The position numbers and the translations under genes were made by a program. Below, in pieces: positions 1 through 64,000 of a DNA stretch of 64,000 nucleotides (position 1 is its first letter; each line of letters begins with the position of its first letter). Source of the stretch: Bacillus sp. 103mf (GTDB taxonomy: Bacteria > Bacillota > Bacilli > Bacillales > Bacillaceae_G); assembly GCF_900116295.1 (NCBI RefSeq), contig NZ_FPAF01000001.1, positions 1,175,213-1,239,212 on the forward strand. The letters are read 5' to 3'. A model generated the notes under the pieces. The model ran no database searches. It was given only the letters and a program-made list of their open reading frames with translations, and was not told the DNA's origin.

Positions 1-126
1 TAACATTTCCATCGCTTGTACATCACTGCGATATGTTACCGTTACCGAATATCCTTTATGTAATAAACTCTCTGTTACCTTCTTCCCTAAACCTTTTGTA
101 CCGGCTGTAATGAGCGCATGTCTCAC
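1..126 (-). CDS. Short-chain dehydrogenase/reductase, N-terminal fragment (runs off left edge)
   Basis: Only the first 42 codons are present; the gene continues beyond base 1. The visible residues include ITAGTKGLGKKVTESLL, a Rossmann nucleotide-binding motif of the TGxxxGxG type, followed by a second strand ending TVTYRSD, typical of FabG-like SDR oxidoreductases that use NAD(P)H. I chose the GTG at 126 because AGGAGG lies nine bases upstream; the in-frame ATG at 132 is too close to that site. The fragment is too short to name a substrate. It is divergent from the universal stress gene. Confidence 0.75.
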   Translation of the reverse strand, partial: MRHALITAGTKGLGKKVTESLLHKGYSVTVTYRSDVQAMEML

Positions 127-259
127 AAACATAAGCCTCCTTTTTTCTTGCTATAATTCATATGTAACAACTTCTTCATACAATTACAACTAAAATGTTT
201 GAAACAGAGTTTTCGAAATTCTGTAACGTTTCTGTCAAACTATTTTCCATAATTTCCTT

Positions 260-265
260 TATAAT
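260..265 (+). promoter_or_regulatory. Probable -10 element for the universal stress gene
   Basis: A perfect TATAAT stands about 50 bases before the start codon. No convincing -35 hexamer sits 16-18 bases upstream, so the element may be activator-dependent or the call may be wrong. Confidence 0.4.
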
Positions 266-312
266 AAAGATGTAAAGAGTTATAACGCTTATAGAATGAG
301 GAGGAATTGTTC

Positions 313-771
313 ATGAATACTACATATACAAATATTTTAATTGCAGTCGACGGCTCTAAGGAAGCTGAAAAAGCATTTAAAAAAGCAATTCAAGTAGCAA
401 AACGTAACAATGCTACATTAACAATCGCTCATATCGTTGACGTTAAAGCTTATTCTGCGGTAGAAGCATATAGCCGCGCAATCGCAGAACGCGCAAATTT
501 ATTTGCAGAAGATTTATTAGAAGACTACAAAAAGACTGCACTAGAAGCAGGTGTTACAAAAGTAGAAACTGTATTAGAGTTTGGGAATCCAAAATCAAAA
601 ATCTCAAAAGATATTGCTCCAAAGCATAAAGTAGATTTAATTATGTGCGGTGCAACTGGTTTAAACGCAGTAGAACGTTTCTTAATCGGCAGCGTCTCTG
701 AACATATTATTCGCTATGCGAAGTGCGATGTCCTTGTTGTTCGCGGTGATGAAGAGCAAGGGGAAATTTAA
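313..771 (+). CDS. UspA-family universal stress protein
   Basis: A 152-residue single-domain Usp protein, the usual family length. The N-terminus NILIAVDGSKEAEKAF gives the first strand and the Asp of the nucleotide-binding fold. Near the C-terminus GATG, nine residues, then GS (residues 113-127) match the G-2x-G-9x-G(S/T) ATP-binding motif, so this is probably an ATP-binding Usp. These cytoplasmic proteins help cells survive starvation and other stress; the specific role is unknown. Start is the ATG at 313, eight bases after GGAGG; an upstream TTG at 307 lies inside that spacing. A terminator follows at 780. Confidence 0.92.
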   Translation: MNTTYTNILIAVDGSKEAEKAFKKAIQVAKRNNATLTIAHIVDVKAYSAVEAYSRAIAERANLFAEDLLEDYKKTALEAGVTKVETVLEFGNPKSKISKDIAPKHKVDLIMCGATGLNAVERFLIGSVSEHIIRYAKCDVLVVRGDEEQGEI

Positions 772-779
772 TAAAGCAG

Positions 780-814
780 CACCAAGTCTTTATTTAATGG
801 GCTTGGTGTTTTTT
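780..814 (+). terminator. Rho-independent terminator after the universal stress gene
   Basis: CACCAAG pairs with CTTGGTG across an AT-rich loop and is followed by six T residues. Confidence 0.8.
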
Positions 815-878
815 ATTTCCTTCTAAATAAAATTATTCTCTAAGGTTATGCTAAGAAAAAAGAAATGAGGGCGACTGC

Positions 879-1070
879 ATGGAAAGTAATGAACGTATTA
901 TACTTGATTTAAACGGACAAGAAATCGACATGGTAGAAACAATTTGTGCCCACTTCAAAGAAAAACATGGTGTAGAGTTAAGCCACGGTGCACTGTTTCG
1001 CGATTTAATGGACATAGAATATATTCGCATTACAGAAGGAAAGCATAAATACGAGCAAGAAAAAATATAG
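879..1070 (+). CDS. Small conserved-type protein, unknown function (63 aa)
   Basis: I do not recognise this protein. It is 63 residues, charged, with no membrane segment, signal peptide or cysteine pair; predicted mostly helical (around IDMVETICAHFKEKHGVEL). GAGGG lies seven bases before the ATG, and a strong hairpin terminator follows six bases after the stop, so it looks like a real monocistronic gene. It could be a small regulator or an adaptor; nothing in the sequence decides this. Confidence 0.65.
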   Translation: MESNERIILDLNGQEIDMVETICAHFKEKHGVELSHGALFRDLMDIEYIRITEGKHKYEQEKI

Positions 1071-1075
1071 CGAAA

Positions 1076-1108
1076 AGGTTGCTTGCATTATACAAGCAAC
1101 CTTTCTCT
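1076..1108 (+). terminator. Terminator after the 63-aa gene
   Basis: AGGTTGCTTG and CAAGCAACCT form a perfect 10-bp stem with a 7-base loop, followed by TTTCTCTTT. Confidence 0.8.
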
Positions 1109-1154
1109 TTATGCATACATTATATATATGTCCAAGCATGAAGGTGTGATTTTT

Positions 1155-1772
1155 TTGAATAATGAAAAGAAAAAAAACAGCAAAACCAAAGTCAAAAACA
1201 AACGCACTACTCCGTTTATAAACTTATGTATCTTTACTCTTCCCGGCTGTAATGTAACAGAAAAAGAAATTAAGCAGCAAGTTGATTTAGCAACAAAAAT
1301 ATGGAAGATACAATTTGTTATTACTAGCATCACAATGCTGAAAGATTTTTCTGTTCGAACGAATGATACCTCATTTCGAACAAAGCAAAGTAAAAATATA
1401 AAACGATTATTTAACGAAAGGAAATATCTCTTTCCAAATCCAAATAGTATTTCAATCTTTTATACAAGTGCAAGACACCTCTCAAATAATACAACGGGAC
1501 GATCGTTCTCTTCCCTTATGACAAAAAGCCGTTTTAATCATATTATCCTCACAAAATCTTCATTAGAAAATACACTTGCGCATGAACTCGGACATATTTT
1601 ATTCTACTCTCATCGAAAACTACAAGGAAAAAATCCAGATGCAAACTCTTATCGAACGCATAGTCTAGATTCTAAAAATATTATGTTTGGAACTGCCACA
1701 ACCCGTAAATGGAAGACAACATCTCTACAAAGAACGAAAGCATTAGAAAGTACATTAATTAAATATATGTAA
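1155..1772 (+). CDS. Small metzincin-like zinc metalloprotease, function unknown
   Basis: A 205-residue protein with HELGHILFYSH at residues 143-153. This is the extended HExxHxxxxxH zinc motif with metzincin spacing. A downstream KNIMFG (Met 177) is placed where metzincins have their Met-turn. The usual Gly at position 8 of the motif is Phe. Residues 1-20 are very Lys/Asn-rich and there is no signal peptide or transmembrane segment, so the protein may act inside the cell or leave by an unusual route. Start: TTG at 1155 is preceded at eight bases by AAGGTG. In-frame ATGs at 1083 and 1128 have no ribosome site. Substrate unknown. Confidence 0.7.
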   Translation: MNNEKKKNSKTKVKNKRTTPFINLCIFTLPGCNVTEKEIKQQVDLATKIWKIQFVITSITMLKDFSVRTNDTSFRTKQSKNIKRLFNERKYLFPNPNSISIFYTSARHLSNNTTGRSFSSLMTKSRFNHIILTKSSLENTLAHELGHILFYSHRKLQGKNPDANSYRTHSLDSKNIMFGTATTRKWKTTSLQRTKALESTLIKYM

Positions 1773-1782
1773 CAATTATGAA

Positions 1783-1816
1783 GACCCCCGTGAAATATTA
1801 CATGTTCACGGGGGTT
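1783..1816. terminator. Hairpin between convergent genes, overlapping the argH stop
   Basis: ACCCCCGTGAA pairs with TTCACGGGGGT. The last six codons of argH lie inside this stem. T-runs are weak on both sides, so termination efficiency is uncertain. Confidence 0.55.
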
Positions 1817-3186
1817 TCTACTCGCTCCTTCGCTATTTGAAGTGCTTGCCTAATTTGTTCGAATCCTGTACCGCCTGCACTGTTTCTTCTTTTTACTGCG
1901 GCGGACGGCGAAAGTACTTCGTATAAATCCTTCTCAAATAATGGGCTCATCTCTTGATAAGTTGCTAACGGTAGATCAAGTAAATATACACCTTCGTTAA
2001 TGCAAAGAAGGACAAGCTTTCCTACAATTTCATGTGCCTGACGAAACGGTAAACCTTTACTCGCTAAATAATCCGCTATCTCAGTCGCATTTGAAAAATC
2101 TTGCGTGACAGCTTTCGCCATATTATCTTTTTTCACCGTCATCGTCTCAAGCATACCGGCCATTACATGTAAACACCCTTTTACTGTATTGACTGTATCA
2201 AACATGCCTTCTTTATCCTCTTGCAGATCTTTATTGTAAGCAAGCGGCAATCCTTTCATAACTGTTAATAAGCTAAACAAGTTGCCATATACTCTTCCTG
2301 TTTTCCCGCGAATGAGCTCTGCCATATCCGGATTTTTCTTTTGCGGCATAATGCTGCTGCCCGTTGCATAACTATCGCTCATTTCAATAAATTGAAATTC
2401 CTGACTGCTCCATAAAATCAGTTCTTCACAAAAACGTGATAAATGCATCATTAATATAGAAGCATTACTTAAAAATTCAAGAATAAAATCACGGTCGCTT
2501 ACTGCGTCTAAACTGTTCTCATATATCCCATCAAACCCAAGTAGCTGTGCACTATATTCACGATCAATCGGAAATGTTGTCCCAGCAAGTGCCCCGGCTC
2601 CGAGCGGAGAAATGTTAATGCGCCCTAGTGAATCTATAAAACGATTTCCATCGCGTTCTAACATCCAAAAATATGCAAGAAGATGATGTGCAAAAGAAAT
2701 CGGTTGTGCACGCTGTAAATGCGTATATCCTGGCATAATTGTTTCAATATGTTTTTCTGCTTGCGCTGTAAGTACAGTCTGCACTTGCTTAACTGCCTTG
2801 ATAATATGCTGCACTTCATTTCGCAAATACAAATGCATGTCGGTTGCTACTTGATCATTACGGCTTCTTCCTGTATGCAGCTTACCGCCAACTTCACCAA
2901 TATGCTGAATTAACATTTTTTCAATGTTCAAATGAATATCCTCTGCTTCAACAGAAAACGTAAGTTCCTGCTTCTTTGCTTTTTCAAGTAAATATTGAAG
3001 ACCGTTTTTAATTTTTTCTCCTTCTTCCACTGTCACGATGCCACATTTCACAAGCATCGTAACATGCGCAATGCTTCCTTCTATATCTTCTACTGCTAAT
3101 TGTTGGTCGAAGGAGATGGAAGCTCCAAACTCCTCAACCCACTGTTCAGCCTGCTCTGTAAAACGACCGCCCCAAAGTTTACTCAT
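1798..3186 (-). CDS. argH: Argininosuccinate lyase
   Basis: Catalyses the last step of arginine synthesis: argininosuccinate to arginine plus fumarate, as a cytoplasmic homotetramer. The 462-residue length is normal. The fumarase/aspartase-superfamily signature [12 protein letters not shown] is present near residue 282, and the N-terminus [11 protein letters not shown] is typical of ArgH. Its start overlaps the end of argG by four bases (ATGA), so the two are translationally coupled in one operon read leftwards. Regulation should come from the ARG boxes ahead of argG. Its last codons fall within a hairpin. Confidence 0.98.
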
Positions 3187-4388
3187 GCCTCCACCTTCTT
3201 TTGATTCACTTGGCTATATACTTTTGTTGGTAAACCAAATAATGAAATGAAGCCGACAGCTGCATCGTGATTAAATTCATCTTCTACTGTATATGTTGCT
3301 AATTTTTCATCGTATAGAGAATAATCCGATTTACGTCCTTCCACAATTGCATGTCCTTTAAATAGTTTTACACGTACTGTACCTGTCACATGTTTTTGCG
3401 TTTCTTGTAAAAAGGCAGCAAGGGCATCTTTTAAAGGCGAGAACCATAAGCCGTTATAAATTAACTCTGTTAATTTTTGTTCAATCATCGGTTTAAAATG
3501 CGCTACTTCTTTTACAAGTGTTAAATCTTCTAATTCCTTATGCGCAGTAATTAACGTCATCGCTGCTGGGCACTCATACACTTCACGTGACTTAATACCG
3601 ACAAGACGATTTTCTACATGATCAATGCGGCCAATCCCATGCTTACCTGCAAGAGAATTTAGCGTTTTAATTAACTCAGCTAGGGAATACGATACACCAT
3701 TTAATGTTGTTGGCACCCCTGCTTCAAACCCAATTTCTACAAATTCAGGTTTGTTTGGTGTATTCTCCAGTGCTAACGTCATTTCATATGCCTCTTCTGG
3801 CGGCGCTGCCCATGGATCTTCCAAAACTCCACACTCATTGCTTCGTCCCCATAAATTTTGATCAATTGAAAACGGGCTGTCTAAGTTAATCGGAATTGGC
3901 ACATCATTTTCTTTTGCATACGCAATTTCCTCTTCACGTGACCATTTCCATTCACGTACCGGTGCAATCACTTCTAAATACGGATTTAACGCTTGAATAG
4001 AAACTTCAAAGCGTACTTGGTCGTTTCCTTTTCCAGTACATCCATGTGCAACTGCACTTGCCCCTTCCATCTCTGCGATTTCTACCAACTTCTTCGCAAT
4101 TAACGGACGAGATAATGCGGATACAAGTGGATATTTCCCTTCATATAACGTGTGAGCTTGCAGTGCTTTTAATGCATATTCATTCGCAAATTCTTCTTGC
4201 ACGTCAATCATATAAGATTGAATAGCGCCAACGGATAATGCCTTTTCTTTCACAAATTCTAAATCTTTCCCTTCTCCTAAATCTAAACAAAGTGCAATAA
4301 CATTGTATCCTTTTTCTTGTAACCACTTAATCGCAACGGAAGTATCAAGACCTCCGGAATATGCTAATACAACTTTCTTGTTCTCCAT
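3183..4388 (-). CDS. argG: Argininosuccinate synthase
   Basis: Ligates citrulline and aspartate with ATP to give argininosuccinate, the step before ArgH. 401 residues, usual for the family. The N-terminal PP-loop reads [15 protein letters not shown] (residues 9-23), the pyrophosphate-binding signature of N-type ATP pyrophosphatases. The substrate region [13 protein letters not shown] near residues 117-129 is also typical. First gene of argGH; a GGGGG ribosome site precedes the ATG. Two ARG-box-like sites lie just upstream, implying repression by ArgR/AhrC when arginine is plentiful. Confidence 0.98.
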
Positions 4389-4405
4389 TTTATATCCCCC
4401 TAAAA

Positions 4406-4443
4406 AGAATATTTATTCATTATTATTAATATTAATTCATAAT
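4406..4443 (-). promoter_or_regulatory. Tandem ARG boxes upstream of argG
   Basis: Read on the minus strand, ATGAATAAATATTCT (4406-4420) and TTATGAATTAATATTAA (4427-4443) match the ArgR/AhrC operator pattern TGAATWWWWATTCA, the first almost perfectly. They lie between the predicted -10 and the start codon, where a repressor would block transcription. Confidence 0.65.
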
Positions 4444-4469
4444 TTATCATCTTTTAAAAAATGGCGCAA
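4441..4469 (-). promoter_or_regulatory. Predicted sigma-A promoter of argGH
   Basis: On the minus strand TTGCGC, 17 bases, TAAATT. The -10 borders the upstream ARG box. Both hexamers deviate from consensus, so confidence is moderate. Confidence 0.45.
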
Positions 4470-4557
4470 GGGATATTCACAAATATTTTTCAAACAATTT
4501 CATCGAAGTTCGTTCTCTTTTTCGATACAATAGAAACAGAAAATGGAGGGAAGAGGC

Positions 4558-4875
4558 ATGAAACAATATTTCATATATAATGAACATCTAGGAATTGAAA
4601 TACCTGATTTACAAGAAGAATGGAAAGAGATTCCTACAACTGTACAGCATGCCATTTTATTAAAGTGGGAACAAATTCGCGGAAAAATACCTGACCGGAT
4701 TCAAGAACTTGAACATATCATTAATACGAAACAACATAAATTAAATAACGAAGAAAACTTTGAGCTTTCCTGTAAACTGAATACAGAAATTGCCGATCTT
4801 GCTTCCATCATTAACGACCTTTGGCTTTGGTATCGTCTCACTCAAAATGTCTCTGAAGGAAAGGCGCATCAGTAA
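4558..4875 (+). CDS. Hypothetical protein, helical (105 aa)
   Basis: Not recognised. The ATG at 4558 is chosen because a purine-rich GGAGGGAAGAGG precedes it; an ATG at 4543 lies inside that site. The protein is acidic, without membrane segment, and looks largely alpha-helical with two heptad-like stretches (residues about 45-65 and 70-95). Divergent from argG, followed by a T-rich stretch without a clear stem. Probably a real cytoplasmic protein; function unknown. Confidence 0.6.
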   Translation: MKQYFIYNEHLGIEIPDLQEEWKEIPTTVQHAILLKWEQIRGKIPDRIQELEHIINTKQHKLNNEENFELSCKLNTEIADLASIINDLWLWYRLTQNVSEGKAHQ

Positions 4876-4906
4876 AGAAGAATTGGTTTTTTTTCTTATT
4901 TGGAGT

Positions 4907-5110
4907 TTACATGCTTAATTCTTGAATACAATTTCTTTCATAGGAGATTTCATATACTTTGGAATACAAGGGCTGCCAGTAAAAGTGGGAGGATGTATCT
5001 GATATACTTTCATGGAAGCAAAGAATGATTTCCAGTTTTAGTGCACCTTCTTCATAACTGCTTACTCCACTTGCGCTGGCAGATTCATATAATCTTGTTA
5101 CTTCATAAAG
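4907..5110 (-). pseudogene. 5'-truncated gene fragment abutting a family B repeat
   Basis: An open frame of about 67 codons with a protein-like composition ends at the stop in 4907-4909 (C-terminus NCIQELSM). Read upstream, it runs straight into the family B repeat and meets a stop there without any start codon. It looks like the C-terminal part of a gene whose 5' half was lost or displaced where the repeat lies. I do not recognise the family, and no matching N-terminal half is visible across the repeat. Confidence 0.5.
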
Positions 5111-5385
5111 TGAAACTTCTGTCAGTGAGGGTTTTCTTCATCCCCCACTGACGGAAAGCCCTCACCAATCGGGCTTTTACGGGCAGTTTATCTCCCACCT
5201 AACTTCTTAAGAAAAGCGGAAGTGGCTCGTTCAGAATGTGAGGGGGATGGGGCTTCTGACGTAGAGGGAGTTTTTTACCTCGTAGGAAGAAGCGAAGCCA
5301 CCGAACATTCTAGCCACTGGAGCTGGACAATGCTTCTCTCTGAATCTTGAGGTGGGGGTCTTACTGCCCACGAATAGCGGGATAA
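5105..5385 (+). repeat. Family B repeat, full-length copy B1
   Basis: About 280 bp, running from ATAAAGTGAAACTTC to CTTACTGCCCACGAATAGCG and GGATAA. It holds several palindromes: a stem from CAGTGAGGG/CCCCCACTG, AGCCC/GGGCT, and a longer GC-richer interior (AAGCGGAAGTGGCTCG ... AGCCACTGGAGCTGG). It is closely similar over its whole length to 53457-53733. Ends are shared with seven shorter copies in this window. Noncoding; probably a structured bcr-type element of the B. cereus group, but which numbered family I cannot say. Confidence 0.8.
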
Positions 5386-5565
5386 ACTTTATTTTAAACG
5401 CTTCTCTAGACGCATTCACAAACTCTCCAAATAAAAAATTTTCATCAGTGGACCCCTACCGATGAAAATTCCCCAACAATCAAACTATTATGGACTTCTC
5501 TTTTCTATCACAATAATTCGCAAGCGTTTTCAATCATAGGTAATAAAAAAGAAAGCTTGTTCCAA

Positions 5566-5781
5566 CTAAGGTGAATGTATATTGTTATTCGTATTTTTCT
5601 TTGCAGAAATAGAAAATATACTTTCTTGGTAAGTAATACTTTCCATCAAACGATAGACTAAATCATCTAACTCTTGGCTACATACAACTACCTTCTCATG
5701 ATTAAATCCGTACATTCTTACAAGTCCAATTAGTTCCTCTCTTTTTTCCTCTATGCTTACTTGTATATCTACTATTTTCAT
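5566..5781 (-). CDS. Spo0E-like aspartyl phosphatase
   Basis: A 71-residue protein with the Spo0E family core: two helices joined around GLVRMYGFNHEKV and the signature CSQELDDLVYRLM (SQELD at residues 35-39). Family members dephosphorylate response regulators such as Spo0A~P and so delay sporulation. The chosen ATG at 5781 has GGAGAG seven bases upstream; in-frame ATGs further upstream lack a site and would add a hydrophobic tail absent from the family. Target regulator is inferred. Confidence 0.82.
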   Translation of the reverse strand: MKIVDIQVSIEEKREELIGLVRMYGFNHEKVVVCSQELDDLVYRLMESITYQESIFSISAKKNTNNNIHSP

Positions 5782-5996
5782 ACAAATCTCTCCAGTCATC
5801 GCTAATATGACTTGAATTATAGGGAATATTCTCTCTAAAATGAATATTATGTAATTAATTAAAGCACATTTTTCATAACCAAAAACTTTCGACAGCAAAT
5901 ATTAGTTTATTACACCATTTCCCCTCATATTTACGAAGTGTGTAGGTTTTTCTTTGCCCATTCTCAGTTTCCAACAACATACATTTCCCAAAAGTA

Positions 5997-6005
5997 TGAT
6001 ATAAT
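5997..6005 (+). promoter_or_regulatory. Extended -10 promoter ahead of the YitT leader
   Basis: TGATATAAT is a perfect extended -10 (TGnTATAAT); no good -35 is seen, as is usual for this class. It places the transcript start near 6012, some 30 bases before the first leader micro-ORF. Confidence 0.6.
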
Positions 6006-6040
6006 AGTATAAAATCTTTTACAGAAAGGATTTAGATATC

Positions 6041-6091
6041 ATGATCGCTCGAAGGAGCATGTGGCATCGAAAAGACGAATCTTACACGTAG
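6041..6091 (+). CDS. Leader micro-ORF 1 (16 aa)
   Basis: ATG to TAG encoding MIARRSMWHRKDESYT, with AGAAAGGA ten bases upstream. The stop codon sits exactly at the foot of a long hairpin (6091-6134: CGTATTTTTT pairs with AAAAAATACG, with an inner TTAGATA/TATCTAA stem). It is the first of three tandem ORF-plus-hairpin units before the YitT gene. Its peptide is clearly homologous to the second one, and the conservation at amino-acid level argues that it is translated. Role inferred: sensor of ribosome passage or stalling. Confidence 0.6.
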   Translation: MIARRSMWHRKDESYT

Positions 6092-6147
6092 CGTATTTTT
6101 TGCTTAGATACTTTATCTAACGAAAAAAATACGAAAGTGGGGAAATT

Positions 6148-6198
6148 ATGATTGCCCGAAGGATAATTTGGCAACAAAAAGACTCTTCTTACACATAG
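6148..6198 (+). CDS. Leader micro-ORF 2 (16 aa)
   Basis: Encodes MIARRIIWQQKDSSYT; GTGGGGA is five bases upstream. Eleven of 16 residues match micro-ORF 1, with Met1-Arg5, Trp8, Lys11-Asp12 and Ser14-Thr16 fixed. The TAG stop again begins the hairpin (GTTTTGTTTAG pairs with CTAAACAAAAC). A second GTTTTGTTTAG at about 6278 and a later CTAAACTAAAAC offer alternative pairings, as expected for a switch between two folds. Confidence 0.6.
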   Translation: MIARRIIWQQKDSSYT

Positions 6199-6330
6199 CG
6201 TTTTGTTTAGGTTGTGTGACACTTACTAAACAAAACCTGGAAGAGAATAGGATTGCTAAATAAAAAATCCTACTCTAAGTTTTGTTTAGTCTATTTTAGG
6301 CCTAAACTAAAACGAAAGTAGGGAGAATTG

Positions 6331-6372
6331 ATGGACGAGAGGATTATTCGTTATTTCTTCAGTGATATATAG
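6331..6372 (+). CDS. Leader micro-ORF 3 (13 aa)
   Basis: Encodes MDERIIRYFFSDI, preceded by GTAGGGAG. It keeps only the R-I-I core of the other two peptides, but the arrangement is the same: stop in TATAGCGT, then a perfect 10-bp stem CGTAGTTAGT/ACTAACTACG (6373-6409), then the ribosome site of the next ORF, here the YitT gene itself. Confidence 0.5.
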   Translation: MDERIIRYFFSDI

Positions 6373-6427
6373 CGTAGTTAGTTTATGAAAAATAGAAAAC
6401 TACTAACTACGGAGAGAAGGAATAACG

Positions 6428-7078
6428 ATGGAGAACATCCAAAGTCGACGAATTATTAAAGAAATTTTTATGGTTTTACTTGGTTCATTTATTTTAGCTA
6501 CCGCGCTATATCACATTCATTTTCAAAACCACTTAACTGAAGGTGGCTTTGTCGGAATCGCACTGTTTTTACAAAACTTTGTTGATATTTCACCGTCCAT
6601 TTCAACGGTTTTAATGGATATTCCAGTCATTTTACTATGTGCTACATTTTTAGGTAAAAAAATGGTCGGCTATTCATTTATCGGTTCGATTTCATTCGGA
6701 GTATTTTATTCTTTAATGGAAAATTATTCTCCGTTCACGGTTGATTTATCTAATCATTTATTTGTAGCTGCAGTAGTAGGCGGAGCTTTAGCTGGAGTTG
6801 GACTTGGTTTTATTTTACGATTCGGCGGTGCAACAGGCGGAGATGATATTTTAACAATTGTATTAAGCAAAAAAACACGCTTTACGGTTGGGCAAATTTT
6901 CTTCGTTTTTGACGCAATTGTCATTGCACTTTCACTATATTATTTAACATGGACTGAGATTGCCTTTACGATTCTTTCCCTTGCTGTGCAGGCGAAAGCA
7001 CTAGATTTAATCTATTATCCAGCAGAGGAAAAGAAAACCGTGGCAATTCCATTATCAAAACAACATGCAACAAATTAG
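6428..7078 (+). CDS. YitT-family integral membrane protein (short form)
   Basis: 216 residues with about five hydrophobic segments, glycine-rich motifs GGALAGVGLGFILRFGGATG and DDILTIVLS, typical of the YitT/YczE membrane family. The C-terminal DUF2179 domain of longer YitT proteins is absent. Members are plasma-membrane proteins of unknown transport function. GAGAGAAGG precedes the ATG. The N-terminal SRRIIKEIF resembles the RRII of the leader peptides, so the micro-ORFs may be duplicated start regions. The gene is followed by a short hairpin (GCGAAAGGCAG/CTGCCTTTCGC) at 7080-7104. Confidence 0.85.
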   Translation: MENIQSRRIIKEIFMVLLGSFILATALYHIHFQNHLTEGGFVGIALFLQNFVDISPSISTVLMDIPVILLCATFLGKKMVGYSFIGSISFGVFYSLMENYSPFTVDLSNHLFVAAVVGGALAGVGLGFILRFGGATGGDDILTIVLSKKTRFTVGQIFFVFDAIVIALSLYYLTWTEIAFTILSLAVQAKALDLIYYPAEEKKTVAIPLSKQHATN

Positions 7079-7110
7079 AAGCGAAAGGCAGCTGCCTTTC
7101 GCTTTTTATA
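7079..7110. terminator. Terminator between YitT and EcsC-like genes
   Basis: AAGCGAAAGGCAG pairs with CTGCCTTTCGCTT and is followed by TTTTATATTTTTT; usable on the plus strand and, less strongly, on the minus strand. Confidence 0.75.
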
Positions 7111-7936
7111 TTTTTTGGCGTAAATAGCGCATTTGATAAAATCGATTCGCAAATTCTGTTACGCTCCGCGTTAACCGGTAATTCGCCGTTGATCCAACCA
7201 CAATCCCAAGTACTGGTACACCTTGAAACAACTTGCGGCGCAGTGAATAAATAATGAACGTTTTCAAAATTTGTTTTAGCATTACTTGGACAGATGCTGG
7301 ATTTAAAACTTCTTCTTCTCCCTCATAAAAAAATGGAGCCGGTTCTTCCTGTTCTAACTCTTGCAGCAAATTGTACCAAGCATACTGCTGCAAATGCGCT
7401 GGCAATATAGCTGCATGAAACACTTTTAACGCTAACATCATTTCATACGGTTTATTCACATCATGACCAAATGATGTAGCAATCAGCTGTACGGCTTTCA
7501 CATTTAAAGCAATCAATACTGGGAAATCTGCACTTAATAATAAAAAGCCGCCAATTCCAGTTACTCCTCCTTGCACGAAAGAATATAAACGATGACGAGC
7601 TGTTTGTTGTTCTGCTATGTATGTTAATTGATGAATGGATAGTTCTCTCATTTCTTCAATATGTTCAATAGAATCATCAAACACACGCGCCGCCCCCAAA
7701 ATTCTCCCGCGTGCATCGAGCTGCGACTGCGAGCTTTGCATGAACGCATGTAAATGAAAGAGCCATCCATCTGCTTTTGAAAAAAATTCATTTCGTTTCT
7801 TCTCTGGCAACTTCGAAAATGTACGATTTACCCATTTATCAAACATTTGCTGAAAATCCGTTGATTCGTGTTGCACTAGTTGCTGCTCCCAGCCTTTTAG
7901 ATCATGTAAAATTCGTTCCTCGCTCTTTGACAGCAT
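7106..7936 (-). CDS. EcsC-family protein
   Basis: 276 residues. The central segment (about 119-152) is a hydrophobic, glycine-rich hairpin, VQGGVTGIGGFLLLSADFPV, the hallmark of the EcsC domain, flanked by helical regions. In Bacillus the ecsABC locus encodes an ABC transporter linked to secretion and competence, with EcsC accessory, but this gene is not beside ecsAB and is a paralogue. Probably membrane-associated. Convergent with the YitT gene. Biochemical role unknown. Confidence 0.8.
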   Translation of the reverse strand: MLSKSEERILHDLKGWEQQLVQHESTDFQQMFDKWVNRTFSKLPEKKRNEFFSKADGWLFHLHAFMQSSQSQLDARGRILGAARVFDDSIEHIEEMRELSIHQLTYIAEQQTARHRLYSFVQGGVTGIGGFLLLSADFPVLIALNVKAVQLIATSFGHDVNKPYEMMLALKVFHAAILPAHLQQYAWYNLLQELEQEEPAPFFYEGEEEVLNPASVQVMLKQILKTFIIYSLRRKLFQGVPVLGIVVGSTANYRLTRSVTEFANRFYQMRYLRQKI

Positions 7937-8061
7937 ACAAACATCCCCTTGAATTATTTTTCTACACTGTAATATATTTGCTGCGAGAGGCCGTACGCCC
8001 TGTTTTTTTCTGAAAAATATGTTATTTTCAAATAAGTCGCAATGAAAAAGGGAGGTATGTT

Positions 8062-8493
8062 ATGTATCCGCGTGCAAAAGCATTAGGCATTATTAAACAC
8101 AATGATTGCATCCTTGTTGAAGAATATAAAGAAAAACATGAAACTGGTGAGGGATATTATTATCGACCACTTGGGGGAACAATTGAACTTGGGGAATACG
8201 GAGCGCAAACTGTTATCCGAGAATTTGAAGAAGAACTTAGCGTCACTGTAGAAATCAGTACATACTTAGGCTGTTTAGAAAACATTTTTCAAATAGACAA
8301 TACAATTGGCCATGAAATAGTCCAATTGTATTCTGCCCATTTTTCAAACAAAGAACTTTATAAACAGAATCGATTCACCATAACAGAAGGAGATCACATC
8401 TCTTATGGTGTATGGATCCCGATTGAAACATTTTTAAAAGGTGAAAAAACATTATACCCAAACGGATTAACGGAACTACTTTCAAAAAAATAA
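8062..8493 (+). CDS. Nudix hydrolase
   Basis: 143 residues with a complete Nudix box from Gly39 to Leu59: G-x5-E-x7-REFEEEL. This metal-binding helix hydrolyses nucleoside diphosphates linked to another group X. The substrate cannot be told; the AAATGGAG-like GGGAGG ribosome site and single-gene setting suggest a housecleaning enzyme. It is convergent with ackA, sharing a bidirectional terminator. Confidence 0.88.
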   Translation: MYPRAKALGIIKHNDCILVEEYKEKHETGEGYYYRPLGGTIELGEYGAQTVIREFEEELSVTVEISTYLGCLENIFQIDNTIGHEIVQLYSAHFSNKELYKQNRFTITEGDHISYGVWIPIETFLKGEKTLYPNGLTELLSKK

Positions 8494-8498
8494 CAGAA

Positions 8499-8526
8499 AA
8501 AAGACGGGAATCATCCCGTCTTTTTA
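8499..8526. terminator. Bidirectional terminator between Nudix gene and ackA
   Basis: AAAGACGGGA and TCCCGTCTTT pair, with A-run on the left and T-run on the right, so both converging transcripts can end here. Confidence 0.85.
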
Positions 8527-8533
8527 TCATATA

Positions 8534-9727
8534 TTAACCAATATTTCCAAGACGTACTACGTCACGAGCAATCATAACTTCTTCGTCTGTTGGAATTACG
8601 ATTACTTTTACTGGAGAGTGAGGGAAGCTAATGAATGCTTCTTCACCGCGGATATTGTTGCGTTTTGGATCGAAGTATACGCCCATAAACTCAAGACCTT
8701 CTAATACACGCTCACGAATTAATGCACTGTTCTCACCAATACCAGCTGTAAAGATGATTGCGTCTACACCTTTCATACGAGCTGCATAAGAACCGATGTA
8801 TTTATGAATGCGGCCTATAAATATTTCTAATGCTACTTCTGCACGGTGATTTCCTTCTTCTTCAGCTTGCTCAATATCACGTAAGTCACTTGAGAATCCA
8901 GAAAGACCTAACATACCACTTTTCTTATTTAATACGTTAAGAACTTCATCTACATTTTGTCCTGTTTTCTTCATAATATATGGAATTAACGCAGGATCAA
9001 GGTTACCAGAACGTGTACCCATTGTTACACCAGCAAGTGGAGTGAAGCCCATAGACGTATCAATTGATTTTCCGCCTTCAACAGCTGCGATACTTGCACC
9101 GTTACCTAAGTGACAAGAAAGTAAACGTAAGCTTTCAAGTGGACGGCCTAATAATTCAGCTGCACGCTGCGTTACATACTTATGAGAAGTACCGTGGAAT
9201 CCGTATTTACGGATGCCGTATTTTTCATAGTATTCATAAGGTAAGCTATATAAGAAAGATTCTTCTGGCATTGTTTGATGGAATGCTGTATCGAACACCG
9301 CTACTGAAGGTACGTTCGGAAGAACTTCTTGGAACGCTTTAATACCAATAACGTGTGCTGGATTATGAAGTGGTGCTAACTCACTTAAAGCATCGATTTC
9401 TGCTAATACTTTATCGTCAATTAGAGCAGAATCTGCGAATTTTTCACCGCCGTGTACAACACGATGACCAATACCGCTAATCTCATCAAGAGATTTAATA
9501 ATACCTGTTTCAGTTAATTTGTTTAAAAGCATATTAACCGCAACGCCATGGTCTGTGATATTTGTTACTTCTGTTTGTTTTTCGCCGTTTACAGTAATTG
9601 TAAATATGCTATCTTCTAATCCGATACGTTCTACTAAACCTTTTGTTAATACTGTTTCACTTGGCATTTCGAATAATTGAAACTTTAAGGAAGAGCTTCC
9701 TGCATTAATCGCGATGATTTTTGACAT
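8534..9727 (-). CDS. ackA: Acetate kinase
   Basis: Interconverts acetyl phosphate plus ADP with acetate plus ATP in overflow metabolism. 397 residues, family-typical. Visible signatures: [15 protein letters not shown] at the N-terminus (acetate/ATP-binding Asn and Ser), [10 protein letters not shown] around residue 88, and [11 protein letters not shown] around residue 180. Cytoplasmic homodimer. In Bacillus it is activated by CcpA, whose gene lies 40 kb away in this window; no clear cre site could be assigned by eye in the leader. It sits with ytxK and tpx as in other Bacillus genomes. Confidence 0.98.
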
Positions 9728-9853
9728 CTAGTCTTTCGCCCCTTTTTCTCTAGCTGTGTGGAATCCCTCCACAAACCGCTCAATTTTATGTCTTCAATTT
9801 TTCTCAGATAACAGAACCGTTTCACTGATAAAAATTTAATACTCACGATTTTA

Positions 9854-9882
9854 ATTTAAACATCGTACGACATATATTTCAA
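9854..9882 (-). promoter_or_regulatory. Possible ackA promoter
   Basis: Minus strand TTGAAA, 17 bases, TTAAAT, giving a leader of about 120 bases. The rest of 9728-10025 is AT-rich and holds no gene. A palindromic CGTACG lies between the hexamers. Confidence 0.35.
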
Positions 9883-10025
9883 GTGAAAAAATTGTAACAC
9901 AACAGATTTTTTTATATTACAGATTGAAAGTTTTTAATTTCGTCACCTATATATATTACTGAATTTTGTAAACAATATAAAACTGTACTATATATACGTG
10001 TATATCTGTTATACATGCACCCTTT

Positions 10026-11012
10026 TTAGTTTTTCTCAGCAAACCAACCATTAATTTGCTGCATAATGTTCTCCATCGCTTGCATATTAGAGAATTTCGG
10101 TAATTCTACTAATAGCGCTTGTTTTGGCATGTTTACGTTTTGCCCTTTCTTTTGGAGAACAAATATACTTTTTGCATTTTTTTCATTCTTAAACATGGAA
10201 ACAGGTAACTGTAGTAATCCTTGCACAAAACATGTTTCTTTAATAAATGCATGAAGCTTTGGTGCTTGGTCGCTTTCAAAAATAAAGTTTGGCACTAAGA
10301 AAAATAAATAACCGCCTTCTTTTATATGTTTGACACTTTGTTCGATAAAAAGATGATGTGCATAAGACATACCTTCGTCTGCTTTTAAGGTATATTCACT
10401 TGCACCGATTTCATTTGGATAATAGCCGATTGGTAAATCACACACAACTGCATCAACTGGATCAATATAAAGAGACGCTAGTCCATCTTGATTAAAGAAC
10501 TCGACCGCCTGTTTTTGTAAATTTGCATTGACTAATGCAAGTTTAACAAGCAAGTCATCCACATCTACTCCAAAGCCACTCATCGTTGTACCTTCTAGGC
10601 AACCATTGAAGATTGTCGTTAATAAATTTCCCGTTCCAACTGCAGGATCTAGTACGGTTATTTCCTCTTGATCCTTCATAAATTTATGGAATAAATAACT
10701 CATAAACATCCCAACTGCATCAGGCGTCATTTCATGATTTGCTTGTACGCCTTCTTTCATCCCTTTTAAGATGGCAAGTTGAAACGCTTTGCGAATTTCT
10801 TCGCCTTTATAGTTTTCTTCATTAAACTTGCTATATTCACGCTCTAATCGTTCAATTGTTGGTTGTTCTAAGCCTTCTTGTAAAATTGTTCCTTCAAATA
10901 AATTATCACCTGTTTCTACAAGTGCTTCTAAATACGTTATATCTAATTCTTTACGTAAAATTACGGCAGAAGAATCAAAAATAGAAAATAATGTTTCTAC
11001 TGTTGAACTCAC
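10026..11012 (-). CDS. ytxK: Class I SAM-dependent methyltransferase (YtxK-like)
   Basis: 328 residues. SAM-binding motif I reads VLDPAVGTGNLLTTI (near residue 118) and the catalytic-type motif IV is CDLPIGYYP, similar to the (N/D)PP(Y/F) of N6-adenine methylases. The order ackA-ytxK-tpx matches Bacillus subtilis, supporting the name. No target-recognition domain or restriction partner is present, so it is not an obvious restriction-modification enzyme; its substrate is unknown. Confidence 0.88.
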   Translation of the reverse strand: MSSTVETLFSIFDSSAVILRKELDITYLEALVETGDNLFEGTILQEGLEQPTIERLEREYSKFNEENYKGEEIRKAFQLAILKGMKEGVQANHEMTPDAVGMFMSYLFHKFMKDQEEITVLDPAVGTGNLLTTIFNGCLEGTTMSGFGVDVDDLLVKLALVNANLQKQAVEFFNQDGLASLYIDPVDAVVCDLPIGYYPNEIGASEYTLKADEGMSYAHHLFIEQSVKHIKEGGYLFFLVPNFIFESDQAPKLHAFIKETCFVQGLLQLPVSMFKNEKNAKSIFVLQKKGQNVNMPKQALLVELPKFSNMQAMENIMQQINGWFAEKN

Positions 11013-11094
11013 GAAAATTCCTCCTTCAAACTAAAATACACATAACTTATATCATACCATATTCTTAATTCTTTTCATTCTTATTGAATCGACA

Positions 11095-11280
11095 ATATAT
11101 AAATACAAATAAAAAATCACTTTTTTTAGGTGGATGAGAGCATCTGGTCATGCATAGAAGCGGTTAGACCCCTTTCCTGCCACGTGCAATATGAAAACAA
11201 AGGTAGAAAACGAGTGCCGATCACTTTTTATTTTGCATAGCAGTGAATTATATGTAAAAAAATCAAAATGGATTTATATG
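11095..11280 (+). repeat. Family A repeat (bcr1-like), copy A1
   Basis: Runs from ATATATAAATACAAATAAAA to AAATGGATTTATATG; the ends are imperfect inverted repeats (ATATAAATaCA/ATATAAATcCA). The core carries GAGAGCATCTGG, TGCATAGAAGCGGT and CTGCCACGTGCA, shared by all copies. Noncoding. It fills most of the gap between tpx and ytxK. Confidence 0.8.
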
Positions 11281-11372
11281 TCGACGTTTCTACAATATAC
11301 GGCATGAAATGTAGAGAATTTACTGTCAAAAAAAACGACCCCTTGATAAGAGGTCGCCTTGTGTTACCTACA

Positions 11373-11873
11373 TTATTTTGCAGCTTTTGCTGCTTCTAAT
11401 GCTGCTTCGTAATTTGGATGGCTTGTTCCTTCGCTTACGTATTCTACGTAAACAACTTTGTCATTGCTATCTACTACGAATACTGCACGTGCAAGTAAAC
11501 GAAGTTCTTTCATTACAACACCGTATGCCTCACCAAAAGAAAGGTCGCGGTGATCAGAAAGCGTTACAACGTTTTCTAAACCGTTAGCTGCACACCAGCG
11601 CTTTTGAGCAAATGGTAAATCAACGCTAATTGTTAATACTTTTGCGTTTTCAATGCTAGCTGCATCTTCGTTGAAACGACGAGTTTGTGCATCACATACA
11701 CCTGTATCAATAGATGGTACAACACTAATCAATTTTACTGCGCCTTTATATGTTTCTAAAGTTACCGGAGATAAATCATTCGCTAACACTTGGAAGTTTG
11801 GTGCTTGGTCGCCTACTTTAACTTCTGTGCCAACTAAAGTGATTGGGTTTCCTTTAAACGTTACGTTTGCCAT
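11373..11873 (-). CDS. tpx: Thiol peroxidase (Tpx, atypical 2-Cys peroxiredoxin)
   Basis: Reduces hydrogen peroxide and alkyl hydroperoxides using thioredoxin. 166 residues, standard. The peroxidatic Cys60 lies in [14 protein letters not shown] and the resolving Cys94 in [11 protein letters not shown], the spacing that defines the Tpx subfamily. GGAGG lies shortly before the ATG. A sigma-A-like promoter is seen upstream. Cytoplasmic. Confidence 0.97.
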
Positions 11874-11918
11874 TTGAAAATCCTCCCTTTTCTAAAAAAC
11901 AAAATATGTACAGTGTTA

Positions 11919-11947
11919 ATGATAGTCATAATGCCCTTAAAATACAA
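11919..11947 (-). promoter_or_regulatory. Predicted tpx promoter
   Basis: Minus strand TTGTAT, 17 bases, TATCAT, about 45 bases before the start codon. Confidence 0.5.
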
Positions 11948-12026
11948 ATGAAACTAACTCAATTTATATAATTTTTTCAACAAAAAAGCCTATTTTAATT
12001 TACCCATATTCCCTGTCCTGGCTTTA

Positions 12027-15000
12027 TTATTGCTCCTGTTGTTGTAAAAGCGCCTGTATATCTTCCACACTAATTGTATATTTCCGTTCTTCCATTCGCT
12101 CTTCTATTGGCAAGGTAGCGATACGATAATCTAAATTTTTCATTGCCTGTTCAATAATCTTACGAGCCAAACCTGCATTCCCATATGTTTTATCGCGATT
12201 TTCATACAGATAAGTAAAATATTCAACAAGCATGTGTCTTGCTTCGGCTGACATACTATACAGCTTTTTAGCCATATAATAATTTGCAATTTGAATCATT
12301 TCTTCTGGTGTATAATCTTCAAATACAAGGCGGCGATCAAAGCGACGACGAAGGCCTTTATTGCTATCAAGAAACTCTTCCATCTCATCTTCATATCCAG
12401 CAACTAATACGATAAACTCTCCGCGTTTATCTTCCATTTGTTTTAGCAATAATTCCACAGCTATATGTCCAGAATCATTGCTCCCCTTATTCGTCAGTGT
12501 ATATGCCTCATCAATAAACAGTGTGCCTCCCATTGCTTTTTGTAATACACTCGCTGTTTTCTCTTCCGTTCCCCCTTGGTATTTATCAACCAATTCTTTT
12601 CGATCTACTTCCACACAATCTCCGCGCTCTAAAATTCCTAATGCCTCATACACCTTTGCAATAATTCGCGCAACCTCTGTTTTTCCTGTTCCTGGATTAC
12701 CAATTAATGAAATATGCATGGAAAGTTCTCTTATATCCTTACCTTCTTCTCGATAATAAGAAACAAGCTGGATTAATCTTTCAATTTCTTTTTTCACCTT
12801 TGTTAAACCGATTAAACTATTCAAACGGTCCATTTGTTCTTGTAGTAATTTCTCATTAATTGGAACAGCCACTTTTCTTGCGCCTCTTTGTTGGAATGCT
12901 TTTTCAACATCCTCCAAACGAATTGTCGTCAATACTTCTTTGTTCTTCCATTCACTTCTTGGTAATGTACTAATTCGGTTTGCTTGCAATGTAATCCATT
13001 TATCTACTTGTTCCCGAACCATACGTGCGTTTCCAAAATGTTCATCCCGCTTTCTATACAGCCATACAAATTGTTCATATACATAATTTTCCGCTTCCTC
13101 TGTTAAGCGGTACTTCTTATCATCTAACAAGCGATTTCCAATTTCCATCAATTCATCTGGTGTATAATCTTCGAATTTCATATAAGATACAAAACGGCTT
13201 TTCAAACCTGGATTAGAAGCAATAAATCGGTCCATTTCTTTCTCATAACCAGCAACGATACATAAAAATTCTCCGCGATGATTTTCAAGAGCTGCCAATA
13301 AAACTTCAATAACTTGTCTCCCAAAATCACGTGCACCATCTTCAATACTCAACGAATATGCTTCATCAATAAACAAAACCCCGCCCATCGCTTCATCAAT
13401 ACGCTGTTTTGTTTTCTCTTCTGAATGACCAATATACGCTCCGACCAAGTCTTCACGCTTTACTTCAACAACATGCCCTTTTTCAAGCAATCCAAGTGAT
13501 TTATATACTTTCCCTAGCAAACGAGCAATCGTTGTTTTTCCTGTCCCTGGATTCCCATAAAAAACGGTATGTTTTGGTTTAATATCTCCCCCGGAGTCAA
13601 GACCTGCTTCTTTTCGATAACGAGTAATTTCTACAAGGTTAATTAAGTGTTTAATTTGTTCCTTAATACTATTCATTCCAACAAAACGTTCTAACTCCGT
13701 CATTATATCGTTCGATTCTATAATTTCCTGCTGTTCTTGTACCTCTTCTACATCCTGTTTTTCTTCTTTTGATTCTTCAGTGGATTGTACTTTCTGACGC
13801 GTTACCTCTACATACGTTTTACAACTTTCTAATGTAGCTGAACGATCATCGGTAATTTGATAAGCCGTTTTTTCTATATCAAAACACTTGATATCCTTTA
13901 AAGTAATTTGACTTTCAGAAGCAATCTTAACGCCCATAAAAGCATCATAAATGTTACACTTTTGAACAGTACCTTTTACATGTGAATTGATTTCAATTGC
14001 TGGTGATTCATCTACTTGAGACATTTCACATTGTTCTATCCAAAATTCACTTTCTTTTCCCACTAAAAATATTGGATTCTTACAATGATCAAAACTACTT
14101 TTCTTTACATCAAATTGACTTTCTTCACTATATATCATTGGATATTCAAATTGAGAAATACTCCCATTTATAAAAACAACATTACTATTATTTTTAATAT
14201 TAAGTGCATTCCCACCACAATTTTTAATTTGAATTTTCTCGATTGCAGCTTGTCCCTGATTTAGCCAGACAGCTGTTTCTCGACAATCATATATATCACA
14301 CTCTATTATTTTTGAGTTGCTACCACCTACGACTCCAACCCCTCTTAAAGAGTTATACATTTTATTTCGTTGGAGCAACACTTCGCTTTCCTCATAAATT
14401 TCTACGCAATCTTCATTGAAATCTGATATATTACAATCTTCAATGGAAACAACGCTATTCTTATTAATATTTACAGCCGTATATTGTCCTTTATACAATT
14501 CACTCTTTGTAAGTGTTAGATAACTCTCCTCTATCCCAATCATTGAATAGTTATCACTAGAAAAATTAAATATTTCACATCCCTCTATTGTCAACTGACT
14601 GTTTTCTATAAAATAAAAAGCATTATTATTCCCTTCATATAATTTACAATTTATCAATTTAAGATTACTTTGTACCCCTTGAATCATTGCATAGGATTCA
14701 TTTTGAAATTGACAGACTTCACATTCTTCCATAATGCAACCACTGTTATTTTCTAAATAGATTGCATCTCTAGTACCCTTATAAATTTTACATTTTTTAA
14801 ACTCCGGAATACCTTGGTTAACATATATAGTAGAATATTTTTCATTTAAAAATTGATATATTTCACATTCTTCAAAAAGGCCGCCGCCATTTTGATAAAA
14901 TGATATTCCGTTCGCTTCGCCATCATGAAATTTACACCTTCTAAACATTGGTCTACCAGTAACTACCGCTACAATTTGCTTTTTAAAATTAAACGCTTCA

Positions 15001-16145
15001 CACTCTTCAATAAAAGGTCGACTTTCTTCTTGAATATAAAAAGCAGATGATTCTCCATCATACATTTTACAAAATCTAATGCTAGGATCTGACCTCACAA
15101 TTTGAAAGGCGTGGCCTTCTGTTTTATAAATTTCACAATTTTCTATTACCGCTTTACTTCCTTCACTTATATAATAAGCATTATTTGCAGTATAACTAAT
15201 TTTACATTTCTTCCATGTAGGTTGACTCGTTTCTATCCAAATCGCTGGATATTCTTCACCTAATAAATTAAATATTTCACATTCCTCAATTAATCCTGCA
15301 CTCTGCTCTTTAAAAGTTACTGCATTTGTGTTCCCATCAAACATTTTGCAACCCTTCATAGCTGGCTGACTCTCACGAATATATATCATTGTATTTTTAA
15401 ACTTGAATATCTCACAATTTTCTATTATCGGTTTACTTCCCTTTTCTATGTAGATAGCATGATTTTGTCCATCATGTATTTTACACTTCTTTATGGTAGG
15501 AGCACTATTAGATATATACAGAATGACACCTTGTATATCAAACAAGTCACAGTTTTCTATAAATGGGTTACCATTATTTTTCATAAAAACAGCATCGCTC
15601 GCACTATTATAAATGCGGCAATTTTTTATAATCGGATTACTATTACTGATAAATAAGGATGGATACTTTTCTCCCTTCATTCCATGTATTTCACAATCTT
15701 CTATTGTCCCTTGACTTCCCTCTCCAAAGTTGATTGCATTTGTATACCCACCAGTTATTTGACAGAATTGCATATACAATATCCCTTGTTGGTGCACCCA
15801 TACACCTGAACCATTTTGGGGATAAATATCGCATTCTTGTATTTGTATTGTTCCAGAAGAACATTTTATTAAAGCTGTATCATCTTGTCCAAGCTGACGA
15901 ATTTGAATTCCTTTTATAAATGTTTTGCTCCCATTCTCAATTAAAAAAGCTGTTTGAAACGTTTCAATTACAGTATCACTCTTATCACCTTCACTAATTA
16001 TGTTAATATCTTTATCAATATGGATATTTTCTCGATACACACCAGGCTTTACTACTATTGTTGTACCTGGTGAAGCACCCTTTACGGCATCCGCAATTGT
16101 TTTATACCTTGAAAAAAAGGATTTTGAAACTGTAACTTCATTCAT
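12027..16145 (-). CDS. Parallel beta-helix protein with two CbxX/SpoVK-type AAA+ ATPase domains
   Basis: A 1372-residue protein. Residues about 1-790 are a run of 22-24-residue rungs with recurring I(E/K)xCEI and NAxYI patterns: a right-handed pectate-lyase-like beta-helix with a ladder of cysteines. An acidic Glu/Gln-rich linker (about 790-822) follows. Then come two AAA+ modules: Walker A NPGTGKTT near 865 and Walker B VLFIDEAYSL near 923; Walker A NPGTGKTE near 1152 and Walker B TLFIDEAYTL near 1211. Both belong to the CbxX/CfxQ/SpoVK group. ATG 16145 has GGGGAGG eight bases upstream. The neighbour ytfJ is sporulation-related. Remodelling of a spore or envelope target is an inference; the substrate is unknown. 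Confidence 0.88.
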   Translation of the reverse strand: MNEVTVSKSFFSRYKTIADAVKGASPGTTIVVKPGVYRENIHIDKDINIISEGDKSDTVIETFQTAFLIENGSKTFIKGIQIRQLGQDDTALIKCSSGTIQIQECDIYPQNGSGVWVHQQGILYMQFCQITGGYTNAINFGEGSQGTIEDCEIHGMKGEKYPSLFISNSNPIIKNCRIYNSASDAVFMKNNGNPFIENCDLFDIQGVILYISNSAPTIKKCKIHDGQNHAIYIEKGSKPIIENCEIFKFKNTMIYIRESQPAMKGCKMFDGNTNAVTFKEQSAGLIEECEIFNLLGEEYPAIWIETSQPTWKKCKISYTANNAYYISEGSKAVIENCEIYKTEGHAFQIVRSDPSIRFCKMYDGESSAFYIQEESRPFIEECEAFNFKKQIVAVVTGRPMFRRCKFHDGEANGISFYQNGGGLFEECEIYQFLNEKYSTIYVNQGIPEFKKCKIYKGTRDAIYLENNSGCIMEECEVCQFQNESYAMIQGVQSNLKLINCKLYEGNNNAFYFIENSQLTIEGCEIFNFSSDNYSMIGIEESYLTLTKSELYKGQYTAVNINKNSVVSIEDCNISDFNEDCVEIYEESEVLLQRNKMYNSLRGVGVVGGSNSKIIECDIYDCRETAVWLNQGQAAIEKIQIKNCGGNALNIKNNSNVVFINGSISQFEYPMIYSEESQFDVKKSSFDHCKNPIFLVGKESEFWIEQCEMSQVDESPAIEINSHVKGTVQKCNIYDAFMGVKIASESQITLKDIKCFDIEKTAYQITDDRSATLESCKTYVEVTRQKVQSTEESKEEKQDVEEVQEQQEIIESNDIMTELERFVGMNSIKEQIKHLINLVEITRYRKEAGLDSGGDIKPKHTVFYGNPGTGKTTIARLLGKVYKSLGLLEKGHVVEVKREDLVGAYIGHSEEKTKQRIDEAMGGVLFIDEAYSLSIEDGARDFGRQVIEVLLAALENHRGEFLCIVAGYEKEMDRFIASNPGLKSRFVSYMKFEDYTPDELMEIGNRLLDDKKYRLTEEAENYVYEQFVWLYRKRDEHFGNARMVREQVDKWITLQANRISTLPRSEWKNKEVLTTIRLEDVEKAFQQRGARKVAVPINEKLLQEQMDRLNSLIGLTKVKKEIERLIQLVSYYREEGKDIRELSMHISLIGNPGTGKTEVARIIAKVYEALGILERGDCVEVDRKELVDKYQGGTEEKTASVLQKAMGGTLFIDEAYTLTNKGSNDSGHIAVELLLKQMEDKRGEFIVLVAGYEDEMEEFLDSNKGLRRRFDRRLVFEDYTPEEMIQIANYYMAKKLYSMSAEARHMLVEYFTYLYENRDKTYGNAGLARKIIEQAMKNLDYRIATLPIEERMEERKYTISVEDIQALLQQQEQ

Positions 16146-16250
16146 ACACCGGACCTCCCCTTCCACAATAATCCATATTTTACATTATACATAAATATAA
16201 AATTGAAAAGAATTAATTTTCTGAATTTAAAAAAAGTTCTGTTCTATTCT

Positions 16251-16285
16251 ATAAGGGGTCTTACTGCCCGCAAATAGCGGGATAA
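16251..16285 (+). repeat. Family B repeat, 3'-end copy B2
   Basis: Only the terminal GGGGTCTTACTGCCCGCAAA and TAGCGGGATAA part is present. An unrelated hairpin (GATGATTTCTG/CAGAAATCATC, 16297-16326) follows and may end the ytfJ-side transcript. Confidence 0.65.
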
Positions 16286-16295
16286 ATCTAAAGAA

Positions 16296-16330
16296 GATGA
16301 TTTCTGTTAATACAGAAATCATCTTCTTCA
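16296..16330. terminator. Terminator-like hairpin downstream of ytfJ
   Basis: AAGAAGATGATTTCTGT and ACAGAAATCATCTTCTT form a 17-bp perfect stem. On the minus strand, the ytfJ direction, the bases after it are not a strong T-run. Confidence 0.55.
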
Positions 16331-16377
16331 TGTGGCATCATTTTTTAACGCCCTTTACAAAAGGTACATTTCATTTT

Positions 16378-16773
16378 CTATATTTCATACTCTGGCTGTT
16401 CATCCTTTTGTTTGTTTATCATTTCTTTCACTTTATCAACTGCCTGCGGTGCTAATTCCATTATTTTATCAAGTATATGCGTCTGTTTATCTAAATGAAG
16501 TACTTTCACACCTTCACTATTTACAATAAGAAACGCAACCGGGTTAATGGAAACACCGCCGCCGCTACCACCGCCAAATGGATGATGATTATTATTTTCA
16601 AGTTTCCCAAATTCACTACCACCTGCCGCAAAGCCAAAGCTTACTTTAGAAACTGTTAAGATAACACTTCCATCAGGTGACTGAATGGGATCACCAATGA
16701 TTGTATTCACATCAATCATATGATTTAAATGCTGCATCGCTGTTGTCATTAATCCTTGAATTGGATGTTCCAT
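16378..16773 (-). CDS. ytfJ: Sporulation protein YtfJ (GerW family)
   Basis: 131 residues, matching the YtfJ/GerW family: MEHPIQGLMTTAM at the start, SFGFAAGGSEFG, a Gly/Asn/His-rich loop and GGGVSINPVAFLIV. YtfJ is made in the forespore in Bacillus subtilis and affects germination with some nutrients. ATG 16773 has GGGGGG close upstream; an upstream ATG at 16806 would overlap ytfI. The start is ten bases after the ytfI stop, so the two form an operon. Confidence 0.93.
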   Translation of the reverse strand: MEHPIQGLMTTAMQHLNHMIDVNTIIGDPIQSPDGSVILTVSKVSFGFAAGGSEFGKLENNNHHPFGGGSGGGVSINPVAFLIVNSEGVKVLHLDKQTHILDKIMELAPQAVDKVKEMINKQKDEQPEYEI

Positions 16774-16783
16774 ATAATCCCCC

Positions 16784-17419
16784 CTATATTTTTTGCTGCA
16801 TCGCATGATCTGTCGGAATAACTCCTTGCTTCTTCAAAAATATAAACAACCGAATTACTGCCTTAACTGCACGATATATGCGAAATGAAGCCGTTAATTC
16901 ACAATGGGATGCCACAGTTTTCCCTTGAAAAATTGGAGTAATTTCAAGCTGCGGCGCACCAATAATTTCTACATATTGACCGGCAGCGCCAACAATGATT
17001 CCTTTTACCGACCATACATAACCTGTAATAACCCCAGTACTCGCTGCATCACCTGTTCCAATTTGCGAATACCATCTCCAATTATTGATTTTCACTTTTT
17101 GAAGAAAATCTTTAAACATAGTATGGATTTCTTGCAGCCTTTTTATAATCTCAGCTATACTGTCAAGCCATGCCACAAATTTATCCTCAGTTCCGCCTTC
17201 CTCTTCTGCTTTTTCAATTTTTTGCTCTGTTTTCCTTTGCTGCTTTTCAATCCGTTCTAGCACATCAAACGTATAATGAATTATCCATATTTTCACTTCA
17301 AGCAAACATTGTTTTTCTGTTTCTGTATATAACAAACTAATTTTTAGCGATAATTTCGATAATAAAATAAGTAAGACCAACAAAATAAGTATTCCAATTC
17401 CAATCACAAGCCACTTCAT
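16784..17419 (-). CDS. ytfI: DUF2953 protein YtfI
   Basis: 211 residues. One N-terminal hydrophobic segment (about residues 4-24) anchors a soluble domain with an amphipathic charged stretch (KQQRKTEQKIEKAEEEGG). The pairing ytfI-ytfJ is the Bacillus arrangement. YtfI in Bacillus subtilis is also sporulation-associated; its biochemical activity is unknown. Likely inserted in the forespore membrane with the bulk outside. Confidence 0.88.
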   Translation of the reverse strand: MKWLVIGIGILILLVLLILLSKLSLKISLLYTETEKQCLLEVKIWIIHYTFDVLERIEKQQRKTEQKIEKAEEEGGTEDKFVAWLDSIAEIIKRLQEIHTMFKDFLQKVKINNWRWYSQIGTGDAASTGVITGYVWSVKGIIVGAAGQYVEIIGAPQLEITPIFQGKTVASHCELTASFRIYRAVKAVIRLFIFLKKQGVIPTDHAMQQKI

Positions 17420-17574
17420 CGTACCATCCTTTCATTCCGTATTCATTATCGACACGGCAAAAAAAAAATAAACAAAATTGAAAATATAGATTTTTCTAAA
17501 AACAGGAGGATTTTTCATATTTTTATCGAAATATACTATTTGAACATATTATTTACTGCATGGAGGAATACAAA

Positions 17575-18378
17575 ATGGAAAATCGTCGCAATTTATTTTT
17601 CTTTTACGGTGATGATAAAGCAACACTTATCGAAAAAATGAAACCAGTATACGACATTTTAAAAGAAAACGGATTTACAATATTAGACCATCCACAGCAC
17701 GCAAATGCTATTGTTAGTGTTGGCGACGATGGTACATTTTTACAGGCTGTTAACAAAACAGGATTTCGTGAGGATTGTTTATACGCAGGGGTTTCGGCAA
17801 CAGATGATATTTCCTTTTACTGTGACTTCCACATCGACCACGTGGATAGCGCCCTTCAAGAAATCACAAAAAATGAAATTGAAGTAAGAAGATATCCAAC
17901 AATTCAAGTAACTGTCGATCATGACACATCTTTTCATTGCCTAAATGAATTCTCACTGCGCTCTAGCGTGATTAAAACATTTGTGTTAGATGTGTACATC
18001 GATGATTTATATTTTGAAACATTCAGAGGGGATGGCTTAGTCGTTTCTACCCCAACAGGAAGCACTGCATATAATAAATCACTAAGCGGAGCTGTCGTGG
18101 ATCCATTAATTCCATGTTTCCAAGTAAGTGAGCTTGCTTCTTTAAATAACAATACGTACCGGACCCTTGGTTCTCCATTCATCTTAAGCAACGATCGTAC
18201 GCTAACATTAAAATTAACTCATAATGACAAAGATTATCCTGTCATGGGTATGGATAACGAAGCACTTAGCATTAAACAAGTGGAAAAAGCAGTTGTACGT
18301 TTAAGCGATAAGCAAATCAAAACAGTGAAACTAAAAAACAATTCGTTCTGGGAAAAAGTACAAAGAACATTTTTATAA
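17575..18378 (+). CDS. ppnK2: NAD kinase (second Bacillus type, YtdI-like)
   Basis: Phosphorylates NAD to NADP. 267 residues. The GGDGT nucleotide motif appears as GDDGTFLQAV (residues 50-59), and PTGSTAYNKSLSGAVV near 162 is the conserved NAD-binding loop. The replacement of the first GG by GD is typical of the YtdI group. ATG 17575 has GGAGG eight bases upstream. The UAA stop is supplied by the first bases of a family B repeat. Confidence 0.94.
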   Translation: MENRRNLFFFYGDDKATLIEKMKPVYDILKENGFTILDHPQHANAIVSVGDDGTFLQAVNKTGFREDCLYAGVSATDDISFYCDFHIDHVDSALQEITKNEIEVRRYPTIQVTVDHDTSFHCLNEFSLRSSVIKTFVLDVYIDDLYFETFRGDGLVVSTPTGSTAYNKSLSGAVVDPLIPCFQVSELASLNNNTYRTLGSPFILSNDRTLTLKLTHNDKDYPVMGMDNEALSIKQVEKAVVRLSDKQIKTVKLKNNSFWEKVQRTFL

Positions 18379-18497
18379 AGTGAAACTTCCTTTTGGAGTG
18401 TTCTTCTCCAAAAGGTTAGTTGAACCAATTGGGCTTTTACGGACAGTTTTCTTCCCTGCTCTTCTCCAGCCTTTACTGCCCACAAATAGCGGGATAA
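18375..18497 (+). repeat. Family B repeat, copy B3 (variant interior)
   Basis: Begins ATAAAGTGAAACTTCC, the TAA being the NAD kinase stop, and ends TTACTGCCCACAAATAGCGG followed by GATAA. The interior is different from B1 and B6 but keeps a hairpin (CTTTTGGAG/CTCCAAAAG) and ATTGGGCTTTTACGGACAG. Confidence 0.75.
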
Positions 18498-18530
18498 GAA
18501 ATAAAGGCGGCATGTGCCGCCTTTATTTCT
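18497..18530. terminator. Bidirectional terminator between ppnK2 and ytcJ
   Basis: AGAAATAAAGGCGGCA and TGCCGCCTTTATTTCT form a perfect stem; the ytcJ stop codon lies within it. Confidence 0.8.
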
Positions 18531-20085
18531 TGTATACAACTTCACCATCCACAACTGTCATCATAACGTTTATCTCTTTTATTTCCTCTTCCTGCACATG
18601 AAATATATCTCTATCTAATATAGTAAAATCCGCCTCATACCCCGCTGCAATTTTCCCGCAGCTCTCTTCTTTTCCAATCGCATATGCACTTCCTGTTGTG
18701 AACAGTGAAACAGCTTCAAATACTGTTAACCTTTCTTCCGGCACGTAACAGTTTTCATCCACAAAGCTCTTTCTTGTTACGGCGCTGTATATACCTAAAA
18801 GCGGGTTAACCTGCTCGATTGGTGCATCCGAACCACCTGCGCAGTGCAAATCAGCAGAAAGAAGTGTTTTCCATGCATATGCATATCGAAGCCTTCGCTC
18901 CCCTAGCTTTTCAATAACAGATGGAAAGTCAGAAGAAACGAAGACAGGTTGAATATCTAAAATTGCCGGGAGCTTCTTCATGCGCCGGATTAATTCCTCA
19001 CGCACAAGCTGACAGTGAATAATCCGATCACGCTGCCCTGCTTTTGGCGGATGCATTTCAAGCGCATCAATTACATATTCAAGCGATAAATCACCAATTG
19101 TATGAATTGCGACGGGCATATGGAATTCTCTTGCTCGTTTTACGAGTTCCGCAAGTTCTTCATGAGAAAAAATAGCAACGCCATTCGTTTCCGTTGCATC
19201 TTCATATGGTTCACTAAGCAGCGCTGTTCGTCCGCCAAAGGAACCGTCTGAAAAAATTTTCATTGCCCCAAACTCAATATAATGTGTATTCTCATATTGC
19301 TCACGTTCGTGCGCTACTTCATGATGAACAAGAAGATGTGCTTTAAACGGCAAATTTCGAATCACTTCCGTAAAGGCATTGTACGTTTTTTGAAAACCAC
19401 CATAGTAGTTTAAGTCTTCTGTATGACCGCCAATTAGTCCATATTCCCAACAATCTTGAATTGCTGTTTGCAGCGCCTTCGTTAAATAAGCTGCATCGAT
19501 TTCCGGTAGAATAGGGGCGATTAAATCTTGCGCTTGTTCATACAATAAGCCTGTGAATTCACCATGTTGATCGCGTCCAATTTTTCCGCCTTTTGGGTCT
19601 TTTCTACCTTGCATAATTTCAGCTTTCTCAAAAATATAAGAGTTCACCAACGTTACATGACGGCAAACGCGTTTTAATAAAATAGGATGATGGCGTGACA
19701 AATCATCTAGATCCCGTTTATGTACATCTTTTCGGTCTGTAAAATTATTTTCATTCCAGCCCTCGCCAATAATCCATTCTCCTTGCTTCGTTGTTTTCAC
19801 TCGCTCAGCAACAAGGCTTAATACTTCCTGATAAGATGTGCATGCTGATAAATCTAAGCGAAGTAATCGCTCTCCGTGTCCAATAAGATGCATATGGCTA
19901 TCGACAAAACCAGGAAGCATTGTTTTTTCTTCTAAATCAACGAACTGCTTCGGATGATAACGAGCTTCTAACTCTTCTTTCGCTCCAACCTCAACAATTG
20001 TACCGTTTTCTACATAAACCGCTTCTACGACTCCTCCTTCTTCTTCCATCGTATAAATTTTTCCGCCGTGCCAAAGTTCTCCCAT
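18523..20085 (-). CDS. ytcJ: Amidohydrolase-superfamily protein (YtcJ-like)
   Basis: 520 residues, TIM-barrel amidohydrolase of the YtcJ/AepA group. Visible metal-binding motifs: DSHMHLIGHGER near residues 61-72, HTIGDLSLEY near 315 and the late Asp in AGGSDAPIEQVNPL near 420. These enzymes usually hydrolyse N-substituted amide or formamide substrates, but the substrate of YtcJ is not established. It sits beside the acyl-CoA synthetase gene as in Bacillus subtilis (ytcI-ytcJ). Probably cytoplasmic; no signal peptide. Confidence 0.9.
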   Translation of the reverse strand: MGELWHGGKIYTMEEEGGVVEAVYVENGTIVEVGAKEELEARYHPKQFVDLEEKTMLPGFVDSHMHLIGHGERLLRLDLSACTSYQEVLSLVAERVKTTKQGEWIIGEGWNENNFTDRKDVHKRDLDDLSRHHPILLKRVCRHVTLVNSYIFEKAEIMQGRKDPKGGKIGRDQHGEFTGLLYEQAQDLIAPILPEIDAAYLTKALQTAIQDCWEYGLIGGHTEDLNYYGGFQKTYNAFTEVIRNLPFKAHLLVHHEVAHEREQYENTHYIEFGAMKIFSDGSFGGRTALLSEPYEDATETNGVAIFSHEELAELVKRAREFHMPVAIHTIGDLSLEYVIDALEMHPPKAGQRDRIIHCQLVREELIRRMKKLPAILDIQPVFVSSDFPSVIEKLGERRLRYAYAWKTLLSADLHCAGGSDAPIEQVNPLLGIYSAVTRKSFVDENCYVPEERLTVFEAVSLFTTGSAYAIGKEESCGKIAAGYEADFTILDRDIFHVQEEEIKEINVMMTVVDGEVVYKK

Positions 20086-20173
20086 TTTCTTTCCCCCTAA
20101 ACTTTAACCTTATAACAACCTAATTATCTTAATTTTCTTATAACACTATTATAAAACAACCCCTCCCATTAAA

Positions 20174-20210
20174 CAAAAAAAACCCAATTCTATCCGGATA
20201 GAATTGGGCA
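20174..20210 (-). terminator. Terminator after ytcI
   Basis: CCCAATTCTATCC and GGATAGAATTGGG form a perfect 13-bp stem, followed on the minus strand by a run of T. Confidence 0.85.
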
Positions 20211-20227
20211 GAGTGAAATTTACAACA

Positions 20228-21814
20228 TTACTTTGAAGCCAATTCCATTTCACGTTTTCGCAGCTCCACGCGGCGAATTTTACCGGAAATCGTTTTTGGC
20301 AGTTCTTTTACAAATTCAATTTTACGCGGGTATTTATAAGGCGCCGTTAATTCTTTCACATGCTCTTGCAAGAGCAGAATTAACGTACTGTCTTGCTCAT
20401 CGATATTTTCTTTTAACACGATAAAGGCTTTTACGATGCTTCCTCGTATTTCATCTGGACTTGCCACAACCGCACATTCTCTGACGTATGGATGTTTAAC
20501 AAGTGCGTCCTCCACCTCAAACGGTCCAATTGTGTAGCCCGAGCTAATAATAATATCGTCGCCTCGCCCTTCAAACCAGAAGTAGCCATCTTCATCTTTT
20601 TTCGCTTGATCACCTGTAATGTAATACTCACCGCGAAATTGCATAGCCGTGCGCTCCGAGTCTTTATAGTACTGTTTAAATAATGCTGGTGTTTTCACGT
20701 GCACTGCAATATCTCCTACTTCTCCTGGAAGAACTGGCTGACCATCTTCATCCACAATATCAACTTGATTGCCTGGCGTCGGTTTCCCCATGGAACCAGG
20801 TTTTATTTCCATTCCTTTTAATACGCCAACAAGTAATGTATTTTCTGTTTGACCATATCCATCACGAACCGTTACATGAAAATAATTTCGAAATGTATCA
20901 ATAACCTCTCTGTTCAATGGCTCTCCTGCTGAAACCGCACTATGCAAGGAAGAGAGGTCATATCGCTGTAAGTTCTCCACTTTCGCCATTAAACGATATT
21001 CGGTCGGTGTGCAGCACAGTACATTTACTTTATTATCACTTAATAATTCTAAATATGTTTCTGGATCAAATTTCCCGTGATACACAAATCCTGTTGCACC
21101 TGAACCGAGCGTTGCAAGAAATGGACTCCACACCCACTTTTGCCATCCTGGACTTGCTGTTGCCCATACAACGTCATTCTCTTCAATTGCTAACCAATTT
21201 GCAGCGCTCGTACGAAGATGAGCATATGCCCAAGCATGGGTATGTACAACGCCCTTTGGATTACCCGTCGTTCCAGATGTATACGATAAGAAAACCATAT
21301 CATCACACTTTGTCTCTGCCATTTCTAATACAGCACTCTCTGCTTTAAGCGCTTCCCCTATATTGTTCCAGCCTTCTAACGGTTTTTCGCTTAATACAAA
21401 TTTATGAAGGGAATGCACTGCTTCGATTCCGTCGAATTGTCCTACATACGGTTCATAACTCACAATCGCTTTTACCTCTCCGTGCTCGATTCGGTATTCA
21501 ATATCTTTTTTTCGCAGCATTTCTGAACTTGGAATGACAACAAATCCCACTTTAATTGCAGCAATATACGTCATATATGTTTCAATGAGACGCGGCATCA
21601 TAATAAGAAGCTTGTCCCCTTTTTGCAGGCCACTTTTTATAAAAGCGCTTCCAATTTTATTCGCTCCTTCTAACAATTCCCCATATGTAACTTCCCTTTT
21701 ATTCCCTTGATCATCTTGCCAAATAAGCGCAAGCCTATTTGGCTCACATGCATAACGCTCCATCTCTTCGACTAAATTATACATCGGCGGCGCTAATAGC
21801 TCTTCCCGGTTCAT
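20228..21814 (-). CDS. ytcI: Acyl-CoA synthetase, AMP-forming (YtcI/MbcS-like)
   Basis: 528 residues of the ANL superfamily. Motifs: SYTSGTTGNPKGVVHTHAW (P-loop, near 180), DGYGQTEN (near 320), TGDQAKKDEDGYFWFEGR (A7-A8) and the C-terminal lysine in PKTISGKIRRVELR. It resembles medium-chain/branched-chain acyl-CoA synthetases of Gram-positive bacteria, which activate short or branched acids for fatty-acid priming. Substrate is inferred. Monocistronic, with its own terminator. Confidence 0.9.
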   Translation of the reverse strand: MNREELLAPPMYNLVEEMERYACEPNRLALIWQDDQGNKREVTYGELLEGANKIGSAFIKSGLQKGDKLLIMMPRLIETYMTYIAAIKVGFVVIPSSEMLRKKDIEYRIEHGEVKAIVSYEPYVGQFDGIEAVHSLHKFVLSEKPLEGWNNIGEALKAESAVLEMAETKCDDMVFLSYTSGTTGNPKGVVHTHAWAYAHLRTSAANWLAIEENDVVWATASPGWQKWVWSPFLATLGSGATGFVYHGKFDPETYLELLSDNKVNVLCCTPTEYRLMAKVENLQRYDLSSLHSAVSAGEPLNREVIDTFRNYFHVTVRDGYGQTENTLLVGVLKGMEIKPGSMGKPTPGNQVDIVDEDGQPVLPGEVGDIAVHVKTPALFKQYYKDSERTAMQFRGEYYITGDQAKKDEDGYFWFEGRGDDIIISSGYTIGPFEVEDALVKHPYVRECAVVASPDEIRGSIVKAFIVLKENIDEQDSTLILLLQEHVKELTAPYKYPRKIEFVKELPKTISGKIRRVELRKREMELASK

Positions 21815-21966
21815 ACTCTTCCCCCTTTATTATGTCCATCCTCCTTTTAATAATAAAGAATTTTCTGTAAATTTAAAACTATCTTCTTTTGACAAATTGT
21901 TTTATATTTTGACCAGTTGGCTACAATAGTAGATGTTTTCTCTTATTTTTTGACATAAAACAACAA

Positions 21967-21996
21967 AAAGAAAGAGTGGGGAATCCCACTCTCTCT
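21967..21996 (-). terminator. Terminator after the SASP gene
   Basis: AGAGTGGG/CCCACTCT stem followed on the minus strand by TTTCTTTTTG. Nothing else is visible in 21815-21966. Confidence 0.8.
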
Positions 21997-22015
21997 AAGC
22001 CATTGTATATAGTTG

Positions 22016-22210
22016 TTATCGTTGGAAACCGCCTAATTGTTGTTCAGCCATTGCAACTAAACGTTTTGTGATTTCACCACCAACAGATCCGTTAGCACGA
22101 GATGTTGAATCTGGTCCAAGTTGTACACCAAACTCTTGAGCGATTTCGTATTTCATTTGATCTAAAGCAGCTTGCGCACCAGCAACTGCTAATTTATTTG
22201 TGTTTGCCAT
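22016..22210 (-). CDS. Small acid-soluble spore protein, alpha/beta type
   Basis: 64 residues with both SASP signatures: [20 protein letters not shown] (holding the GPR protease site between Glu and Ile/Phe) and [13 protein letters not shown]. These proteins coat spore DNA and protect it from UV, then are degraded at germination for amino acids. AAGGAGGTG precedes the ATG. A sigma-G-like promoter is upstream, so expression should be in the forespore. Confidence 0.96.
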
Positions 22211-22233
22211 ATGGTATCACCTCCTTGTGAGTA

Positions 22234-22263
22234 TAGAGTGTGATAAACCATACAGCTTCATAC
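22234..22263 (-). promoter_or_regulatory. Sigma-G-like promoter of the SASP gene
   Basis: Minus strand GTATG, 18 bases, CACTCTA, close to the forespore consensus GHATR-N17/18-CATnnTA, about 25 bases before the start codon. Confidence 0.5.
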
Positions 22264-22289
22264 ATATCTTTTAATGGTAATTTATGGTT

Positions 22290-23507
<1,218 letters not shown>

Positions 23508-24650
23508 TTACCTCATCACTTCATATAATTTTGGCAATGTTTCTTTTATAATTCCTTCAAATTGTTTTACTTCTTCCAGCGTATTTTCCGCAGTTAAACT
23601 GATACGAATCGCACTTTCTGCTACTGTATGCGGCAAACCCATCGCTAGTAAAACGCGGCTTACTTCGTTTGCTCTTGACGAACAAGCAGACTTTGTTGAC
23701 ACATACACACCACGTTCTTCCAAAGCATGCACAACAACTTCTGGCTTTAATCCCACAAATGATACGTTTAAAATATGTGGTGCCGTATGTTCTTTCGGTG
23801 TATTAATTGTAACATCCTTCATGCCCTTAAACATACGAATGAGTTCTTCTTTTAACGTTCGAAGATGCCTCATATTTTCTGACTGTTTTTCTAAAGTCAT
23901 TCGCAAAGCTTTTATCATCGCAACAATTCCTGGCAAGTTTTCTGTACCAGAACGGTAACGCAATTCTTGTCCACCACCTGATAAAACCGGGTCGAGCCTT
24001 ACACCATCACGAACATATAGAAGTCCTGTTCCTTTTACACTATGGAACTTATGTCCCGAAATCGTGCAAAGGTCAATATGATTTTCATACAAATCAAGCG
24101 GTACCTTTCCAATTCCTTGCACATGATCGACATGAAATCGTACTTTCGGATAGTTCGCTAACAACTTCCCAACTTCACCAACAGGCTGAATCGCTCCTGT
24201 TTCGTTATTGACGTGAATCATGGAAACAAGAATGGTATCATCTCGAAGAGCACGTTTTACATCTTCTACTGATACAACACCATTTTCATTTACCGGCAAA
24301 TATGTAACGTCAAAACCAAGATTTTCCAGTTGTTTATATGCTTCAAACACAGAAGCGTGTTCAATGTTTGTTGTAATCATATGCTTACCACGGGAGCGAT
24401 TTTTCATCGCAATCCCCTTAATTGCAAGGTTATTTCCTTCTGTTCCTCCAGACGTAAAGACAATTTCTGAAGGCTTTACACGAAGAAGCTGAGCTGCAAT
24501 CATACGTGATTGCGTTAATAAATGCTCTGATTCTCCTCCAAGGGAATGAATAGAAGAAGGATTTCCAAAATATTTTCCTGCAACTGTCACATAGGATTGC
24601 AAGGCTTCCGGGTACGGCTTTGTCGTCGCACTATTATCAAAGTAAATCAT
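23508..24650 (-). CDS. nifZ: Cysteine desulfurase partner of ThiI (NifZ/IscS-like)
   Basis: 380 residues, PLP-dependent class V aminotransferase fold. The PLP lysine is in TISGHKFHSVKGTG (near 202) and the catalytic cysteine in STKSACSSR (near 323) on a long loop. It removes sulfur from cysteine as an enzyme persulfide. In Bacillus subtilis the nifZ-thiI pair supports 4-thiouridine in tRNA, and the same pairing here argues for that job rather than iron-sulfur assembly. Confidence 0.95.
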   Translation of the reverse strand: MIYFDNSATTKPYPEALQSYVTVAGKYFGNPSSIHSLGGESEHLLTQSRMIAAQLLRVKPSEIVFTSGGTEGNNLAIKGIAMKNRSRGKHMITTNIEHASVFEAYKQLENLGFDVTYLPVNENGVVSVEDVKRALRDDTILVSMIHVNNETGAIQPVGEVGKLLANYPKVRFHVDHVQGIGKVPLDLYENHIDLCTISGHKFHSVKGTGLLYVRDGVRLDPVLSGGGQELRYRSGTENLPGIVAMIKALRMTLEKQSENMRHLRTLKEELIRMFKGMKDVTINTPKEHTAPHILNVSFVGLKPEVVVHALEERGVYVSTKSACSSRANEVSRVLLAMGLPHTVAESAIRISLTAENTLEEVKQFEGIIKETLPKLYEVMR

Positions 24651-24682
24651 CGTTATTCCCCTTTCACCGATATCGAAATCCC

Positions 24683-24732
24683 ATAAAGTGAAACTTCCTT
24701 GCTTTACGAGAAAGATCCTCGTAGCGGGATAA
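24683..24732 (+). repeat. Family B repeat, short copy B4
   Basis: About 50 bp: ATAAAGTGAAACTTCC, a small hairpin (TTTACGAG/CTCGTAG imperfect), then CGGGATAA. Both termini are kept while almost all the interior is gone. Confidence 0.6.
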
Positions 24733-24885
24733 TCATATCATAAATTCATGTATTTCCGCTAAGCTTGCTCATAGTTTCCGTTATTAAAGCGGAAGTATGT
24801 CTACTTTTAACGAAAAAACGTCCCATATTCCGCTATTCATTATAGCAATATTACATGATAATGCATATAAAAGTTATTTGAACAA

Positions 24886-24919
24886 AAACAAACCCCTTAA
24901 GCAATTAAGGAGTTTGTTC
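24886..24919 (-). terminator. Terminator overlapping the ezrA stop codon
   Basis: On the minus strand AACAAACTCCTTAA pairs with TTAAGGGGTTTGTT and TTTG follows. The ezrA UAA lies within the stem. Confidence 0.75.
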
Positions 24920-26614
24920 TAAGTCAACAAATTCAGCAATCTTTTGGACAATACCTGGTTCAATTTGCTCTAATACAGAAGCTGCTTGTTCTAAAGCAGC
25001 ATCATATTCATATTCACGGAATAATTGCTCTGCGTTATCTAAGCTTTTCGCCAACATTTCATCATCGCTGCGGTAACGATTACCATACTGAATTAATTTT
25101 TCTACTAAATATGCTTGTTCAATTAACTCTTGTGTTGCTTCGTAAACACCATTTACAATAGCTACCGTTTCTTCTAGTGTACGATTCACCGCACCCATAT
25201 CAAGCGGCTTTAATTCTAGGTGCTCATACACACTTTGTATCGCATGTTGTCCATTTTGCAAGTCAGCCACAACATGATTTGGCAACCCAGGTAAATTCGA
25301 CTTTTGCATCATGCGCTTTGCTTCCATCATCGTATGACGCATTTCCTTTAACGCCTCACGCGCTTCAAACTCATCTTTACGCATCGTTTGCAACATGTCT
25401 TTGTACTCAGCATGAAGTACTTTTAATGTTTCACATTGCTCATAAATTTCTTCTAACTCTTCTCTAATCACAGAAAATGCGATATCTTGCTCTGCAATAC
25501 GAAGTTGCAACACTTCAAAACGCTTCATTAAGATGTGCATCTGTTTCTCAATCACTTTTTGAGATTCAATATCTTTTTCCTGTAATTGATAGCTTTGCTT
25601 CACAAATTGTGTTTCTGCTTTCGTTTCCAGCGCTTGCTCTCGAATTGTTTCTAAATCTTCGTACACAGTTACCGTCTGCTGTTCAACATAATGTTTGGCT
25701 CTTACTTCTAATTCTAATTGTTCATATAATGTATCAAGATGTCCTTTTAAGACTTCCACTTTTTCTTGTGCTTCCACTACGTGTAAAGATTCTAAATCGG
25801 CAAGGCATGTTTGCAGTTGTTTGTTCATCTCTCTTACTTCTTTGGGGATTTCTAAATGATTTAATACATAGCCTTGTTTTTTCATATCGTCGTGACCTTG
25901 TGATAAATCTTCTAATTGCACTGGTAATGTCGCTTGACATTCTACTAATAGCTCTGGTACTTCATGCACAATTACTTCCAAATGTGTTAGTCCTTCTTCT
26001 AAACTCGCCACAATTTCACGTGCTTTTAAGTAATCTCCATTTTGTGTTGCTTCTTCAAACGTTTGAAATTTCTTTGACTCTACATCAAGCAGCCCTTCAA
26101 TCTTCTTCTCGGCTGAACCGAACATATGGCGATGAGCAAGCACACTTTTTTTCAAATTGCGATATGTATCACGCAACTGCTCAATTTCCAAATTGTTTTT
26201 TTCATAACTTTCCAACAATTCTTGTAGTTCATTTAAAATATCCATAATCCGATAATCTGCTTCATCTAAACTGCTTCTGGATTCATTAATTGTATGTTTT
26301 GCTTTTCGGAAGGAAAATTGCGCGGCAAATTTTTGAGCGCTTTCTAATTCTTTTTCTGCTTTCGGAAGAATATTAGCAACAATTTCATCCCATTCGTTGC
26401 GCCATTTTCCAAACAGCTCTTCTGTTTGTCCGGTCATCTTTAACTCTTTCACCCGTTTCAGTTCATCCGCTACAGGTTTATCCTTAATTTCTTTCTTCCA
26501 TTGCTCTAGTGCTTCGATATCTTTATATAAACGATTTCTCATCACAAGCTCTACGATAAGGAAGAGCAAGATAGCACTCACGATGATGATAACGATCGTT
26601 AAGATTGAATCCAT
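24905..26614 (-). CDS. ezrA: Septation ring formation regulator EzrA
   Basis: 569 residues. One N-terminal transmembrane helix (about residues 4-25) is followed by a very long coiled-coil region of spectrin-like repeats, rich in Glu, Gln and Leu. EzrA restrains FtsZ ring formation at the poles and takes part in division-site assembly. The cytoplasmic domain faces FtsZ. Gene position next to nifZ-thiI and refZ matches other Bacillus chromosomes. Monocistronic. Confidence 0.96.
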
Positions 26615-26909
26615 TCAAAAGCCTCCTATTTATCTGTTTTTTGTCCGTTCCGTTTTTTAAAATGGAAGGCGTTATGTAAGAAAAGGGAAATCCCCCATAT
26701 TTAACAACTAGCAATGTATTAATCATACCATGTAATTATATGTTTTTGGCCTAGTTTTTCGAAAAATTTCATGAAAGAATTTACTACTTCCAAGTCGATC
26801 CCGTACACACCTCCAACCCAAAATTATAATTACGAAAAGTCTGTATTTTTTCAAAAACAATAACCACTATATAAGGATTTAAAAATGAGATACTCATTCA
26901 TAAAAAGCA
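26615..26909. other. Intergenic region upstream of ezrA, no gene seen
   Basis: AT-rich, with short open frames lacking ribosome sites. A GGAGGC ribosome site for ezrA is at about 26620. No promoter could be assigned with confidence. Confidence 0.4.
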
Positions 26910-26962
26910 AATAAAAACAGCTTATTCCCATACATATTGGCAACAAGCTGTTTTACGTTTTT
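26910..26962. terminator. Hairpin downstream of refZ
   Basis: AAAACAGCTT pairs with AAGCTGTTTT over a long loop; T-rich bases follow on both strands. Confidence 0.5.
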
Positions 26963-26971
26963 TTGTTTTCT

Positions 26972-27610
26972 TCATACATACGCCGCCCTCGGCAGAGGAT
27001 ATTGTAAATGCTCTGTACAAAGTGCTTGCTCCATCCACTTCTCTACTTCCCTCATATACATTTCGATAAAAAAGATTTCTGACGGAAAGGAATGTAGCAC
27101 TTCTGATATATATTGCGGATATAAATACGGCATACTAATCATTCCCTTTAACTGCGTCATAAACATCGCGAATGATACATTTTGAAATTCTTTGTTTTCC
27201 TGCCCTTGTCTAATGAGTTGCTCTATATAGTATCTCTCTTTTGAAAAGTAAATCGTCATAATTTCGCGGATTAGCGTGCTATCTAACGAAAGTTCTCTGT
27301 AGAAAAAACGAGTAAGTTCTCTTCGCTCAAATTGATATTGTAAAATATTTCTCACCATCTGAAATAATACTTCTTTTGAAGACAAAAAATTCCGCTGTTC
27401 AAATGTCATTTCAATAGTGCGTAAGTAGCCCTCTAAAAAGTCTGACACCAACTGTTCCAGTAAGCCTTGTTTCCCGGCAAAATAATACGAGATATTTGCA
27501 ACATTGACATCTGCTTGTTTCGCTATATCACGCACTGATGTACCATTATAGCCTTTCGCATAAAACAGTGAAATTGCCGCATCAATAATCTTCTGTCTCG
27601 CCTGTGTCAC
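26972..27610 (-). CDS. refZ: TetR-family DNA-binding protein RefZ (YttP)
   Basis: 212 residues. The N-terminal TetR helix-turn-helix includes GTSVRDIAKQADVNVANIS and YYFAGKQGLLEQLV, closely resembling RefZ. RefZ is made early in sporulation, binds palindromic sites near the origin, positions the chromosome in the forespore and can disturb FtsZ rings. I chose the GTG at 27610 because GGGAG lies seven bases upstream; an ATG at 27628 lies at the edge of the upstream repeat and lacks a site. The gene sits between ezrA and ytsP as in Bacillus subtilis. Confidence 0.88.
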   Translation of the reverse strand: MTQARQKIIDAAISLFYAKGYNGTSVRDIAKQADVNVANISYYFAGKQGLLEQLVSDFLEGYLRTIEMTFEQRNFLSSKEVLFQMVRNILQYQFERRELTRFFYRELSLDSTLIREIMTIYFSKERYYIEQLIRQGQENKEFQNVSFAMFMTQLKGMISMPYLYPQYISEVLHSFPSEIFFIEMYMREVEKWMEQALCTEHLQYPLPRAAYV

Positions 27611-27624
27611 ACACTCACTCCCTT

Positions 27625-27678
27625 TCATCCTGCTATTCGCGGGCAGTAAGACCCCCACTGATAGAAGTTTTACTTTAT
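27625..27678 (-). repeat. Family B repeat, short copy B5, in the refZ leader
   Basis: On the minus strand: ATAAAGTAAAACTTCTATCA, GTGGGGGTCTTACTGCCCGC, GAATAGCAGG. It ends about 15 bases before the refZ start, so it lies in the refZ 5' UTR or over its promoter. Confidence 0.7.
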
Positions 27679-27738
27679 CGAACAGCTCCCTTTTAACAAG
27701 CAGAAAAGGCACAATTAATTGAACTTGATGTAAATTTC

Positions 27739-27766
27739 TTGACTTTTAAGACAAATTCCTTTAATT
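27739..27766 (+). promoter_or_regulatory. Predicted promoter of ytsP
   Basis: TTGACT, 16 bases, TTAATT; the -35 is strong and the -10 weak. Confidence 0.4.
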
Positions 27767-27844
27767 TTCTATCGACAAAGTCTTGCGAATTATAGCTTAT
27801 TTTGCAATAACTTTACATTTACCTACAGAAAGGGCGGCGTTTCC

Positions 27845-28324
27845 ATGTTTACAGCAGAAGGATATACAGGTACACGTGAAGAGCAATACAGGGCAGTAAT
27901 TAAACAACTCGATGCTTTATTAACAGGTGAATCAAATGTAGTAGCTAACTTAGCAAATGCATCTGCTTTACTCAATGTGTTTTTACAAGATATTAACTGG
28001 GTAGGTTTTTATGTAACAGAAGGAAATCAGCTTGTACTTGGTCCATTTCAAGGATTACCAGCTTGTGTTCGCATTCCATTTGGCCGCGGTGTATGCGGCA
28101 CAGCAGCAGAAACGAAAACAACACAACTTGTCGCTGATGTTCACAAGTTCCCTGGACATATCGCCTGCGATGCAGCCTCTAATTCAGAAATTGTTATACC
28201 GCTTATCAAAAACGATGAAGTCATCGGCGTACTAGACATCGATAGTCCAACTAAAGGGCGCTTCGATGAAATAGATCAAACATATTTAGAGAAATTTGTC
28301 GCAACTTTATTGAAACATATATAA
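27845..28324 (+). CDS. ytsP: GAF-domain free methionine-(R)-sulfoxide reductase (YtsP)
   Basis: 159 residues, a single GAF domain of the fRMsr type. Cys74 (GLPACVRIPFG), Cys84 (GRGVCGTAAET) and Cys108 (PGHIACDAASN) have the family spacing and make the catalytic set. The enzyme reduces free methionine-R-sulfoxide with thioredoxin and protects against oxidation. AAAGGGCGG precedes the ATG. Divergent from refZ; followed by a good terminator. Confidence 0.92.
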   Translation: MFTAEGYTGTREEQYRAVIKQLDALLTGESNVVANLANASALLNVFLQDINWVGFYVTEGNQLVLGPFQGLPACVRIPFGRGVCGTAAETKTTQLVADVHKFPGHIACDAASNSEIVIPLIKNDEVIGVLDIDSPTKGRFDEIDQTYLEKFVATLLKHI

Positions 28325-28330
28325 TGCAAA

Positions 28331-28357
28331 GGAGCTGACTTAGGGTCAGCTCTTTTT
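28331..28357 (+). terminator. Terminator after ytsP
   Basis: GAGCTGAC/GTCAGCTC stem with TTTTT after it. Confidence 0.85.
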
Positions 28358-28439
28358 AGTGCGTTTGGAGCGTCGAACATCGTCGAAGGGTCTTTATATC
28401 GTGTCGAATCGCCGATATATTGGATAGACGGCATTTTTC

Positions 28440-29615
28440 TTACGATAAAGCTGTTTTTTCTTTTTGCAGTGCGTGCGCTAAGTCCCTTACAATATCTTCC
28501 CAGGACTCAAGCCCTGCAGATAAGCGTAATAAATTATCGGAAATCCCCATCTGCTCACGAACATGTTTTGGAATCACCGCATGTGTCATCGTTGCTGGAT
28601 GCTGAATTAACGTTTCTGTATCACCAAGACTCACTGCAATTGCAATTAATTTTAAGTTGTCCATTACAGCTTGCGCTTCCATTTTTCCACCCTTTACTGT
28701 AAACGACAGCACACCACCTCCGCGCTTCATTTGTTTATTTGCAAGCATTCCTTCTGGATACCAAACATCTTCTACTAGTTCATGATTTCGAAGAAAGGCA
28801 GCAATTTTTTCGGCATTGTCAGAATGGCGATCCATTCGAACTGCTAATGTTTTTAAACCTCGTAAAAGTAACCATGCATCAAACGGTGCCATAATCCCGC
28901 CAACATCTTTACGAATAGGACGAATTTTTTCGGCAAGCTCCTTCGTTTTACAAATTGTAACACCGGCCACAACATCACCATGACCGCCAATATATTTTGT
29001 CGCACTGTGCAAGACGATATCACAACCTACTGTAAGTGGTCTTTGCAAGTACGGTGAACAAAATGTATTATCAACAATAACGAGCAGTCCATGCTGCTTT
29101 GCTACTTTAACGACAAGTTCTAAATCAATTAATTTCATCGTTGGATTAATCGGTGTTTCTACAAAAATGATTTTTGTATTCGGCCCAATACTACTTTTAA
29201 TCTCCTCTTCTGTTTCCATTTCGCATAATGTATGCGTAATTGCAAATTTCTCTTCTAACACTTCTAAAAAGCCATACGTACAACCATATAAGCCATTCGA
29301 ACAAATAATATGATCTCCCGCTTTTAAAAAGGCCAAAAGTGTTCCTGAAATAGCTGCCATACCGGAGCCAAACGCAAGTGCCGCTTCTCCTTCTTCTAAT
29401 GCTGCCATTCTTTCCTCAAATAACTCAACTGTCGGATTGCCAAGTCTAGAATAAATATAAGCTGAATCATATCCAGCAAAGCTTTCTTCTCCTTGCTGCG
29501 CTGTTTCAAATGTATACGTAGATGTTTGGAATAGCGGCGGTGTTAAACTTCCTTTATGCTGTGCTGCATCATACCCATGATGAATTAACGTCGTTTCGAT
29601 ATGTTTCTTTTTCAT
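28440..29615 (-). CDS. megL: Cys/Met metabolism PLP enzyme, probable methionine gamma-lyase
   Basis: 391 residues of the trans-sulfuration family. The PLP lysine is in LHSATKYIGGHGD (near 207); SRLGNPTVE and FGSGMAAISGTLLAFLKAGD are standard. Without a search it could also be cystathionine gamma-lyase or homocysteine/OAS sulfhydrylase; methionine gamma-lyase (methionine to methanethiol, ammonia, 2-oxobutyrate) is the best guess from overall resemblance and from the neighbouring methionine-sulfoxide enzyme. ATG 29615 follows GGGGGA at seven bases; upstream in-frame ATGs lack a site. Confidence 0.85.
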   Translation of the reverse strand: MKKKHIETTLIHHGYDAAQHKGSLTPPLFQTSTYTFETAQQGEESFAGYDSAYIYSRLGNPTVELFEERMAALEEGEAALAFGSGMAAISGTLLAFLKAGDHIICSNGLYGCTYGFLEVLEEKFAITHTLCEMETEEEIKSSIGPNTKIIFVETPINPTMKLIDLELVVKVAKQHGLLVIVDNTFCSPYLQRPLTVGCDIVLHSATKYIGGHGDVVAGVTICKTKELAEKIRPIRKDVGGIMAPFDAWLLLRGLKTLAVRMDRHSDNAEKIAAFLRNHELVEDVWYPEGMLANKQMKRGGGVLSFTVKGGKMEAQAVMDNLKLIAIAVSLGDTETLIQHPATMTHAVIPKHVREQMGISDNLLRLSAGLESWEDIVRDLAHALQKEKTALS

Positions 29616-29745
29616 ACAAACATCCCCCTTATATCTCATCTTTTGAAAGCGTTTTCTTTCTGTTGCTATCCATTCCATGAGTGTTTATAAAATTCCTTCT
29701 TGCACTTTTCCAAAATTTAAATGTATAAAATGAAATTTGATGTTC

Positions 29746-29774
29746 TTGACTCCCTCCTAATAAGCAGATATAAT
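29746..29774 (+). promoter_or_regulatory. Strong sigma-A promoter of rpsD
   Basis: TTGACT, exactly 17 bases, TATAAT: nearly perfect consensus, as expected for a ribosomal protein gene. It makes a leader of about 185 bases. Confidence 0.85.
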
Positions 29775-29781
29775 AGCCTTT

Positions 29782-29966
29782 GTGTAAAATAAAAAGGCAG
29801 CCTTGTAATGTGAGTTTATTGTTTGTATTTTGTTCCTCACAATGAGGTGTATCGTGTAACTCCCTGCTGCTGGAGCGAGGATACATGAAAATGAAATACG
29901 CATAAATGTCAATTACGTCTGTTTTTATTTTACAAAAATAAAAACATTTTAAAGGAGGAGTCATTC
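29782..29966 (+). promoter_or_regulatory. rpsD leader, probable S4 autoregulation RNA
   Basis: A long untranslated leader with stems such as TCCTCACAATGAGG and CCCTGCTGCTGGAGCGAGG. In Bacillus subtilis rpsD is monocistronic and repressed by S4 binding to its own leader; the same gene arrangement here makes that the likely role. I did not fold the RNA. A reverse open frame across this region (29629-29964) is not credible. Confidence 0.55.
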
Positions 29967-30569
29967 ATGGCTCGTTATACAGGTCCATCTTGGAAACTTT
30001 CTCGTCGTCTTGGAATCTCTCTAAGCGGCACAGGTAAAGAATTAGAAAAACGCCCTTACGCACCAGGTCCACACGGTCCTAACCAACGTAAGAAACTTTC
30101 TGAATACGGTTTACAATTACAAGAAAAACAAAAACTTCGTCACATGTACGGCATGACTGAGCGTCAATTCCGTCGCACATTTGACCAAGCTGGTAAAATG
30201 ATGGGTAAACACGGTGAAAACTTCATGATCCTTCTTGAAGCTCGCCTTGACAACCTAGTTTACCGCATGGGCTTAGCTCGCACTCGTCGCGCTGCTCGTC
30301 AATTAGTAAACCACGGTCACATCATGGTAGATGGCGCTCGCGTAGATATCCCATCTTACCGCGTTAAACCAGGCCAAACTATCAGCGTTCGCGAAAAATC
30401 TCTAAACCTAGCTGTAGTTAAAGAAGCTATCGAAGTTAACAACTTCGTACCTGAGTACTTAACTTTCGATGCTGACAAATTAGAAGCTACTTTCACTCGC
30501 TTACCAGAGCGCGCTGAGTTAGCTGCTGAAATCAACGAAGCGTTAATCGTAGAGTTCTACTCTCGTTAA
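29967..30569 (+). CDS. rpsD: 30S ribosomal protein S4
   Basis: 200 residues, the standard Bacillus length. Primary 16S rRNA-binding protein that nucleates 30S assembly. The N-terminal [20 protein letters not shown], the S4 RNA-binding domain around [20 protein letters not shown] and [20 protein letters not shown] are diagnostic. AAAGGAGG is upstream. The cysteine knuckle of the zinc-containing S4 form is absent (C- form). Codon use is visibly optimised compared with neighbours. Confidence 0.99.
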
Positions 30570-30572
30570 TGA

Positions 30573-30606
30573 CGAAAAGCCAATCCTTTTGGATTGGCTT
30601 TTTTCG
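30573..30606 (+). terminator. Terminator after rpsD
   Basis: AAGCCAATCC/GGATTGGCTT stem followed by TTTTTT. Confidence 0.9.
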
Positions 30607-30621
30607 TTGTATAAAAACATT

Positions 30622-30642
30622 TATCTCGAAGTTTCACTTTAT
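30622..30642 (-). repeat. Family B repeat remnant B8 (5' end only)
   Basis: On the minus strand ATAAAGTGAAACTTCGAGAT; the TAA is the stop codon of the 50-aa gene. The remaining element is missing, and the rpsD terminator follows from the other side. Confidence 0.5.
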
Positions 30643-30791
30643 TTCAGTTTTATATTCATCGTTTTATTCTCTGCTTGTTTCTCCACATAAACATGTTGTT
30701 CACTACATTTTTTTTGCAATTGACTTGTTTCGTTTTCTGCTAGCTGTCCTGCATTTAGCAGTGAAAAAATAATTAATGCTTCTAGTGACAT
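30639..30791 (-). CDS. Small protein of unknown function (50 aa)
   Basis: Not recognised. GGGAG lies eight bases before the ATG at 30791. Residues 2-12 are hydrophobic (SLEALIIFSLL) and the rest is polar, with one cysteine and several Lys/Glu. It could be a small membrane-tethered peptide. Its stop codon is the first part of a family B repeat remnant. It sits just outside the four-gene cassette, on the same strand and 230 bases downstream, but need not belong to it. Confidence 0.5.
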   Translation of the reverse strand: MSLEALIIFSLLNAGQLAENETSQLQKKCSEQHVYVEKQAENKTMNIKLK

Positions 30792-31017
30792 ATAGATAAC
30801 TCCCTCTTTTCTATCACTTTTGATATTTACAGCATACATGTTTGTTATGAACTTGGAGTGAACATACGGAAAAGTTTTGAACAAAAATTCAACATGACAT
30901 AATAATGAAATTTGTTATTTCACCTTTCTCATTTGTTTCAGAAAAAGTGATAAGCAAAAAAAATTGTATCATGCTCATTCATACTTATATGATATTTCAA
31001 TTTAAATGTTTTCTAAT

Positions 31018-32367
31018 TTAAACACACTCTTCACTCGCTGCCACATCTTTCATTTCTACACTAGACCAATCTAGCTTCAAATACCTATATCCAAATGCAG
31101 CAAATAATCCTAAAATATAAATGTAAAACCCAATCCATGGACCATAAACCCCTAATTTCCACACAAAGGTGAAAATAAAAGATATTGGAATAAACATGAA
31201 CCATCCTAATAATAAGGCTACTTTCATTGTATAAGAATTATCACCAATACCTCTTAAACCACCAGCTAAAATTAATTGAAGTCCATCAAAAATAACGAAC
31301 AATGAAGCAAAACGTAAAACTTCAGCAGTTAGTGAAAGTACTACTTCTTCTGTAGTAAATAATTTTGCTACATATTCCGCACCAAAAAAATAAATGATTG
31401 TAAATGGAACAATGAAGTAAAGTCCTACTTTCATTACATCAAATCCAATTTCTTTAGCAATGAGAGGTCTCCTTTTTCCAAGTTGTTGTCCAAGTAAAAT
31501 TGTCGCTGTAATTCCAAATCCAATCCCTGGCAAATATGCGAGTGATATTACATTTAAAACAATTTCTGTAGCAGCTAATTCTATATCACCAACTCTAGAA
31601 ATGAATATGGTAAAAACAAGCATTGCACCACTCATTCCTAGTTCTTCTAAGCCGATCTTTAATCCCTCTATATTAACTAGTTTAAACTCTCCTTCTTTAA
31701 AACTTATAAGCTTTCTTGTTGGAAATACATTATTTTCCCTAAAATAGCAAACTAGCAAACCTGTAACTTGAACAATTTCTGAAACAATAAACGCCCAACC
31801 TGCACCTAATACACCTAATTTAGGAAAGAATAAAAATCCATTTACCAACAATAGTGCTAATATTACATTTAAAGTATTACCTAAAATTGAAAAATACATT
31901 GGAGTCTTTGTATTTCCTATCCCTCTAAAAAATCCATTTAATACTACCCGAAACATGTTCAGTGTAAATGAAATAATTCTTAATCCTAAATAACCTACTC
32001 CAATCAATGCAATACTTTTTGAAACCCCCATAATTCCAAAAAACCATGAAGGCGCAAATAATGCGAATAATAAGAAAAAAGGAACTAGAGCTATAACAGA
32101 ATATATTCCTGTATACGTGTATGTAACACATTTTTTTAAATCTCTAGCTCCATAAGATTGTGATACTAAAAAGTTTACAGCGAAGCCAATGCCACTAAAT
32201 AGAGCAAACAAATTTAATATAACTACGTTTGTAATACCCACTGCAGCAATTGCTTCATAACCTAAGTGTCCAATAATGATAAGATTTACCACTCCCATTA
32301 AGTTAGTGGAACTCATCTCAATAATAGTTGGAATAGTCATTTTCAAAATTTTCTTATATCTATTCAT
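31018..32367 (-). CDS. MATE-family efflux transporter
   Basis: 449 residues with about twelve transmembrane helices in two halves, each opening with a MATE-like motif (GFAVNFLVSQSYGARDLKKC; GFGITATILLGQQLGKR). MATE proteins export small cationic or amphiphilic compounds using proton or sodium gradients. The start follows the previous stop by two bases, so it is the last gene of a four-gene operon with an adenylating enzyme and two ligases. The likely job is to export their product, or to protect the producer; this is inferred from context. Confidence 0.9.
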   Translation of the reverse strand: MNRYKKILKMTIPTIIEMSSTNLMGVVNLIIIGHLGYEAIAAVGITNVVILNLFALFSGIGFAVNFLVSQSYGARDLKKCVTYTYTGIYSVIALVPFFLLFALFAPSWFFGIMGVSKSIALIGVGYLGLRIISFTLNMFRVVLNGFFRGIGNTKTPMYFSILGNTLNVILALLLVNGFLFFPKLGVLGAGWAFIVSEIVQVTGLLVCYFRENNVFPTRKLISFKEGEFKLVNIEGLKIGLEELGMSGAMLVFTIFISRVGDIELAATEIVLNVISLAYLPGIGFGITATILLGQQLGKRRPLIAKEIGFDVMKVGLYFIVPFTIIYFFGAEYVAKLFTTEEVVLSLTAEVLRFASLFVIFDGLQLILAGGLRGIGDNSYTMKVALLLGWFMFIPISFIFTFVWKLGVYGPWIGFYIYILGLFAAFGYRYLKLDWSSVEMKDVAASEECV

Positions 32368-32369
32368 GT

Positions 32370-33731
32370 TTAACTCCTATAAAAAAGACATGTTACAGCT
32401 GCACCATTTTTAAGATTCACTACATCACTTTGCTCACAAGGTAATCCCCTTAACATCGCTCCTGCGAATTCTCCATTAATAATGTATAGCCCCCAACACA
32501 TGATGGCTTTCTTTAAGTCAATAGTTTCCTCTATTACAAAAGGAATTTCTTCTTCAAGTGGATATACCCTTTCCTGGACAATATACACAATATCAGAATT
32601 TAATAAATTTAAAACCGCTTTTTCCCAATCATTCTCATTGTACTTCCAGCCTAAAAATACCTCATTTCCTCCATAACCAATCGTTGCCTTAATCACAAGT
32701 TTATCTTTATTTTTTAAAATATACTCCATTCCCTCAACCTCTAGATTATCTTCTGACGTTACCATGTCTTTTAAAAATCGAGTCCAAGGAATGCATCTTT
32801 TTACTAAATCTAATTCTTCATTTGTAAAGAAATGACTATAATAAGGATCTGAAAGGAACACAAGATTTCCTTTATTTCCATAAAGTTCGGTATGAAATCC
32901 TGTTAACAACTCCAGATTACCAGCTTGGGAAGCTTGGACAATCGCTTGTACTTCTTCTGGATTATATAGCGCATCATCACATAAAAATGCACGATACAAA
33001 ATATCAATTTTCCGGCCATTTACCGTAAGCATATTATCCTTAAGTTCCGCTTCTTTTTGAGAGCATATAATCGCATTATATCCAGCTTCTTTTAGTCTTA
33101 ATTTAATATAATTTAAGGTACCATAGTAACTATCAAGATATTCATCCCAATCCATAACAGCTATAGTTATGTCACTATAGTTTCTCCCAATCTTTATAGC
33201 TAGTTCATTTATATTTTCTATTAATATATCCATAGGATCAACATAATCCCATTTTTCAGAATCCTTTAGCATTTTATAAAACTCAAAAGAACGCATGCTT
33301 TTATTTAAATATCCTATATCTAGTCCTCCAACACTGCTATCTACATTAAATTCCAAAAATTTATATCCAGATTTTGTAAAATATATATCACTGCGAGCTA
33401 TCAAATTCTTATTTTGATACGTTGACATCATTAATTGATATTGTTTTTCTGAAAAACCTAAAGTTGTACACATTTTTAGGATATCCCCTGAAAATATACG
33501 TTCTGGTAAAGATACAATAATATCTAATAACGCCTTGGTATCTCTACTAAGGATGTCCAATTTTTCTCCGCTTAACAATCCAGGCTTTGGAATTATCATA
33601 GTTTCTTTATCAGAATAATACTGAAGAACTCTCTCTTTAACCAATTTATTTTGTAATTGTTTAAATGAGCTGATTGCTAATTGGGAATTCTCTCGTACAC
33701 TCACATTAAATTCATCAACCTGTGTCTTCAT
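32370..33731 (-). CDS. Circularly permuted ATP-grasp-like ligase (copy 1)
   Basis: 453 residues. YKFLEFNVDSSVGGLDIGYL (near 125-144) matches the E-x-N-x(4)-GG element of circularly permuted ATP-grasp/glutathionylspermidine-synthase-like proteins. LVIKATIGYGGNEVFLGWK (near 343) has the Lys and glycine-rich loop that hold ATP, and YIVQERVYPL with FVIEETIDL supply acidic metal-binding residues. Enzymes of this fold join a carboxylate to an amine through an acyl phosphate. Overlaps the upstream ligase gene by four bases. Substrates unknown. Clearly diverged from its neighbour, so the two probably add different units. Confidence 0.7.
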   Translation of the reverse strand: MKTQVDEFNVSVRENSQLAISSFKQLQNKLVKERVLQYYSDKETMIIPKPGLLSGEKLDILSRDTKALLDIIVSLPERIFSGDILKMCTTLGFSEKQYQLMMSTYQNKNLIARSDIYFTKSGYKFLEFNVDSSVGGLDIGYLNKSMRSFEFYKMLKDSEKWDYVDPMDILIENINELAIKIGRNYSDITIAVMDWDEYLDSYYGTLNYIKLRLKEAGYNAIICSQKEAELKDNMLTVNGRKIDILYRAFLCDDALYNPEEVQAIVQASQAGNLELLTGFHTELYGNKGNLVFLSDPYYSHFFTNEELDLVKRCIPWTRFLKDMVTSEDNLEVEGMEYILKNKDKLVIKATIGYGGNEVFLGWKYNENDWEKAVLNLLNSDIVYIVQERVYPLEEEIPFVIEETIDLKKAIMCWGLYIINGEFAGAMLRGLPCEQSDVVNLKNGAAVTCLFYRS

Positions 33732-35107
33732 ACACTCATTACCTTTTCTTTCACATCTTTTAATACAATTACAGGTTGCTCATATCCACCTTGTCCAAGA
33801 TTAATAACAGCTTTATCCGAAATACGTGATACGACTCCAGCATATTTTCCACCAAACATAAATATATCAATTCCGAATTTCTTGCTTTTTTTCACAATAT
33901 TTTCACCTTCGGATTCTAATATACTTACACTTGGAATTTCGTTATATTCCTGAATAATCCAATTTGTATTTTTATTATCATTTACGATTTTAGCCCATAC
34001 CTCTTCATCTGTATCTTTACCTAAAAATACATTTTCCCCTCGTGTAGAATTATCAACTTTTAAAACAAAGCGATCTTTATTATCAATAACATATTCAATT
34101 AAATTTATTATTTCCCCTTTAAAAGAAGTTATAGTTTCTTCTAACTTTCTTGTCCATAAAATATGTTTATTAACCATCTCGATTTGTTCGTAAGATAAAT
34201 ATTTTTCTTGAAATCTCGGATCCGTAAGTAAAGCTAATGTCATTTTACTCTCTCCGATAAACATAGAAGGATATGAGTTAACATTACAAACTAGCCCTTT
34301 CTCACATGCTTCAATTACATCCTCCATATCTTTATTACCTAGTTCTAATTGATCAACTTTATTATAAATAATATCGATCGGACATTCGTTATACATAAGT
34401 TGCTGCCTTTGTGAATCTAATTTTAGATCTCGCAAATCACAAATAACAATGTTATGTCCCATTTCACGACCATATTTTTTTATGTGCTCCAATTCGTATG
34501 AATAGTTACCAGCATAATTTACAAGAGCAATTTGAGGCCTATCAATATTACCTCCCATTTCTTTATAAGCATTTAATAATTCACTAATAAATCCATTAGG
34601 TGTATCACACAAAAATTGTTCCTGTTCATAAGAGCTTGTAATTTCTTTAATAAATGATAGATTAGCCCATTGCTCTTTCAATTTACCTAATACAACAACC
34701 CCTCCTGGGCAGCATGCATTTGGTTCAACGACTTTAAATCCTTCTCCTCCATTCCATATACAATCAAATCTTGAGATTCTAATTTTGCGCTTATACCTTG
34801 GATTAATGTTAATTAATCTTGTATATTTATTGTAGTATGAAAAAAACTCCTTAATCTCTTCATCTTTCTCATATGCTTCTAACACTATTTCTAATGCATC
34901 AGAAAGTGTTTCAGAAGCTCTCTGAAAATACTTGTTTTCTTCTTCTGTAATAGCTAAAGGCTGAACAGAAAAAGGGAGTGCCTTTTCTTTAAATATTAAT
35001 CCTTCTTGTTGAATGATTTGATCTACTTCTTTTAAAGTCTCTTTAAAGCCTCTTTCATTTTTTTCTGCTAAATTATGAAATTCTTCTCCAGTTTGTTTAA
35101 ATAACAT
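33728..35107 (-). CDS. Circularly permuted ATP-grasp-like ligase (copy 2)
   Basis: 459 residues, same overall plan as the next gene. RISRFDCIWNGGEGFKVVEP continues into NACCPGGVVVLG (near 113-142), the E-x-N-x(4)-GG element. FVLKVDNSTRGENVFLGKD (near 347) is the ATP-holding Lys and glycine loop; WIIQEYNEIPSV follows. Likely an ATP-dependent amide ligase. The start codon lies 15 bases after the adenylating-enzyme stop, and the stop overlaps copy 1 (ATGA). Substrate unknown. No carrier protein or thioesterase is present nearby. Confidence 0.7.
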   Translation of the reverse strand: MLFKQTGEEFHNLAEKNERGFKETLKEVDQIIQQEGLIFKEKALPFSVQPLAITEEENKYFQRASETLSDALEIVLEAYEKDEEIKEFFSYYNKYTRLININPRYKRKIRISRFDCIWNGGEGFKVVEPNACCPGGVVVLGKLKEQWANLSFIKEITSSYEQEQFLCDTPNGFISELLNAYKEMGGNIDRPQIALVNYAGNYSYELEHIKKYGREMGHNIVICDLRDLKLDSQRQQLMYNECPIDIIYNKVDQLELGNKDMEDVIEACEKGLVCNVNSYPSMFIGESKMTLALLTDPRFQEKYLSYEQIEMVNKHILWTRKLEETITSFKGEIINLIEYVIDNKDRFVLKVDNSTRGENVFLGKDTDEEVWAKIVNDNKNTNWIIQEYNEIPSVSILESEGENIVKKSKKFGIDIFMFGGKYAGVVSRISDKAVINLGQGGYEQPVIVLKDVKEKVMSV

Positions 35108-35122
35108 ATAAAATCCCTCCGT

Positions 35123-36454
35123 TTATTTTCTTTGATCTATAACTCGAACGATTTTTCCTGAACTTTCAGAAACCTTAAGATTCTCTCTGCTTACTAAACT
35201 GATTACTAAGGGGGCGATTACCTGTAATTGAATCATTTGTTTAAGCTTCGGTGTATAAGTTAAAATCCGCTCCCTAATTCTGTTTATTAAATTTGCTTCA
35301 ATTTCTTTATCCATAGCTTTTCCTGATACTTCAAAAAAAACATGAATCATATCTCTATTTGCCTGTTTTTTTACTACTAATTGAAATTCTCCAGTCAACT
35401 CGTCTAAATGACTGCATGCCTGAGCGAAAATTTGCGGAAAGATTTGTTCACCACCTAATTTAATGATTTCTCCTTTTCTTCCGATTAATTTAATCCTTTG
35501 ATTCGTTCTCCCACACGGGCATAAAGAATCTATTTTTAATACCAAATCATTTGTTTGGTATCGAATAACTGGCATCAACTTTCTTTTTAAATTCGTAATG
35601 ACAAGTTCACCAACTTCTCCATCTTGTACAGGTTGGCCTTGTTCATTCAAGATCTCAACATACTGCAATTGATCATGTATATGGTACGTACCTGCTTCAC
35701 AGTAATCACATTGAAAACCAATAGTCCCAACATCCATACTTTGAAACACTGATTTGAAATCTTTCACTCCTAAAGCAGATTCTAAATAATTCTGGGTAGA
35801 AGAATACATTTTTTCTCCGCCATAAACAATTCGATTTATTGAAAGTTGACTTTTGTTTTTTTCTATATATTGTGCTAAGGGTACGACATCCGAAGGCATG
35901 ACTAACAGGGTTGTAACATTGAACATTTTTATATACCTAGATAACCTTTCAAGATCCGAACTCATCCCTATAGGAACAATTGTACATCCAGTTCTTTCAA
36001 GTCCTAGATAAACAGTAAACTCAGATGTTAAAAATCCTGGTACTCCAAATGTGGCAACTGTATCACTTTTATTAATTCCGGCCATTGCATAACCTTTACC
36101 ATGAAAAAATATATTTTCTTTTAGCTCATCTGCTGTTAAATAAATCAGTTTAGGTTCTCCTGTTGTTCCCCCACTTGTAAATACGTAAGAATTGTGAGGA
36201 GAACTGGTCAGCATATGCTTTGGCGGAATTTCTTTCATAATATCCCGAGAACTAATCATAGGAATTTCTTCATACTCTCTAAGATTGCTTACATTCACAT
36301 TTACATTTTGATATAACTCCTGGTAAAATCGCGATTGTTCGTTAGCAAAAGATACAATTTTATTTAGTTGTCCTAATTGCTTTATTTGTTTATCTTTCCT
36401 CGGGATAAAATCTGTCGTTTTCTCTAAATTTGTAAATATTGAAGTGCTAAACAA
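35123..36454 (-). CDS. PaaK-like adenylate-forming enzyme
   Basis: 443 residues, of the phenylacetate-CoA ligase/coenzyme F390 synthetase group in the ANL superfamily. Motifs: VFTSGGTTGEPKLIYLT (P-loop, near 88-104), a Cys cluster CDYCEAGTYHIHD and LCPCGRT, MPVIRYQTNDL (A7), IGRKGEIIKLGGEQIFPQ (A8) and a C-terminal SSGKIVRV lysine. It should activate an aromatic or other carboxylic acid as acyl-AMP and perhaps pass it to CoA or to an amine. The TTG at 36454 is chosen because AAAGGAGG lies eight bases upstream. First gene of the four-gene operon. Confidence 0.8.
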   Translation of the reverse strand: MFSTSIFTNLEKTTDFIPRKDKQIKQLGQLNKIVSFANEQSRFYQELYQNVNVNVSNLREYEEIPMISSRDIMKEIPPKHMLTSSPHNSYVFTSGGTTGEPKLIYLTADELKENIFFHGKGYAMAGINKSDTVATFGVPGFLTSEFTVYLGLERTGCTIVPIGMSSDLERLSRYIKMFNVTTLLVMPSDVVPLAQYIEKNKSQLSINRIVYGGEKMYSSTQNYLESALGVKDFKSVFQSMDVGTIGFQCDYCEAGTYHIHDQLQYVEILNEQGQPVQDGEVGELVITNLKRKLMPVIRYQTNDLVLKIDSLCPCGRTNQRIKLIGRKGEIIKLGGEQIFPQIFAQACSHLDELTGEFQLVVKKQANRDMIHVFFEVSGKAMDKEIEANLINRIRERILTYTPKLKQMIQLQVIAPLVISLVSRENLKVSESSGKIVRVIDQRK

Positions 36455-36475
36455 TAAATCTCCTCCTTTGTTCAT

Positions 36476-36833
36476 GATAAAAGAAATGATTAGCTTCTTT
36501 CACAATCACCTTCTCTTTACTGGCATCATGTAATCACAGAAAAACATCAATATTAATCCGGAAATATTTTTTACCTTTTTTTCATAAATATTACAGTTAG
36601 AAGTTTATACGCATTAAATTTTATTTTAAATATTAAAAACAAGACAAAAATCGACACTAATATTATTAAAATGAATTTTTTTTTACTTTTTTTATTTTTT
36701 ATTCCTAAATTTGTAATTGACACCAGATAAATAAAAGGGGGTTTTTTAGAAATTTTGAATACGTTATAAGTGACAGAAAAATAAGAATTGTTTTGATAAA
36801 TTAAAATGCATCCTTTTTAAGTACCTAAAAACA
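36476..36833. other. Very AT-rich upstream region of the four-gene cassette
   Basis: No gene is visible. On the minus strand TTGTCT, 18 bases, TAAAAT (about 36618-36647) could be a promoter. The A/T content here is far above that of neighbouring intergenic regions, with long A and T tracts, often seen at the edges of acquired DNA. Confidence 0.4.
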
Positions 36834-36865
36834 AAAAAACAAGACAATTTTGTCTTGTTTTTCCA
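36834..36865. terminator. Terminator separating mscS from the cassette
   Basis: AAAACAAGACAA and TTGTCTTGTTTT pair, with A-runs on the left and T on the right; on the minus strand it ends the mscS transcript before the cassette. Confidence 0.75.
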
Positions 36866-36964
36866 CTATATTTTTTTACAAAATATTTCTTCCGTATCTT
36901 CTAGTATAAGAAAGTCCTCATACACATTTTGTAAGACTCCGGCATCACCGAAGTCCTTCTTCAA
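36866..36964 (-). CDS. Candidate small acidic protein downstream of mscS (32 aa)
   Basis: TTG to TAG, ten bases after the mscS stop, with AAGGG seven bases before the TTG. The peptide, beginning KKDFGDAGVLQNVYEDF and continuing LILEDTEEIFCKKI, is acidic and protein-like, and ends right at the terminator. It is shorter than usual gene-calling limits. Function unknown; co-transcription with mscS is the only clue. Confidence 0.4.
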   Translation of the reverse strand: MKKDFGDAGVLQNVYEDFLILEDTEEIFCKKI

Positions 36965-36974
36965 TCATATTCCC

Positions 36975-37541
36975 TTACGCTATTTCTTTACGTTTTTCAC
37001 CTAAAGAGTAGTTCGCAACTTTTGTAATTGAACTGTTCGCAACGAAATAAATCTCGCCGGTTTCTGCAACGAGCTGCGTCGTACGAAGCCCTACTTCTTC
37101 GATGATACCGTCAATATCATTAATTTTCACTTTATCGCCAACTGAAAATTGATCTTCGAAAATAATAAAGAATCCTGTTACAACGTCTTTTACTAAGTTT
37201 TGTGCTCCAAACCCAATTGCTAAACCGGCAACACTCACCCCAGCAAGAAGCGCTTTAATATCGATTCCTACTGTTTCTAAAACCGTCATAATGACCATGA
37301 AATACACAACATAATGAACAATATTTTGACAAAGCTTCGTTAATGTCGCTTCACGTCTTTCATTTGTACGCACAGGCGCTTTGCTGCTCATCTTAAATAT
37401 TTGTTCAATTCCTACAGAAGCTACGCGAATAATCACTTTTGCCGCAATAAAAATAACAATAATTTTCAGGATGGTTTCCCCAAAGCTAATTAATTTGTCC
37501 GGATTTAAAATATACTCATCTACAATTTTCTGAATATCCAA
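36975..37541 (-). CDS. Small-conductance mechanosensitive channel family protein (MscS-like, short)
   Basis: 188 residues: a first transmembrane helix (about 22-42), a second (about 70-92), then the pore helix AGVSVAGLAIGFGAQNLVKDV with its Gly/Ala pattern, and the start of the beta domain (FSVGDKVKINDIDGIIEEVG). It lacks the full C-terminal cage domain of E. coli MscS. It would open under membrane tension on osmotic downshock. TTG start with GGAG eight bases upstream. It begins right after the tyrS terminator palindrome. Confidence 0.88.
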   Translation of the reverse strand: MDIQKIVDEYILNPDKLISFGETILKIIVIFIAAKVIIRVASVGIEQIFKMSSKAPVRTNERREATLTKLCQNIVHYVVYFMVIMTVLETVGIDIKALLAGVSVAGLAIGFGAQNLVKDVVTGFFIIFEDQFSVGDKVKINDIDGIIEEVGLRTTQLVAETGEIYFVANSSITKVANYSLGEKRKEIA

Positions 37542-37560
37542 AATGTTAACTCCTCTCCTT

Positions 37561-37601
37561 TAAAATGCAAAAAGCGTAAGAATTCTTACGCTTTTTGCAT
37601 T

Positions 37602-37604
<3 letters not shown>
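37561..37604. terminator. 44-bp perfect palindrome: tyrS terminator
   Basis: AAAATGCAAAAAGCGTAAG and its exact complement meet at GAATTC, 22 bp per arm without loop or mismatch. The tyrS stop codon lies in the first arm as read on the minus strand, and the mscS ribosome site begins right after the last arm. Confidence 0.75.
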
Positions 37605-39175
<1,571 letters not shown>

Positions 39176-39240
39176 CATTTGTATATGCCTGTCAAATGCA
39201 GCCCAAAATTTCTCGGTTGTAATTTCGTTATATCATTTTT

Positions 39241-39447
39241 GTAACTACTCAGCCATACAATTCACTTTTCAGCATATAGATTGCTGCCATAGAGAAACAA
39301 ATGGCCATGCCCCTTGCTACCTTTCTTTGTTTTAAACATTGCACGTGGCAGAAATAGTCCCTGATCGCTCCTATGCACAGCCAGTACCTCTCGCCCATTT
39401 AAAAAAATGCTTTTCTGCCTTTTTTCATAGAATGACTGAGTAGTTAC
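39241..39447 (-). mobile_element. MITE-like element A8 with family A core and terminal inverted repeats
   Basis: 207 bp bounded by GTAACTACTCAGCCAT and ATGACTGAGTAGTTAC, inverted repeats matching at 15 of 16 positions. The interior is a family A (bcr1-like) core in minus orientation (TGCACGTGGCAG, CCTGATCGCTCCTATGCA). No coding capacity. The flanking eight bases (TCATTTTT / TAAAAGTG) do not match, so no target duplication is visible for this copy. Confidence 0.65.
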
Positions 39448-39456
39448 TAAAAGTGA

Positions 39457-40083
39457 CTATGGTCGTTTTTCCAGCGCTAATTTAATCCCAAATGCCAAAA
39501 GTACAAAACCACTTATCCCTTGAATAGCCCGCTCTGTAGACGGCTTTTTCATCCATGTACGAATTGCATTGATTAAATAAGTATAGAGTATAAACCATAG
39601 AAAGGTTAAAACTGTATATGTCATTCCCATAATAAAAAGTTGAAAAAATGTATTTCCATCATGCTGTATAAATTGCGGTAAAAACGTTAGAAAGAAAATA
39701 GCTACTTTTGGATTTAACAAATTTGTAAGAAAACCTTGTCGGAAGCAAGAAGCACCTTGATACTTATTTTTAACTGTAATATCCTCTGTTTGTTTTCCTT
39801 TCTTCTGTAAAGACCATAATGATACGCATCCTAAATAAATAAGATAAATAGCACCAATATACTTAAAAATAGAAAATAAAAATGCCGATTTAACAAGAAT
39901 TGCAGAAATCCCAAGTACAGCTGCTAACGTATGAATACTTAAACCGCATAGAATACCAAAAACAGTTTGCATTCCGCCTTGTTTCCCCTGCAGTATCGTA
40001 TTCTGAGTTACTAATCCCGTATCAGGTCCTGGCAAAATAATAAGAAAAATTGACATAGCAACAAAAAGATAATATTGCGTCAC
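39457..40083 (-). CDS. LysE/RhtB-family amino-acid exporter
   Basis: 208 residues, about six transmembrane segments. The N-terminal ILPGPDTGLVTQNTILQGKQ is the LysE/RhtB signature, and TNLLNPKVAIFFLTFLPQF marks the second conserved region. Such proteins export amino acids such as lysine, threonine or homoserine lactone; substrate unknown. GTG 40083 is chosen, seven bases after GGAGG; upstream ATGs overlap this site. Monocistronic. Confidence 0.9.
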   Translation of the reverse strand: MTQYYLFVAMSIFLIILPGPDTGLVTQNTILQGKQGGMQTVFGILCGLSIHTLAAVLGISAILVKSAFLFSIFKYIGAIYLIYLGCVSLWSLQKKGKQTEDITVKNKYQGASCFRQGFLTNLLNPKVAIFFLTFLPQFIQHDGNTFFQLFIMGMTYTVLTFLWFILYTYLINAIRTWMKKPSTERAIQGISGFVLLAFGIKLALEKRP

Positions 40084-40222
40084 TAACATCCCTCCAAACA
40101 ATTAAACCTTTTCTTTATACCATTGTATTAACCTTCTTGCATCCTCTGTTGCATTTTACATATTACGTATAAGTTATATGTAACGCTGAACAATTTGAAC
40201 ACAATTTTACTATACTCTAAAC

Positions 40223-40261
40223 AAGAAAGGTCTGAACCAGATGTAGTTCAGACCTTTCTTG
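40223..40261. terminator. Terminator after acsA
   Basis: AAGAAAGGTCTGAAC and GTTCAGACCTTTCTT form a long stem; T-rich bases follow on the acsA strand after it. Confidence 0.8.
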
Positions 40262-40262
40262 T

Positions 40263-41981
40263 TTAATCTTCCATCGTAGACAAGTCACCTGTTGGTAAGT
40301 TTAACTCCCATGCCTTTAATACACGGCGCATAATTTTACCGCTTCTCGTTTTCGGTAATTTATCTCGGAATTCAATTTGTCTCGGTGCCGCATGAGCTGC
40401 AAGACCTTTTTTCACAAATTGGCGAATTTCTTCTTTTAATTCTTCAGATGGTTCGTAACCTGCGCGCAGTGCGATAAACGCTTTAATAATTTCTCCGCGA
40501 ACTGGATCCGGAATACCAATTACACCAGCTTCAGCTACAGCAGGGTGCTCGATTAATTTACTTTCTACTTCAAATGGACCAACGCGCTCACCTGACGTCA
40601 TAATAACATCATCAATACGCCCTTGGAACCAGAAGTAGCCATCTTCATCCATATACGCAGAGTCACCTGACACATACCAGTCTCCTGGCATAAAATAAGA
40701 CTCATATTTTTGCGGGTTATTCCAAACAGCACGCATCATCGATGGCCAGCCTTTTCCAATCGCTAAGTTCCCCATTGTGTATGGCGGCAATTCGTTTCCT
40801 TCATTATCAACAATTGCTGCCTTTACGCCTGGAACTGGTTTTCCCATAGAACCCGGGCGAATTTCCATGCATGGATAGTTACAAATAACTTGTCCTCCTG
40901 TTTCCGTCATCCACCATGTATCATGAATGCGAAGATGGAACACTTTCATCGCCCAGCGAATTACTTCTGGGTTTAACGGTTCCCCAACACTTAAAATATG
41001 ACGAAGATCTGATAAATCATACTTCTTCAGCGTATCGTCACCAGCACCCATTAACATGCGAAATGCTGTCGGAGCGCTATACCAAACTGTTACACCGTAA
41101 TCTTGAAGCGTTTCATACCAAGCGTCCGGGCTAAAGCGTCCCCCTAAAACTACGTTAGAAGCTCCGACTAGCCAAGGCGCAAAAATACCATAGGCTGTTC
41201 CTGTTACCCAGCCTGGATCTGCCGTGCACCAATACACATCATCTTCTTTTAAGTCCAGCACCCATTTTGCTGTTTGATAATGCTGCACCATTGCATTTTG
41301 AACATGCAGCACTCCTTTTGGTTTCCCTGTTGAGCCAGATGTATAATGTAAAATGAGCCCATCTTCTCTTCCAAGCCATTCAATTTTCAGCTTATTAGAA
41401 GCTTGTTCAAAAAGCGGATTAAATGCTACAATTTTACCGCCTTCTTCTACACCTTCTCCAACAACGAATACCGTTTTTAACGCTGGTAAATCATTAAATG
41501 GTATACGTTCTAACAATTCTGGTGTTGTTACAAGCACCTTTGCTTCACTATCCACCAGGCGGTCACATACAGCCGCTTCCATGAAAGCTTCAAATAGTGG
41601 GCCAACGATTGCTCCAAGCTTTGTTGCACCAAGTAAAGTAAAATACAATTCCGGCGAGCGAGGCATAAAAATAAAGACACGGTCGCCTTTTTCAACATCC
41701 CCATAATTTTTTAAAACATTTCCTGCTTTATTCGACAATTTCTTCATTTCTTTAAATGTATATTTCTCTTTTCTCACACCATCTTGATAATACAATGCTA
41801 CTTTATTTTTTCGGTGGGATTTGGCATGTCGATCAATGGCCTCATAAGCCATGTTTACTCGCCCAGTTTCATGCCAAGAAAAATTTTGATTAACTTCTTC
41901 CCAATTAAAGTTTTGATATGCTTCATCATAATTTAACAAATTGTTTTCCCCTTGAATAACTGGAAGTGTTTCTACTTTCAT
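40263..41981 (-). CDS. acsA: Acetyl-CoA synthetase
   Basis: 572 residues, normal for Bacillus AcsA. Converts acetate, ATP and CoA to acetyl-CoA. Motifs: HYTSGSTGKPKGVLH (near 217), WWMTETGGQ (near 355), SGDSAYMDEDGYFWFQGR (near 440) and KTRSGKIMRRVLK near the C-terminus, the lysine being the one acetylated and switched off by AcuA and freed again by AcuC/SrtN in Bacillus subtilis. Divergent from acuABC, whose products control it. Competes in direction with AckA upstream in the window. Confidence 0.97.
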   Translation of the reverse strand: MKVETLPVIQGENNLLNYDEAYQNFNWEEVNQNFSWHETGRVNMAYEAIDRHAKSHRKNKVALYYQDGVRKEKYTFKEMKKLSNKAGNVLKNYGDVEKGDRVFIFMPRSPELYFTLLGATKLGAIVGPLFEAFMEAAVCDRLVDSEAKVLVTTPELLERIPFNDLPALKTVFVVGEGVEEGGKIVAFNPLFEQASNKLKIEWLGREDGLILHYTSGSTGKPKGVLHVQNAMVQHYQTAKWVLDLKEDDVYWCTADPGWVTGTAYGIFAPWLVGASNVVLGGRFSPDAWYETLQDYGVTVWYSAPTAFRMLMGAGDDTLKKYDLSDLRHILSVGEPLNPEVIRWAMKVFHLRIHDTWWMTETGGQVICNYPCMEIRPGSMGKPVPGVKAAIVDNEGNELPPYTMGNLAIGKGWPSMMRAVWNNPQKYESYFMPGDWYVSGDSAYMDEDGYFWFQGRIDDVIMTSGERVGPFEVESKLIEHPAVAEAGVIGIPDPVRGEIIKAFIALRAGYEPSEELKEEIRQFVKKGLAAHAAPRQIEFRDKLPKTRSGKIMRRVLKAWELNLPTGDLSTMED

Positions 41982-42166
41982 TCTTTACATCCCCCTTCTA
42001 TGTACCGTATAAGTGTATTATAAATATATATTTTATAATTTTCAGTATTTTTTAAGAATTTTAGACATTTTTTTACTGACAAATTTCGATTCACATCGCA
42101 TACTGAGTACAGTAGTATGAAAATAGATAGTAGATTCACAAAGCCCTGAAGGTGGTGAGCCTAAAA

Positions 42167-42799
42167 TTGATTCATAGCAAAGTTTACAATGCAAGAAATT
42201 TAAAAACACCAAAAGGAACTTTAATTATTGAAGGTCCTGTCCAGACACATAATTTAGAAACATATGAATTTCATCCTGATTTAATTGCCTTTCGACCTGC
42301 GGCTCAGCAGTATAAAGCAATTGTCGAGATTTCTAAGTTACCAGAAGCTCGAATTATTATTGCTCGTCATGAACATACAATTGTTGGCTATGTAACATAT
42401 TTATACCCAGACCCTCTTGAACGATGGTCTGAAGGAAAAATGAAAAATTTAATTGAGCTTGGTGCAATTGAAGTTGCTCCTGATTTTCGCGGCTGCGCTG
42501 TTGGAAAGAACTTATTAGAAGTTTCTATGATGGATGACCATATGGAAGACTATATTATTTTAACAACTGAATATTATTGGCACTGGGATTTAAAACAAAC
42601 TGGACTCAATGTCTGGGAATATCGAAAAGTAATGGAGAAGATGATGAATGCTGGTGGACTGGAATGGATGGCAACAGATGATCCTGAAATTTGTTCACAT
42701 CCAGCAAACTGCTTAATGGTTCGCATTGGAAAACGCGTTGATACAGCATCCATTCAACAATTTGACCGCTTACGCTTCAAAAATCGTTTCATGTACTAA
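42167..42799 (+). CDS. acuA: Protein acetyltransferase AcuA
   Basis: GNAT-family N-acetyltransferase, 210 residues, the same length as Bacillus subtilis AcuA. The acetyl-CoA loop is seen at EVAPDFRGCAVGKNLLEVSM. It acetylates the catalytic lysine of AcsA and inactivates it. The TTG at 42167 is preferred: AAGGTGGTGA lies eight bases before it, whereas the GTG pair at 42152 has no site of its own. First gene of acuABC. Confidence 0.94.
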   Translation: MIHSKVYNARNLKTPKGTLIIEGPVQTHNLETYEFHPDLIAFRPAAQQYKAIVEISKLPEARIIIARHEHTIVGYVTYLYPDPLERWSEGKMKNLIELGAIEVAPDFRGCAVGKNLLEVSMMDDHMEDYIILTTEYYWHWDLKQTGLNVWEYRKVMEKMMNAGGLEWMATDDPEICSHPANCLMVRIGKRVDTASIQQFDRLRFKNRFMY

Positions 42800-42814
42800 A
42801 AGGGGGATTACATC

Positions 42815-43459
42815 ATGATCGTTGAAGAAATCATGAATCAAAATGTAACAACGCTGCGCCCAACTGACACGATTGAAACAGCCTTGAGAACATTAGCAGC
42901 ACATAGTATTCGGCACATTCCAGTTGTAAATGAAAAATATGAAGTTGTCGGCATTATTTCCGACCGTGACGTTCGCGATGCGAGTCCGTCCATTCTTGAT
43001 GAACACGTTTTAAAGGATTCTCTTAAAGAGCCGATTGAACGTATTATGAAGCATCCTGTTATGACATGTCATCCTCTTGATTTTGTTGAAGAAATTGCCA
43101 CGTTATTTTTTGAAAATAAAATTGGCTGTCTTCCTGTTACAAAGAGCGGTAAACTTGTCGGCATTATTTCGGAATCAACAGTATTACATACACTCGTCAA
43201 ATTAACAGGTGCTCATCAACCAAGTTCACAAATTGAAATTCAAGTAAAAAATGAACCTGGTATTCTCGGAAAGGTCGTTGCTGTTTTCAGTGAACTGAAA
43301 ATTAACATAGTGAGCGTTCTCGTCTATCCAGCAAAAGAAGAGCGCGACAAAGTTCTTGTATTCCGCATTCAAACAATGAATCCTCTTAAAGCAATTGAAG
43401 AGCTAGAACAAAAAGGCTACCATGTTTTATGGCCAAATATTGCGGGGATGGGAACATGA
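42815..43459 (+). CDS. acuB: AcuB, CBS-pair and ACT-domain protein
   Basis: 214 residues. Two CBS motifs fill about 1-135 (VEEIMNQNVTTLRPTDTIET; HPVMTCHPLDFVEEIATLFF), followed by an ACT domain from about 140 (IEIQVKNEPGILGKVVAVFS). CBS pairs bind adenine nucleotides and ACT domains bind amino acids, so this is a likely ligand-sensing regulator of acetoin/acetate use. The exact role of AcuB is not known. GGGGG lies before the ATG; it overlaps acuC by four bases. Confidence 0.94.
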   Translation: MIVEEIMNQNVTTLRPTDTIETALRTLAAHSIRHIPVVNEKYEVVGIISDRDVRDASPSILDEHVLKDSLKEPIERIMKHPVMTCHPLDFVEEIATLFFENKIGCLPVTKSGKLVGIISESTVLHTLVKLTGAHQPSSQIEIQVKNEPGILGKVVAVFSELKINIVSVLVYPAKEERDKVLVFRIQTMNPLKAIEELEQKGYHVLWPNIAGMGT

Positions 43460-44622
43460 AAAATGTATTCATTTACTCAGAAAATTATCAGGGCTATTCC
43501 TTTAGTCCTGATCACCCTTTTAATCAGCTTCGGGTAAAGCTAACGTATGATTTACTGCAAAAAGGTGGATTCATACATCCTTCACAGATCATTCCTCCAC
43601 GAATGGCAACAGATGAAGAAATTGCTTTAATTCATACAGAAGAGTACATAAATGCGGTAAAACGTGCTGGAGAAGGAACAATAGAACAATCACTTGCAAT
43701 GTCCTATGGTCTTGGAACAGAAGATACACCCATGTTTCAAAACATGCATGAAGCGAGCGCCCTTCTTGTTGGCGGCACCTTAACTGCAGTCGATGCAATT
43801 CTTGAGGGAAAGGCAGAGCATGCTCTAAATCTCGGCGGTGGATTACATCATGGCTTCCGCGGAAAAGCATCTGGATTTTGTATTTATAATGACAGCTCGA
43901 TTGCCATTAAATATATACAACAAAAATATGGTCTTCGTGTTTTATACATCGATACAGACGCTCATCATGGTGATGGTGTGCAGTGGTCCTTTTATGACGA
44001 TCCTAACGTATGCACAATTTCATTGCATGAAACAGGGCGTTACTTATTTCCAGGAACAGGAGCTGTAAATGAGCGTGGTCAAGGGAATGGATATAGCTAT
44101 TCTTTTAACGTTCCTCTTGATGCTTTTACAGAAGATGATTCATTTATTCATGCATATCGCACTGTTATTCGAGAAGTCGCTGACTATTTCAAACCAGATA
44201 TTATTTTAACGCAAAACGGAGCTGATGCTCATTATTACGATCCTCTTACACATCTTTGTTCAACGATACAAGTTTACCGTGAAATCCCAAAGATTGCTCA
44301 TGAAATTGCTCACGAATACTGCAATGGCCGCTGGATTGCAGTCGGCGGCGGCGGTTATGATATATGGCGCGTCGTTCCGAGAGCTTGGGCGCTCATTTGG
44401 CTCGAAATGAACAACATCCAAAACATCTCAGGACATCTCCCACCAGAATGGATTGAAACTTGGAAAGGACAAGCTAAGACAGACCTCCCGCTCACCTGGG
44501 AAGACCCAGACAACATGTATAAACCGATTCCACGCAAACAAGAAATTGAAGAGAAAAACGAATTAACTGTAGCAAAGTGCCTTGAGATAATTCGGAATAA
44601 TATGAAAAAGATATTGTATTAA
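43456..44622 (+). CDS. acuC: Class I-type deacetylase AcuC
   Basis: 388 residues of the histone-deacetylase/AcuC family. Zinc-site residues are visible: LNLGGGLHHGFRGKASGFC (His pair), DTDAHHGDGVQWSF and QNGADAHYYDPL. It removes acetyl groups from AcsA and reactivates it. The ATG at 43456 overlaps the acuB stop (ATGA), giving translational coupling; GGGATGGG precedes it. A family A repeat begins right at the stop codon. Confidence 0.96.
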   Translation: MKNVFIYSENYQGYSFSPDHPFNQLRVKLTYDLLQKGGFIHPSQIIPPRMATDEEIALIHTEEYINAVKRAGEGTIEQSLAMSYGLGTEDTPMFQNMHEASALLVGGTLTAVDAILEGKAEHALNLGGGLHHGFRGKASGFCIYNDSSIAIKYIQQKYGLRVLYIDTDAHHGDGVQWSFYDDPNVCTISLHETGRYLFPGTGAVNERGQGNGYSYSFNVPLDAFTEDDSFIHAYRTVIREVADYFKPDIILTQNGADAHYYDPLTHLCSTIQVYREIPKIAHEIAHEYCNGRWIAVGGGGYDIWRVVPRAWALIWLEMNNIQNISGHLPPEWIETWKGQAKTDLPLTWEDPDNMYKPIPRKQEIEEKNELTVAKCLEIIRNNMKKILY

Positions 44623-44775
44623 AAAAACGATATAAAAACCCTTTTCTTTTTAAGGGGGGACGAGAGCATCTGGCCGCGTATAGTAGCGGTCAGGGCTTTT
44701 TTCTGCCACATGCGAAGTTTTAAACAAAGAGAGAGAGCAAGTAGCGGGCATGTTTTGTCTGCATAGTTGCAACTT
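44622..44775 (+). repeat. Family A repeat, copy A2 (lacks 5' end)
   Basis: Starts in the acuC stop region and runs through GACGAGAGCATCTGGC, TCTGCCACATGCGA and CTGCATAGTTGCAACTTAT. Directly joined to copy A3 in the same orientation. Noncoding. Confidence 0.75.
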
Positions 44776-44976
44776 ATATAAATACAAATTAAAAAATCGA
44801 CATAAAAACCGTCTTTCTTTTTAGGTGGGCGAGAGCATCTGTCCATGCATAGAAGCGGTCAGGTCCTTTTTCTGCCACATGTAAGGTTTAAAACAAAAGG
44901 AGAAAGCAAGTAGCAGTCATGTTGTATTCTGCATAGCAGCGACTTATATGTCGAAAAATTAAAATGGATATATATA
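44775..44976 (+). repeat. Family A repeat, copy A3
   Basis: Begins TATATAAATACAAATTAAAA and ends AAATTAAAATGGATATATAT, with the full core between. With A2 it forms a head-to-tail pair upstream of the hydrolase gene. Confidence 0.8.
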
Positions 44977-45022
44977 TATATTGAAAATTTAAAATAGATT
45001 TACATAAAAAGGAGATACGCTT

Positions 45023-45880
45023 ATGTGGAAACAACAACTTATCCATACAGACCGAGGAACTTTTGAACTATTTACAAAAGGACACGGAGAGCCGCTCTGT
45101 ATTACACACCTTTACTCACAATTCAATGAAACGGGCGACTATTTTGCTGATAGCTTCGCATCATTATATCAAGTTATATTAATTAACTTAAAAGATGCAG
45201 GCAATTCAGTAACTGCTTCTCAAGAAGACGAATTAAGTATGAAAGAAACAATTGAAGATTTAGAAGCCATTCGAGAAGCACTGCACATTTCATCATGGCA
45301 TTTTGCAGGGCATTCTACCGGCGGCATGCTTGGACTTTTGTATGCTATAAACTATCCACGATCTTTACAATCGTTAGTAGTCGTTGGCGCTGCTGCTAGT
45401 GACTATTCAAAATTGAAAGACTGCATTTATCATCCAGAACACCCGCAGTTTGCATATACGCAGCAGCTCATTGAAGATTTGAAATTGCCGCATCTTACGA
45501 AAGAAGAAAGAACTACTTTATCAACCGAGCGTACAAAGTTATCCTTATACAAGCCAGAACAATACGAATCATATTTCTCAAAACCAATTTATAAAACGAT
45601 GGCCGTAAGCCGTATGAACTATTTTTCAAAAGAATTTCGCAGCTTTGATTTACGAGAACAGCTTGCTAGCATAACAACAAAAACGTTAATCATTTGCGGA
45701 AAACATGATGTGCAATGCCCGATTGCATCTTCTTTACAAATACATGAAGGAATACGAAATTCCTCCTTTACTCCTTTTGAAGACAGCAATCATTATCCAT
45801 TTTTAGAAGAGGAAGAGAAATTTTCATCTGTGATTACAGCATTCTATCATTCTTGGAAGGAAGGCAGTGAACATCTATAA
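45023..45880 (+). CDS. Alpha/beta-hydrolase fold protein
   Basis: 285 residues. The nucleophile elbow is GHSTGGMLGL (Ser in GxSxG, near 98), the acid is in IICGKHDVQCPI (near 235) and the catalytic His in DSNHYPFLEEEEKF (near 262). Esterase, lipase or lactonase activities are all possible. AAAAGGAG precedes the ATG. The stop codon overlaps the start of a decayed peptidase gene (TAATG), so both were once an operon. No signal peptide. Confidence 0.85.
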   Translation: MWKQQLIHTDRGTFELFTKGHGEPLCITHLYSQFNETGDYFADSFASLYQVILINLKDAGNSVTASQEDELSMKETIEDLEAIREALHISSWHFAGHSTGGMLGLLYAINYPRSLQSLVVVGAAASDYSKLKDCIYHPEHPQFAYTQQLIEDLKLPHLTKEERTTLSTERTKLSLYKPEQYESYFSKPIYKTMAVSRMNYFSKEFRSFDLREQLASITTKTLIICGKHDVQCPIASSLQIHEGIRNSSFTPFEDSNHYPFLEEEEKFSSVITAFYHSWKEGSEHL

Positions 45881-46158
45881 TGCTTCAAAATGGAATTACT
45901 TATATAACAATTAACAACGTTCGCCATTGGTGCAAAATTGCCGGTGCAGAACATCAGACAATACCCATTGTCGTTGTTCACGGCGGGCCAGGCGGAAACC
46001 ATTATGCATTTGAATGAACAATTGGTCCAAAACTAGAGGAATTTACGACTGTCATTTACTATGAACAACGCGGGTGCGGACGTTCTGATACTCCCGAAAA
46101 CGAAGAAGATTACTCGATCCCTATTCTAGTCGATGATCTTGAAAAACTAAATTTGTAG
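45880..46158 (+). pseudogene. Decayed proline iminopeptidase-like gene
   Basis: ATG in TAATG. The first 45 codons include VVVHGGPGGNHYAFE, the HGGPG oxyanion motif of prolyl iminopeptidase/tricorn-factor hydrolases. TGA then interrupts at 46015-46017. The same frame continues with TVIYYEQRGCGRSDTPENEE, the strand and loop expected next, before a second stop at 46156. The nucleophile and the remaining two-thirds are missing. Two lesions, nonsense mutation and 3' loss, so it is a pseudogene. Confidence 0.85.
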
Positions 46159-46185
46159 CCTCCTTTTTCTATATGGGGGCATTTT

Positions 46186-46300
46186 TATTTTTCAACGTAT
46201 AGATTACTGCTATGTAGAAAAAAGAGGCCCGCTCTCGCTTCTCTCAAAAGAATGAATCTATATCGTTTTTATTTGTGTTTATATATTATATGTGTATCCT
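46186..46300 (-). repeat. Family A repeat, internally deleted copy A11
   Basis: Keeps one end (CGTATAGATTACTGCTATGT) and the other (ATCGTTTTTATTTGTGTTTA) in minus orientation, but the middle is gone. The remainder of 46301-46511 holds no gene that I can see; GAAGGTG at about 46498 belongs to the next gene. Confidence 0.5.
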
Positions 46301-46511
46301 CTTAACACTCCATATAAGCGAATCAATCCCTTTTGAAAAATAAGAAATCGTTTTTCTTTAAAAACATTAATATGAAAAGAAGAAAAAATTGTATTCCTTC
46401 TGATTAAACTGAATCCATTATCTTTTGAATATTTTCATGAGAAATGAAAGAACTTAATAAAAAACGCTATCACTACACCATGTATGGCACCACAGAAAGA
46501 AGGTGAACGCT

Positions 46512-47288
46512 ATGAAAAGATTTCTAATTTTGTATGCCCTATTCGCAGTTATAACAGGCTATTCCACTAAACAGACTTCCACTGAAAAACATACATCTCA
46601 TTCCAAACATGAAGAAGCCGAATTAACGAAAAATGTGCAATATTCACCGTCACAACTCGCCCCCCTGCAACCTTCACCTCCTCCAAAACAAGAAAAAGTT
46701 ATTTTAGATGTGCCGCTCATACCTCAAAAACCCGAGCTGAAATTCGGCTGTGAAGTCACGAGCTTAGCAATGGTACTGCAGCACGCTGGCGTAAAAGTCG
46801 ATAAAATGGAATTAGCCAACAATATCAAAAAAGACAATGATCCTCCGTCTGTGAGTAAAAATGGAGATATTCTTCAATGGGGAGATCCTAAAGAAGGTTT
46901 CGTTGGAGATATAACAGGAGAAAAGATGGGATATGCCGTCTACGTTGAACCACTGCAACAATTAATGGAGCGTTATCTTCCAAATCGCACAGTAAATTTA
47001 ACTGGAAAATCTTTTGATGATGTACTAGCTCAAGTCAAAATGAATAAACCTGTAGTGGTTTGGACGACAGGAGATTACAAAATTCCTGACAGATGGGCAT
47101 CTTGGCAACACGGAAACGAAAAAATTACAGCTCCTCTAGATTTACACGCCATTGTGCTCGTAGGTTTTGAGAACGGTTATATTTATATGAATGATCCTTT
47201 AACTGAGAAAAAAGCACTGAAAGTAAACAAAGAAACATTTATTCAATCTTGGGATGCGTTAGGAAAACAAGCTTTGTCGTATCGTTAA
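46512..47288 (+). CDS. C39-like cysteine peptidase family protein with an altered lipobox
   Basis: 258 residues. An N-terminal hydrophobic segment (3-16) is followed by a Ser/Thr/Pro-rich linker to about 60. The papain-like C39_2 domain holds Cys80 (KFGCEVTSLAMVL), His212 (LDLHAIVLVGF) and Asp228 (YMNDPL). The family is found on Gram-positive surfaces. The signal ends AVITGYSTKQ: an ideal lipobox would be ITGC, so a Cys-to-Tyr change may have turned a lipoprotein into a membrane-anchored or secreted form. GAAGGTGA precedes the ATG. Substrate unknown. Confidence 0.82.
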   Translation: MKRFLILYALFAVITGYSTKQTSTEKHTSHSKHEEAELTKNVQYSPSQLAPLQPSPPPKQEKVILDVPLIPQKPELKFGCEVTSLAMVLQHAGVKVDKMELANNIKKDNDPPSVSKNGDILQWGDPKEGFVGDITGEKMGYAVYVEPLQQLMERYLPNRTVNLTGKSFDDVLAQVKMNKPVVVWTTGDYKIPDRWASWQHGNEKITAPLDLHAIVLVGFENGYIYMNDPLTEKKALKVNKETFIQSWDALGKQALSYR

Positions 47289-47295
47289 CAAATAC

Positions 47296-47330
47296 AAAAA
47301 GGATGTGCTCTTTAAAAGCACACCCTTTTT
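47296..47330 (+). terminator. Terminator after the C39-like gene
   Basis: AAAGGATGTGCT and AGCACACCCTTT pair with one mismatch, then TTTTT. Confidence 0.75.
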
Positions 47331-47334
47331 CTCA

Positions 47335-47604
47335 TTATTTTGCTGCAAACGTAATATGATTGGCAGTTGCCCATCCATTCATAGGTACGACTGTATATGT
47401 TACATTCGGTTGTAACGTTGCACCATTTTGCAAGTCAAAAATGCCTACTTCACCTTTTCGAGATGTAAAACGGTACTGCGCTCCTATTTTGCTTCCGTCT
47501 GCAGCTTGTAGCTCTACTTTACGTCCGGCAAATAACTCTGTTTTTGGATCTTTATCTAAAGTAACTTGGATAGACTTATTATCAATTGCTTCATACCTTA
47601 CTAG
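47335..47604 (-). pseudogene. C-terminal fragment of an S-layer/surface-type Ig-like protein
   Basis: A frame of about 88 codons on the minus strand ends ITFAAK-stop. It includes YEAIDNKSIQVTLDKDPKTE and LFAGRKVELQAADG, strand patterns and wording resembling the Ig-like domains of Bacillus surface proteins (an xVxAxDNKSIxV start). No start codon with a ribosome site is found and the upstream sequence becomes low-complexity, so it is a 5'-truncated remnant. Family assignment is tentative. Confidence 0.5.
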
Positions 47605-47753
47605 AAATTTGCAACAAAAAAAGGAAAACTCGTTCAGTTTTCTGAATTTATTTTTATTCTCCTCTACTCTTTATTTCTATCTTAACTTTATTTAGAATGT
47701 GTTGATAGGAATAATAAAATTCATAGTGAATCGTGGAAAGGGTGGAATTATAA

Positions 47754-48152
47754 ATGTGGAACGAGTTTAAAAAATTCGCTTTAAAAGGGAACGTTATGGA
47801 TTTAGCCGTCGGGGTTGTAATTGGCGGCGCATTTGGTAAAATTGTTTCTTCATTAGTAAATGATGTTATTATGCCATTGATCGGAATTTTACTAGGTGGT
47901 ATTGATTTGACAGATCTTGCTTATCCAGTAGGTAAAGCTACATTAAAATACGGTGCATTCATTCAAACTATTGTTGACTTCTTCATCATCGCGTTCTCTA
48001 TCTTCTTATTTATTAAGTTATTTAATAAGCTAACATTCAAAAAAGAAGCAGAAAAGAAAGAAGAAGTACCAGCACCAACAAAAGAAGAAGTACTTCTTAC
48101 AGAAATTCGCGATTTATTAAAACAACAAAACGCATCAAGAGATAATGCATAA
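47754..48152 (+). CDS. mscL: Large-conductance mechanosensitive channel MscL
   Basis: 132 residues with two transmembrane helices. The N-terminal [20 protein letters not shown] and [20 protein letters not shown] are the highly conserved pore helix. Residues 95-132 form the charged C-terminal bundle. It opens as a pentamer under extreme hypo-osmotic stress. AAAGGGTGG precedes the ATG. With mscS 10 kb away this is the second tension valve of the window. Confidence 0.98.
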
Positions 48153-48163
48153 GCAAATAGATA

Positions 48164-48196
48164 AAGAGAGCAGGTACTGTATGCCTGCTCTCTTTT
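48164..48196 (+). terminator. Terminator after mscL
   Basis: AGAGAGCAGG/CCTGCTCTCT stem followed by TTTT. Confidence 0.85.
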
Positions 48197-48469
48197 CTAT
48201 AACGTTTCTGAGTTTGTATGAATAAACAAAATAATTCCTGCAACAAGTAAAATAATGATAGCGCCTACAAATAATGTAGTAGAAAAAAATATAAACTTCT
48301 CATGTACTTGTTCTCCAGCGCTTTCTAAAAAAATGGAAGCAACATATGTGATTAGGGCTATTCCTGCCAAAGTACTGCCAGGAATAAATCGTCTTATACC
48401 ACTCTGTTTTAATGTCATATAAGCAAATAGAGCCGTCGCGCAAAGTGTAATTCCCCAAAGAATGATCAT
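48197..48469 (-). CDS. Small membrane protein, three transmembrane segments (90 aa)
   Basis: Hydrophobic stretches at about residues 2-20, 32-50 and 65-86, with a short charged loop (SAGEQVHEKF). GGGGAGATG-like ribosome site before the ATG. Resembles small uncharacterised Bacillus membrane proteins of the DUF4306 kind, but I am not sure of the family. Convergent with mscL; no functional clue beyond membrane location. Confidence 0.7.
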   Translation of the reverse strand: MIILWGITLCATALFAYMTLKQSGIRRFIPGSTLAGIALITYVASIFLESAGEQVHEKFIFFSTTLFVGAIIILLVAGIILFIHTNSETL

Positions 48470-48568
48470 TTCATCTCCCCCTCACATAGCCTTTAGTATC
48501 ATTATACATTAGAAATAATGTTAAAGCGAAGCTTCCATTTCAAAGCAACTATACTCGTTTCAAAATAA

Positions 48569-48598
48569 AAAACTCGCGGTTATATTCCCACGAGTTTT
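48569..48598 (-). terminator. Terminator after ccpA
   Basis: AAAACTCG/CGAGTTTT stem; on the minus strand it is followed by T-rich bases. Confidence 0.7.
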
Positions 48599-48605
48599 CT
48601 TCTTA

Positions 48606-49604
48606 TTACTTCGTTGAATTTCTAAACTGAATGCGGTGCGGTAAAATAACTGTATGATCTTCCACCGTTTCTTTGTTCATATATTTTGTTAATAAACGCA
48701 TTGCAACCGCTCCGATGTCATACATTGGTTGTACAACTGTTGAAAGCTGCGGGCGTACCATAATGGCAAGGCGTGTATTGTCAAAACCAAGTACTTCTAA
48801 ATCATTTGGTACGTTTAAACCTTTATCTTGTACTGCATGAATTACGCCTAGTGCCATTTCATCAGAAGATACGAATACAGCTGTTGGTTTTTCAGCAAGT
48901 TCCCATAGTTTGTCTAATGCTTCCATACCAGAATCGTACGTGTAGTCACCATCCACAACAAGTTCTTCATCGTAAGCAATACCTGCTTCTTCTAATGCTC
49001 GTTTGTAACCTTGTAATTTTTTCGCACTGCCTGCTTTATCAACGTAAGGGCCAGATACGAAACCAATTCTTGTATGACCTTTCTCTAAGAAATGCTTCAT
49101 TGCATCATACGCTGCTTGTGTGTAATCAATATTTACAGATGGTGTAATATTTTGCTCATCAAACGATGCCGCAAGTACGATTGGAACAGGAGATTTTTTA
49201 AATTCTTCTACGTGAGTCTCTGTAATATCTTCTCCCATAAATACGATACCATCTACTTGTTTCCCAAGCATTGTATTTAATAAATGGAATTCTTTTTCTT
49301 TATTTTGGTCAGAGTTACTTAAAATAATGTTATATTTGTACATTGTTGCGATATCTTCAATACCACGTGCAAGTTCTGAATAAAACGTGTTAGAGATATC
49401 TGGAATAATAACTCCAACTGTTGTTGTTTTCTTACTTGCCAATCCGCGTGCTACTGCATTTGGACGATAACCAAGGCGCTCAATCGCCTCTAATACCTTC
49501 TTTCTTGTTGTTGGTTTTACATTTGGATTACCGTTCACAACACGTGATACTGTTGCCATTGAGACATTTGCTTCACGCGCTACATCATATATTGTTACGT
49601 TCAT
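48606..49604 (-). CDS. ccpA: Catabolite control protein A
   Basis: 332 residues, LacI/GalR family. The HTH is at the very N-terminus ([20 protein letters not shown]), followed by the hinge helix [15 protein letters not shown] and a periplasmic-binding-protein-like core. CcpA binds cre sites together with HPr-Ser46-P and controls carbon metabolism, including ackA (activated) and acs/acu (repressed), all in this window. ATG 49604 gives the conserved [12 protein letters not shown] start; GGAG lies 11 bases upstream. An in-frame extension to 49697 crosses a terminator-like hairpin and is unlikely. Confidence 0.97.
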
Positions 49605-49663
49605 CTTTTCACACACTCCTTTATAAAATTCATCTATATAATATGTATCAGTTAACTTGAATG

Positions 49664-49697
49664 AAAAAAAGACATCCACTCTACTTAAAGATGTCAC
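49664..49697 (-). terminator. Terminator-like hairpin in the ccpA leader
   Basis: On the minus strand GACATC pairs with GATGTC over a 13-base loop, then TTTTTTT. It lies between the predicted promoter and the start codon, so it could be an attenuator. Confidence 0.4.
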
Positions 49698-49715
49698 TTC
49701 CGAGCCCTTTCACTA

Positions 49716-49745
49716 ATGATACGATACAAATAAGGATTGAAACAA
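49716..49745 (-). promoter_or_regulatory. Predicted ccpA promoter
   Basis: Minus strand TTGTTT, 18 bases, TATCAT. It would give a leader of about 100 bases containing the hairpin at 49664-49697. Confidence 0.45.
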
Positions 49746-49829
49746 TATTTTCCCGAAAAAGTTTCGAAAAAATTCGTTCCTTTTCTTATATTTTCATATT
49801 TTTAATATAAAAATACCCATTTTCCAGAA

Positions 49830-49864
49830 AAAAATCTATGCAGCACACAGCTACATAGATTTTC
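49830..49864. terminator. Terminator-like hairpin between aroA and ccpA
   Basis: AAAATCTATG and CATAGATTTT pair over a 13-base loop, 45 bases downstream of the aroA stop; T-rich bases follow on the minus strand. Confidence 0.6.
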
Positions 49865-49908
49865 GAAGCCATTATCCCACTATTTGTAGACAGTAAGCTA
49901 TCCGCTTA

Positions 49909-50979
49909 CTATCTCATACGAAATGCTTTTAATTCATTCATAAATGCATTGAACTCTGGAATATCCATTTGCTGCGCCGAATCAGAAAGTGCTACAGCTG
50001 GATCAGGATGTACTTCTGCCATAATTGCATCTGCACCGATTGCCATTGCCGCTTTTGCAGTTGGCAATAATAAATCACGGCGTCCTGTTGAATGTGTTAC
50101 ATCAACAACAACTGGCAAGTGCGTTTCTTTCTTTAAAATTGGTACAGCAGAAATATCTAACGTATTTCGCGTTGCTTTCTCATACGTACGAATACCGCGC
50201 TCACATAAAATAATATCGCCATTTCCTTGTGCAATAATATATTCTGCCGCATACATAAATTCTTCAATTGTTGCGGATAATCCTCGTTTTAATAATACCG
50301 GCTTATTCACAGAACCAGCTGCTTTTAACAGCTCGAAGTTTTGCATATTACGTGCACCAATTTGAATGACATCTACGTAATCAAGCGCCATTTCAATATC
50401 ATTTGGATTTAAAATTTCACTAATAACAGCTAAATCATACTCATCTGCTACTTGGCGTAAAATTTTCAATCCTTCAATACCAAGACCTTGGAAATCATAT
50501 GGTGATGTACGTGGTTTAAATGCTCCGCCGCGCATAAGTTTTAAGCCTTGTTCTTTCATTACCTCAGCTACTTGGCGAACTTGTTCATAGCTTTCAACTG
50601 CACATGGTCCCATAATAAAATGCGCATTGCCATCACCAATTTTTTCACCTTTAATGTCAACAATCGTATCATCTGACTTTTTCTTACGGGATACAAGAAG
50701 GGCCTTATGATGATCATCTTCTTGCAACTCTAACCCTGTTTTAAAAATTTGTTTAAATAAATGTTGAAGCGTTGATGTTTCAAATGGCCCATCATTATTT
50801 TCCGCAATTAAATCGAGCATTTTGCGTTCACGTACTGGATCAAAACGTTTCACACCTTGTACTTCTTTTAACTTGCCGACTTCTTGTACAAGCCGACCGC
50901 GTTCATTTAATAACTTTAAAATTTGTAAGTTCGTTTCGTCAATTTGAGAACGTAATCGATCTAACTCCTGTGATGCCAT
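49909..50979 (-). CDS. aroA: Bifunctional chorismate mutase / DAHP synthase
   Basis: 356 residues. The N-terminal AroQ-type chorismate mutase domain (about 1-90: [20 protein letters not shown]) is fused to a type I-beta DAHP synthase (about 100-356: [51 protein letters not shown]). It condenses PEP and erythrose-4-phosphate at the entry to the shikimate pathway; in Bacillus the mutase domain senses chorismate/prephenate for feedback control. In Bacillus subtilis this gene is called aroA and lies next to ccpA, as here. Confidence 0.97.
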
Positions 50980-51172
50980 AATAAAGCCACCTCTTTCAAG
51001 TTTTATATGTATACTAATAAGTAAATATAAATATCATTCATAAGATAATTTATTATATATGATACATATGCAGATGTCACTTCATACACATCGCACGAGA
51101 ATGCATATGGAATCGTTATTTCCCCTTCATTTAATCGTAAAATATATAGCCCGTCAATATTATTTTCAGAAA

Positions 51173-51207
51173 ATAAAGAAAAGCAAGCGTGTTTGCTTGC
51201 TTTTCCT
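51173..51207 (-). terminator. Terminator after ytxJ
   Basis: AAGCAAGC/GCTTGCTT stem with T-rich bases after it on the minus strand. Confidence 0.75.
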
Positions 51208-51533
51208 TATTTCATATTTTCTTTTAATGCTTGCTTTGTAATGTTCCAATGTGATGCATGCCAGAGAACTTTACCATCTTTTATGTATAATACTTGCGGC
51301 GATTCATGTCTAATTCCAAAGTATTCAGCAATCTTATTGGAAACAGGACGTGCATCCTGTACATATAAATAATATGCTGGCACAGCTTGCTCTTCACTGC
51401 GATATTCTTGAAACGCTGTGAAAGCACCGTGGCTAATTGGACATGTTGTACTATGTTTAAACAAGATATATGGCTCTTTACTTGCTGTTATTCCTTCGAA
51501 TTGTTCCATTGTTTCAATCTTTGTCATATTCAT
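51207..51533 (-). CDS. ytxJ: Monothiol bacilliredoxin-like protein YtxJ
   Basis: 108 residues, thioredoxin fold. The active site is STTCPISHGAF with Cys31 and no second cysteine, so it is a monothiol protein of the YtxJ (bacillithiol-linked) group. It probably reduces mixed disulfides with bacillithiol. ATG 51533 is chosen, eight bases after AGAGG; a GTG at 51542 overlaps that site. It begins one base after the ytxG stop. In Bacillus subtilis the ytxGHJ operon is stress-induced. Confidence 0.9.
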   Translation of the reverse strand: MNMTKIETMEQFEGITASKEPYILFKHSTTCPISHGAFTAFQEYRSEEQAVPAYYLYVQDARPVSNKIAEYFGIRHESPQVLYIKDGKVLWHASHWNITKQALKENMK

Positions 51534-51534
51534 A

Positions 51535-52038
51535 TTATTCACCTCTCATTCGAATCGGAAGCCGTGGCACTTTCTTTTCTTTTTTCGGCTTTTTCTCTGT
51601 TCTTTCAAACTTCTCTACTTCATCTTCTTTCTTTTTTGTCCGGAAGCGATTGTACACATCAATGACCGCATTACTCCATTGTACTACTTGCGCTACTTTA
51701 TCAGCATTATTTTCTACTTGATGTGCAACAGAATCAGAAACGCCGCGTAATCGTGTATTTAGGGAATGAATCGTTGTTCCGATTCCCTCTACACCTTCCA
51801 TCACTTTATTTAGCGACTGTGATTTCTTTTGAATATCATCTGCTAATGCATTTGTTTTATGAAGAAGTTGCTCTGTTTCCACTGTAATGCCCTGCATTTG
51901 TTTTTCCAGGCCCTCCATCGTACTTGCGACATTTTCTAACGTTTTTTGAACAGATACTAATGTTCTACATACATATACAACTAATACGGCAAACGCAATT
52001 GCGATAATGGCTACACCGACGTATAAAAGAATTTGCAT
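51535..52038 (-). CDS. ytxG: DUF948 membrane-anchored coiled-coil protein YtxG
   Basis: 167 residues. One N-terminal transmembrane helix (about 2-25) leads into a coiled coil rich in Gln, Leu and Val (SVQKTLENVASTMEGLEKQM). The C-terminus is a basic Lys/Glu tail. DUF948 is the YtxG family, part of a general-stress operon in Bacillus subtilis. Here ytxJ follows directly and the middle gene ytxH is missing. GGAGTGG precedes the ATG. Role unknown. Confidence 0.88.
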   Translation of the reverse strand: MQILLYVGVAIIAIAFAVLVVYVCRTLVSVQKTLENVASTMEGLEKQMQGITVETEQLLHKTNALADDIQKKSQSLNKVMEGVEGIGTTIHSLNTRLRGVSDSVAHQVENNADKVAQVVQWSNAVIDVYNRFRTKKKEDEVEKFERTEKKPKKEKKVPRLPIRMRGE

Positions 52039-52143
52039 ACGAACCACTCCTTTATATTTTTTATTCTTTTTTCTATTATACAATCATTTTCTATTTCATT
52101 CTAATTGTTCCATATTTGGCTATGAATTTTACCTTTCATTGAA

Positions 52144-52300
52144 ATAAAGTGAACCTTCCGCCCAATTAAGTACATGCCAGTCCCCCACATATTTTCTTTG
52201 TTTCCTAAATACCTTGAAATGGGAATGCAAGATGAATCCATTTTAATTTTCGAACCTATAAGTCACTGCTATGTAAAACAAAAGTGGCCTTCACTCGTTT
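52144..52300. repeat. Remnants of family B (5' end) and family A (partial, minus)
   Basis: ATAAAGTGAACCTTCC (52144-52159) is a family B start without its 3' end. From 52226 to about 52300, GAATCCATTTTAATTTTCGA and TAAGTCACTGCTATG are the end of a family A copy in minus orientation that stops short. Both are eroded. Confidence 0.5.
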
Positions 52301-52443
52301 TTTCTTTATATGTGGTCATGAAAGGGACTACATACAAACAAAAAATTTTATGCGAATGTTTCAATTTGTTTTCATAGTGAATAACGAATTGAAATATGAT
52401 ATGATTGTGGCCGCGATTACCAAATATATCCAAGGGGGCGTTT

Positions 52444-53460
52444 ATGAAAAGACTACATTTTTTGGTTTTTGGAACTATATTTAGTGTAATTTTCACATTA
52501 TGTTTAAGTACTAATTTAGCATTTGCAACATCCAATGATGAAAATGCTACTTTAAGAAATAACGATTCTCTTACCCAATCTAAAACTGCTCCAACAATCC
52601 CACCTACTATTCAAGATCCCAAAAATACAGAAGATCCTGCCGGCTATTGGACAAAAGAAAAGATGAAAAATGCAATTCCAGCAGACAAAATTAAAAATGA
52701 TGAAAAAAAAGAAACGAATCCAGAGCAATTTGAATCTTCTTTAATAGGAGAGCCTACTAATATTTCTGATCCCGTTCTACCCGAAACTAACAATAACATA
52801 AACGAAGCAAATGTAGTTGTTCCATCTACAGCAGGAAAAGTATTTTTTTCATATGGCGGAAAAGATTATGTTTGTTCTGCTTCTTCAATTAATAATAATT
52901 ATAAAAATCTTGTTATAACAGCAGGCCATTGTGTCCATGGAGGAAAAGGGAAAGGATGGCACTCAAATATTGCATTTGCTCCGGCATATCGTAATGGTTC
53001 AACACCTTATGGTATTTGGAACTGGAAAGACGCTCGGACATTCAACGCCTGGATAAATGATAGTAATTTTAGCTACGACCAAGCATTTTTTACTGTTTTC
53101 CAAAGGAATGGAAAAGACTTAGTAAATACGATTGGAGGGAACGGACTTTCGACTGGATATGGTACGAAGCAACCAGACGTTCGTATTTTTGGTTGGCCCG
53201 CCGAAAAACCATATGATGGACAGATAGCTTATTATTGCGACGGACCTACAACTAGTAGAGGATGGTTTAGCAGCGATGCCGCCATGAGTTGTGGTATGAA
53301 TGGAGGAGCTAGTGGAGGGCCTTGGTTGAGAGAAAGAATTAATCAAGATCTTGGTTATGTTTTTGCAGTGACATCTCGGCGTTCAACTTCTGGCACACCA
53401 ACTTTGTATGCAACTCCCAACTCTAAAGATGTTAAAACAATGTTTGATCAAATGAAATAA
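52444..53460 (+). CDS. Secreted V8-like (glutamyl endopeptidase type) serine protease
   Basis: 338 residues. Signal peptide 1-28, probable cleavage after AFA. A Thr/Pro/Asn-rich pro-region runs to about 130. The trypsin-like domain has His162 (VITAGHCVHGG), Asp212 (NFSYDQAFF) and Ser290 (MNGGASGGPWL), a complete triad; Cys144 and Cys163 could form a disulfide. Related secreted enzymes cleave after Glu, but specificity is not provable here. GGGGG before ATG 52444. The UAA stop is part of a family B repeat. It interrupts the conserved order of the chromosome, so it may be an acquired gene. Confidence 0.9.
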   Translation: MKRLHFLVFGTIFSVIFTLCLSTNLAFATSNDENATLRNNDSLTQSKTAPTIPPTIQDPKNTEDPAGYWTKEKMKNAIPADKIKNDEKKETNPEQFESSLIGEPTNISDPVLPETNNNINEANVVVPSTAGKVFFSYGGKDYVCSASSINNNYKNLVITAGHCVHGGKGKGWHSNIAFAPAYRNGSTPYGIWNWKDARTFNAWINDSNFSYDQAFFTVFQRNGKDLVNTIGGNGLSTGYGTKQPDVRIFGWPAEKPYDGQIAYYCDGPTTSRGWFSSDAAMSCGMNGGASGGPWLRERINQDLGYVFAVTSRRSTSGTPTLYATPNSKDVKTMFDQMK

Positions 53461-53733
53461 AGTGAAACTTTAATCAGTGGGGGTTTTCTTCATCCCCCAC
53501 TGATTATTAGCCCTCACCAATCGGGCTTTTACGGGCCGTTTATCTCCCACCTAACTTCTTTAGAAAAGCGGAAGCGGCTCGCCCAGAATCGCAGGATGCC
53601 CACGCCTCTGACAGAGAGGCGCTTTTTGCCTCGTCCGAGGGCGCGAAACGACCGGAGATTCTAGCCGCTAGAGCTGGACAATGCTTTCGCTGAATTTTGA
53701 GGTGGGAGTCTTACTGCCCAAAAATAGCTTATA
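53457..53733 (+). repeat. Family B repeat, full-length copy B6
   Basis: Starts ATAAAGTGAAACTTTAATCA (the TAA is the protease stop) and ends CTTACTGCCCAAAAATAGC. Same palindromes and GC-rich interior as B1 (CAGTGGGGG/CCCCCACTG; GCGGAAGCGGCTCG/CTAGCCGCTAGAGCTGG). Here the final CGGGATAA has decayed. The interior is distinctly GC-richer than flanking DNA. Confidence 0.8.
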
Positions 53734-53737
53734 TAAA

Positions 53738-53775
53738 AAAAGAGTAACCAGAAATACATACTGGTTACTCTTTTT
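53738..53775. terminator. Terminator after the protease and repeat B6
   Basis: AAAGAGTAACCAG and CTGGTTACTCTTT stem with A-run before and T-run after. Confidence 0.85.
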
Positions 53776-53928
53776 CGTTTTAGGACAGGAAATAACAACT
53801 ATCTACCACTTACCCTTTTCACGTTTTACATTTATAATTTTCTTGCCAATATTTTGATAAATTATTAAACAAATTCAGATAAGTAGGTTACAATAAGGAA
53901 GGATACATATATAAGGGAGGCTTTACAT

Positions 53929-55044
53929 ATGAAAGACCCACGTATTGAAACATTAGCAAAAAATTTAATTAATTACTCTATTCGTTTACAAAAGGGCGAA
54001 AAAGTATTAATTGAAAACTTCGGTTTACAAAAAGAGCTAGTAACAGCACTTGTAAAAGCTGCATATGAAGCTGGTGGCTATCCATTCGTACTATTAAAAG
54101 ATCATCAAGTAGACCGCTCTTTAATGATGGGCGCAACAGAAGAACATTTCGAGCAAATCGCTGCGTATGAAGCAAGCGTAATGAAAGATATGGATGCTTA
54201 TATCGGCCTTCGCTCTGGTGATAACGTAAATGAACAAGCTGACGTTCCGAGTGAGCGTATGAAAATTTATGGAAACACAGTAGGTAAAAAAGTACATAGA
54301 GACATTCGTGTTCCAAAAACAAGATGGGTTGTCCTTCGTTATCCAAACGCTTCTATGGCACAGCTTGCAAAAATGAGCACAGAAGGATTTGAAGACTTCT
54401 ACTTTGACGTATGTAACTTAGACTACGCGAAAATGGATAAAGCGATGGACAATCTTGTTGAGTTAATGAACAAAACAGATAAAGTACGTCTTGTTGGACC
54501 TGGCACTGACTTAACATTCTCTATTAAAGACATCCCGGCAGTTAAGTGTGCTGGTCATTTAAATATTCCTGATGGCGAAGTATACTCTGCACCTGTTCGC
54601 GATTCTGTTAACGGTACAGTTTCTTACAACACACCATCTCCATACAACGGTTACATGTTCGAAAATGTAAAACTTACATTTAAAGACGGTAAAATTGTTG
54701 AAGCAACTGCAAACGATACAGAACGCATTAACAAAATTTTCGACACAGACGAAGGGGCACGCTACGTTGGTGAATTCGCAATCGGCGTAAACCCATACAT
54801 TTTACATCCAATGGGTGATATTCTATTCGACGAGAAAATCGACGGTAGCTTCCACTTCACTCCTGGACAAGCATACGACGATGCGTGGAATGGCAACAAC
54901 TCTAACATCCACTGGGATTTAGTATGTATCCAACGCCCTGAATACGGCGGCGGAGAAATTTACTTCGACGACATATTAATCCGTAAAGACGGCCGCTTCG
55001 TTGTACCTGAATTAGAAGCGTTAAATCCTGAAAACTTAAAATAA
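53929..55044 (+). CDS. ampS: M29-family aminopeptidase (AmpS-like)
   Basis: 371 residues, standard for the thermophilic-aminopeptidase (M29) family. Features: LAKNLINYSIRLQKGEKVLI at the N-terminus, LRSGDNVNEQADVPSERM and the metal-binding C-terminal part (GEFAIGVNPYILHPMGDILF; SNIHWDLVCIQRPEYGGGEI). It removes N-terminal amino acids from peptides in the cytoplasm with two metal ions. GGGAGG precedes the ATG. Codons are visibly optimised, suggesting strong expression. Confidence 0.95.
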   Translation: MKDPRIETLAKNLINYSIRLQKGEKVLIENFGLQKELVTALVKAAYEAGGYPFVLLKDHQVDRSLMMGATEEHFEQIAAYEASVMKDMDAYIGLRSGDNVNEQADVPSERMKIYGNTVGKKVHRDIRVPKTRWVVLRYPNASMAQLAKMSTEGFEDFYFDVCNLDYAKMDKAMDNLVELMNKTDKVRLVGPGTDLTFSIKDIPAVKCAGHLNIPDGEVYSAPVRDSVNGTVSYNTPSPYNGYMFENVKLTFKDGKIVEATANDTERINKIFDTDEGARYVGEFAIGVNPYILHPMGDILFDEKIDGSFHFTPGQAYDDAWNGNNSNIHWDLVCIQRPEYGGGEIYFDDILIRKDGRFVVPELEALNPENLK

Positions 55045-55050
55045 AAAACA

Positions 55051-55084
55051 AAAGTGAGCACAGGTTGTTGTGCTCACCTTTTTA
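55051..55084 (+). terminator. Terminator after ampS
   Basis: AAGTGAGCACA/TGTGCTCACCTT stem followed by TTTTATT. Confidence 0.85.
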
Positions 55085-55085
55085 T

Positions 55086-55285
55086 TATATAAATACAAAT
55101 TGAAAAACTAACATAAAAAACCCTTTTCTTTTTCGGTGGGCGAGAGCATCTAGCCATGCATAGAATCGGTCAGGGCCTATTTCTGCCACATGCGCAGCGA
55201 AAACCAAAAAGAGCAAACAAGTGCAGGTTCCTTTTTTTCATAACACCAATCTATATGTTAAAAAACAAATTGGATTTATATATAA
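55086..55285 (+). repeat. Family A repeat, copy A4
   Basis: TATATAAATACAAATTGAAA to AAACAAATTGGATTTATATA, with GGGCGAGAGCATCTAGCCAT and TCTGCCACATGCGCAG inside. Terminal inverted repeats are about 15 bases, imperfect. Confidence 0.8.
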
Positions 55286-55337
55286 GACTCTGTTAATTTT
55301 TTCTTGAACGCACCCGATAGTAGATGTACTAAATAAA

Positions 55338-55769
55338 TTAGAAAGCCAGCATAGCCCCTCTTTCATCAAATACAGAATCTGGGTTCCAGGAAACCTCCCA
55401 AAGATTGTTTTCTGGATCAGCAAAATATGCTGTTCGTCCTCCCCAGAAAGCATCGCTTGGCTCCCTTAAAATTCTTCCGCCTACTTTTCGAATTTCTGCA
55501 ATTGTCGTATCGACTTGTTCAGGATGATCTACGTTAATAGCAAAAGTTACACCACGAAAAGTTTCTACACTTTGAGTGATTGAGACTCCAGCATCCTTTG
55601 CTAATTCCTCAATAGGAAAGATAGAAAGAATAACACCTGCCGTTTTAAAAGCAGCGTAATTATCTGAACTGATTTCCGTTTCTTCCCACCCTAAACTTTT
55701 GTAAAACGTACGAAGAACCGGCAAGTTATACGCACCAATTGTTATTAAGCTTACTCTTTGTAGTACCAT
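55338..55769 (-). CDS. Glyoxalase/VOC-family protein
   Basis: 143 residues with two beta-alpha-beta-beta-beta units. First unit: SLITIGAYNLPVLRTFYKSLGW; second: DPENNLWEVSWNPDS, including the Glu usual in metal-binding VOC proteins. Members include glyoxalases, fosfomycin-resistance and bleomycin-resistance proteins; no subgroup can be picked by eye. Short, stand-alone gene. GAGGAATATC precedes the ATG. Substrate unknown. Confidence 0.85.
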   Translation of the reverse strand: MVLQRVSLITIGAYNLPVLRTFYKSLGWEETEISSDNYAAFKTAGVILSIFPIEELAKDAGVSITQSVETFRGVTFAINVDHPEQVDTTIAEIRKVGGRILREPSDAFWGGRTAYFADPENNLWEVSWNPDSVFDERGAMLAF

Positions 55770-55862
55770 GATATTCCTCCCATAATGTATAGAAACACTT
55801 GTTAAGTGACAAAAAAGTTGTTTAATTTACAATAAAGTCGTTTAAAAAATAATAAATTTCTT

Positions 55863-56107
55863 GTAACTACTCAGCCATACATTTCATTTAGAAGTTTGGT
55901 AAGGAGTATAATTCCAGCAAAAGTACGCTTACCTATAATTGCTGCCATGAAGATAAAAATGGACCTACACCTCGCTGCCTTTCTTTGTTTTCAAACTTTG
56001 CGCGTGGCAGGAAAAGGCCCTGACCGCTTCTATACATAGCCAGTCCCTCTCGACCACTTAAAAAAATGCTTTTCTATCGGTTTTTCATAGAGTGACTGAG
56101 TAGTTAC
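55863..56107 (-). mobile_element. MITE-like element A9 with TIRs and 8-bp target duplication
   Basis: 245 bp from GTAACTACTCAGCCATAC to GTGACTGAGTAGTTAC. The outer 12 bases are perfect inverted repeats (GTAACTACTCAG). The sequence AATTTCTT occurs immediately outside both ends (55855-55862 and 56108-56115), a target duplication. The interior is a family A core in minus orientation with an extra 40 bases near the left end. No ORF. GTAA ends plus 8-bp duplication resemble the IS66-type pattern; that link is tentative. Confidence 0.75.
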
Positions 56108-56316
56108 AATTTCTTTAATTCTTATTGGACTAACAGGCAGGTTAGTTGAATAGTGTTAGTTAACTTGTGTTCAACAATTGGGCCAGATTGTTGAGAATCC
56201 CTCTCAAAGAGAGTTAGTTATTTATGTTAAAATATTGCGAGTGAAATAAGAGTTCTTAACGATTTTATCAAGTATCAAGCAAAATAATTCAGAAACGAAG
56301 AAGGGACAGTACTAAT

Positions 56317-56682
56317 ATGGAAAACGTATCAAATGTAGATAAATTGGAATCAATAAAATCTTTACAATCGACAATTAGTAAACTCGAAAATGCCTTGTCA
56401 CAGATGACTCAGAAAGGCGCAAATACTACCTTAGTAAAGAAACGACTCAAAGCTGTTTGCATCGGCTTAGCAATGCTAGAAAACGTTTGGAATCAAAGAC
56501 CCCATCATTACACCCAGGAAGATTTAGCAGAAGCTCGCAATGTTCTTACTGGTTTGCTTCCATCAATTGAGACCATTTATGATAAGTCAAAGGCTAGTAG
56601 TCCCCAAAGAACGCTTTTAGAAAGAAGAATAAAAGCGTTGAAACTAGCTATTCAAATAATTGACAATTTTTGTAACAAATAA
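56317..56682 (+). CDS. Hypothetical helical protein (121 aa)
   Basis: Not recognised. Two similar halves appear: TISKLENALSQMTQKG-x-NTTLVKKRLKAV (about 20-46) and ASSPQRTLLERRIKALKLAI (about 92-111), each with a basic helix, so it may be a helical bundle with an internal duplication. No membrane segment. AGAAGGGACAG precedes the ATG. Followed by a terminator. Lies right after the MITE-like element, with an AT-rich upstream region, and may be accessory DNA. Confidence 0.6.
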   Translation: MENVSNVDKLESIKSLQSTISKLENALSQMTQKGANTTLVKKRLKAVCIGLAMLENVWNQRPHHYTQEDLAEARNVLTGLLPSIETIYDKSKASSPQRTLLERRIKALKLAIQIIDNFCNK

Positions 56683-56741
56683 CTTTTCTAACTAAATAGA
56701 GTATAACGGTTGCTTTCGTTCAATAAAAATTAAACAACTTT

Positions 56742-56786
56742 AAAGAGTCTTACTACAAGAAAATGTAGCAAGGCTCTTATATTTTT
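56742..56786 (+). terminator. Terminator after the 121-aa gene
   Basis: AAGAGTCTTACTACA and TGTAGCAAGGCTCTT pair with small mismatches; TATATTTTT follows. Confidence 0.7.
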
Positions 56787-56825
56787 ATATCGAAATTAAA
56801 TAACTTTATTATCACTTTACAACAC

Positions 56826-57323
56826 TTACATACTCCCGCTCGAATGAAACACTTGAATTGGACCATCCCAATCTGCTTTCCTAATCTCTCGATACTCATT
56901 ATTTGTGTATAAAGAAATGACTTTTCTCCAAAACGCTTGAGCTGGAGTATTTTCTTCCATCTCTGCAACTTCCCATTCCCCAGGGAATTTACAAAACAAT
57001 TGGATAGCTGCTTGTTTTCCTACACCATTTTTCCGATACTTTTTCATTACAAAAAATTCTGACATCGAATAGTATGTACGACCATTTTCCTCGATCTCTC
57101 GGATCAATGCGAAACCTGCATATTTTTCGTTCACTTTTATAAAAAATGGAAAGCGACCTTCCTCTGTAAAATAATGATCTACGTACATATATTCATACAA
57201 ACCGTGCTCATTCACATCTTCAGGATCAAATTCGCTGAAATCGTATTTATATAGTTCCGTCAAATTCTTTAAAACTGTTTTGTTCTCTAGTTTTACTTTT
57301 TCAATTTCTAAGTTTATATCCAT
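56826..57323 (-). CDS. GNAT-family N-acetyltransferase
   Basis: 165 residues. Acetyl-CoA loop: FFVMKKYRKNGVGKQAAIQL (Q/R-x-x-G-x-G/A form, near 98-117). Strand SEFFVMK and following NTPAQAFWRKV are typical. Substrate unknown. It is on the same strand as, and 26 bases downstream of, the APH-like kinase gene, so the two may be one transcript of modifying enzymes. GGAGAAAAG precedes the ATG. Confidence 0.85.
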   Translation of the reverse strand: MDINLEIEKVKLENKTVLKNLTELYKYDFSEFDPEDVNEHGLYEYMYVDHYFTEEGRFPFFIKVNEKYAGFALIREIEENGRTYYSMSEFFVMKKYRKNGVGKQAAIQLFCKFPGEWEVAEMEENTPAQAFWRKVISLYTNNEYREIRKADWDGPIQVFHSSGSM

Positions 57324-57349
57324 GTTCTTTTCTCCTAATTCTACTAAAA

Positions 57350-58264
57350 TTATAAAAATGTATGTATTTCGTTACTAATTGTTTCGACGCGTTCCTTATA
57401 ATACAGCCCTTTCTCTTTTATTTTAAGCTGAGCGATAAAAAGGTTCGCAAGCATCAACGCCGTATCAAGCCTGTAAAACAGACAAACACTTTGAGGAAGA
57501 GAATCAAAAATATGCTCATCTTTATACCCGGCTTTAAATTCACTCCAATTCACTTCATTCACTTCCGCTATTCTCATCAGTTCGAGAAGCGGATGACCAA
57601 TGAGAGCATTATCCCAGTCAACGATTGCCTGAATTTCTCCGCCATGACCAATTATATTGGCAGGTCGAATATCCATATGAAGCAGCCTCTTTATCTGTTC
57701 CCCCTCCTTTAAAATTGCTTCAATTTCTTCTGCTTTTGGAAATGGAATACGTAAAGAAGTAATTTCGTTAAATGATTGTAGCCTTCTAACAAGGCGCTCT
57801 GCTATATGCTTTTCTGTCGACTGTCCATTTTCATTTTCATAATGTAAATCTTCAATCGGCATATGATGAAGCTTATTGGCTAATTCTCCAATTTTGTAAG
57901 AAGAAATCGGAGTGGAGTCAGTAACTATATAGTCTGAAATTAGAAAATCAAGTTCCTCAGAAAGATGCAGTCCATGAACAGCTGGCACAGGAATTCCTTG
58001 AGAATGACAAAACTCTGAAAGCTTTGCTTCCTTTTGTAATGAAAGGCGACTGCTAAATAAATTTTCATTTATATTAGCAACTTCACGTTCCCATGGTACA
58101 CGAAAAGCGAAAGAACCTGTTTCTGAATCTCCTCGAAACACAACATTTTGTACACCGCTTCCTGCTACTTCCAAACTTTTAATTCCCCACTCTTTATATT
58201 CGCTAGTTAATATGTTTTGTAGTTTCGTTCTTAACTCTTCTGTTTTTGATGCTACATTCAGCAT
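57350..58264 (-). CDS. APH-family phosphotransferase (aminoglycoside/choline-kinase-like)
   Basis: 304 residues. N-terminal nucleotide part SGVQNVVFRGDSETGSFAF RVPWE and, in the C-terminal half, the catalytic loop LLHMDIRPANIIGHGG (HxDxxxxN, near 200) and IVDWDNALIGHP (metal-binding DxD, near 218). Kinases of this fold phosphorylate antibiotics, sugars or choline; specificity is unknown. Its start overlaps the M3 peptidase stop by seven bases, so they are coupled. GAGGG precedes the ATG. Confidence 0.82.
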   Translation of the reverse strand: MLNVASKTEELRTKLQNILTSEYKEWGIKSLEVAGSGVQNVVFRGDSETGSFAFRVPWEREVANINENLFSSRLSLQKEAKLSEFCHSQGIPVPAVHGLHLSEELDFLISDYIVTDSTPISSYKIGELANKLHHMPIEDLHYENENGQSTEKHIAERLVRRLQSFNEITSLRIPFPKAEEIEAILKEGEQIKRLLHMDIRPANIIGHGGEIQAIVDWDNALIGHPLLELMRIAEVNEVNWSEFKAGYKDEHIFDSLPQSVCLFYRLDTALMLANLFIAQLKIKEKGLYYKERVETISNEIHTFL

Positions 58265-60084
58265 TTCATTCCCTCCTCACTCAGAGACTTCTCTGTTAAA
58301 GCAAGAAAATCTTTTATATCTTGTAAAACAATTTGCATTGCTTTCTCCCAAAATTCTTGTTTTGTTAAATCAAAACCAAGATGTTGAAAAGCTAATTGCT
58401 CAGCAGTCATTCTCCCAGTATCTCGAAGCAAATCTATATACTTTTTTTCAAAGGAATGTCCTTCTTGAAGAGCATTCGCGTAGATCCCTTGGCTAAATAG
58501 AAAACCAAATGTGTACGGGAAATTATAAAAAGGTTTATCTGTGAAATAGAAATGACGATTCCAAATCCATGAAAGATCATGATAAGAAACAAGATAATCA
58601 TTGAACGCATACTGTTGAGCCTTCTCCATCAACTGGCTCAATTCATCTACTCCTACAACCCGCTTTTTTCGGATTTCATAAAAATCTTTTTCGAATATAA
58701 AATTTCCCTGTACTCCTATTAAATAACTAAGCGCAGTTTGTATCTTTGCCTCTAGAAGGAGCAGTTTTTCATGTTCATTTGAAATATCTTGAATGACCTT
58801 ATTTAAAATAATCGTCTCAGCAAAGGTAGAAGCTGTTTCACTAACAGCCATCGTATACTGCTGGGCAAATGGAGGAACATCATTTGAAATAATTCCTTGA
58901 TGAAAAGAATGTCCTAATTCATGGGCAAGTATAGCGAGATTATTATGTGTTCCTTGAAAATTCATGAAGATGCGCGATTGCTTTGTTAGTGGAAATCTAG
59001 CTGAGAATCCGCTACTTGCTTTTGTATCTCTGTTTTCAGAGTCAATCCAGCCTTCCTGAAATGCTCTTTCTGTATAATCCGCTAATTTAGGGCTAAAAGA
59101 GTGAAAACCAGTAAGGATTATTTCAGCAGCCTCTTCATATGTATAAGTCTTGGTTACTTTGCCTATAGGCGTATACATGTCGAACCAATCCATTTTTTCT
59201 AATCCTAGTAAACGTGCCTTTCTTTTTAAATATGAAGTTATGATAGGCTTACTTTGATTGACAGCTTCCCACATAGAATCAAGCGTTGTTTGTGACATTC
59301 TATTGTAGCGAAGCGGTTCTGTTAAAATGGAATCTACTCCCCGGTGTTTATATACTTGCAATCGAAAACCAGCAATGTTATTTAAAGCTGCTGCGCATGT
59401 CTCAGCCACTTTTTCACCTGCATGATGTAAGGCATTTACGAGATTCCTTCTACTATGGTGATTGATAGATGAATGTAATAGATTATAGACTTGTCCAAAA
59501 CTAAGGTATTGCCTTTGTCCTTCTTCCTCTAAAACAATCTTCGTTTTTCCAGTGACAGAGTTATATAAATTGACCCATGCATGATATCCATTAATAGAAA
59601 GATCCTGAATCAACTTTTCCTGTGCTACTGGTAATTTCCTTCTCGCCTTTTCTCTTTTTTCTTGCAGTGGATAAGCAAGCGGGTTTATTTGTTCCAGTTG
59701 CAATAGCTGCTCCCAAATCTCGTCCAGTATATGTACCAACGCTTGTTCAAAATCGTTTATAACGATCTCAAATTGTGATGAAATACCCCTTACTTTTTCA
59801 CTTAATATCATCGCATTCTCATCTTCAACATTTTCTGATTTCAAACATTCCACAAAGTGGGTTGCCTCAAGCAAGCGAGTAGATAGCTCTTGAATTCGAT
59901 TCATTTGTTCGATCCACCGTTCGAATCCACTTATTGCTTCCAGTTCCTTCGTTTCTATTGTTGTCGCTGTTTCTTTAAAAATATCTTCCTCTAGTTCTAT
60001 GAGAAATTGTTTAAATTCAGAAGACTCACTTCCTCCTGGGAAAATTCCCTCCAAACTCCAACGTTGTTGTAAAGCCTCACGCAA
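58258..60084 (-). CDS. M3-family oligoendopeptidase (PepF-like)
   Basis: 608 residues. Zinc motif HELGHSFHQ (near 390) with the downstream Glu in ETASTFAETIILN. The overall length and FNDYLVSYHDLSWIWN region match the PepF/M3B oligopeptidases, which cleave peptides of about 7-17 residues in the cytoplasm. TTG 60084 is the start, with GGGGG eight bases upstream. It overlaps the following kinase gene. A Bacillus paralogue of PepF, perhaps in peptide turnover or modification; link to the kinase is only positional. Confidence 0.9.
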   Translation of the reverse strand: MREALQQRWSLEGIFPGGSESSEFKQFLIELEEDIFKETATTIETKELEAISGFERWIEQMNRIQELSTRLLEATHFVECLKSENVEDENAMILSEKVRGISSQFEIVINDFEQALVHILDEIWEQLLQLEQINPLAYPLQEKREKARRKLPVAQEKLIQDLSINGYHAWVNLYNSVTGKTKIVLEEEGQRQYLSFGQVYNLLHSSINHHSRRNLVNALHHAGEKVAETCAAALNNIAGFRLQVYKHRGVDSILTEPLRYNRMSQTTLDSMWEAVNQSKPIITSYLKRKARLLGLEKMDWFDMYTPIGKVTKTYTYEEAAEIILTGFHSFSPKLADYTERAFQEGWIDSENRDTKASSGFSARFPLTKQSRIFMNFQGTHNNLAILAHELGHSFHQGIISNDVPPFAQQYTMAVSETASTFAETIILNKVIQDISNEHEKLLLLEAKIQTALSYLIGVQGNFIFEKDFYEIRKKRVVGVDELSQLMEKAQQYAFNDYLVSYHDLSWIWNRHFYFTDKPFYNFPYTFGFLFSQGIYANALQEGHSFEKKYIDLLRDTGRMTAEQLAFQHLGFDLTKQEFWEKAMQIVLQDIKDFLALTEKSLSEEGMKC

Positions 60085-60149
60085 TGCATTCGCCCCCTAA
60101 AAAAACCATTATTATCCATATTATACCACAAAAATATTAGTAAATTCAG

Positions 60150-60190
60150 AAAAAAGAAGAAGCGCCTCTCTGTACGCTTCTTCCTTTTCT
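60150..60190. terminator. Hairpin between the M3 peptidase gene and repeat A5
   Basis: GAAGAAGCG and CGCTTCTTC form a stem over GCCTCTCTGTA-type loop, with A-run before and CTTTTCTTTG after. Could end transcripts from either side. Confidence 0.4.
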
Positions 60191-60224
60191 TTGTTTTTAT
60201 TTTTCGAACTAGAACCTCATAAAC

Positions 60225-60410
60225 CCATTTGATTTATCAACATCCAAGTCATTGTTATACTGAAAAGAAATGATCTGCACTCTCCCTCTGTTTAACCCTG
60301 GCACGTGGCAGAAAAAGGACCTGACCGCTGCTATGCATGGCCAGATGCTCTCGCCAACCTAAAGAGAAAAAGGTTTTTAGATCGTTTTTTCAATTTGCGT
60401 TTATACAAAT
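60225..60410 (-). repeat. Family A repeat, copy A5 (minus)
   Basis: Read on the minus strand it carries GGTTGGCGAGAGCATCTGG, CCATGCATAGCAGCGGTC and TCTGCCACGTGCCAGG. Ends are eroded. Fills the 3' flank of the permease gene. Confidence 0.75.
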
Positions 60411-60411
60411 A

Positions 60412-62025
60412 TCATTTACTAACCGGCGCATTCTCTACCTGTAAATAATCAGTGCTCTCCACTTCATCTTCATCATCTAAATCTACAACTGGCAAAGCAG
60501 TATGAATCGCCCAGTAATAGCTAACCAAAGAAACAATACTAACAGCTAGCAAATCTGTTGAATAGGTTAAATACCCCTTTCCCCCGCCAAACATACCGAA
60601 GTACGACACTACCATTATGGCAATGTAGTAAAAAACGAGCCATAACGATGATTTGATTTGCTGGGCAAAAGATACTTGTGAAGTTGGTGCCCATTTTTTG
60701 CAACATAGATAGATTACAAACATGATAACTTGTGAAGATAATAACCAAGAAAGTGTTTGCCAACCAGACCAGTACACGATTAATGAGGCAATGATAAATG
60801 AAAGAGGTCCAATGATTGACATTCCTTTTACTAAAAATGGACGATTTAGTTCAGGAGCCCGTTTTCTAAGCGCCGCCGTTGTAATCGGCGCGAGAGCATA
60901 ACTTAATACAAGCGCTGCAGAAACAACATTAATTAATGCTTCCCATGAAGGAAATGGCAATGTCCAGAAAACAGAAAGGACAAATGTAAGCCAAAGTGCA
61001 GATCTTGGTATCCCTGATTTGGCATCAACTTTAGAAAATATTTTAAATAAAGTTCCGCTTTGAGCCCAGCCGTATACAACACGAGGAGTAGCAGACATAT
61101 AAATATTTCCCGTTCCGCTCGGTGATATAATGGCATCGGAAACGATAAAATAGACCATCCAACTCAGTCCTAAGAGAACAGAAATATCTTTAAATGGTAA
61201 ACTAAATTCTTTACTAATTCCTGCCCAGCCTTGGCTAAGCATTTCAGTTGGAATGCTGCCAATAAAAGCAACTTGCAAAAGAACGTAAACAATCAGTGAA
61301 GAAATTACAGACAAAAGAAGAGCAATCGGTATCGTTCTTTGCGGATTTTTCACTTCACTTGCAACTGATACAATAGGTGTCAGTCCTAAATAAGCAAAAA
61401 TAACACCGCCGGCAGAAATGGCTGCCTGTACACCAGAAAACCCAAACGGTGCAAAACCAGCACTTGAAAAATTATCGCCGTTTAAATACAGTAACAATAC
61501 AATAATTGTTAACGCTGGTACAAAAAATTTAAAGATAGTTATGATTAAATTTGATTTCGCAAATGTTTTTACGCTCCAATAATTTAATAAAAAGAAAATG
61601 ACGAGCAGCCCAAATTGCATAAGCCAGCCGCTTACAGTCGGCAATGTAGAATTTTCTTGAGTCAGACTCGGCCACCAAGCAGCAGCATATTGCCTAGCCG
61701 CTTCTACTTCAATTGCAATTAAACTTGAAAATGCAATAAGAGTAATGAATCCTAATAAATATCCGAGTATCGGGCCATGAGAATATGCAGGATAGCGAAC
61801 AATTCCTCCAGCTCGCGGAAGTGATGCTCCAAGTTCACAATATACAAGTCCTAATAACAAAATAGCGATTCCACCAATGACCCATGAAATAATTCCAGCC
61901 GGACCTGCTATTCCTGCAACATGGCTAGCAGCAAACAACCAGCCTGATCCAAACATAGAGCCAAAACCGATAAAGGCTAAATCCAGTAGTGATATTTCTC
62001 TTTTAAACTTGCCTTTGTTAGCCAT
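60412..62025 (-). CDS. APC-superfamily amino-acid permease
   Basis: 537 residues with about twelve transmembrane helices. N-terminus SLLDLAFIGFGSMFGSGWLF is the conserved first helix with the unwound GSGW, and SYALAPITTAALRKRAPEL fits the tenth-helix region. A Glu/Asp-rich hydrophilic C-terminus (VVDLDDEDEVESTDYLQV) is unusual and may be regulatory. Proton-coupled uptake of an amino acid is likely; substrate unknown. A GGTTAGGG-type site (GAGAGG) precedes the ATG. Confidence 0.9.
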   Translation of the reverse strand: MANKGKFKREISLLDLAFIGFGSMFGSGWLFAASHVAGIAGPAGIISWVIGGIAILLLGLVYCELGASLPRAGGIVRYPAYSHGPILGYLLGFITLIAFSSLIAIEVEAARQYAAAWWPSLTQENSTLPTVSGWLMQFGLLVIFFLLNYWSVKTFAKSNLIITIFKFFVPALTIIVLLLYLNGDNFSSAGFAPFGFSGVQAAISAGGVIFAYLGLTPIVSVASEVKNPQRTIPIALLLSVISSLIVYVLLQVAFIGSIPTEMLSQGWAGISKEFSLPFKDISVLLGLSWMVYFIVSDAIISPSGTGNIYMSATPRVVYGWAQSGTLFKIFSKVDAKSGIPRSALWLTFVLSVFWTLPFPSWEALINVVSAALVLSYALAPITTAALRKRAPELNRPFLVKGMSIIGPLSFIIASLIVYWSGWQTLSWLLSSQVIMFVIYLCCKKWAPTSQVSFAQQIKSSLWLVFYYIAIMVVSYFGMFGGGKGYLTYSTDLLAVSIVSLVSYYWAIHTALPVVDLDDEDEVESTDYLQVENAPVSK

Positions 62026-62159
62026 CCCTAACCTCTCCTCTCTTGTATCATTTTCTTAATTTTCAGTATTTTCAAGAGAGACTATTGCCATTGTTTCATA
62101 ATTTTCTAGAAGGACAATATAAATTCCCCTTAACGTTTAGTAGATAGAATACCCTCTAA

Positions 62160-62360
62160 ATATATAAATTCATTTTAATTTTCTCGACATATAAATCACT
62201 GCTATGCAGAACACAACATGCCTGCTACTCGCTTTCTCCCTTTATTTTAAATTTCGCATGTGGCAGGAAAAAGGACCTGGCCGCTTCTACACGCGGCCAG
62301 ATACTCTCTCCCACATGATAAAGAAAGATTTTTGTCAGTTTTTCAATTAGCATCTACAGA
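62160..62360 (-). repeat. Family A repeat, copy A6 (minus)
   Basis: Minus orientation: on the plus strand it starts ATATATAAATTCATTTTAAT, includes CGCATGTGGCAGGAAAAAGG and ends TCAATTAGCATCTACAGATA. Head-to-tail with A7. Confidence 0.8.
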
Positions 62361-62540
62361 TAAATGCATTTTAATTTTTTCGACATATAAGCTATGCAGA
62401 ATAAAACATGCCCGCTACTTGCTTTCTCCCTTTGTTTTAAATTTTGCATGTGGCAGGAAAAGGACCTGACCGCTTCTATGCAGGGCCAGATGCTCTTGCC
62501 CACCTAAAAAGAAAGGTTTTTTTATGTCTATTTTCAATTT
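62361..62540 (-). repeat. Family A repeat, copy A7 (minus)
   Basis: Plus strand from ATAAATGCATTTTAATTTTT through TGCATGTGGCAGGAAAAGGA and GGCCAGATGCTCTTGCCCAC to TTTTCAATTTTT, at which family B copy B7 begins. So A6-A7-B7 are three repeats in a row between the permease and aldehyde dehydrogenase genes. Confidence 0.8.
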
Positions 62541-62592
62541 TTATCCCGCATTAACGGGCAGTAAGCCCCCACTGATGGAAGTTTCACTTTAT
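62541..62592 (-). repeat. Family B repeat, short copy B7
   Basis: On the minus strand: ATAAAGTGAAACTTCCATCA, GTGGGGGCTTACTGCCCGTT, AATGCGGGATAA. The TAA at 62589-62591 is the aldehyde dehydrogenase stop. Its final CCCGTTAATGCGGG hairpin could end transcription. Confidence 0.8.
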
Positions 62593-64000
62593 TTCAAGTT
62601 CACCCAAATGCTCTTTACTTCTGTATAGTTGTCGAGTGCATAAGATCCCATTTCACGTCCAATACCTGATTGTTTATAGCCACCGAACGGCGCTGCAGCG
62701 TCTTCTAAGTTATAGTCATTAATCCATACTGTACCAGCTTTTAAGCGATTCGCCACTTGATGTGCAGTTTTAATATTTTCTGTCCATACACCTGCAGCGA
62801 GTCCAAATGGAGTGTTATTCGCTCTTTCAATCACTTCTTCAACCGTATCGAATGGCAGAACTGCGACTACTGGACCAAATATTTCTTCTTTTGCGATTGT
62901 CATCTCATCTGTAACATCAGCAAAAATAGTTGGTTGAACGAAGTATCCTTTTTCAAACACTTTCTCACCACCAGCTGCAATTCTTGCCCCTTCTTCTTTT
63001 CCTTTTTCGATATAACGTAACACACGCTCTTGTTGCTTTTTCGAAACAAGAGGTCCCATTTCAGTACCTTTTTCCATTCCTGCACCAAGTTTTACATTGT
63101 TCGCGCGTTTCGCTAATTCTTCCACCACTGTTTCATAATGTTTTCTATGAACGAACACGCGAGATCCTGCACTGCAGTTTTGACCATGGTTGTACATAAT
63201 ACCGTTAAAAGCACCAGTAATTGCTTCTTCTATATTTGCATCTTCTAAAATAATATTTGGTGATTTTCCTCCAAGCTCTAACGTCACATGTTTGATCGTT
63301 TCAGCTGCTTGGCGCATAATATACTTGCCAGTATCAGTCGAACCTGTAAAAGCCACTTTTTCAATATCATGATGATTGACAATCGCTGCTCCTGCTGTTT
63401 GACCAAATCCAGGGACGAAATTCACGACGCCATCTGGGAAGCCAGCTTCTTTAAAAAGCTGTGCTGTATATAATAGAGATAACGGTGTTTGCTCAGCAGG
63501 TTTTAAGACGATTGTACATCCTGTCGCAAGTGCTGCTCCCATTTTCCACGCAGCCATCACTAACGGATAGTTCCATGGAATAATTTGGCCGACAACACCA
63601 ATCGGTTCATGACGTGTATAGTTTAAATAGTCCTTTGAGATCGGGGTTGTTTGACCAAGTATTTTCGTTGCCCAGCCAGCATAATAACGGTAATGCTCTA
63701 CCGTTGCCGGAATATCATCCTCTAGTGCTACTTGATATGGTTTTCCATTATCCAGCGCTTCCAATTGAGCTAGTTCTTCTTTATGTTCGTCAATTAAATC
63801 AGCCAGCTTGTAAATTAAATGTGCTCTTTCGGCCGCACTAAGTTCAGGCCACGGCCCTTTTTCAAATGCCCGGCGTGCAGCCTTTACCGCTAAATTAACA
63901 TCATCTTCCCCGGCTTCACTTACGAAAGCAAGTACTTCTTCTGTTGCCGGATTATAAGTTTCAAACTTTTTGCCGCTTAGAGCTGATACAAATTTCCCAT
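62589..64000 (-). CDS. NAD(P)-dependent aldehyde dehydrogenase (5' end beyond window)
   Basis: About 470 residues are visible; the frame stays open to base 64000, so a start outside is needed. Features: KFETYNPATEEVLAFVSEAG near the start, ELGGKSPNII (catalytic Glu), NHGQNCSAGSRVFV (catalytic Cys), VWINDYNLEDAAAPFGGYKQ and SGIGREMG near the C-terminus. It oxidises aldehydes to acids with NAD(P)+; the specific substrate is unknown. An internal start at 63764 would remove the N-terminal fold and is rejected. The stop codon is supplied by a family B repeat. Confidence 0.93.
   Translation of the reverse strand, partial: GKFVSALSGKKFETYNPATEEVLAFVSEAGEDDVNLAVKAARRAFEKGPWPELSAAERAHLIYKLADLIDEHKEELAQLEALDNGKPYQVALEDDIPATVEHYRYYAGWATKILGQTTPISKDYLNYTRHEPIGVVGQIIPWNYPLVMAAWKMGAALATGCTIVLKPAEQTPLSLLYTAQLFKEAGFPDGVVNFVPGFGQTAGAAIVNHHDIEKVAFTGSTDTGKYIMRQAAETIKHVTLELGGKSPNIILEDANIEEAITGAFNGIMYNHGQNCSAGSRVFVHRKHYETVVEELAKRANNVKLGAGMEKGTEMGPLVSKKQQERVLRYIEKGKEEGARIAAGGEKVFEKGYFVQPTIFADVTDEMTIAKEEIFGPVVAVLPFDTVEEVIERANNTPFGLAAGVWTENIKTAHQVANRLKAGTVWINDYNLEDAAAPFGGYKQSGIGREMGSYALDNYTEVKSIWVNLK

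What the first reader, a model, noticed from the sequence alone, without database searches (positions are those of the whole stretch)
31018..36475. AT-rich four-gene cassette: PaaK-like adenylase, two different CP-ATP-grasp ligases and a MATE exporter
Seen: four genes on the minus strand in the order adenylate-forming enzyme, ligase 2, ligase 1, MATE, with gaps of 15 or fewer bases and a 4-base overlap, so one operon. The two ligases share the E-x-N-x(4)-GG and Lys/glycine-loop elements but differ widely. Known: PaaK-like enzymes make acyl-AMP/CoA; CP-ATP-grasp enzymes form amide bonds. Inferred: an aromatic (or other) acid is activated and joined to two amines or amino acids, and the product is exported. 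There is no NRPS, carrier protein or regulator. Three 60-base lines inside counted 21, 16 and 13 G+C, well below the surrounding genes, and the cassette sits between the conserved rpsD and mscS-tyrS genes. I know of no described pathway with this set.
Basis: partly seen in the sequence, partly recalled or inferred. Interest (0 to 1): 0.85.

Follow-up and report, generated by a model that had tools for sequence, protein, structure and literature searches.

The report
Four-gene cassette for exported small amides
A Bacillus-like genome carries four neighbouring genes that look like a small assembly line (one acid-activating enzyme, two distantly related ligases and an exporter) for making and secreting an unknown peptide-like compound; each type of enzyme is known, but this combination was not seen elsewhere in the limited material searched.

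Summary
In detail: four minus-strand genes, gaps of 15 and 2 bases and a 4-base overlap, 31.6% G+C, between rpsD and mscS-tyrS. Gene 1 is a PaaK-like adenylate-forming enzyme (A); genes 2 and 3 are glutathionylspermidine-synthase-type ATP-grasp ligases (L2, L1); gene 4 is a MATE exporter. L1 and L2 fall in different clades and a sister placement is rejected. Both keep the R-x-D/E-x-N residues that matter in Cp1B, the fungal E-64 ligase, which a family profile also finds by sequence. A and L2 have a distant linked counterpart in Bradyrhizobium canariense, whose adenylase is A's reciprocal best BLAST match among 21 different PaaK-type sequences compared. Janthinobacterium fluminis has two adjacent ligases followed by an MFS exporter. 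The whole set was found in none of 48 other ligase loci. Best reading: an NRPS-independent amide/peptide pathway with export, in the chemical logic of dapdiamide and E-64 but a member of neither. Product, substrates and order are unknown. No Bacillus genome could be searched, so conservation in Bacillaceae is untested; structure prediction never ran. New variant of a known kind.

The parts
35123..36475 (-). A: PaaK-like adenylate-forming enzyme (first gene; likely true start TTG at 36454)
   Evidence: Pfam AMP-binding + AMP-binding_C_2; P-loop TSGGTTGEP, C-terminal SGKIVRVID and a CxxC...CxC set by eye; start site
33728..35107 (-). L2: GSP_synth-type (circularly permuted) ATP-grasp ligase
   Evidence: Pfam GSP_synth over cut-off; R113, D115, E128, N130, K288, K350, Q386 invariant in 40 of 40 aligned rows (38 relatives plus L1 and L2); family-profile PDB hits 3n6x and Cp1B
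32370..33731 (-). L1: second GSP_synth-type ATP-grasp ligase, of a different clade (four Streptomyces and one unnamed actinobacterial relative)
   Evidence: Pfam GSP_synth just over cut-off; clade support 97/97 and 98/96; sister relation with L2 rejected, p-AU 4.95e-51
31018..32367 (-). M: MATE-family exporter (last gene)
   Evidence: Pfam MatE 170.6 bits; NCBIfam TIGR00797 238.1 bits, cut-off 147.4
36476..36824 (-). AT-rich leader, presumably with the cassette's promoter
   Evidence: about 25% G+C; promoter-like matches are no more frequent than in shuffles over 30500-37700, so no promoter is assigned
36825..36870 (-). terminator-like hairpin with T run between mscS and the cassette, suggesting separate transcription
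   Evidence: RNA fold -14.6 kcal/mol, z -4.61, 1 of 200 shuffles as good; the consensus scan did not list it

Best explanation
A self-contained NRPS-independent cassette that makes and exports a small amide or acylated short peptide. A adenylates a carboxylic acid with ATP and either passes it straight to an amine (amide bond synthetase) or makes a thioester first (inferred). L2 and L1 each phosphorylate a carboxylate with ATP and join the acyl-phosphate to an amine or amino acid, giving two further amide bonds (reaction type from family and conserved catalytic residues; substrates and order unknown). The MATE protein exports the product (inferred from family and operon). The natural role is probably secretion of a bioactive or signalling compound (inferred, weakest step).
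For: Tight gene spacing and a hairpin between mscS and the cassette. Family assignments over curated cut-offs. L1/L2 family profiles find Cp1B, the E-64 ligase, at E 4e-7 and 1.6e-7, and YgiC, named a putative acid-amine ligase, at 7e-4 and 6e-4. The residues whose alanine changes abolish or attenuate Cp1B (R139, D141, E163, N165; PMC12568646 section 8) have the R-x-D...E-x-N form that is invariant in 40 of 40 aligned rows; I matched the motifs by eye, since the profile alignment to Cp1B does not cover that stretch, while the YgiC alignment does. Distant linkage: in Bradyrhizobium canariense (L019) an L2-clade ligase is followed by an AMP-binding (PaaK-like) gene that is A's reciprocal best BLAST match among 21 different PaaK-type sequences: A to it 186 bits, next 156; it to A 186, next 91.7. 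In Janthinobacterium (L027) two adjacent ligases are followed by an MFS gene. In Nocardia (L026) an AMP-binding enzyme, an aminotransferase and an L2-clade ligase lie near each other. GCS2, MATE and ligase genes are consecutive in Selenomonas (L009).
Against: The full set was seen in 0 of 48 other ligase loci, some of them short, so the unit is not shown to be conserved. A PaaK-like gene next to the ligase is 1 of 48, paired ligases 1 of 48. A's grouping with the Bradyrhizobium enzyme has support 94/89 and is unresolved when L037, L038 and a duplicate row are left out; by tree path A's nearest row there is a Bacteroides PaaK. GSP_synth scores are weak: L1 barely over cut-off, the Bradyrhizobium ligase under it (22.7 of 29.3 bits), and neither Janthinobacterium ligase matches any Pfam family at the limits used; these are known as relatives only through L1/L2. 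No acid-making gene is in the cassette. No structure model was obtained. Expression and activity are untested.
Confidence: 0.6

Rival explanations
1. A is a true acyl-CoA (or acyl-thioester) ligase for import or salvage of an acid, and L1/L2 conjugate it to glutathione-like or polyamine partners for detoxification, with MATE as drug-type efflux: a xenobiotic-handling cassette.
For: The models and structures nearest to A are named CoA ligases; the ligase profiles also find YgiC and, weakly, glutathionylspermidine synthetase; MATE proteins often export drugs (recalled).
Against: No acyltransferase in the cassette; A is under the cut-off of every CoA-ligase model shown (25 of 31 families shown); relatives of L1/L2 lie near biosynthesis-type genes (ectB, other ATP-grasp ligases, exporters, NRPS).
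Confidence: 0.16
2. The ligases modify a cell component (cell-wall precursor or a protein) rather than make a free small molecule, with the MATE protein acting as a flippase for a precursor.
For: ATP-grasp amidoligases that modify proteins or wall precursors exist (recalled); a CapA-type gene stands within about 4-8 kb of some relatives (L002, L004, L019).
Against: No lipid-linked sugar, wall or peptide substrate gene in the cassette; the MATE protein is over the cut-off of the general MATE efflux model.
Confidence: 0.1
3. A decaying or chance neighbourhood: AT-rich accessory genes that do not act together.
For: AT-rich; the set was not seen elsewhere.
Against: All four frames intact, catalytic residues kept, tight spacing with an overlap; partial linkages in other phyla.
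Confidence: 0.08

Closest known systems
E-64 pathway of fungi (Cp1B ATP-grasp + Cp1D adenylate-forming amide bond synthetase; PMC12568646)
   Same: One adenylate-forming enzyme plus a glutathione-synthetase-type ATP-grasp ligase without NRPS; Cp1B is found by the L1/L2 family profiles and has R-x-D and E-x-N residues of the same form
   Different: E-64 clusters encode four proteins: oxygenase, one ATP-grasp, PLP decarboxylase, adenylase; here two ligases and a MATE exporter, no oxygenase or decarboxylase. Whether A resembles Cp1D was not tested
Dapdiamide pathway (DdaG adenylase, DdaF ATP-grasp), as described in PMC12568646
   Same: Adenylase plus ATP-grasp make two amide bonds of a pseudotripeptide
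   Different: A scores 40 bits against the DdaG cut-off of 700; the dapdiamide route also uses the NRPS enzyme DdaD and the oxygenase DdaC (reference title seen)
Glutathionylspermidine synthetase / YgiC / 3n6x family (PF03738)
   Same: L1 and L2 pass the Pfam cut-off; family-profile hits to 3n6x, YgiC and weakly 2io7
   Different: No amidase domain match; biosynthesis-like neighbourhoods of relatives; substrates unknown
PaaK phenylacetate-CoA ligases
   Same: A has the same domains and hits 4r1l at 6.7e-43
   Different: Far under the PaaK equivalog cut-off; GG-type P-loop (SGGTTG) instead of SSGTTG; outside the nine-row PaaK group in both trees
Bradyrhizobium canariense ligase-adenylase pair (L019) and Janthinobacterium fluminis ligase pair (L027)
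   Same: L019: L2-clade ligase plus A-like adenylase; L027: two adjacent ligases with an MFS exporter next
   Different: L019 has one ligase and no exporter match in the stretch; L027 has no adenylase match; its second ligase cannot be assigned to the L1 clade

Membership tests
GSP_synth-type ATP-grasp ligases (PF03738) | Score over curated cut-off | tested here: met
   L1 29.7, L2 33.4, cut-off 29.3 bits; narrow for L1
GSP_synth-type ATP-grasp ligases (PF03738) | Catalytic R-x-D ... E-x-N and ATP-site lysines kept | tested here: met
   R113, D115, E128, N130, K288, K350 (L2 numbering) invariant in 40 of 40 rows; role of the first four by analogy with Cp1B; that the lysines bind ATP is inferred
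GSP_synth-type ATP-grasp ligases (PF03738) | Circularly permuted ATP-grasp fold | not tested
   structure prediction was never accepted
Bifunctional glutathionylspermidine synthetase/amidase | Amidase domain in the same chain | tested here: not met
   no amidase match at E up to 1; 453 and 459 aa against 619 in 2io7
Phenylacetate-CoA ligase PaaK (TIGR02155) | Equivalog cut-off 646.3 bits | tested here: not met
   144.4 bits
ANL/PaaK-like adenylate-forming enzymes | AMP-binding and AMP-binding_C_2 domains, P-loop, C-terminal lysine region | tested here: met
   (motifs by eye)
Dapdiamide pathway | DdaG equivalog (NF041596, cut-off 700 bits) | tested here: not met
   40 bits
E-64 (cp1-type) clusters | Fe/2-oxoglutarate oxygenase and PLP decarboxylase beside the two ligases | tested here: not met
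   absent from the cassette; neighbours are rpsD and mscS-tyrS
E-64 (cp1-type) clusters | Homologous ATP-grasp ligase | tested here: met
   9cjn Cp1B at 4e-7 and 1.6e-7 by family profile, mainly its C-terminal part
E-64 (cp1-type) clusters | Adenylase related to Cp1D | not tested
   no Cp1D sequence was at hand
MATE exporters | MatE / TIGR00797 over cut-off | tested here: met
   170.6 against 24.9 and 238.1 against 147.4 bits
Co-conserved four-gene system in Bacillaceae | Same set in related genomes | not testable with these tools
   no genome held for the window and no Bacillus genome handle reached; near-identical L2 not found in genome contigs by exact peptides; no Bacillus among the 7 and 10 plasmid records matching L2 and L1

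The most novel reading that the evidence does not exclude
A minimal bacterial pathway in which one adenylase and two GSP_synth-type ATP-grasp ligases of separate ancestry build a tripartite acid-amino acid-amine (E-64-like) pseudopeptide, for example a protease inhibitor or signal, without NRPS, carrier protein or tailoring enzyme, and its two-ligase and adenylase-ligase halves recur in distant phyla as interchangeable parts of a wider unrecognised class.
Probability: 0.25. Interest if true: 0.72.

Novelty: new variant of a known kind. Interest (0 to 1): 0.5.

Why it matters
NRPS-independent amide-forming enzymes are sought both as routes to new bioactive compounds and as biocatalysts. A cassette of three ligating enzymes and an exporter is small enough to reconstitute in full, so the rule of which enzyme makes which bond would be directly testable, and profiles of L1 and L2 would probably flag further unannotated clusters in rhizobia, Photorhabdus, actinomycetes and others.

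Tried and rejected
Foreign origin from composition: AT-rich, but codon preference is not unusual; repeats in 30500-37000 showed no pair of direct repeats flanking the cassette (one imperfect 22-base inverted pair has an arm outside at 30949 and one inside A at 36351); left open. Anti-phage defence: no PADLOC match for any of the four at E up to 0.01. Phage origin: only weak PHROG matches of L1 and L2 to 'glutathionylspermidine synthase'. Recent tandem duplication of the ligases: rejected. L1-type identity of the second Janthinobacterium ligase: on the L1 side with 80/90 in the full tree, not joined to L1 in the thinned tree; pairing it with L1 alone gave p-AU 0.016, with L2 alone 0.069; so unassigned. 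Aromatic substrate: no support.

Ten paper searches gave no pathway with this set; the library holds open-licence papers only. Papers: PMC12568646 abstract, section 8 and passages; PMC10979984, PMC13338154 and PMC11641026 passages only (the last two not relevant); of the 5 papers listed only PMC11641026 was opened; PMC3268129 and PMC4304603 are not held, so earlier surveys of ATP-grasp neighbourhoods went unread. Species of the window: several family models fit Bacillus; that PRK06767 and PRK03501 (over cut-off) and EzrA model PRK04778.1-5 (slightly under) point to the B. cereus group is my recollection, so the species is not identified.

Neighbourhood counts: 48 loci besides the window; many are close rhizobial or Photorhabdus relatives and not independent, and some stretches are short (L013, L014, L071). 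L016 (same record as L002), L010 and L011 were left out as duplicates. The ligase profile was built from many of these same sequences. Transporters were sought with only six query proteins, five of them from these same loci: 12 of 48 stretches had a match, five of which are the query itself. Genome searches, centre genomes included: L1 in 47 of 296 actinobacterial genomes at E<=0.001, mostly weak; L2 in 2 of 296 of the Bradyrhizobium family, 2 of 245 of the Janthinobacterium family at E<=1e-8, 11 of 348 of the Nocardia order at E<=1e-10 (two of the rows, the Nocardia genome's among them, report a stop inside the frame). A in 6 of 7 genomes picked through loci. The Bradyrhizobium adenylase gave 0 of 297 in the Mesorhizobium family at E<=1e-20 (no positive control in that call) and no plasmid record with 80% coverage. 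Regions L083 and L088 were fetched; L083 was not analysed further.

Full report
What is there. Four complete genes lie on the minus strand at 36475-31018: A (PaaK-like adenylate-forming enzyme), L2 and L1 (two GSP_synth-type ligases) and M (MATE exporter), with a 15-base gap, a 4-base overlap and a 2-base gap. Pfam and NCBIfam confirm each class; L1 and L2 pass the GSP_synth cut-off by 0.4 and 4.1 bits. A's ATG is probably not the real start: AAAGGAGGAG lies inside that frame, 5 bases before an in-frame TTG at 36454. A hairpin with a T run at 36870-36825, z -4.61, lies between mscS and the cassette, so separate transcription is likely; no promoter could be assigned, since promoter-like matches were no more frequent than in shuffles.

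Composition. The cassette has 31.6% G+C, its genes 30.1-33.3%, against a mean of 38.3% (s.d. 2.4, minimum 33.2%) for 35 other genes of the window picked by hand; codon preference is not unusual. The cassette is an AT-rich island, but foreign origin is not shown.

The ligases. L1 and L2 are 27% identical over about 350 residues. Single-sequence searches of the PDB find nothing at E up to 10, but profiles of the family find 3n6x, Cp1B (the E-64 ATP-grasp ligase), a glutathione-synthetase-like protein, YgiC and, weakly, glutathionylspermidine synthetase. In 40 of 40 aligned rows (38 relatives, L1 and L2), R113, D115, E128, N130, K288, K350, G363, W371, Q386 and R428 (L2 numbering) are invariant. 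In Cp1B, alanine changes of R139, D141, E163 and N165 abolish or significantly attenuate activity (PMC12568646 section 8). The correspondence was made by eye and is supported by the YgiC profile alignment over that stretch; the Cp1B alignment does not cover it. In trees L1 groups with four Streptomyces proteins and one of an unnamed actinobacterium (97/97 and 98/96), L2 with rhizobial, Photorhabdus, Pseudomonas, Pantoea, Amycolatopsis, Nocardia and Janthinobacterium proteins (100/98 and 99/98). Holding L1 and L2 together is rejected (p-AU 4.95e-51). They were therefore not duplicated recently.

The adenylase. A keeps a P-loop (TSGGTTGEP), a C-terminal SGKIVRVID region and a CxxC...CxC set. Nine PaaKs with loops such as SSGTTG form one group (100/100) to which A does not belong. 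In the thinned tree A, the Bradyrhizobium enzyme and GG-loop enzymes of Streptomyces, Photorhabdus and Pseudomonas form the other side (100/100); in Photorhabdus and Pseudomonas one of these is fused to a LuxC-type reductase. A with Bradyrhizobium alone has 94/89 and is unresolved in the thinned tree, where A's nearest row by path is a Bacteroides PaaK. One other sequence with a GG-type loop (L037) is a very long branch, weakly placed on the other side (79/83) and left out of the thinned tree.

Neighbourhoods. Relatives of L1 and L2 stand near ectB-type aminotransferases (next to the ligase on the Pantoea plasmid, about 7 kb away in Mesorhizobium, fused to it in Pseudomonas and Photorhabdus), other ATP-grasp ligases, GCS2 ligases, exporters and an NRPS gene. 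Of 48 loci besides the window, one (L019, Bradyrhizobium) has a PaaK-like gene next to the ligase, one (L027, Janthinobacterium) has two adjacent ligases followed by an MFS gene (49.8 bits, cut-off 33.4), and none has the four-gene set. Three of 48 hold a strong PaaK-profile match somewhere in the stretch (L019, L064, L073); seven hold another AMP-binding match (L007, L008, L023, L026, L087, L105, L106). The Bradyrhizobium ligase is under the GSP_synth cut-off (22.7 of 29.3 bits) and the two Janthinobacterium ligases match no Pfam family at the limits used; they are recognised only by similarity to L1/L2. The Bradyrhizobium adenylase has A as best match by a wide margin, 186 against 91.7 bits, and is A's best match in the same set, 186 against 156 bits. 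Against plasmids, A's matches among the 40 of 313 records listed are at most 29.7% identical.

How it most likely works. Shown: gene order, families, conserved residues, separate clades of the ligases, and part-linkages in other phyla. Inferred: A activates a carboxylic acid as acyl-AMP and transfers it to an amine or thiol; L2 and L1 each form one amide bond through an acyl-phosphate; the MATE protein exports the product. The closest described logic is the E-64 route (ATP-grasp joins the diacid to an amino acid, an adenylate-forming amide bond synthetase adds the amine) and dapdiamide (DdaG and DdaF), both as told in PMC12568646. It is a member of neither: the DdaG model is missed by far and the E-64 partner genes are absent.

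Limits. No whole genome is held for the window, no Bacillus genome could be reached, and neither genome-contig scan returned a Bacillota relative (none, 17 loci of other phyla). The first scan uses exact peptides and would miss moderately different relatives. Structure prediction never started. The species was not identified; a place in or near the B. cereus group is my recollection of what the family models cover.

Noticed in passing
L022 6546-9281 (Pseudomonas fluorescens), L023 5847-9323 (Photorhabdus); L004 7605-10332 unfused (Pantoea plasmid): Class-III aminotransferase (ectB-like) fused to, or next to, an L2-clade ligase; on the Pantoea plasmid followed by annotated ThiF, TauD, GNAT, CapA, ATP-grasp, PurD-type and MFS genes. 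I could not name this cluster.
   Followed up: partly
L009 4741-9083 (Selenomonas pSRC2); L065 8142-10591 (unnamed actinobacterium): GCS2-type glutamate-cysteine ligase near a GSP_synth-type ligase, in Selenomonas with a MATE gene between: another compact ligase-exporter set.
   Followed up: partly
L025 7254-9251 (Amycolatopsis thermalba): One stop-to-stop frame matches TfuA over cut-off and, under cut-off, a circularly permuted ATP-grasp; fusion or upstream overlap was not separated.
   Followed up: no
L081 6019-11777 (Photorhabdus thracensis); L040 1249-3771 (Pseudomonas fluorescens): LuxE-like gene, a LuxC reductase fused to a PaaK-like adenylase, a second such adenylase and a GNAT gene in a row; the same LuxC-adenylase fusion in Pseudomonas (AMP-binding under cut-off).
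   Followed up: partly
L002 486-1328 (Mesorhizobium amorphae plasmid): A protein over the Pfam cut-off for WelO5 (carrier-independent halogenase family), beside ectB and about 6.5 kb from the ligase.
   Followed up: no
window 38924-39150, minus strand: T-box leader upstream of tyrS (151 bits), as expected for an aminoacyl-tRNA synthetase gene.
   Followed up: no
window 36635-36649 and 36848-36862: Perfect 15-base inverted repeat; one arm belongs to the mscS-side hairpin, the other lies alone in the AT-rich leader.
   Followed up: no
window 30639-30884, minus strand: Small ORF between the MATE gene and rpsD, without a Pfam match at E up to 1; may be a real short gene or chance.
   Followed up: no
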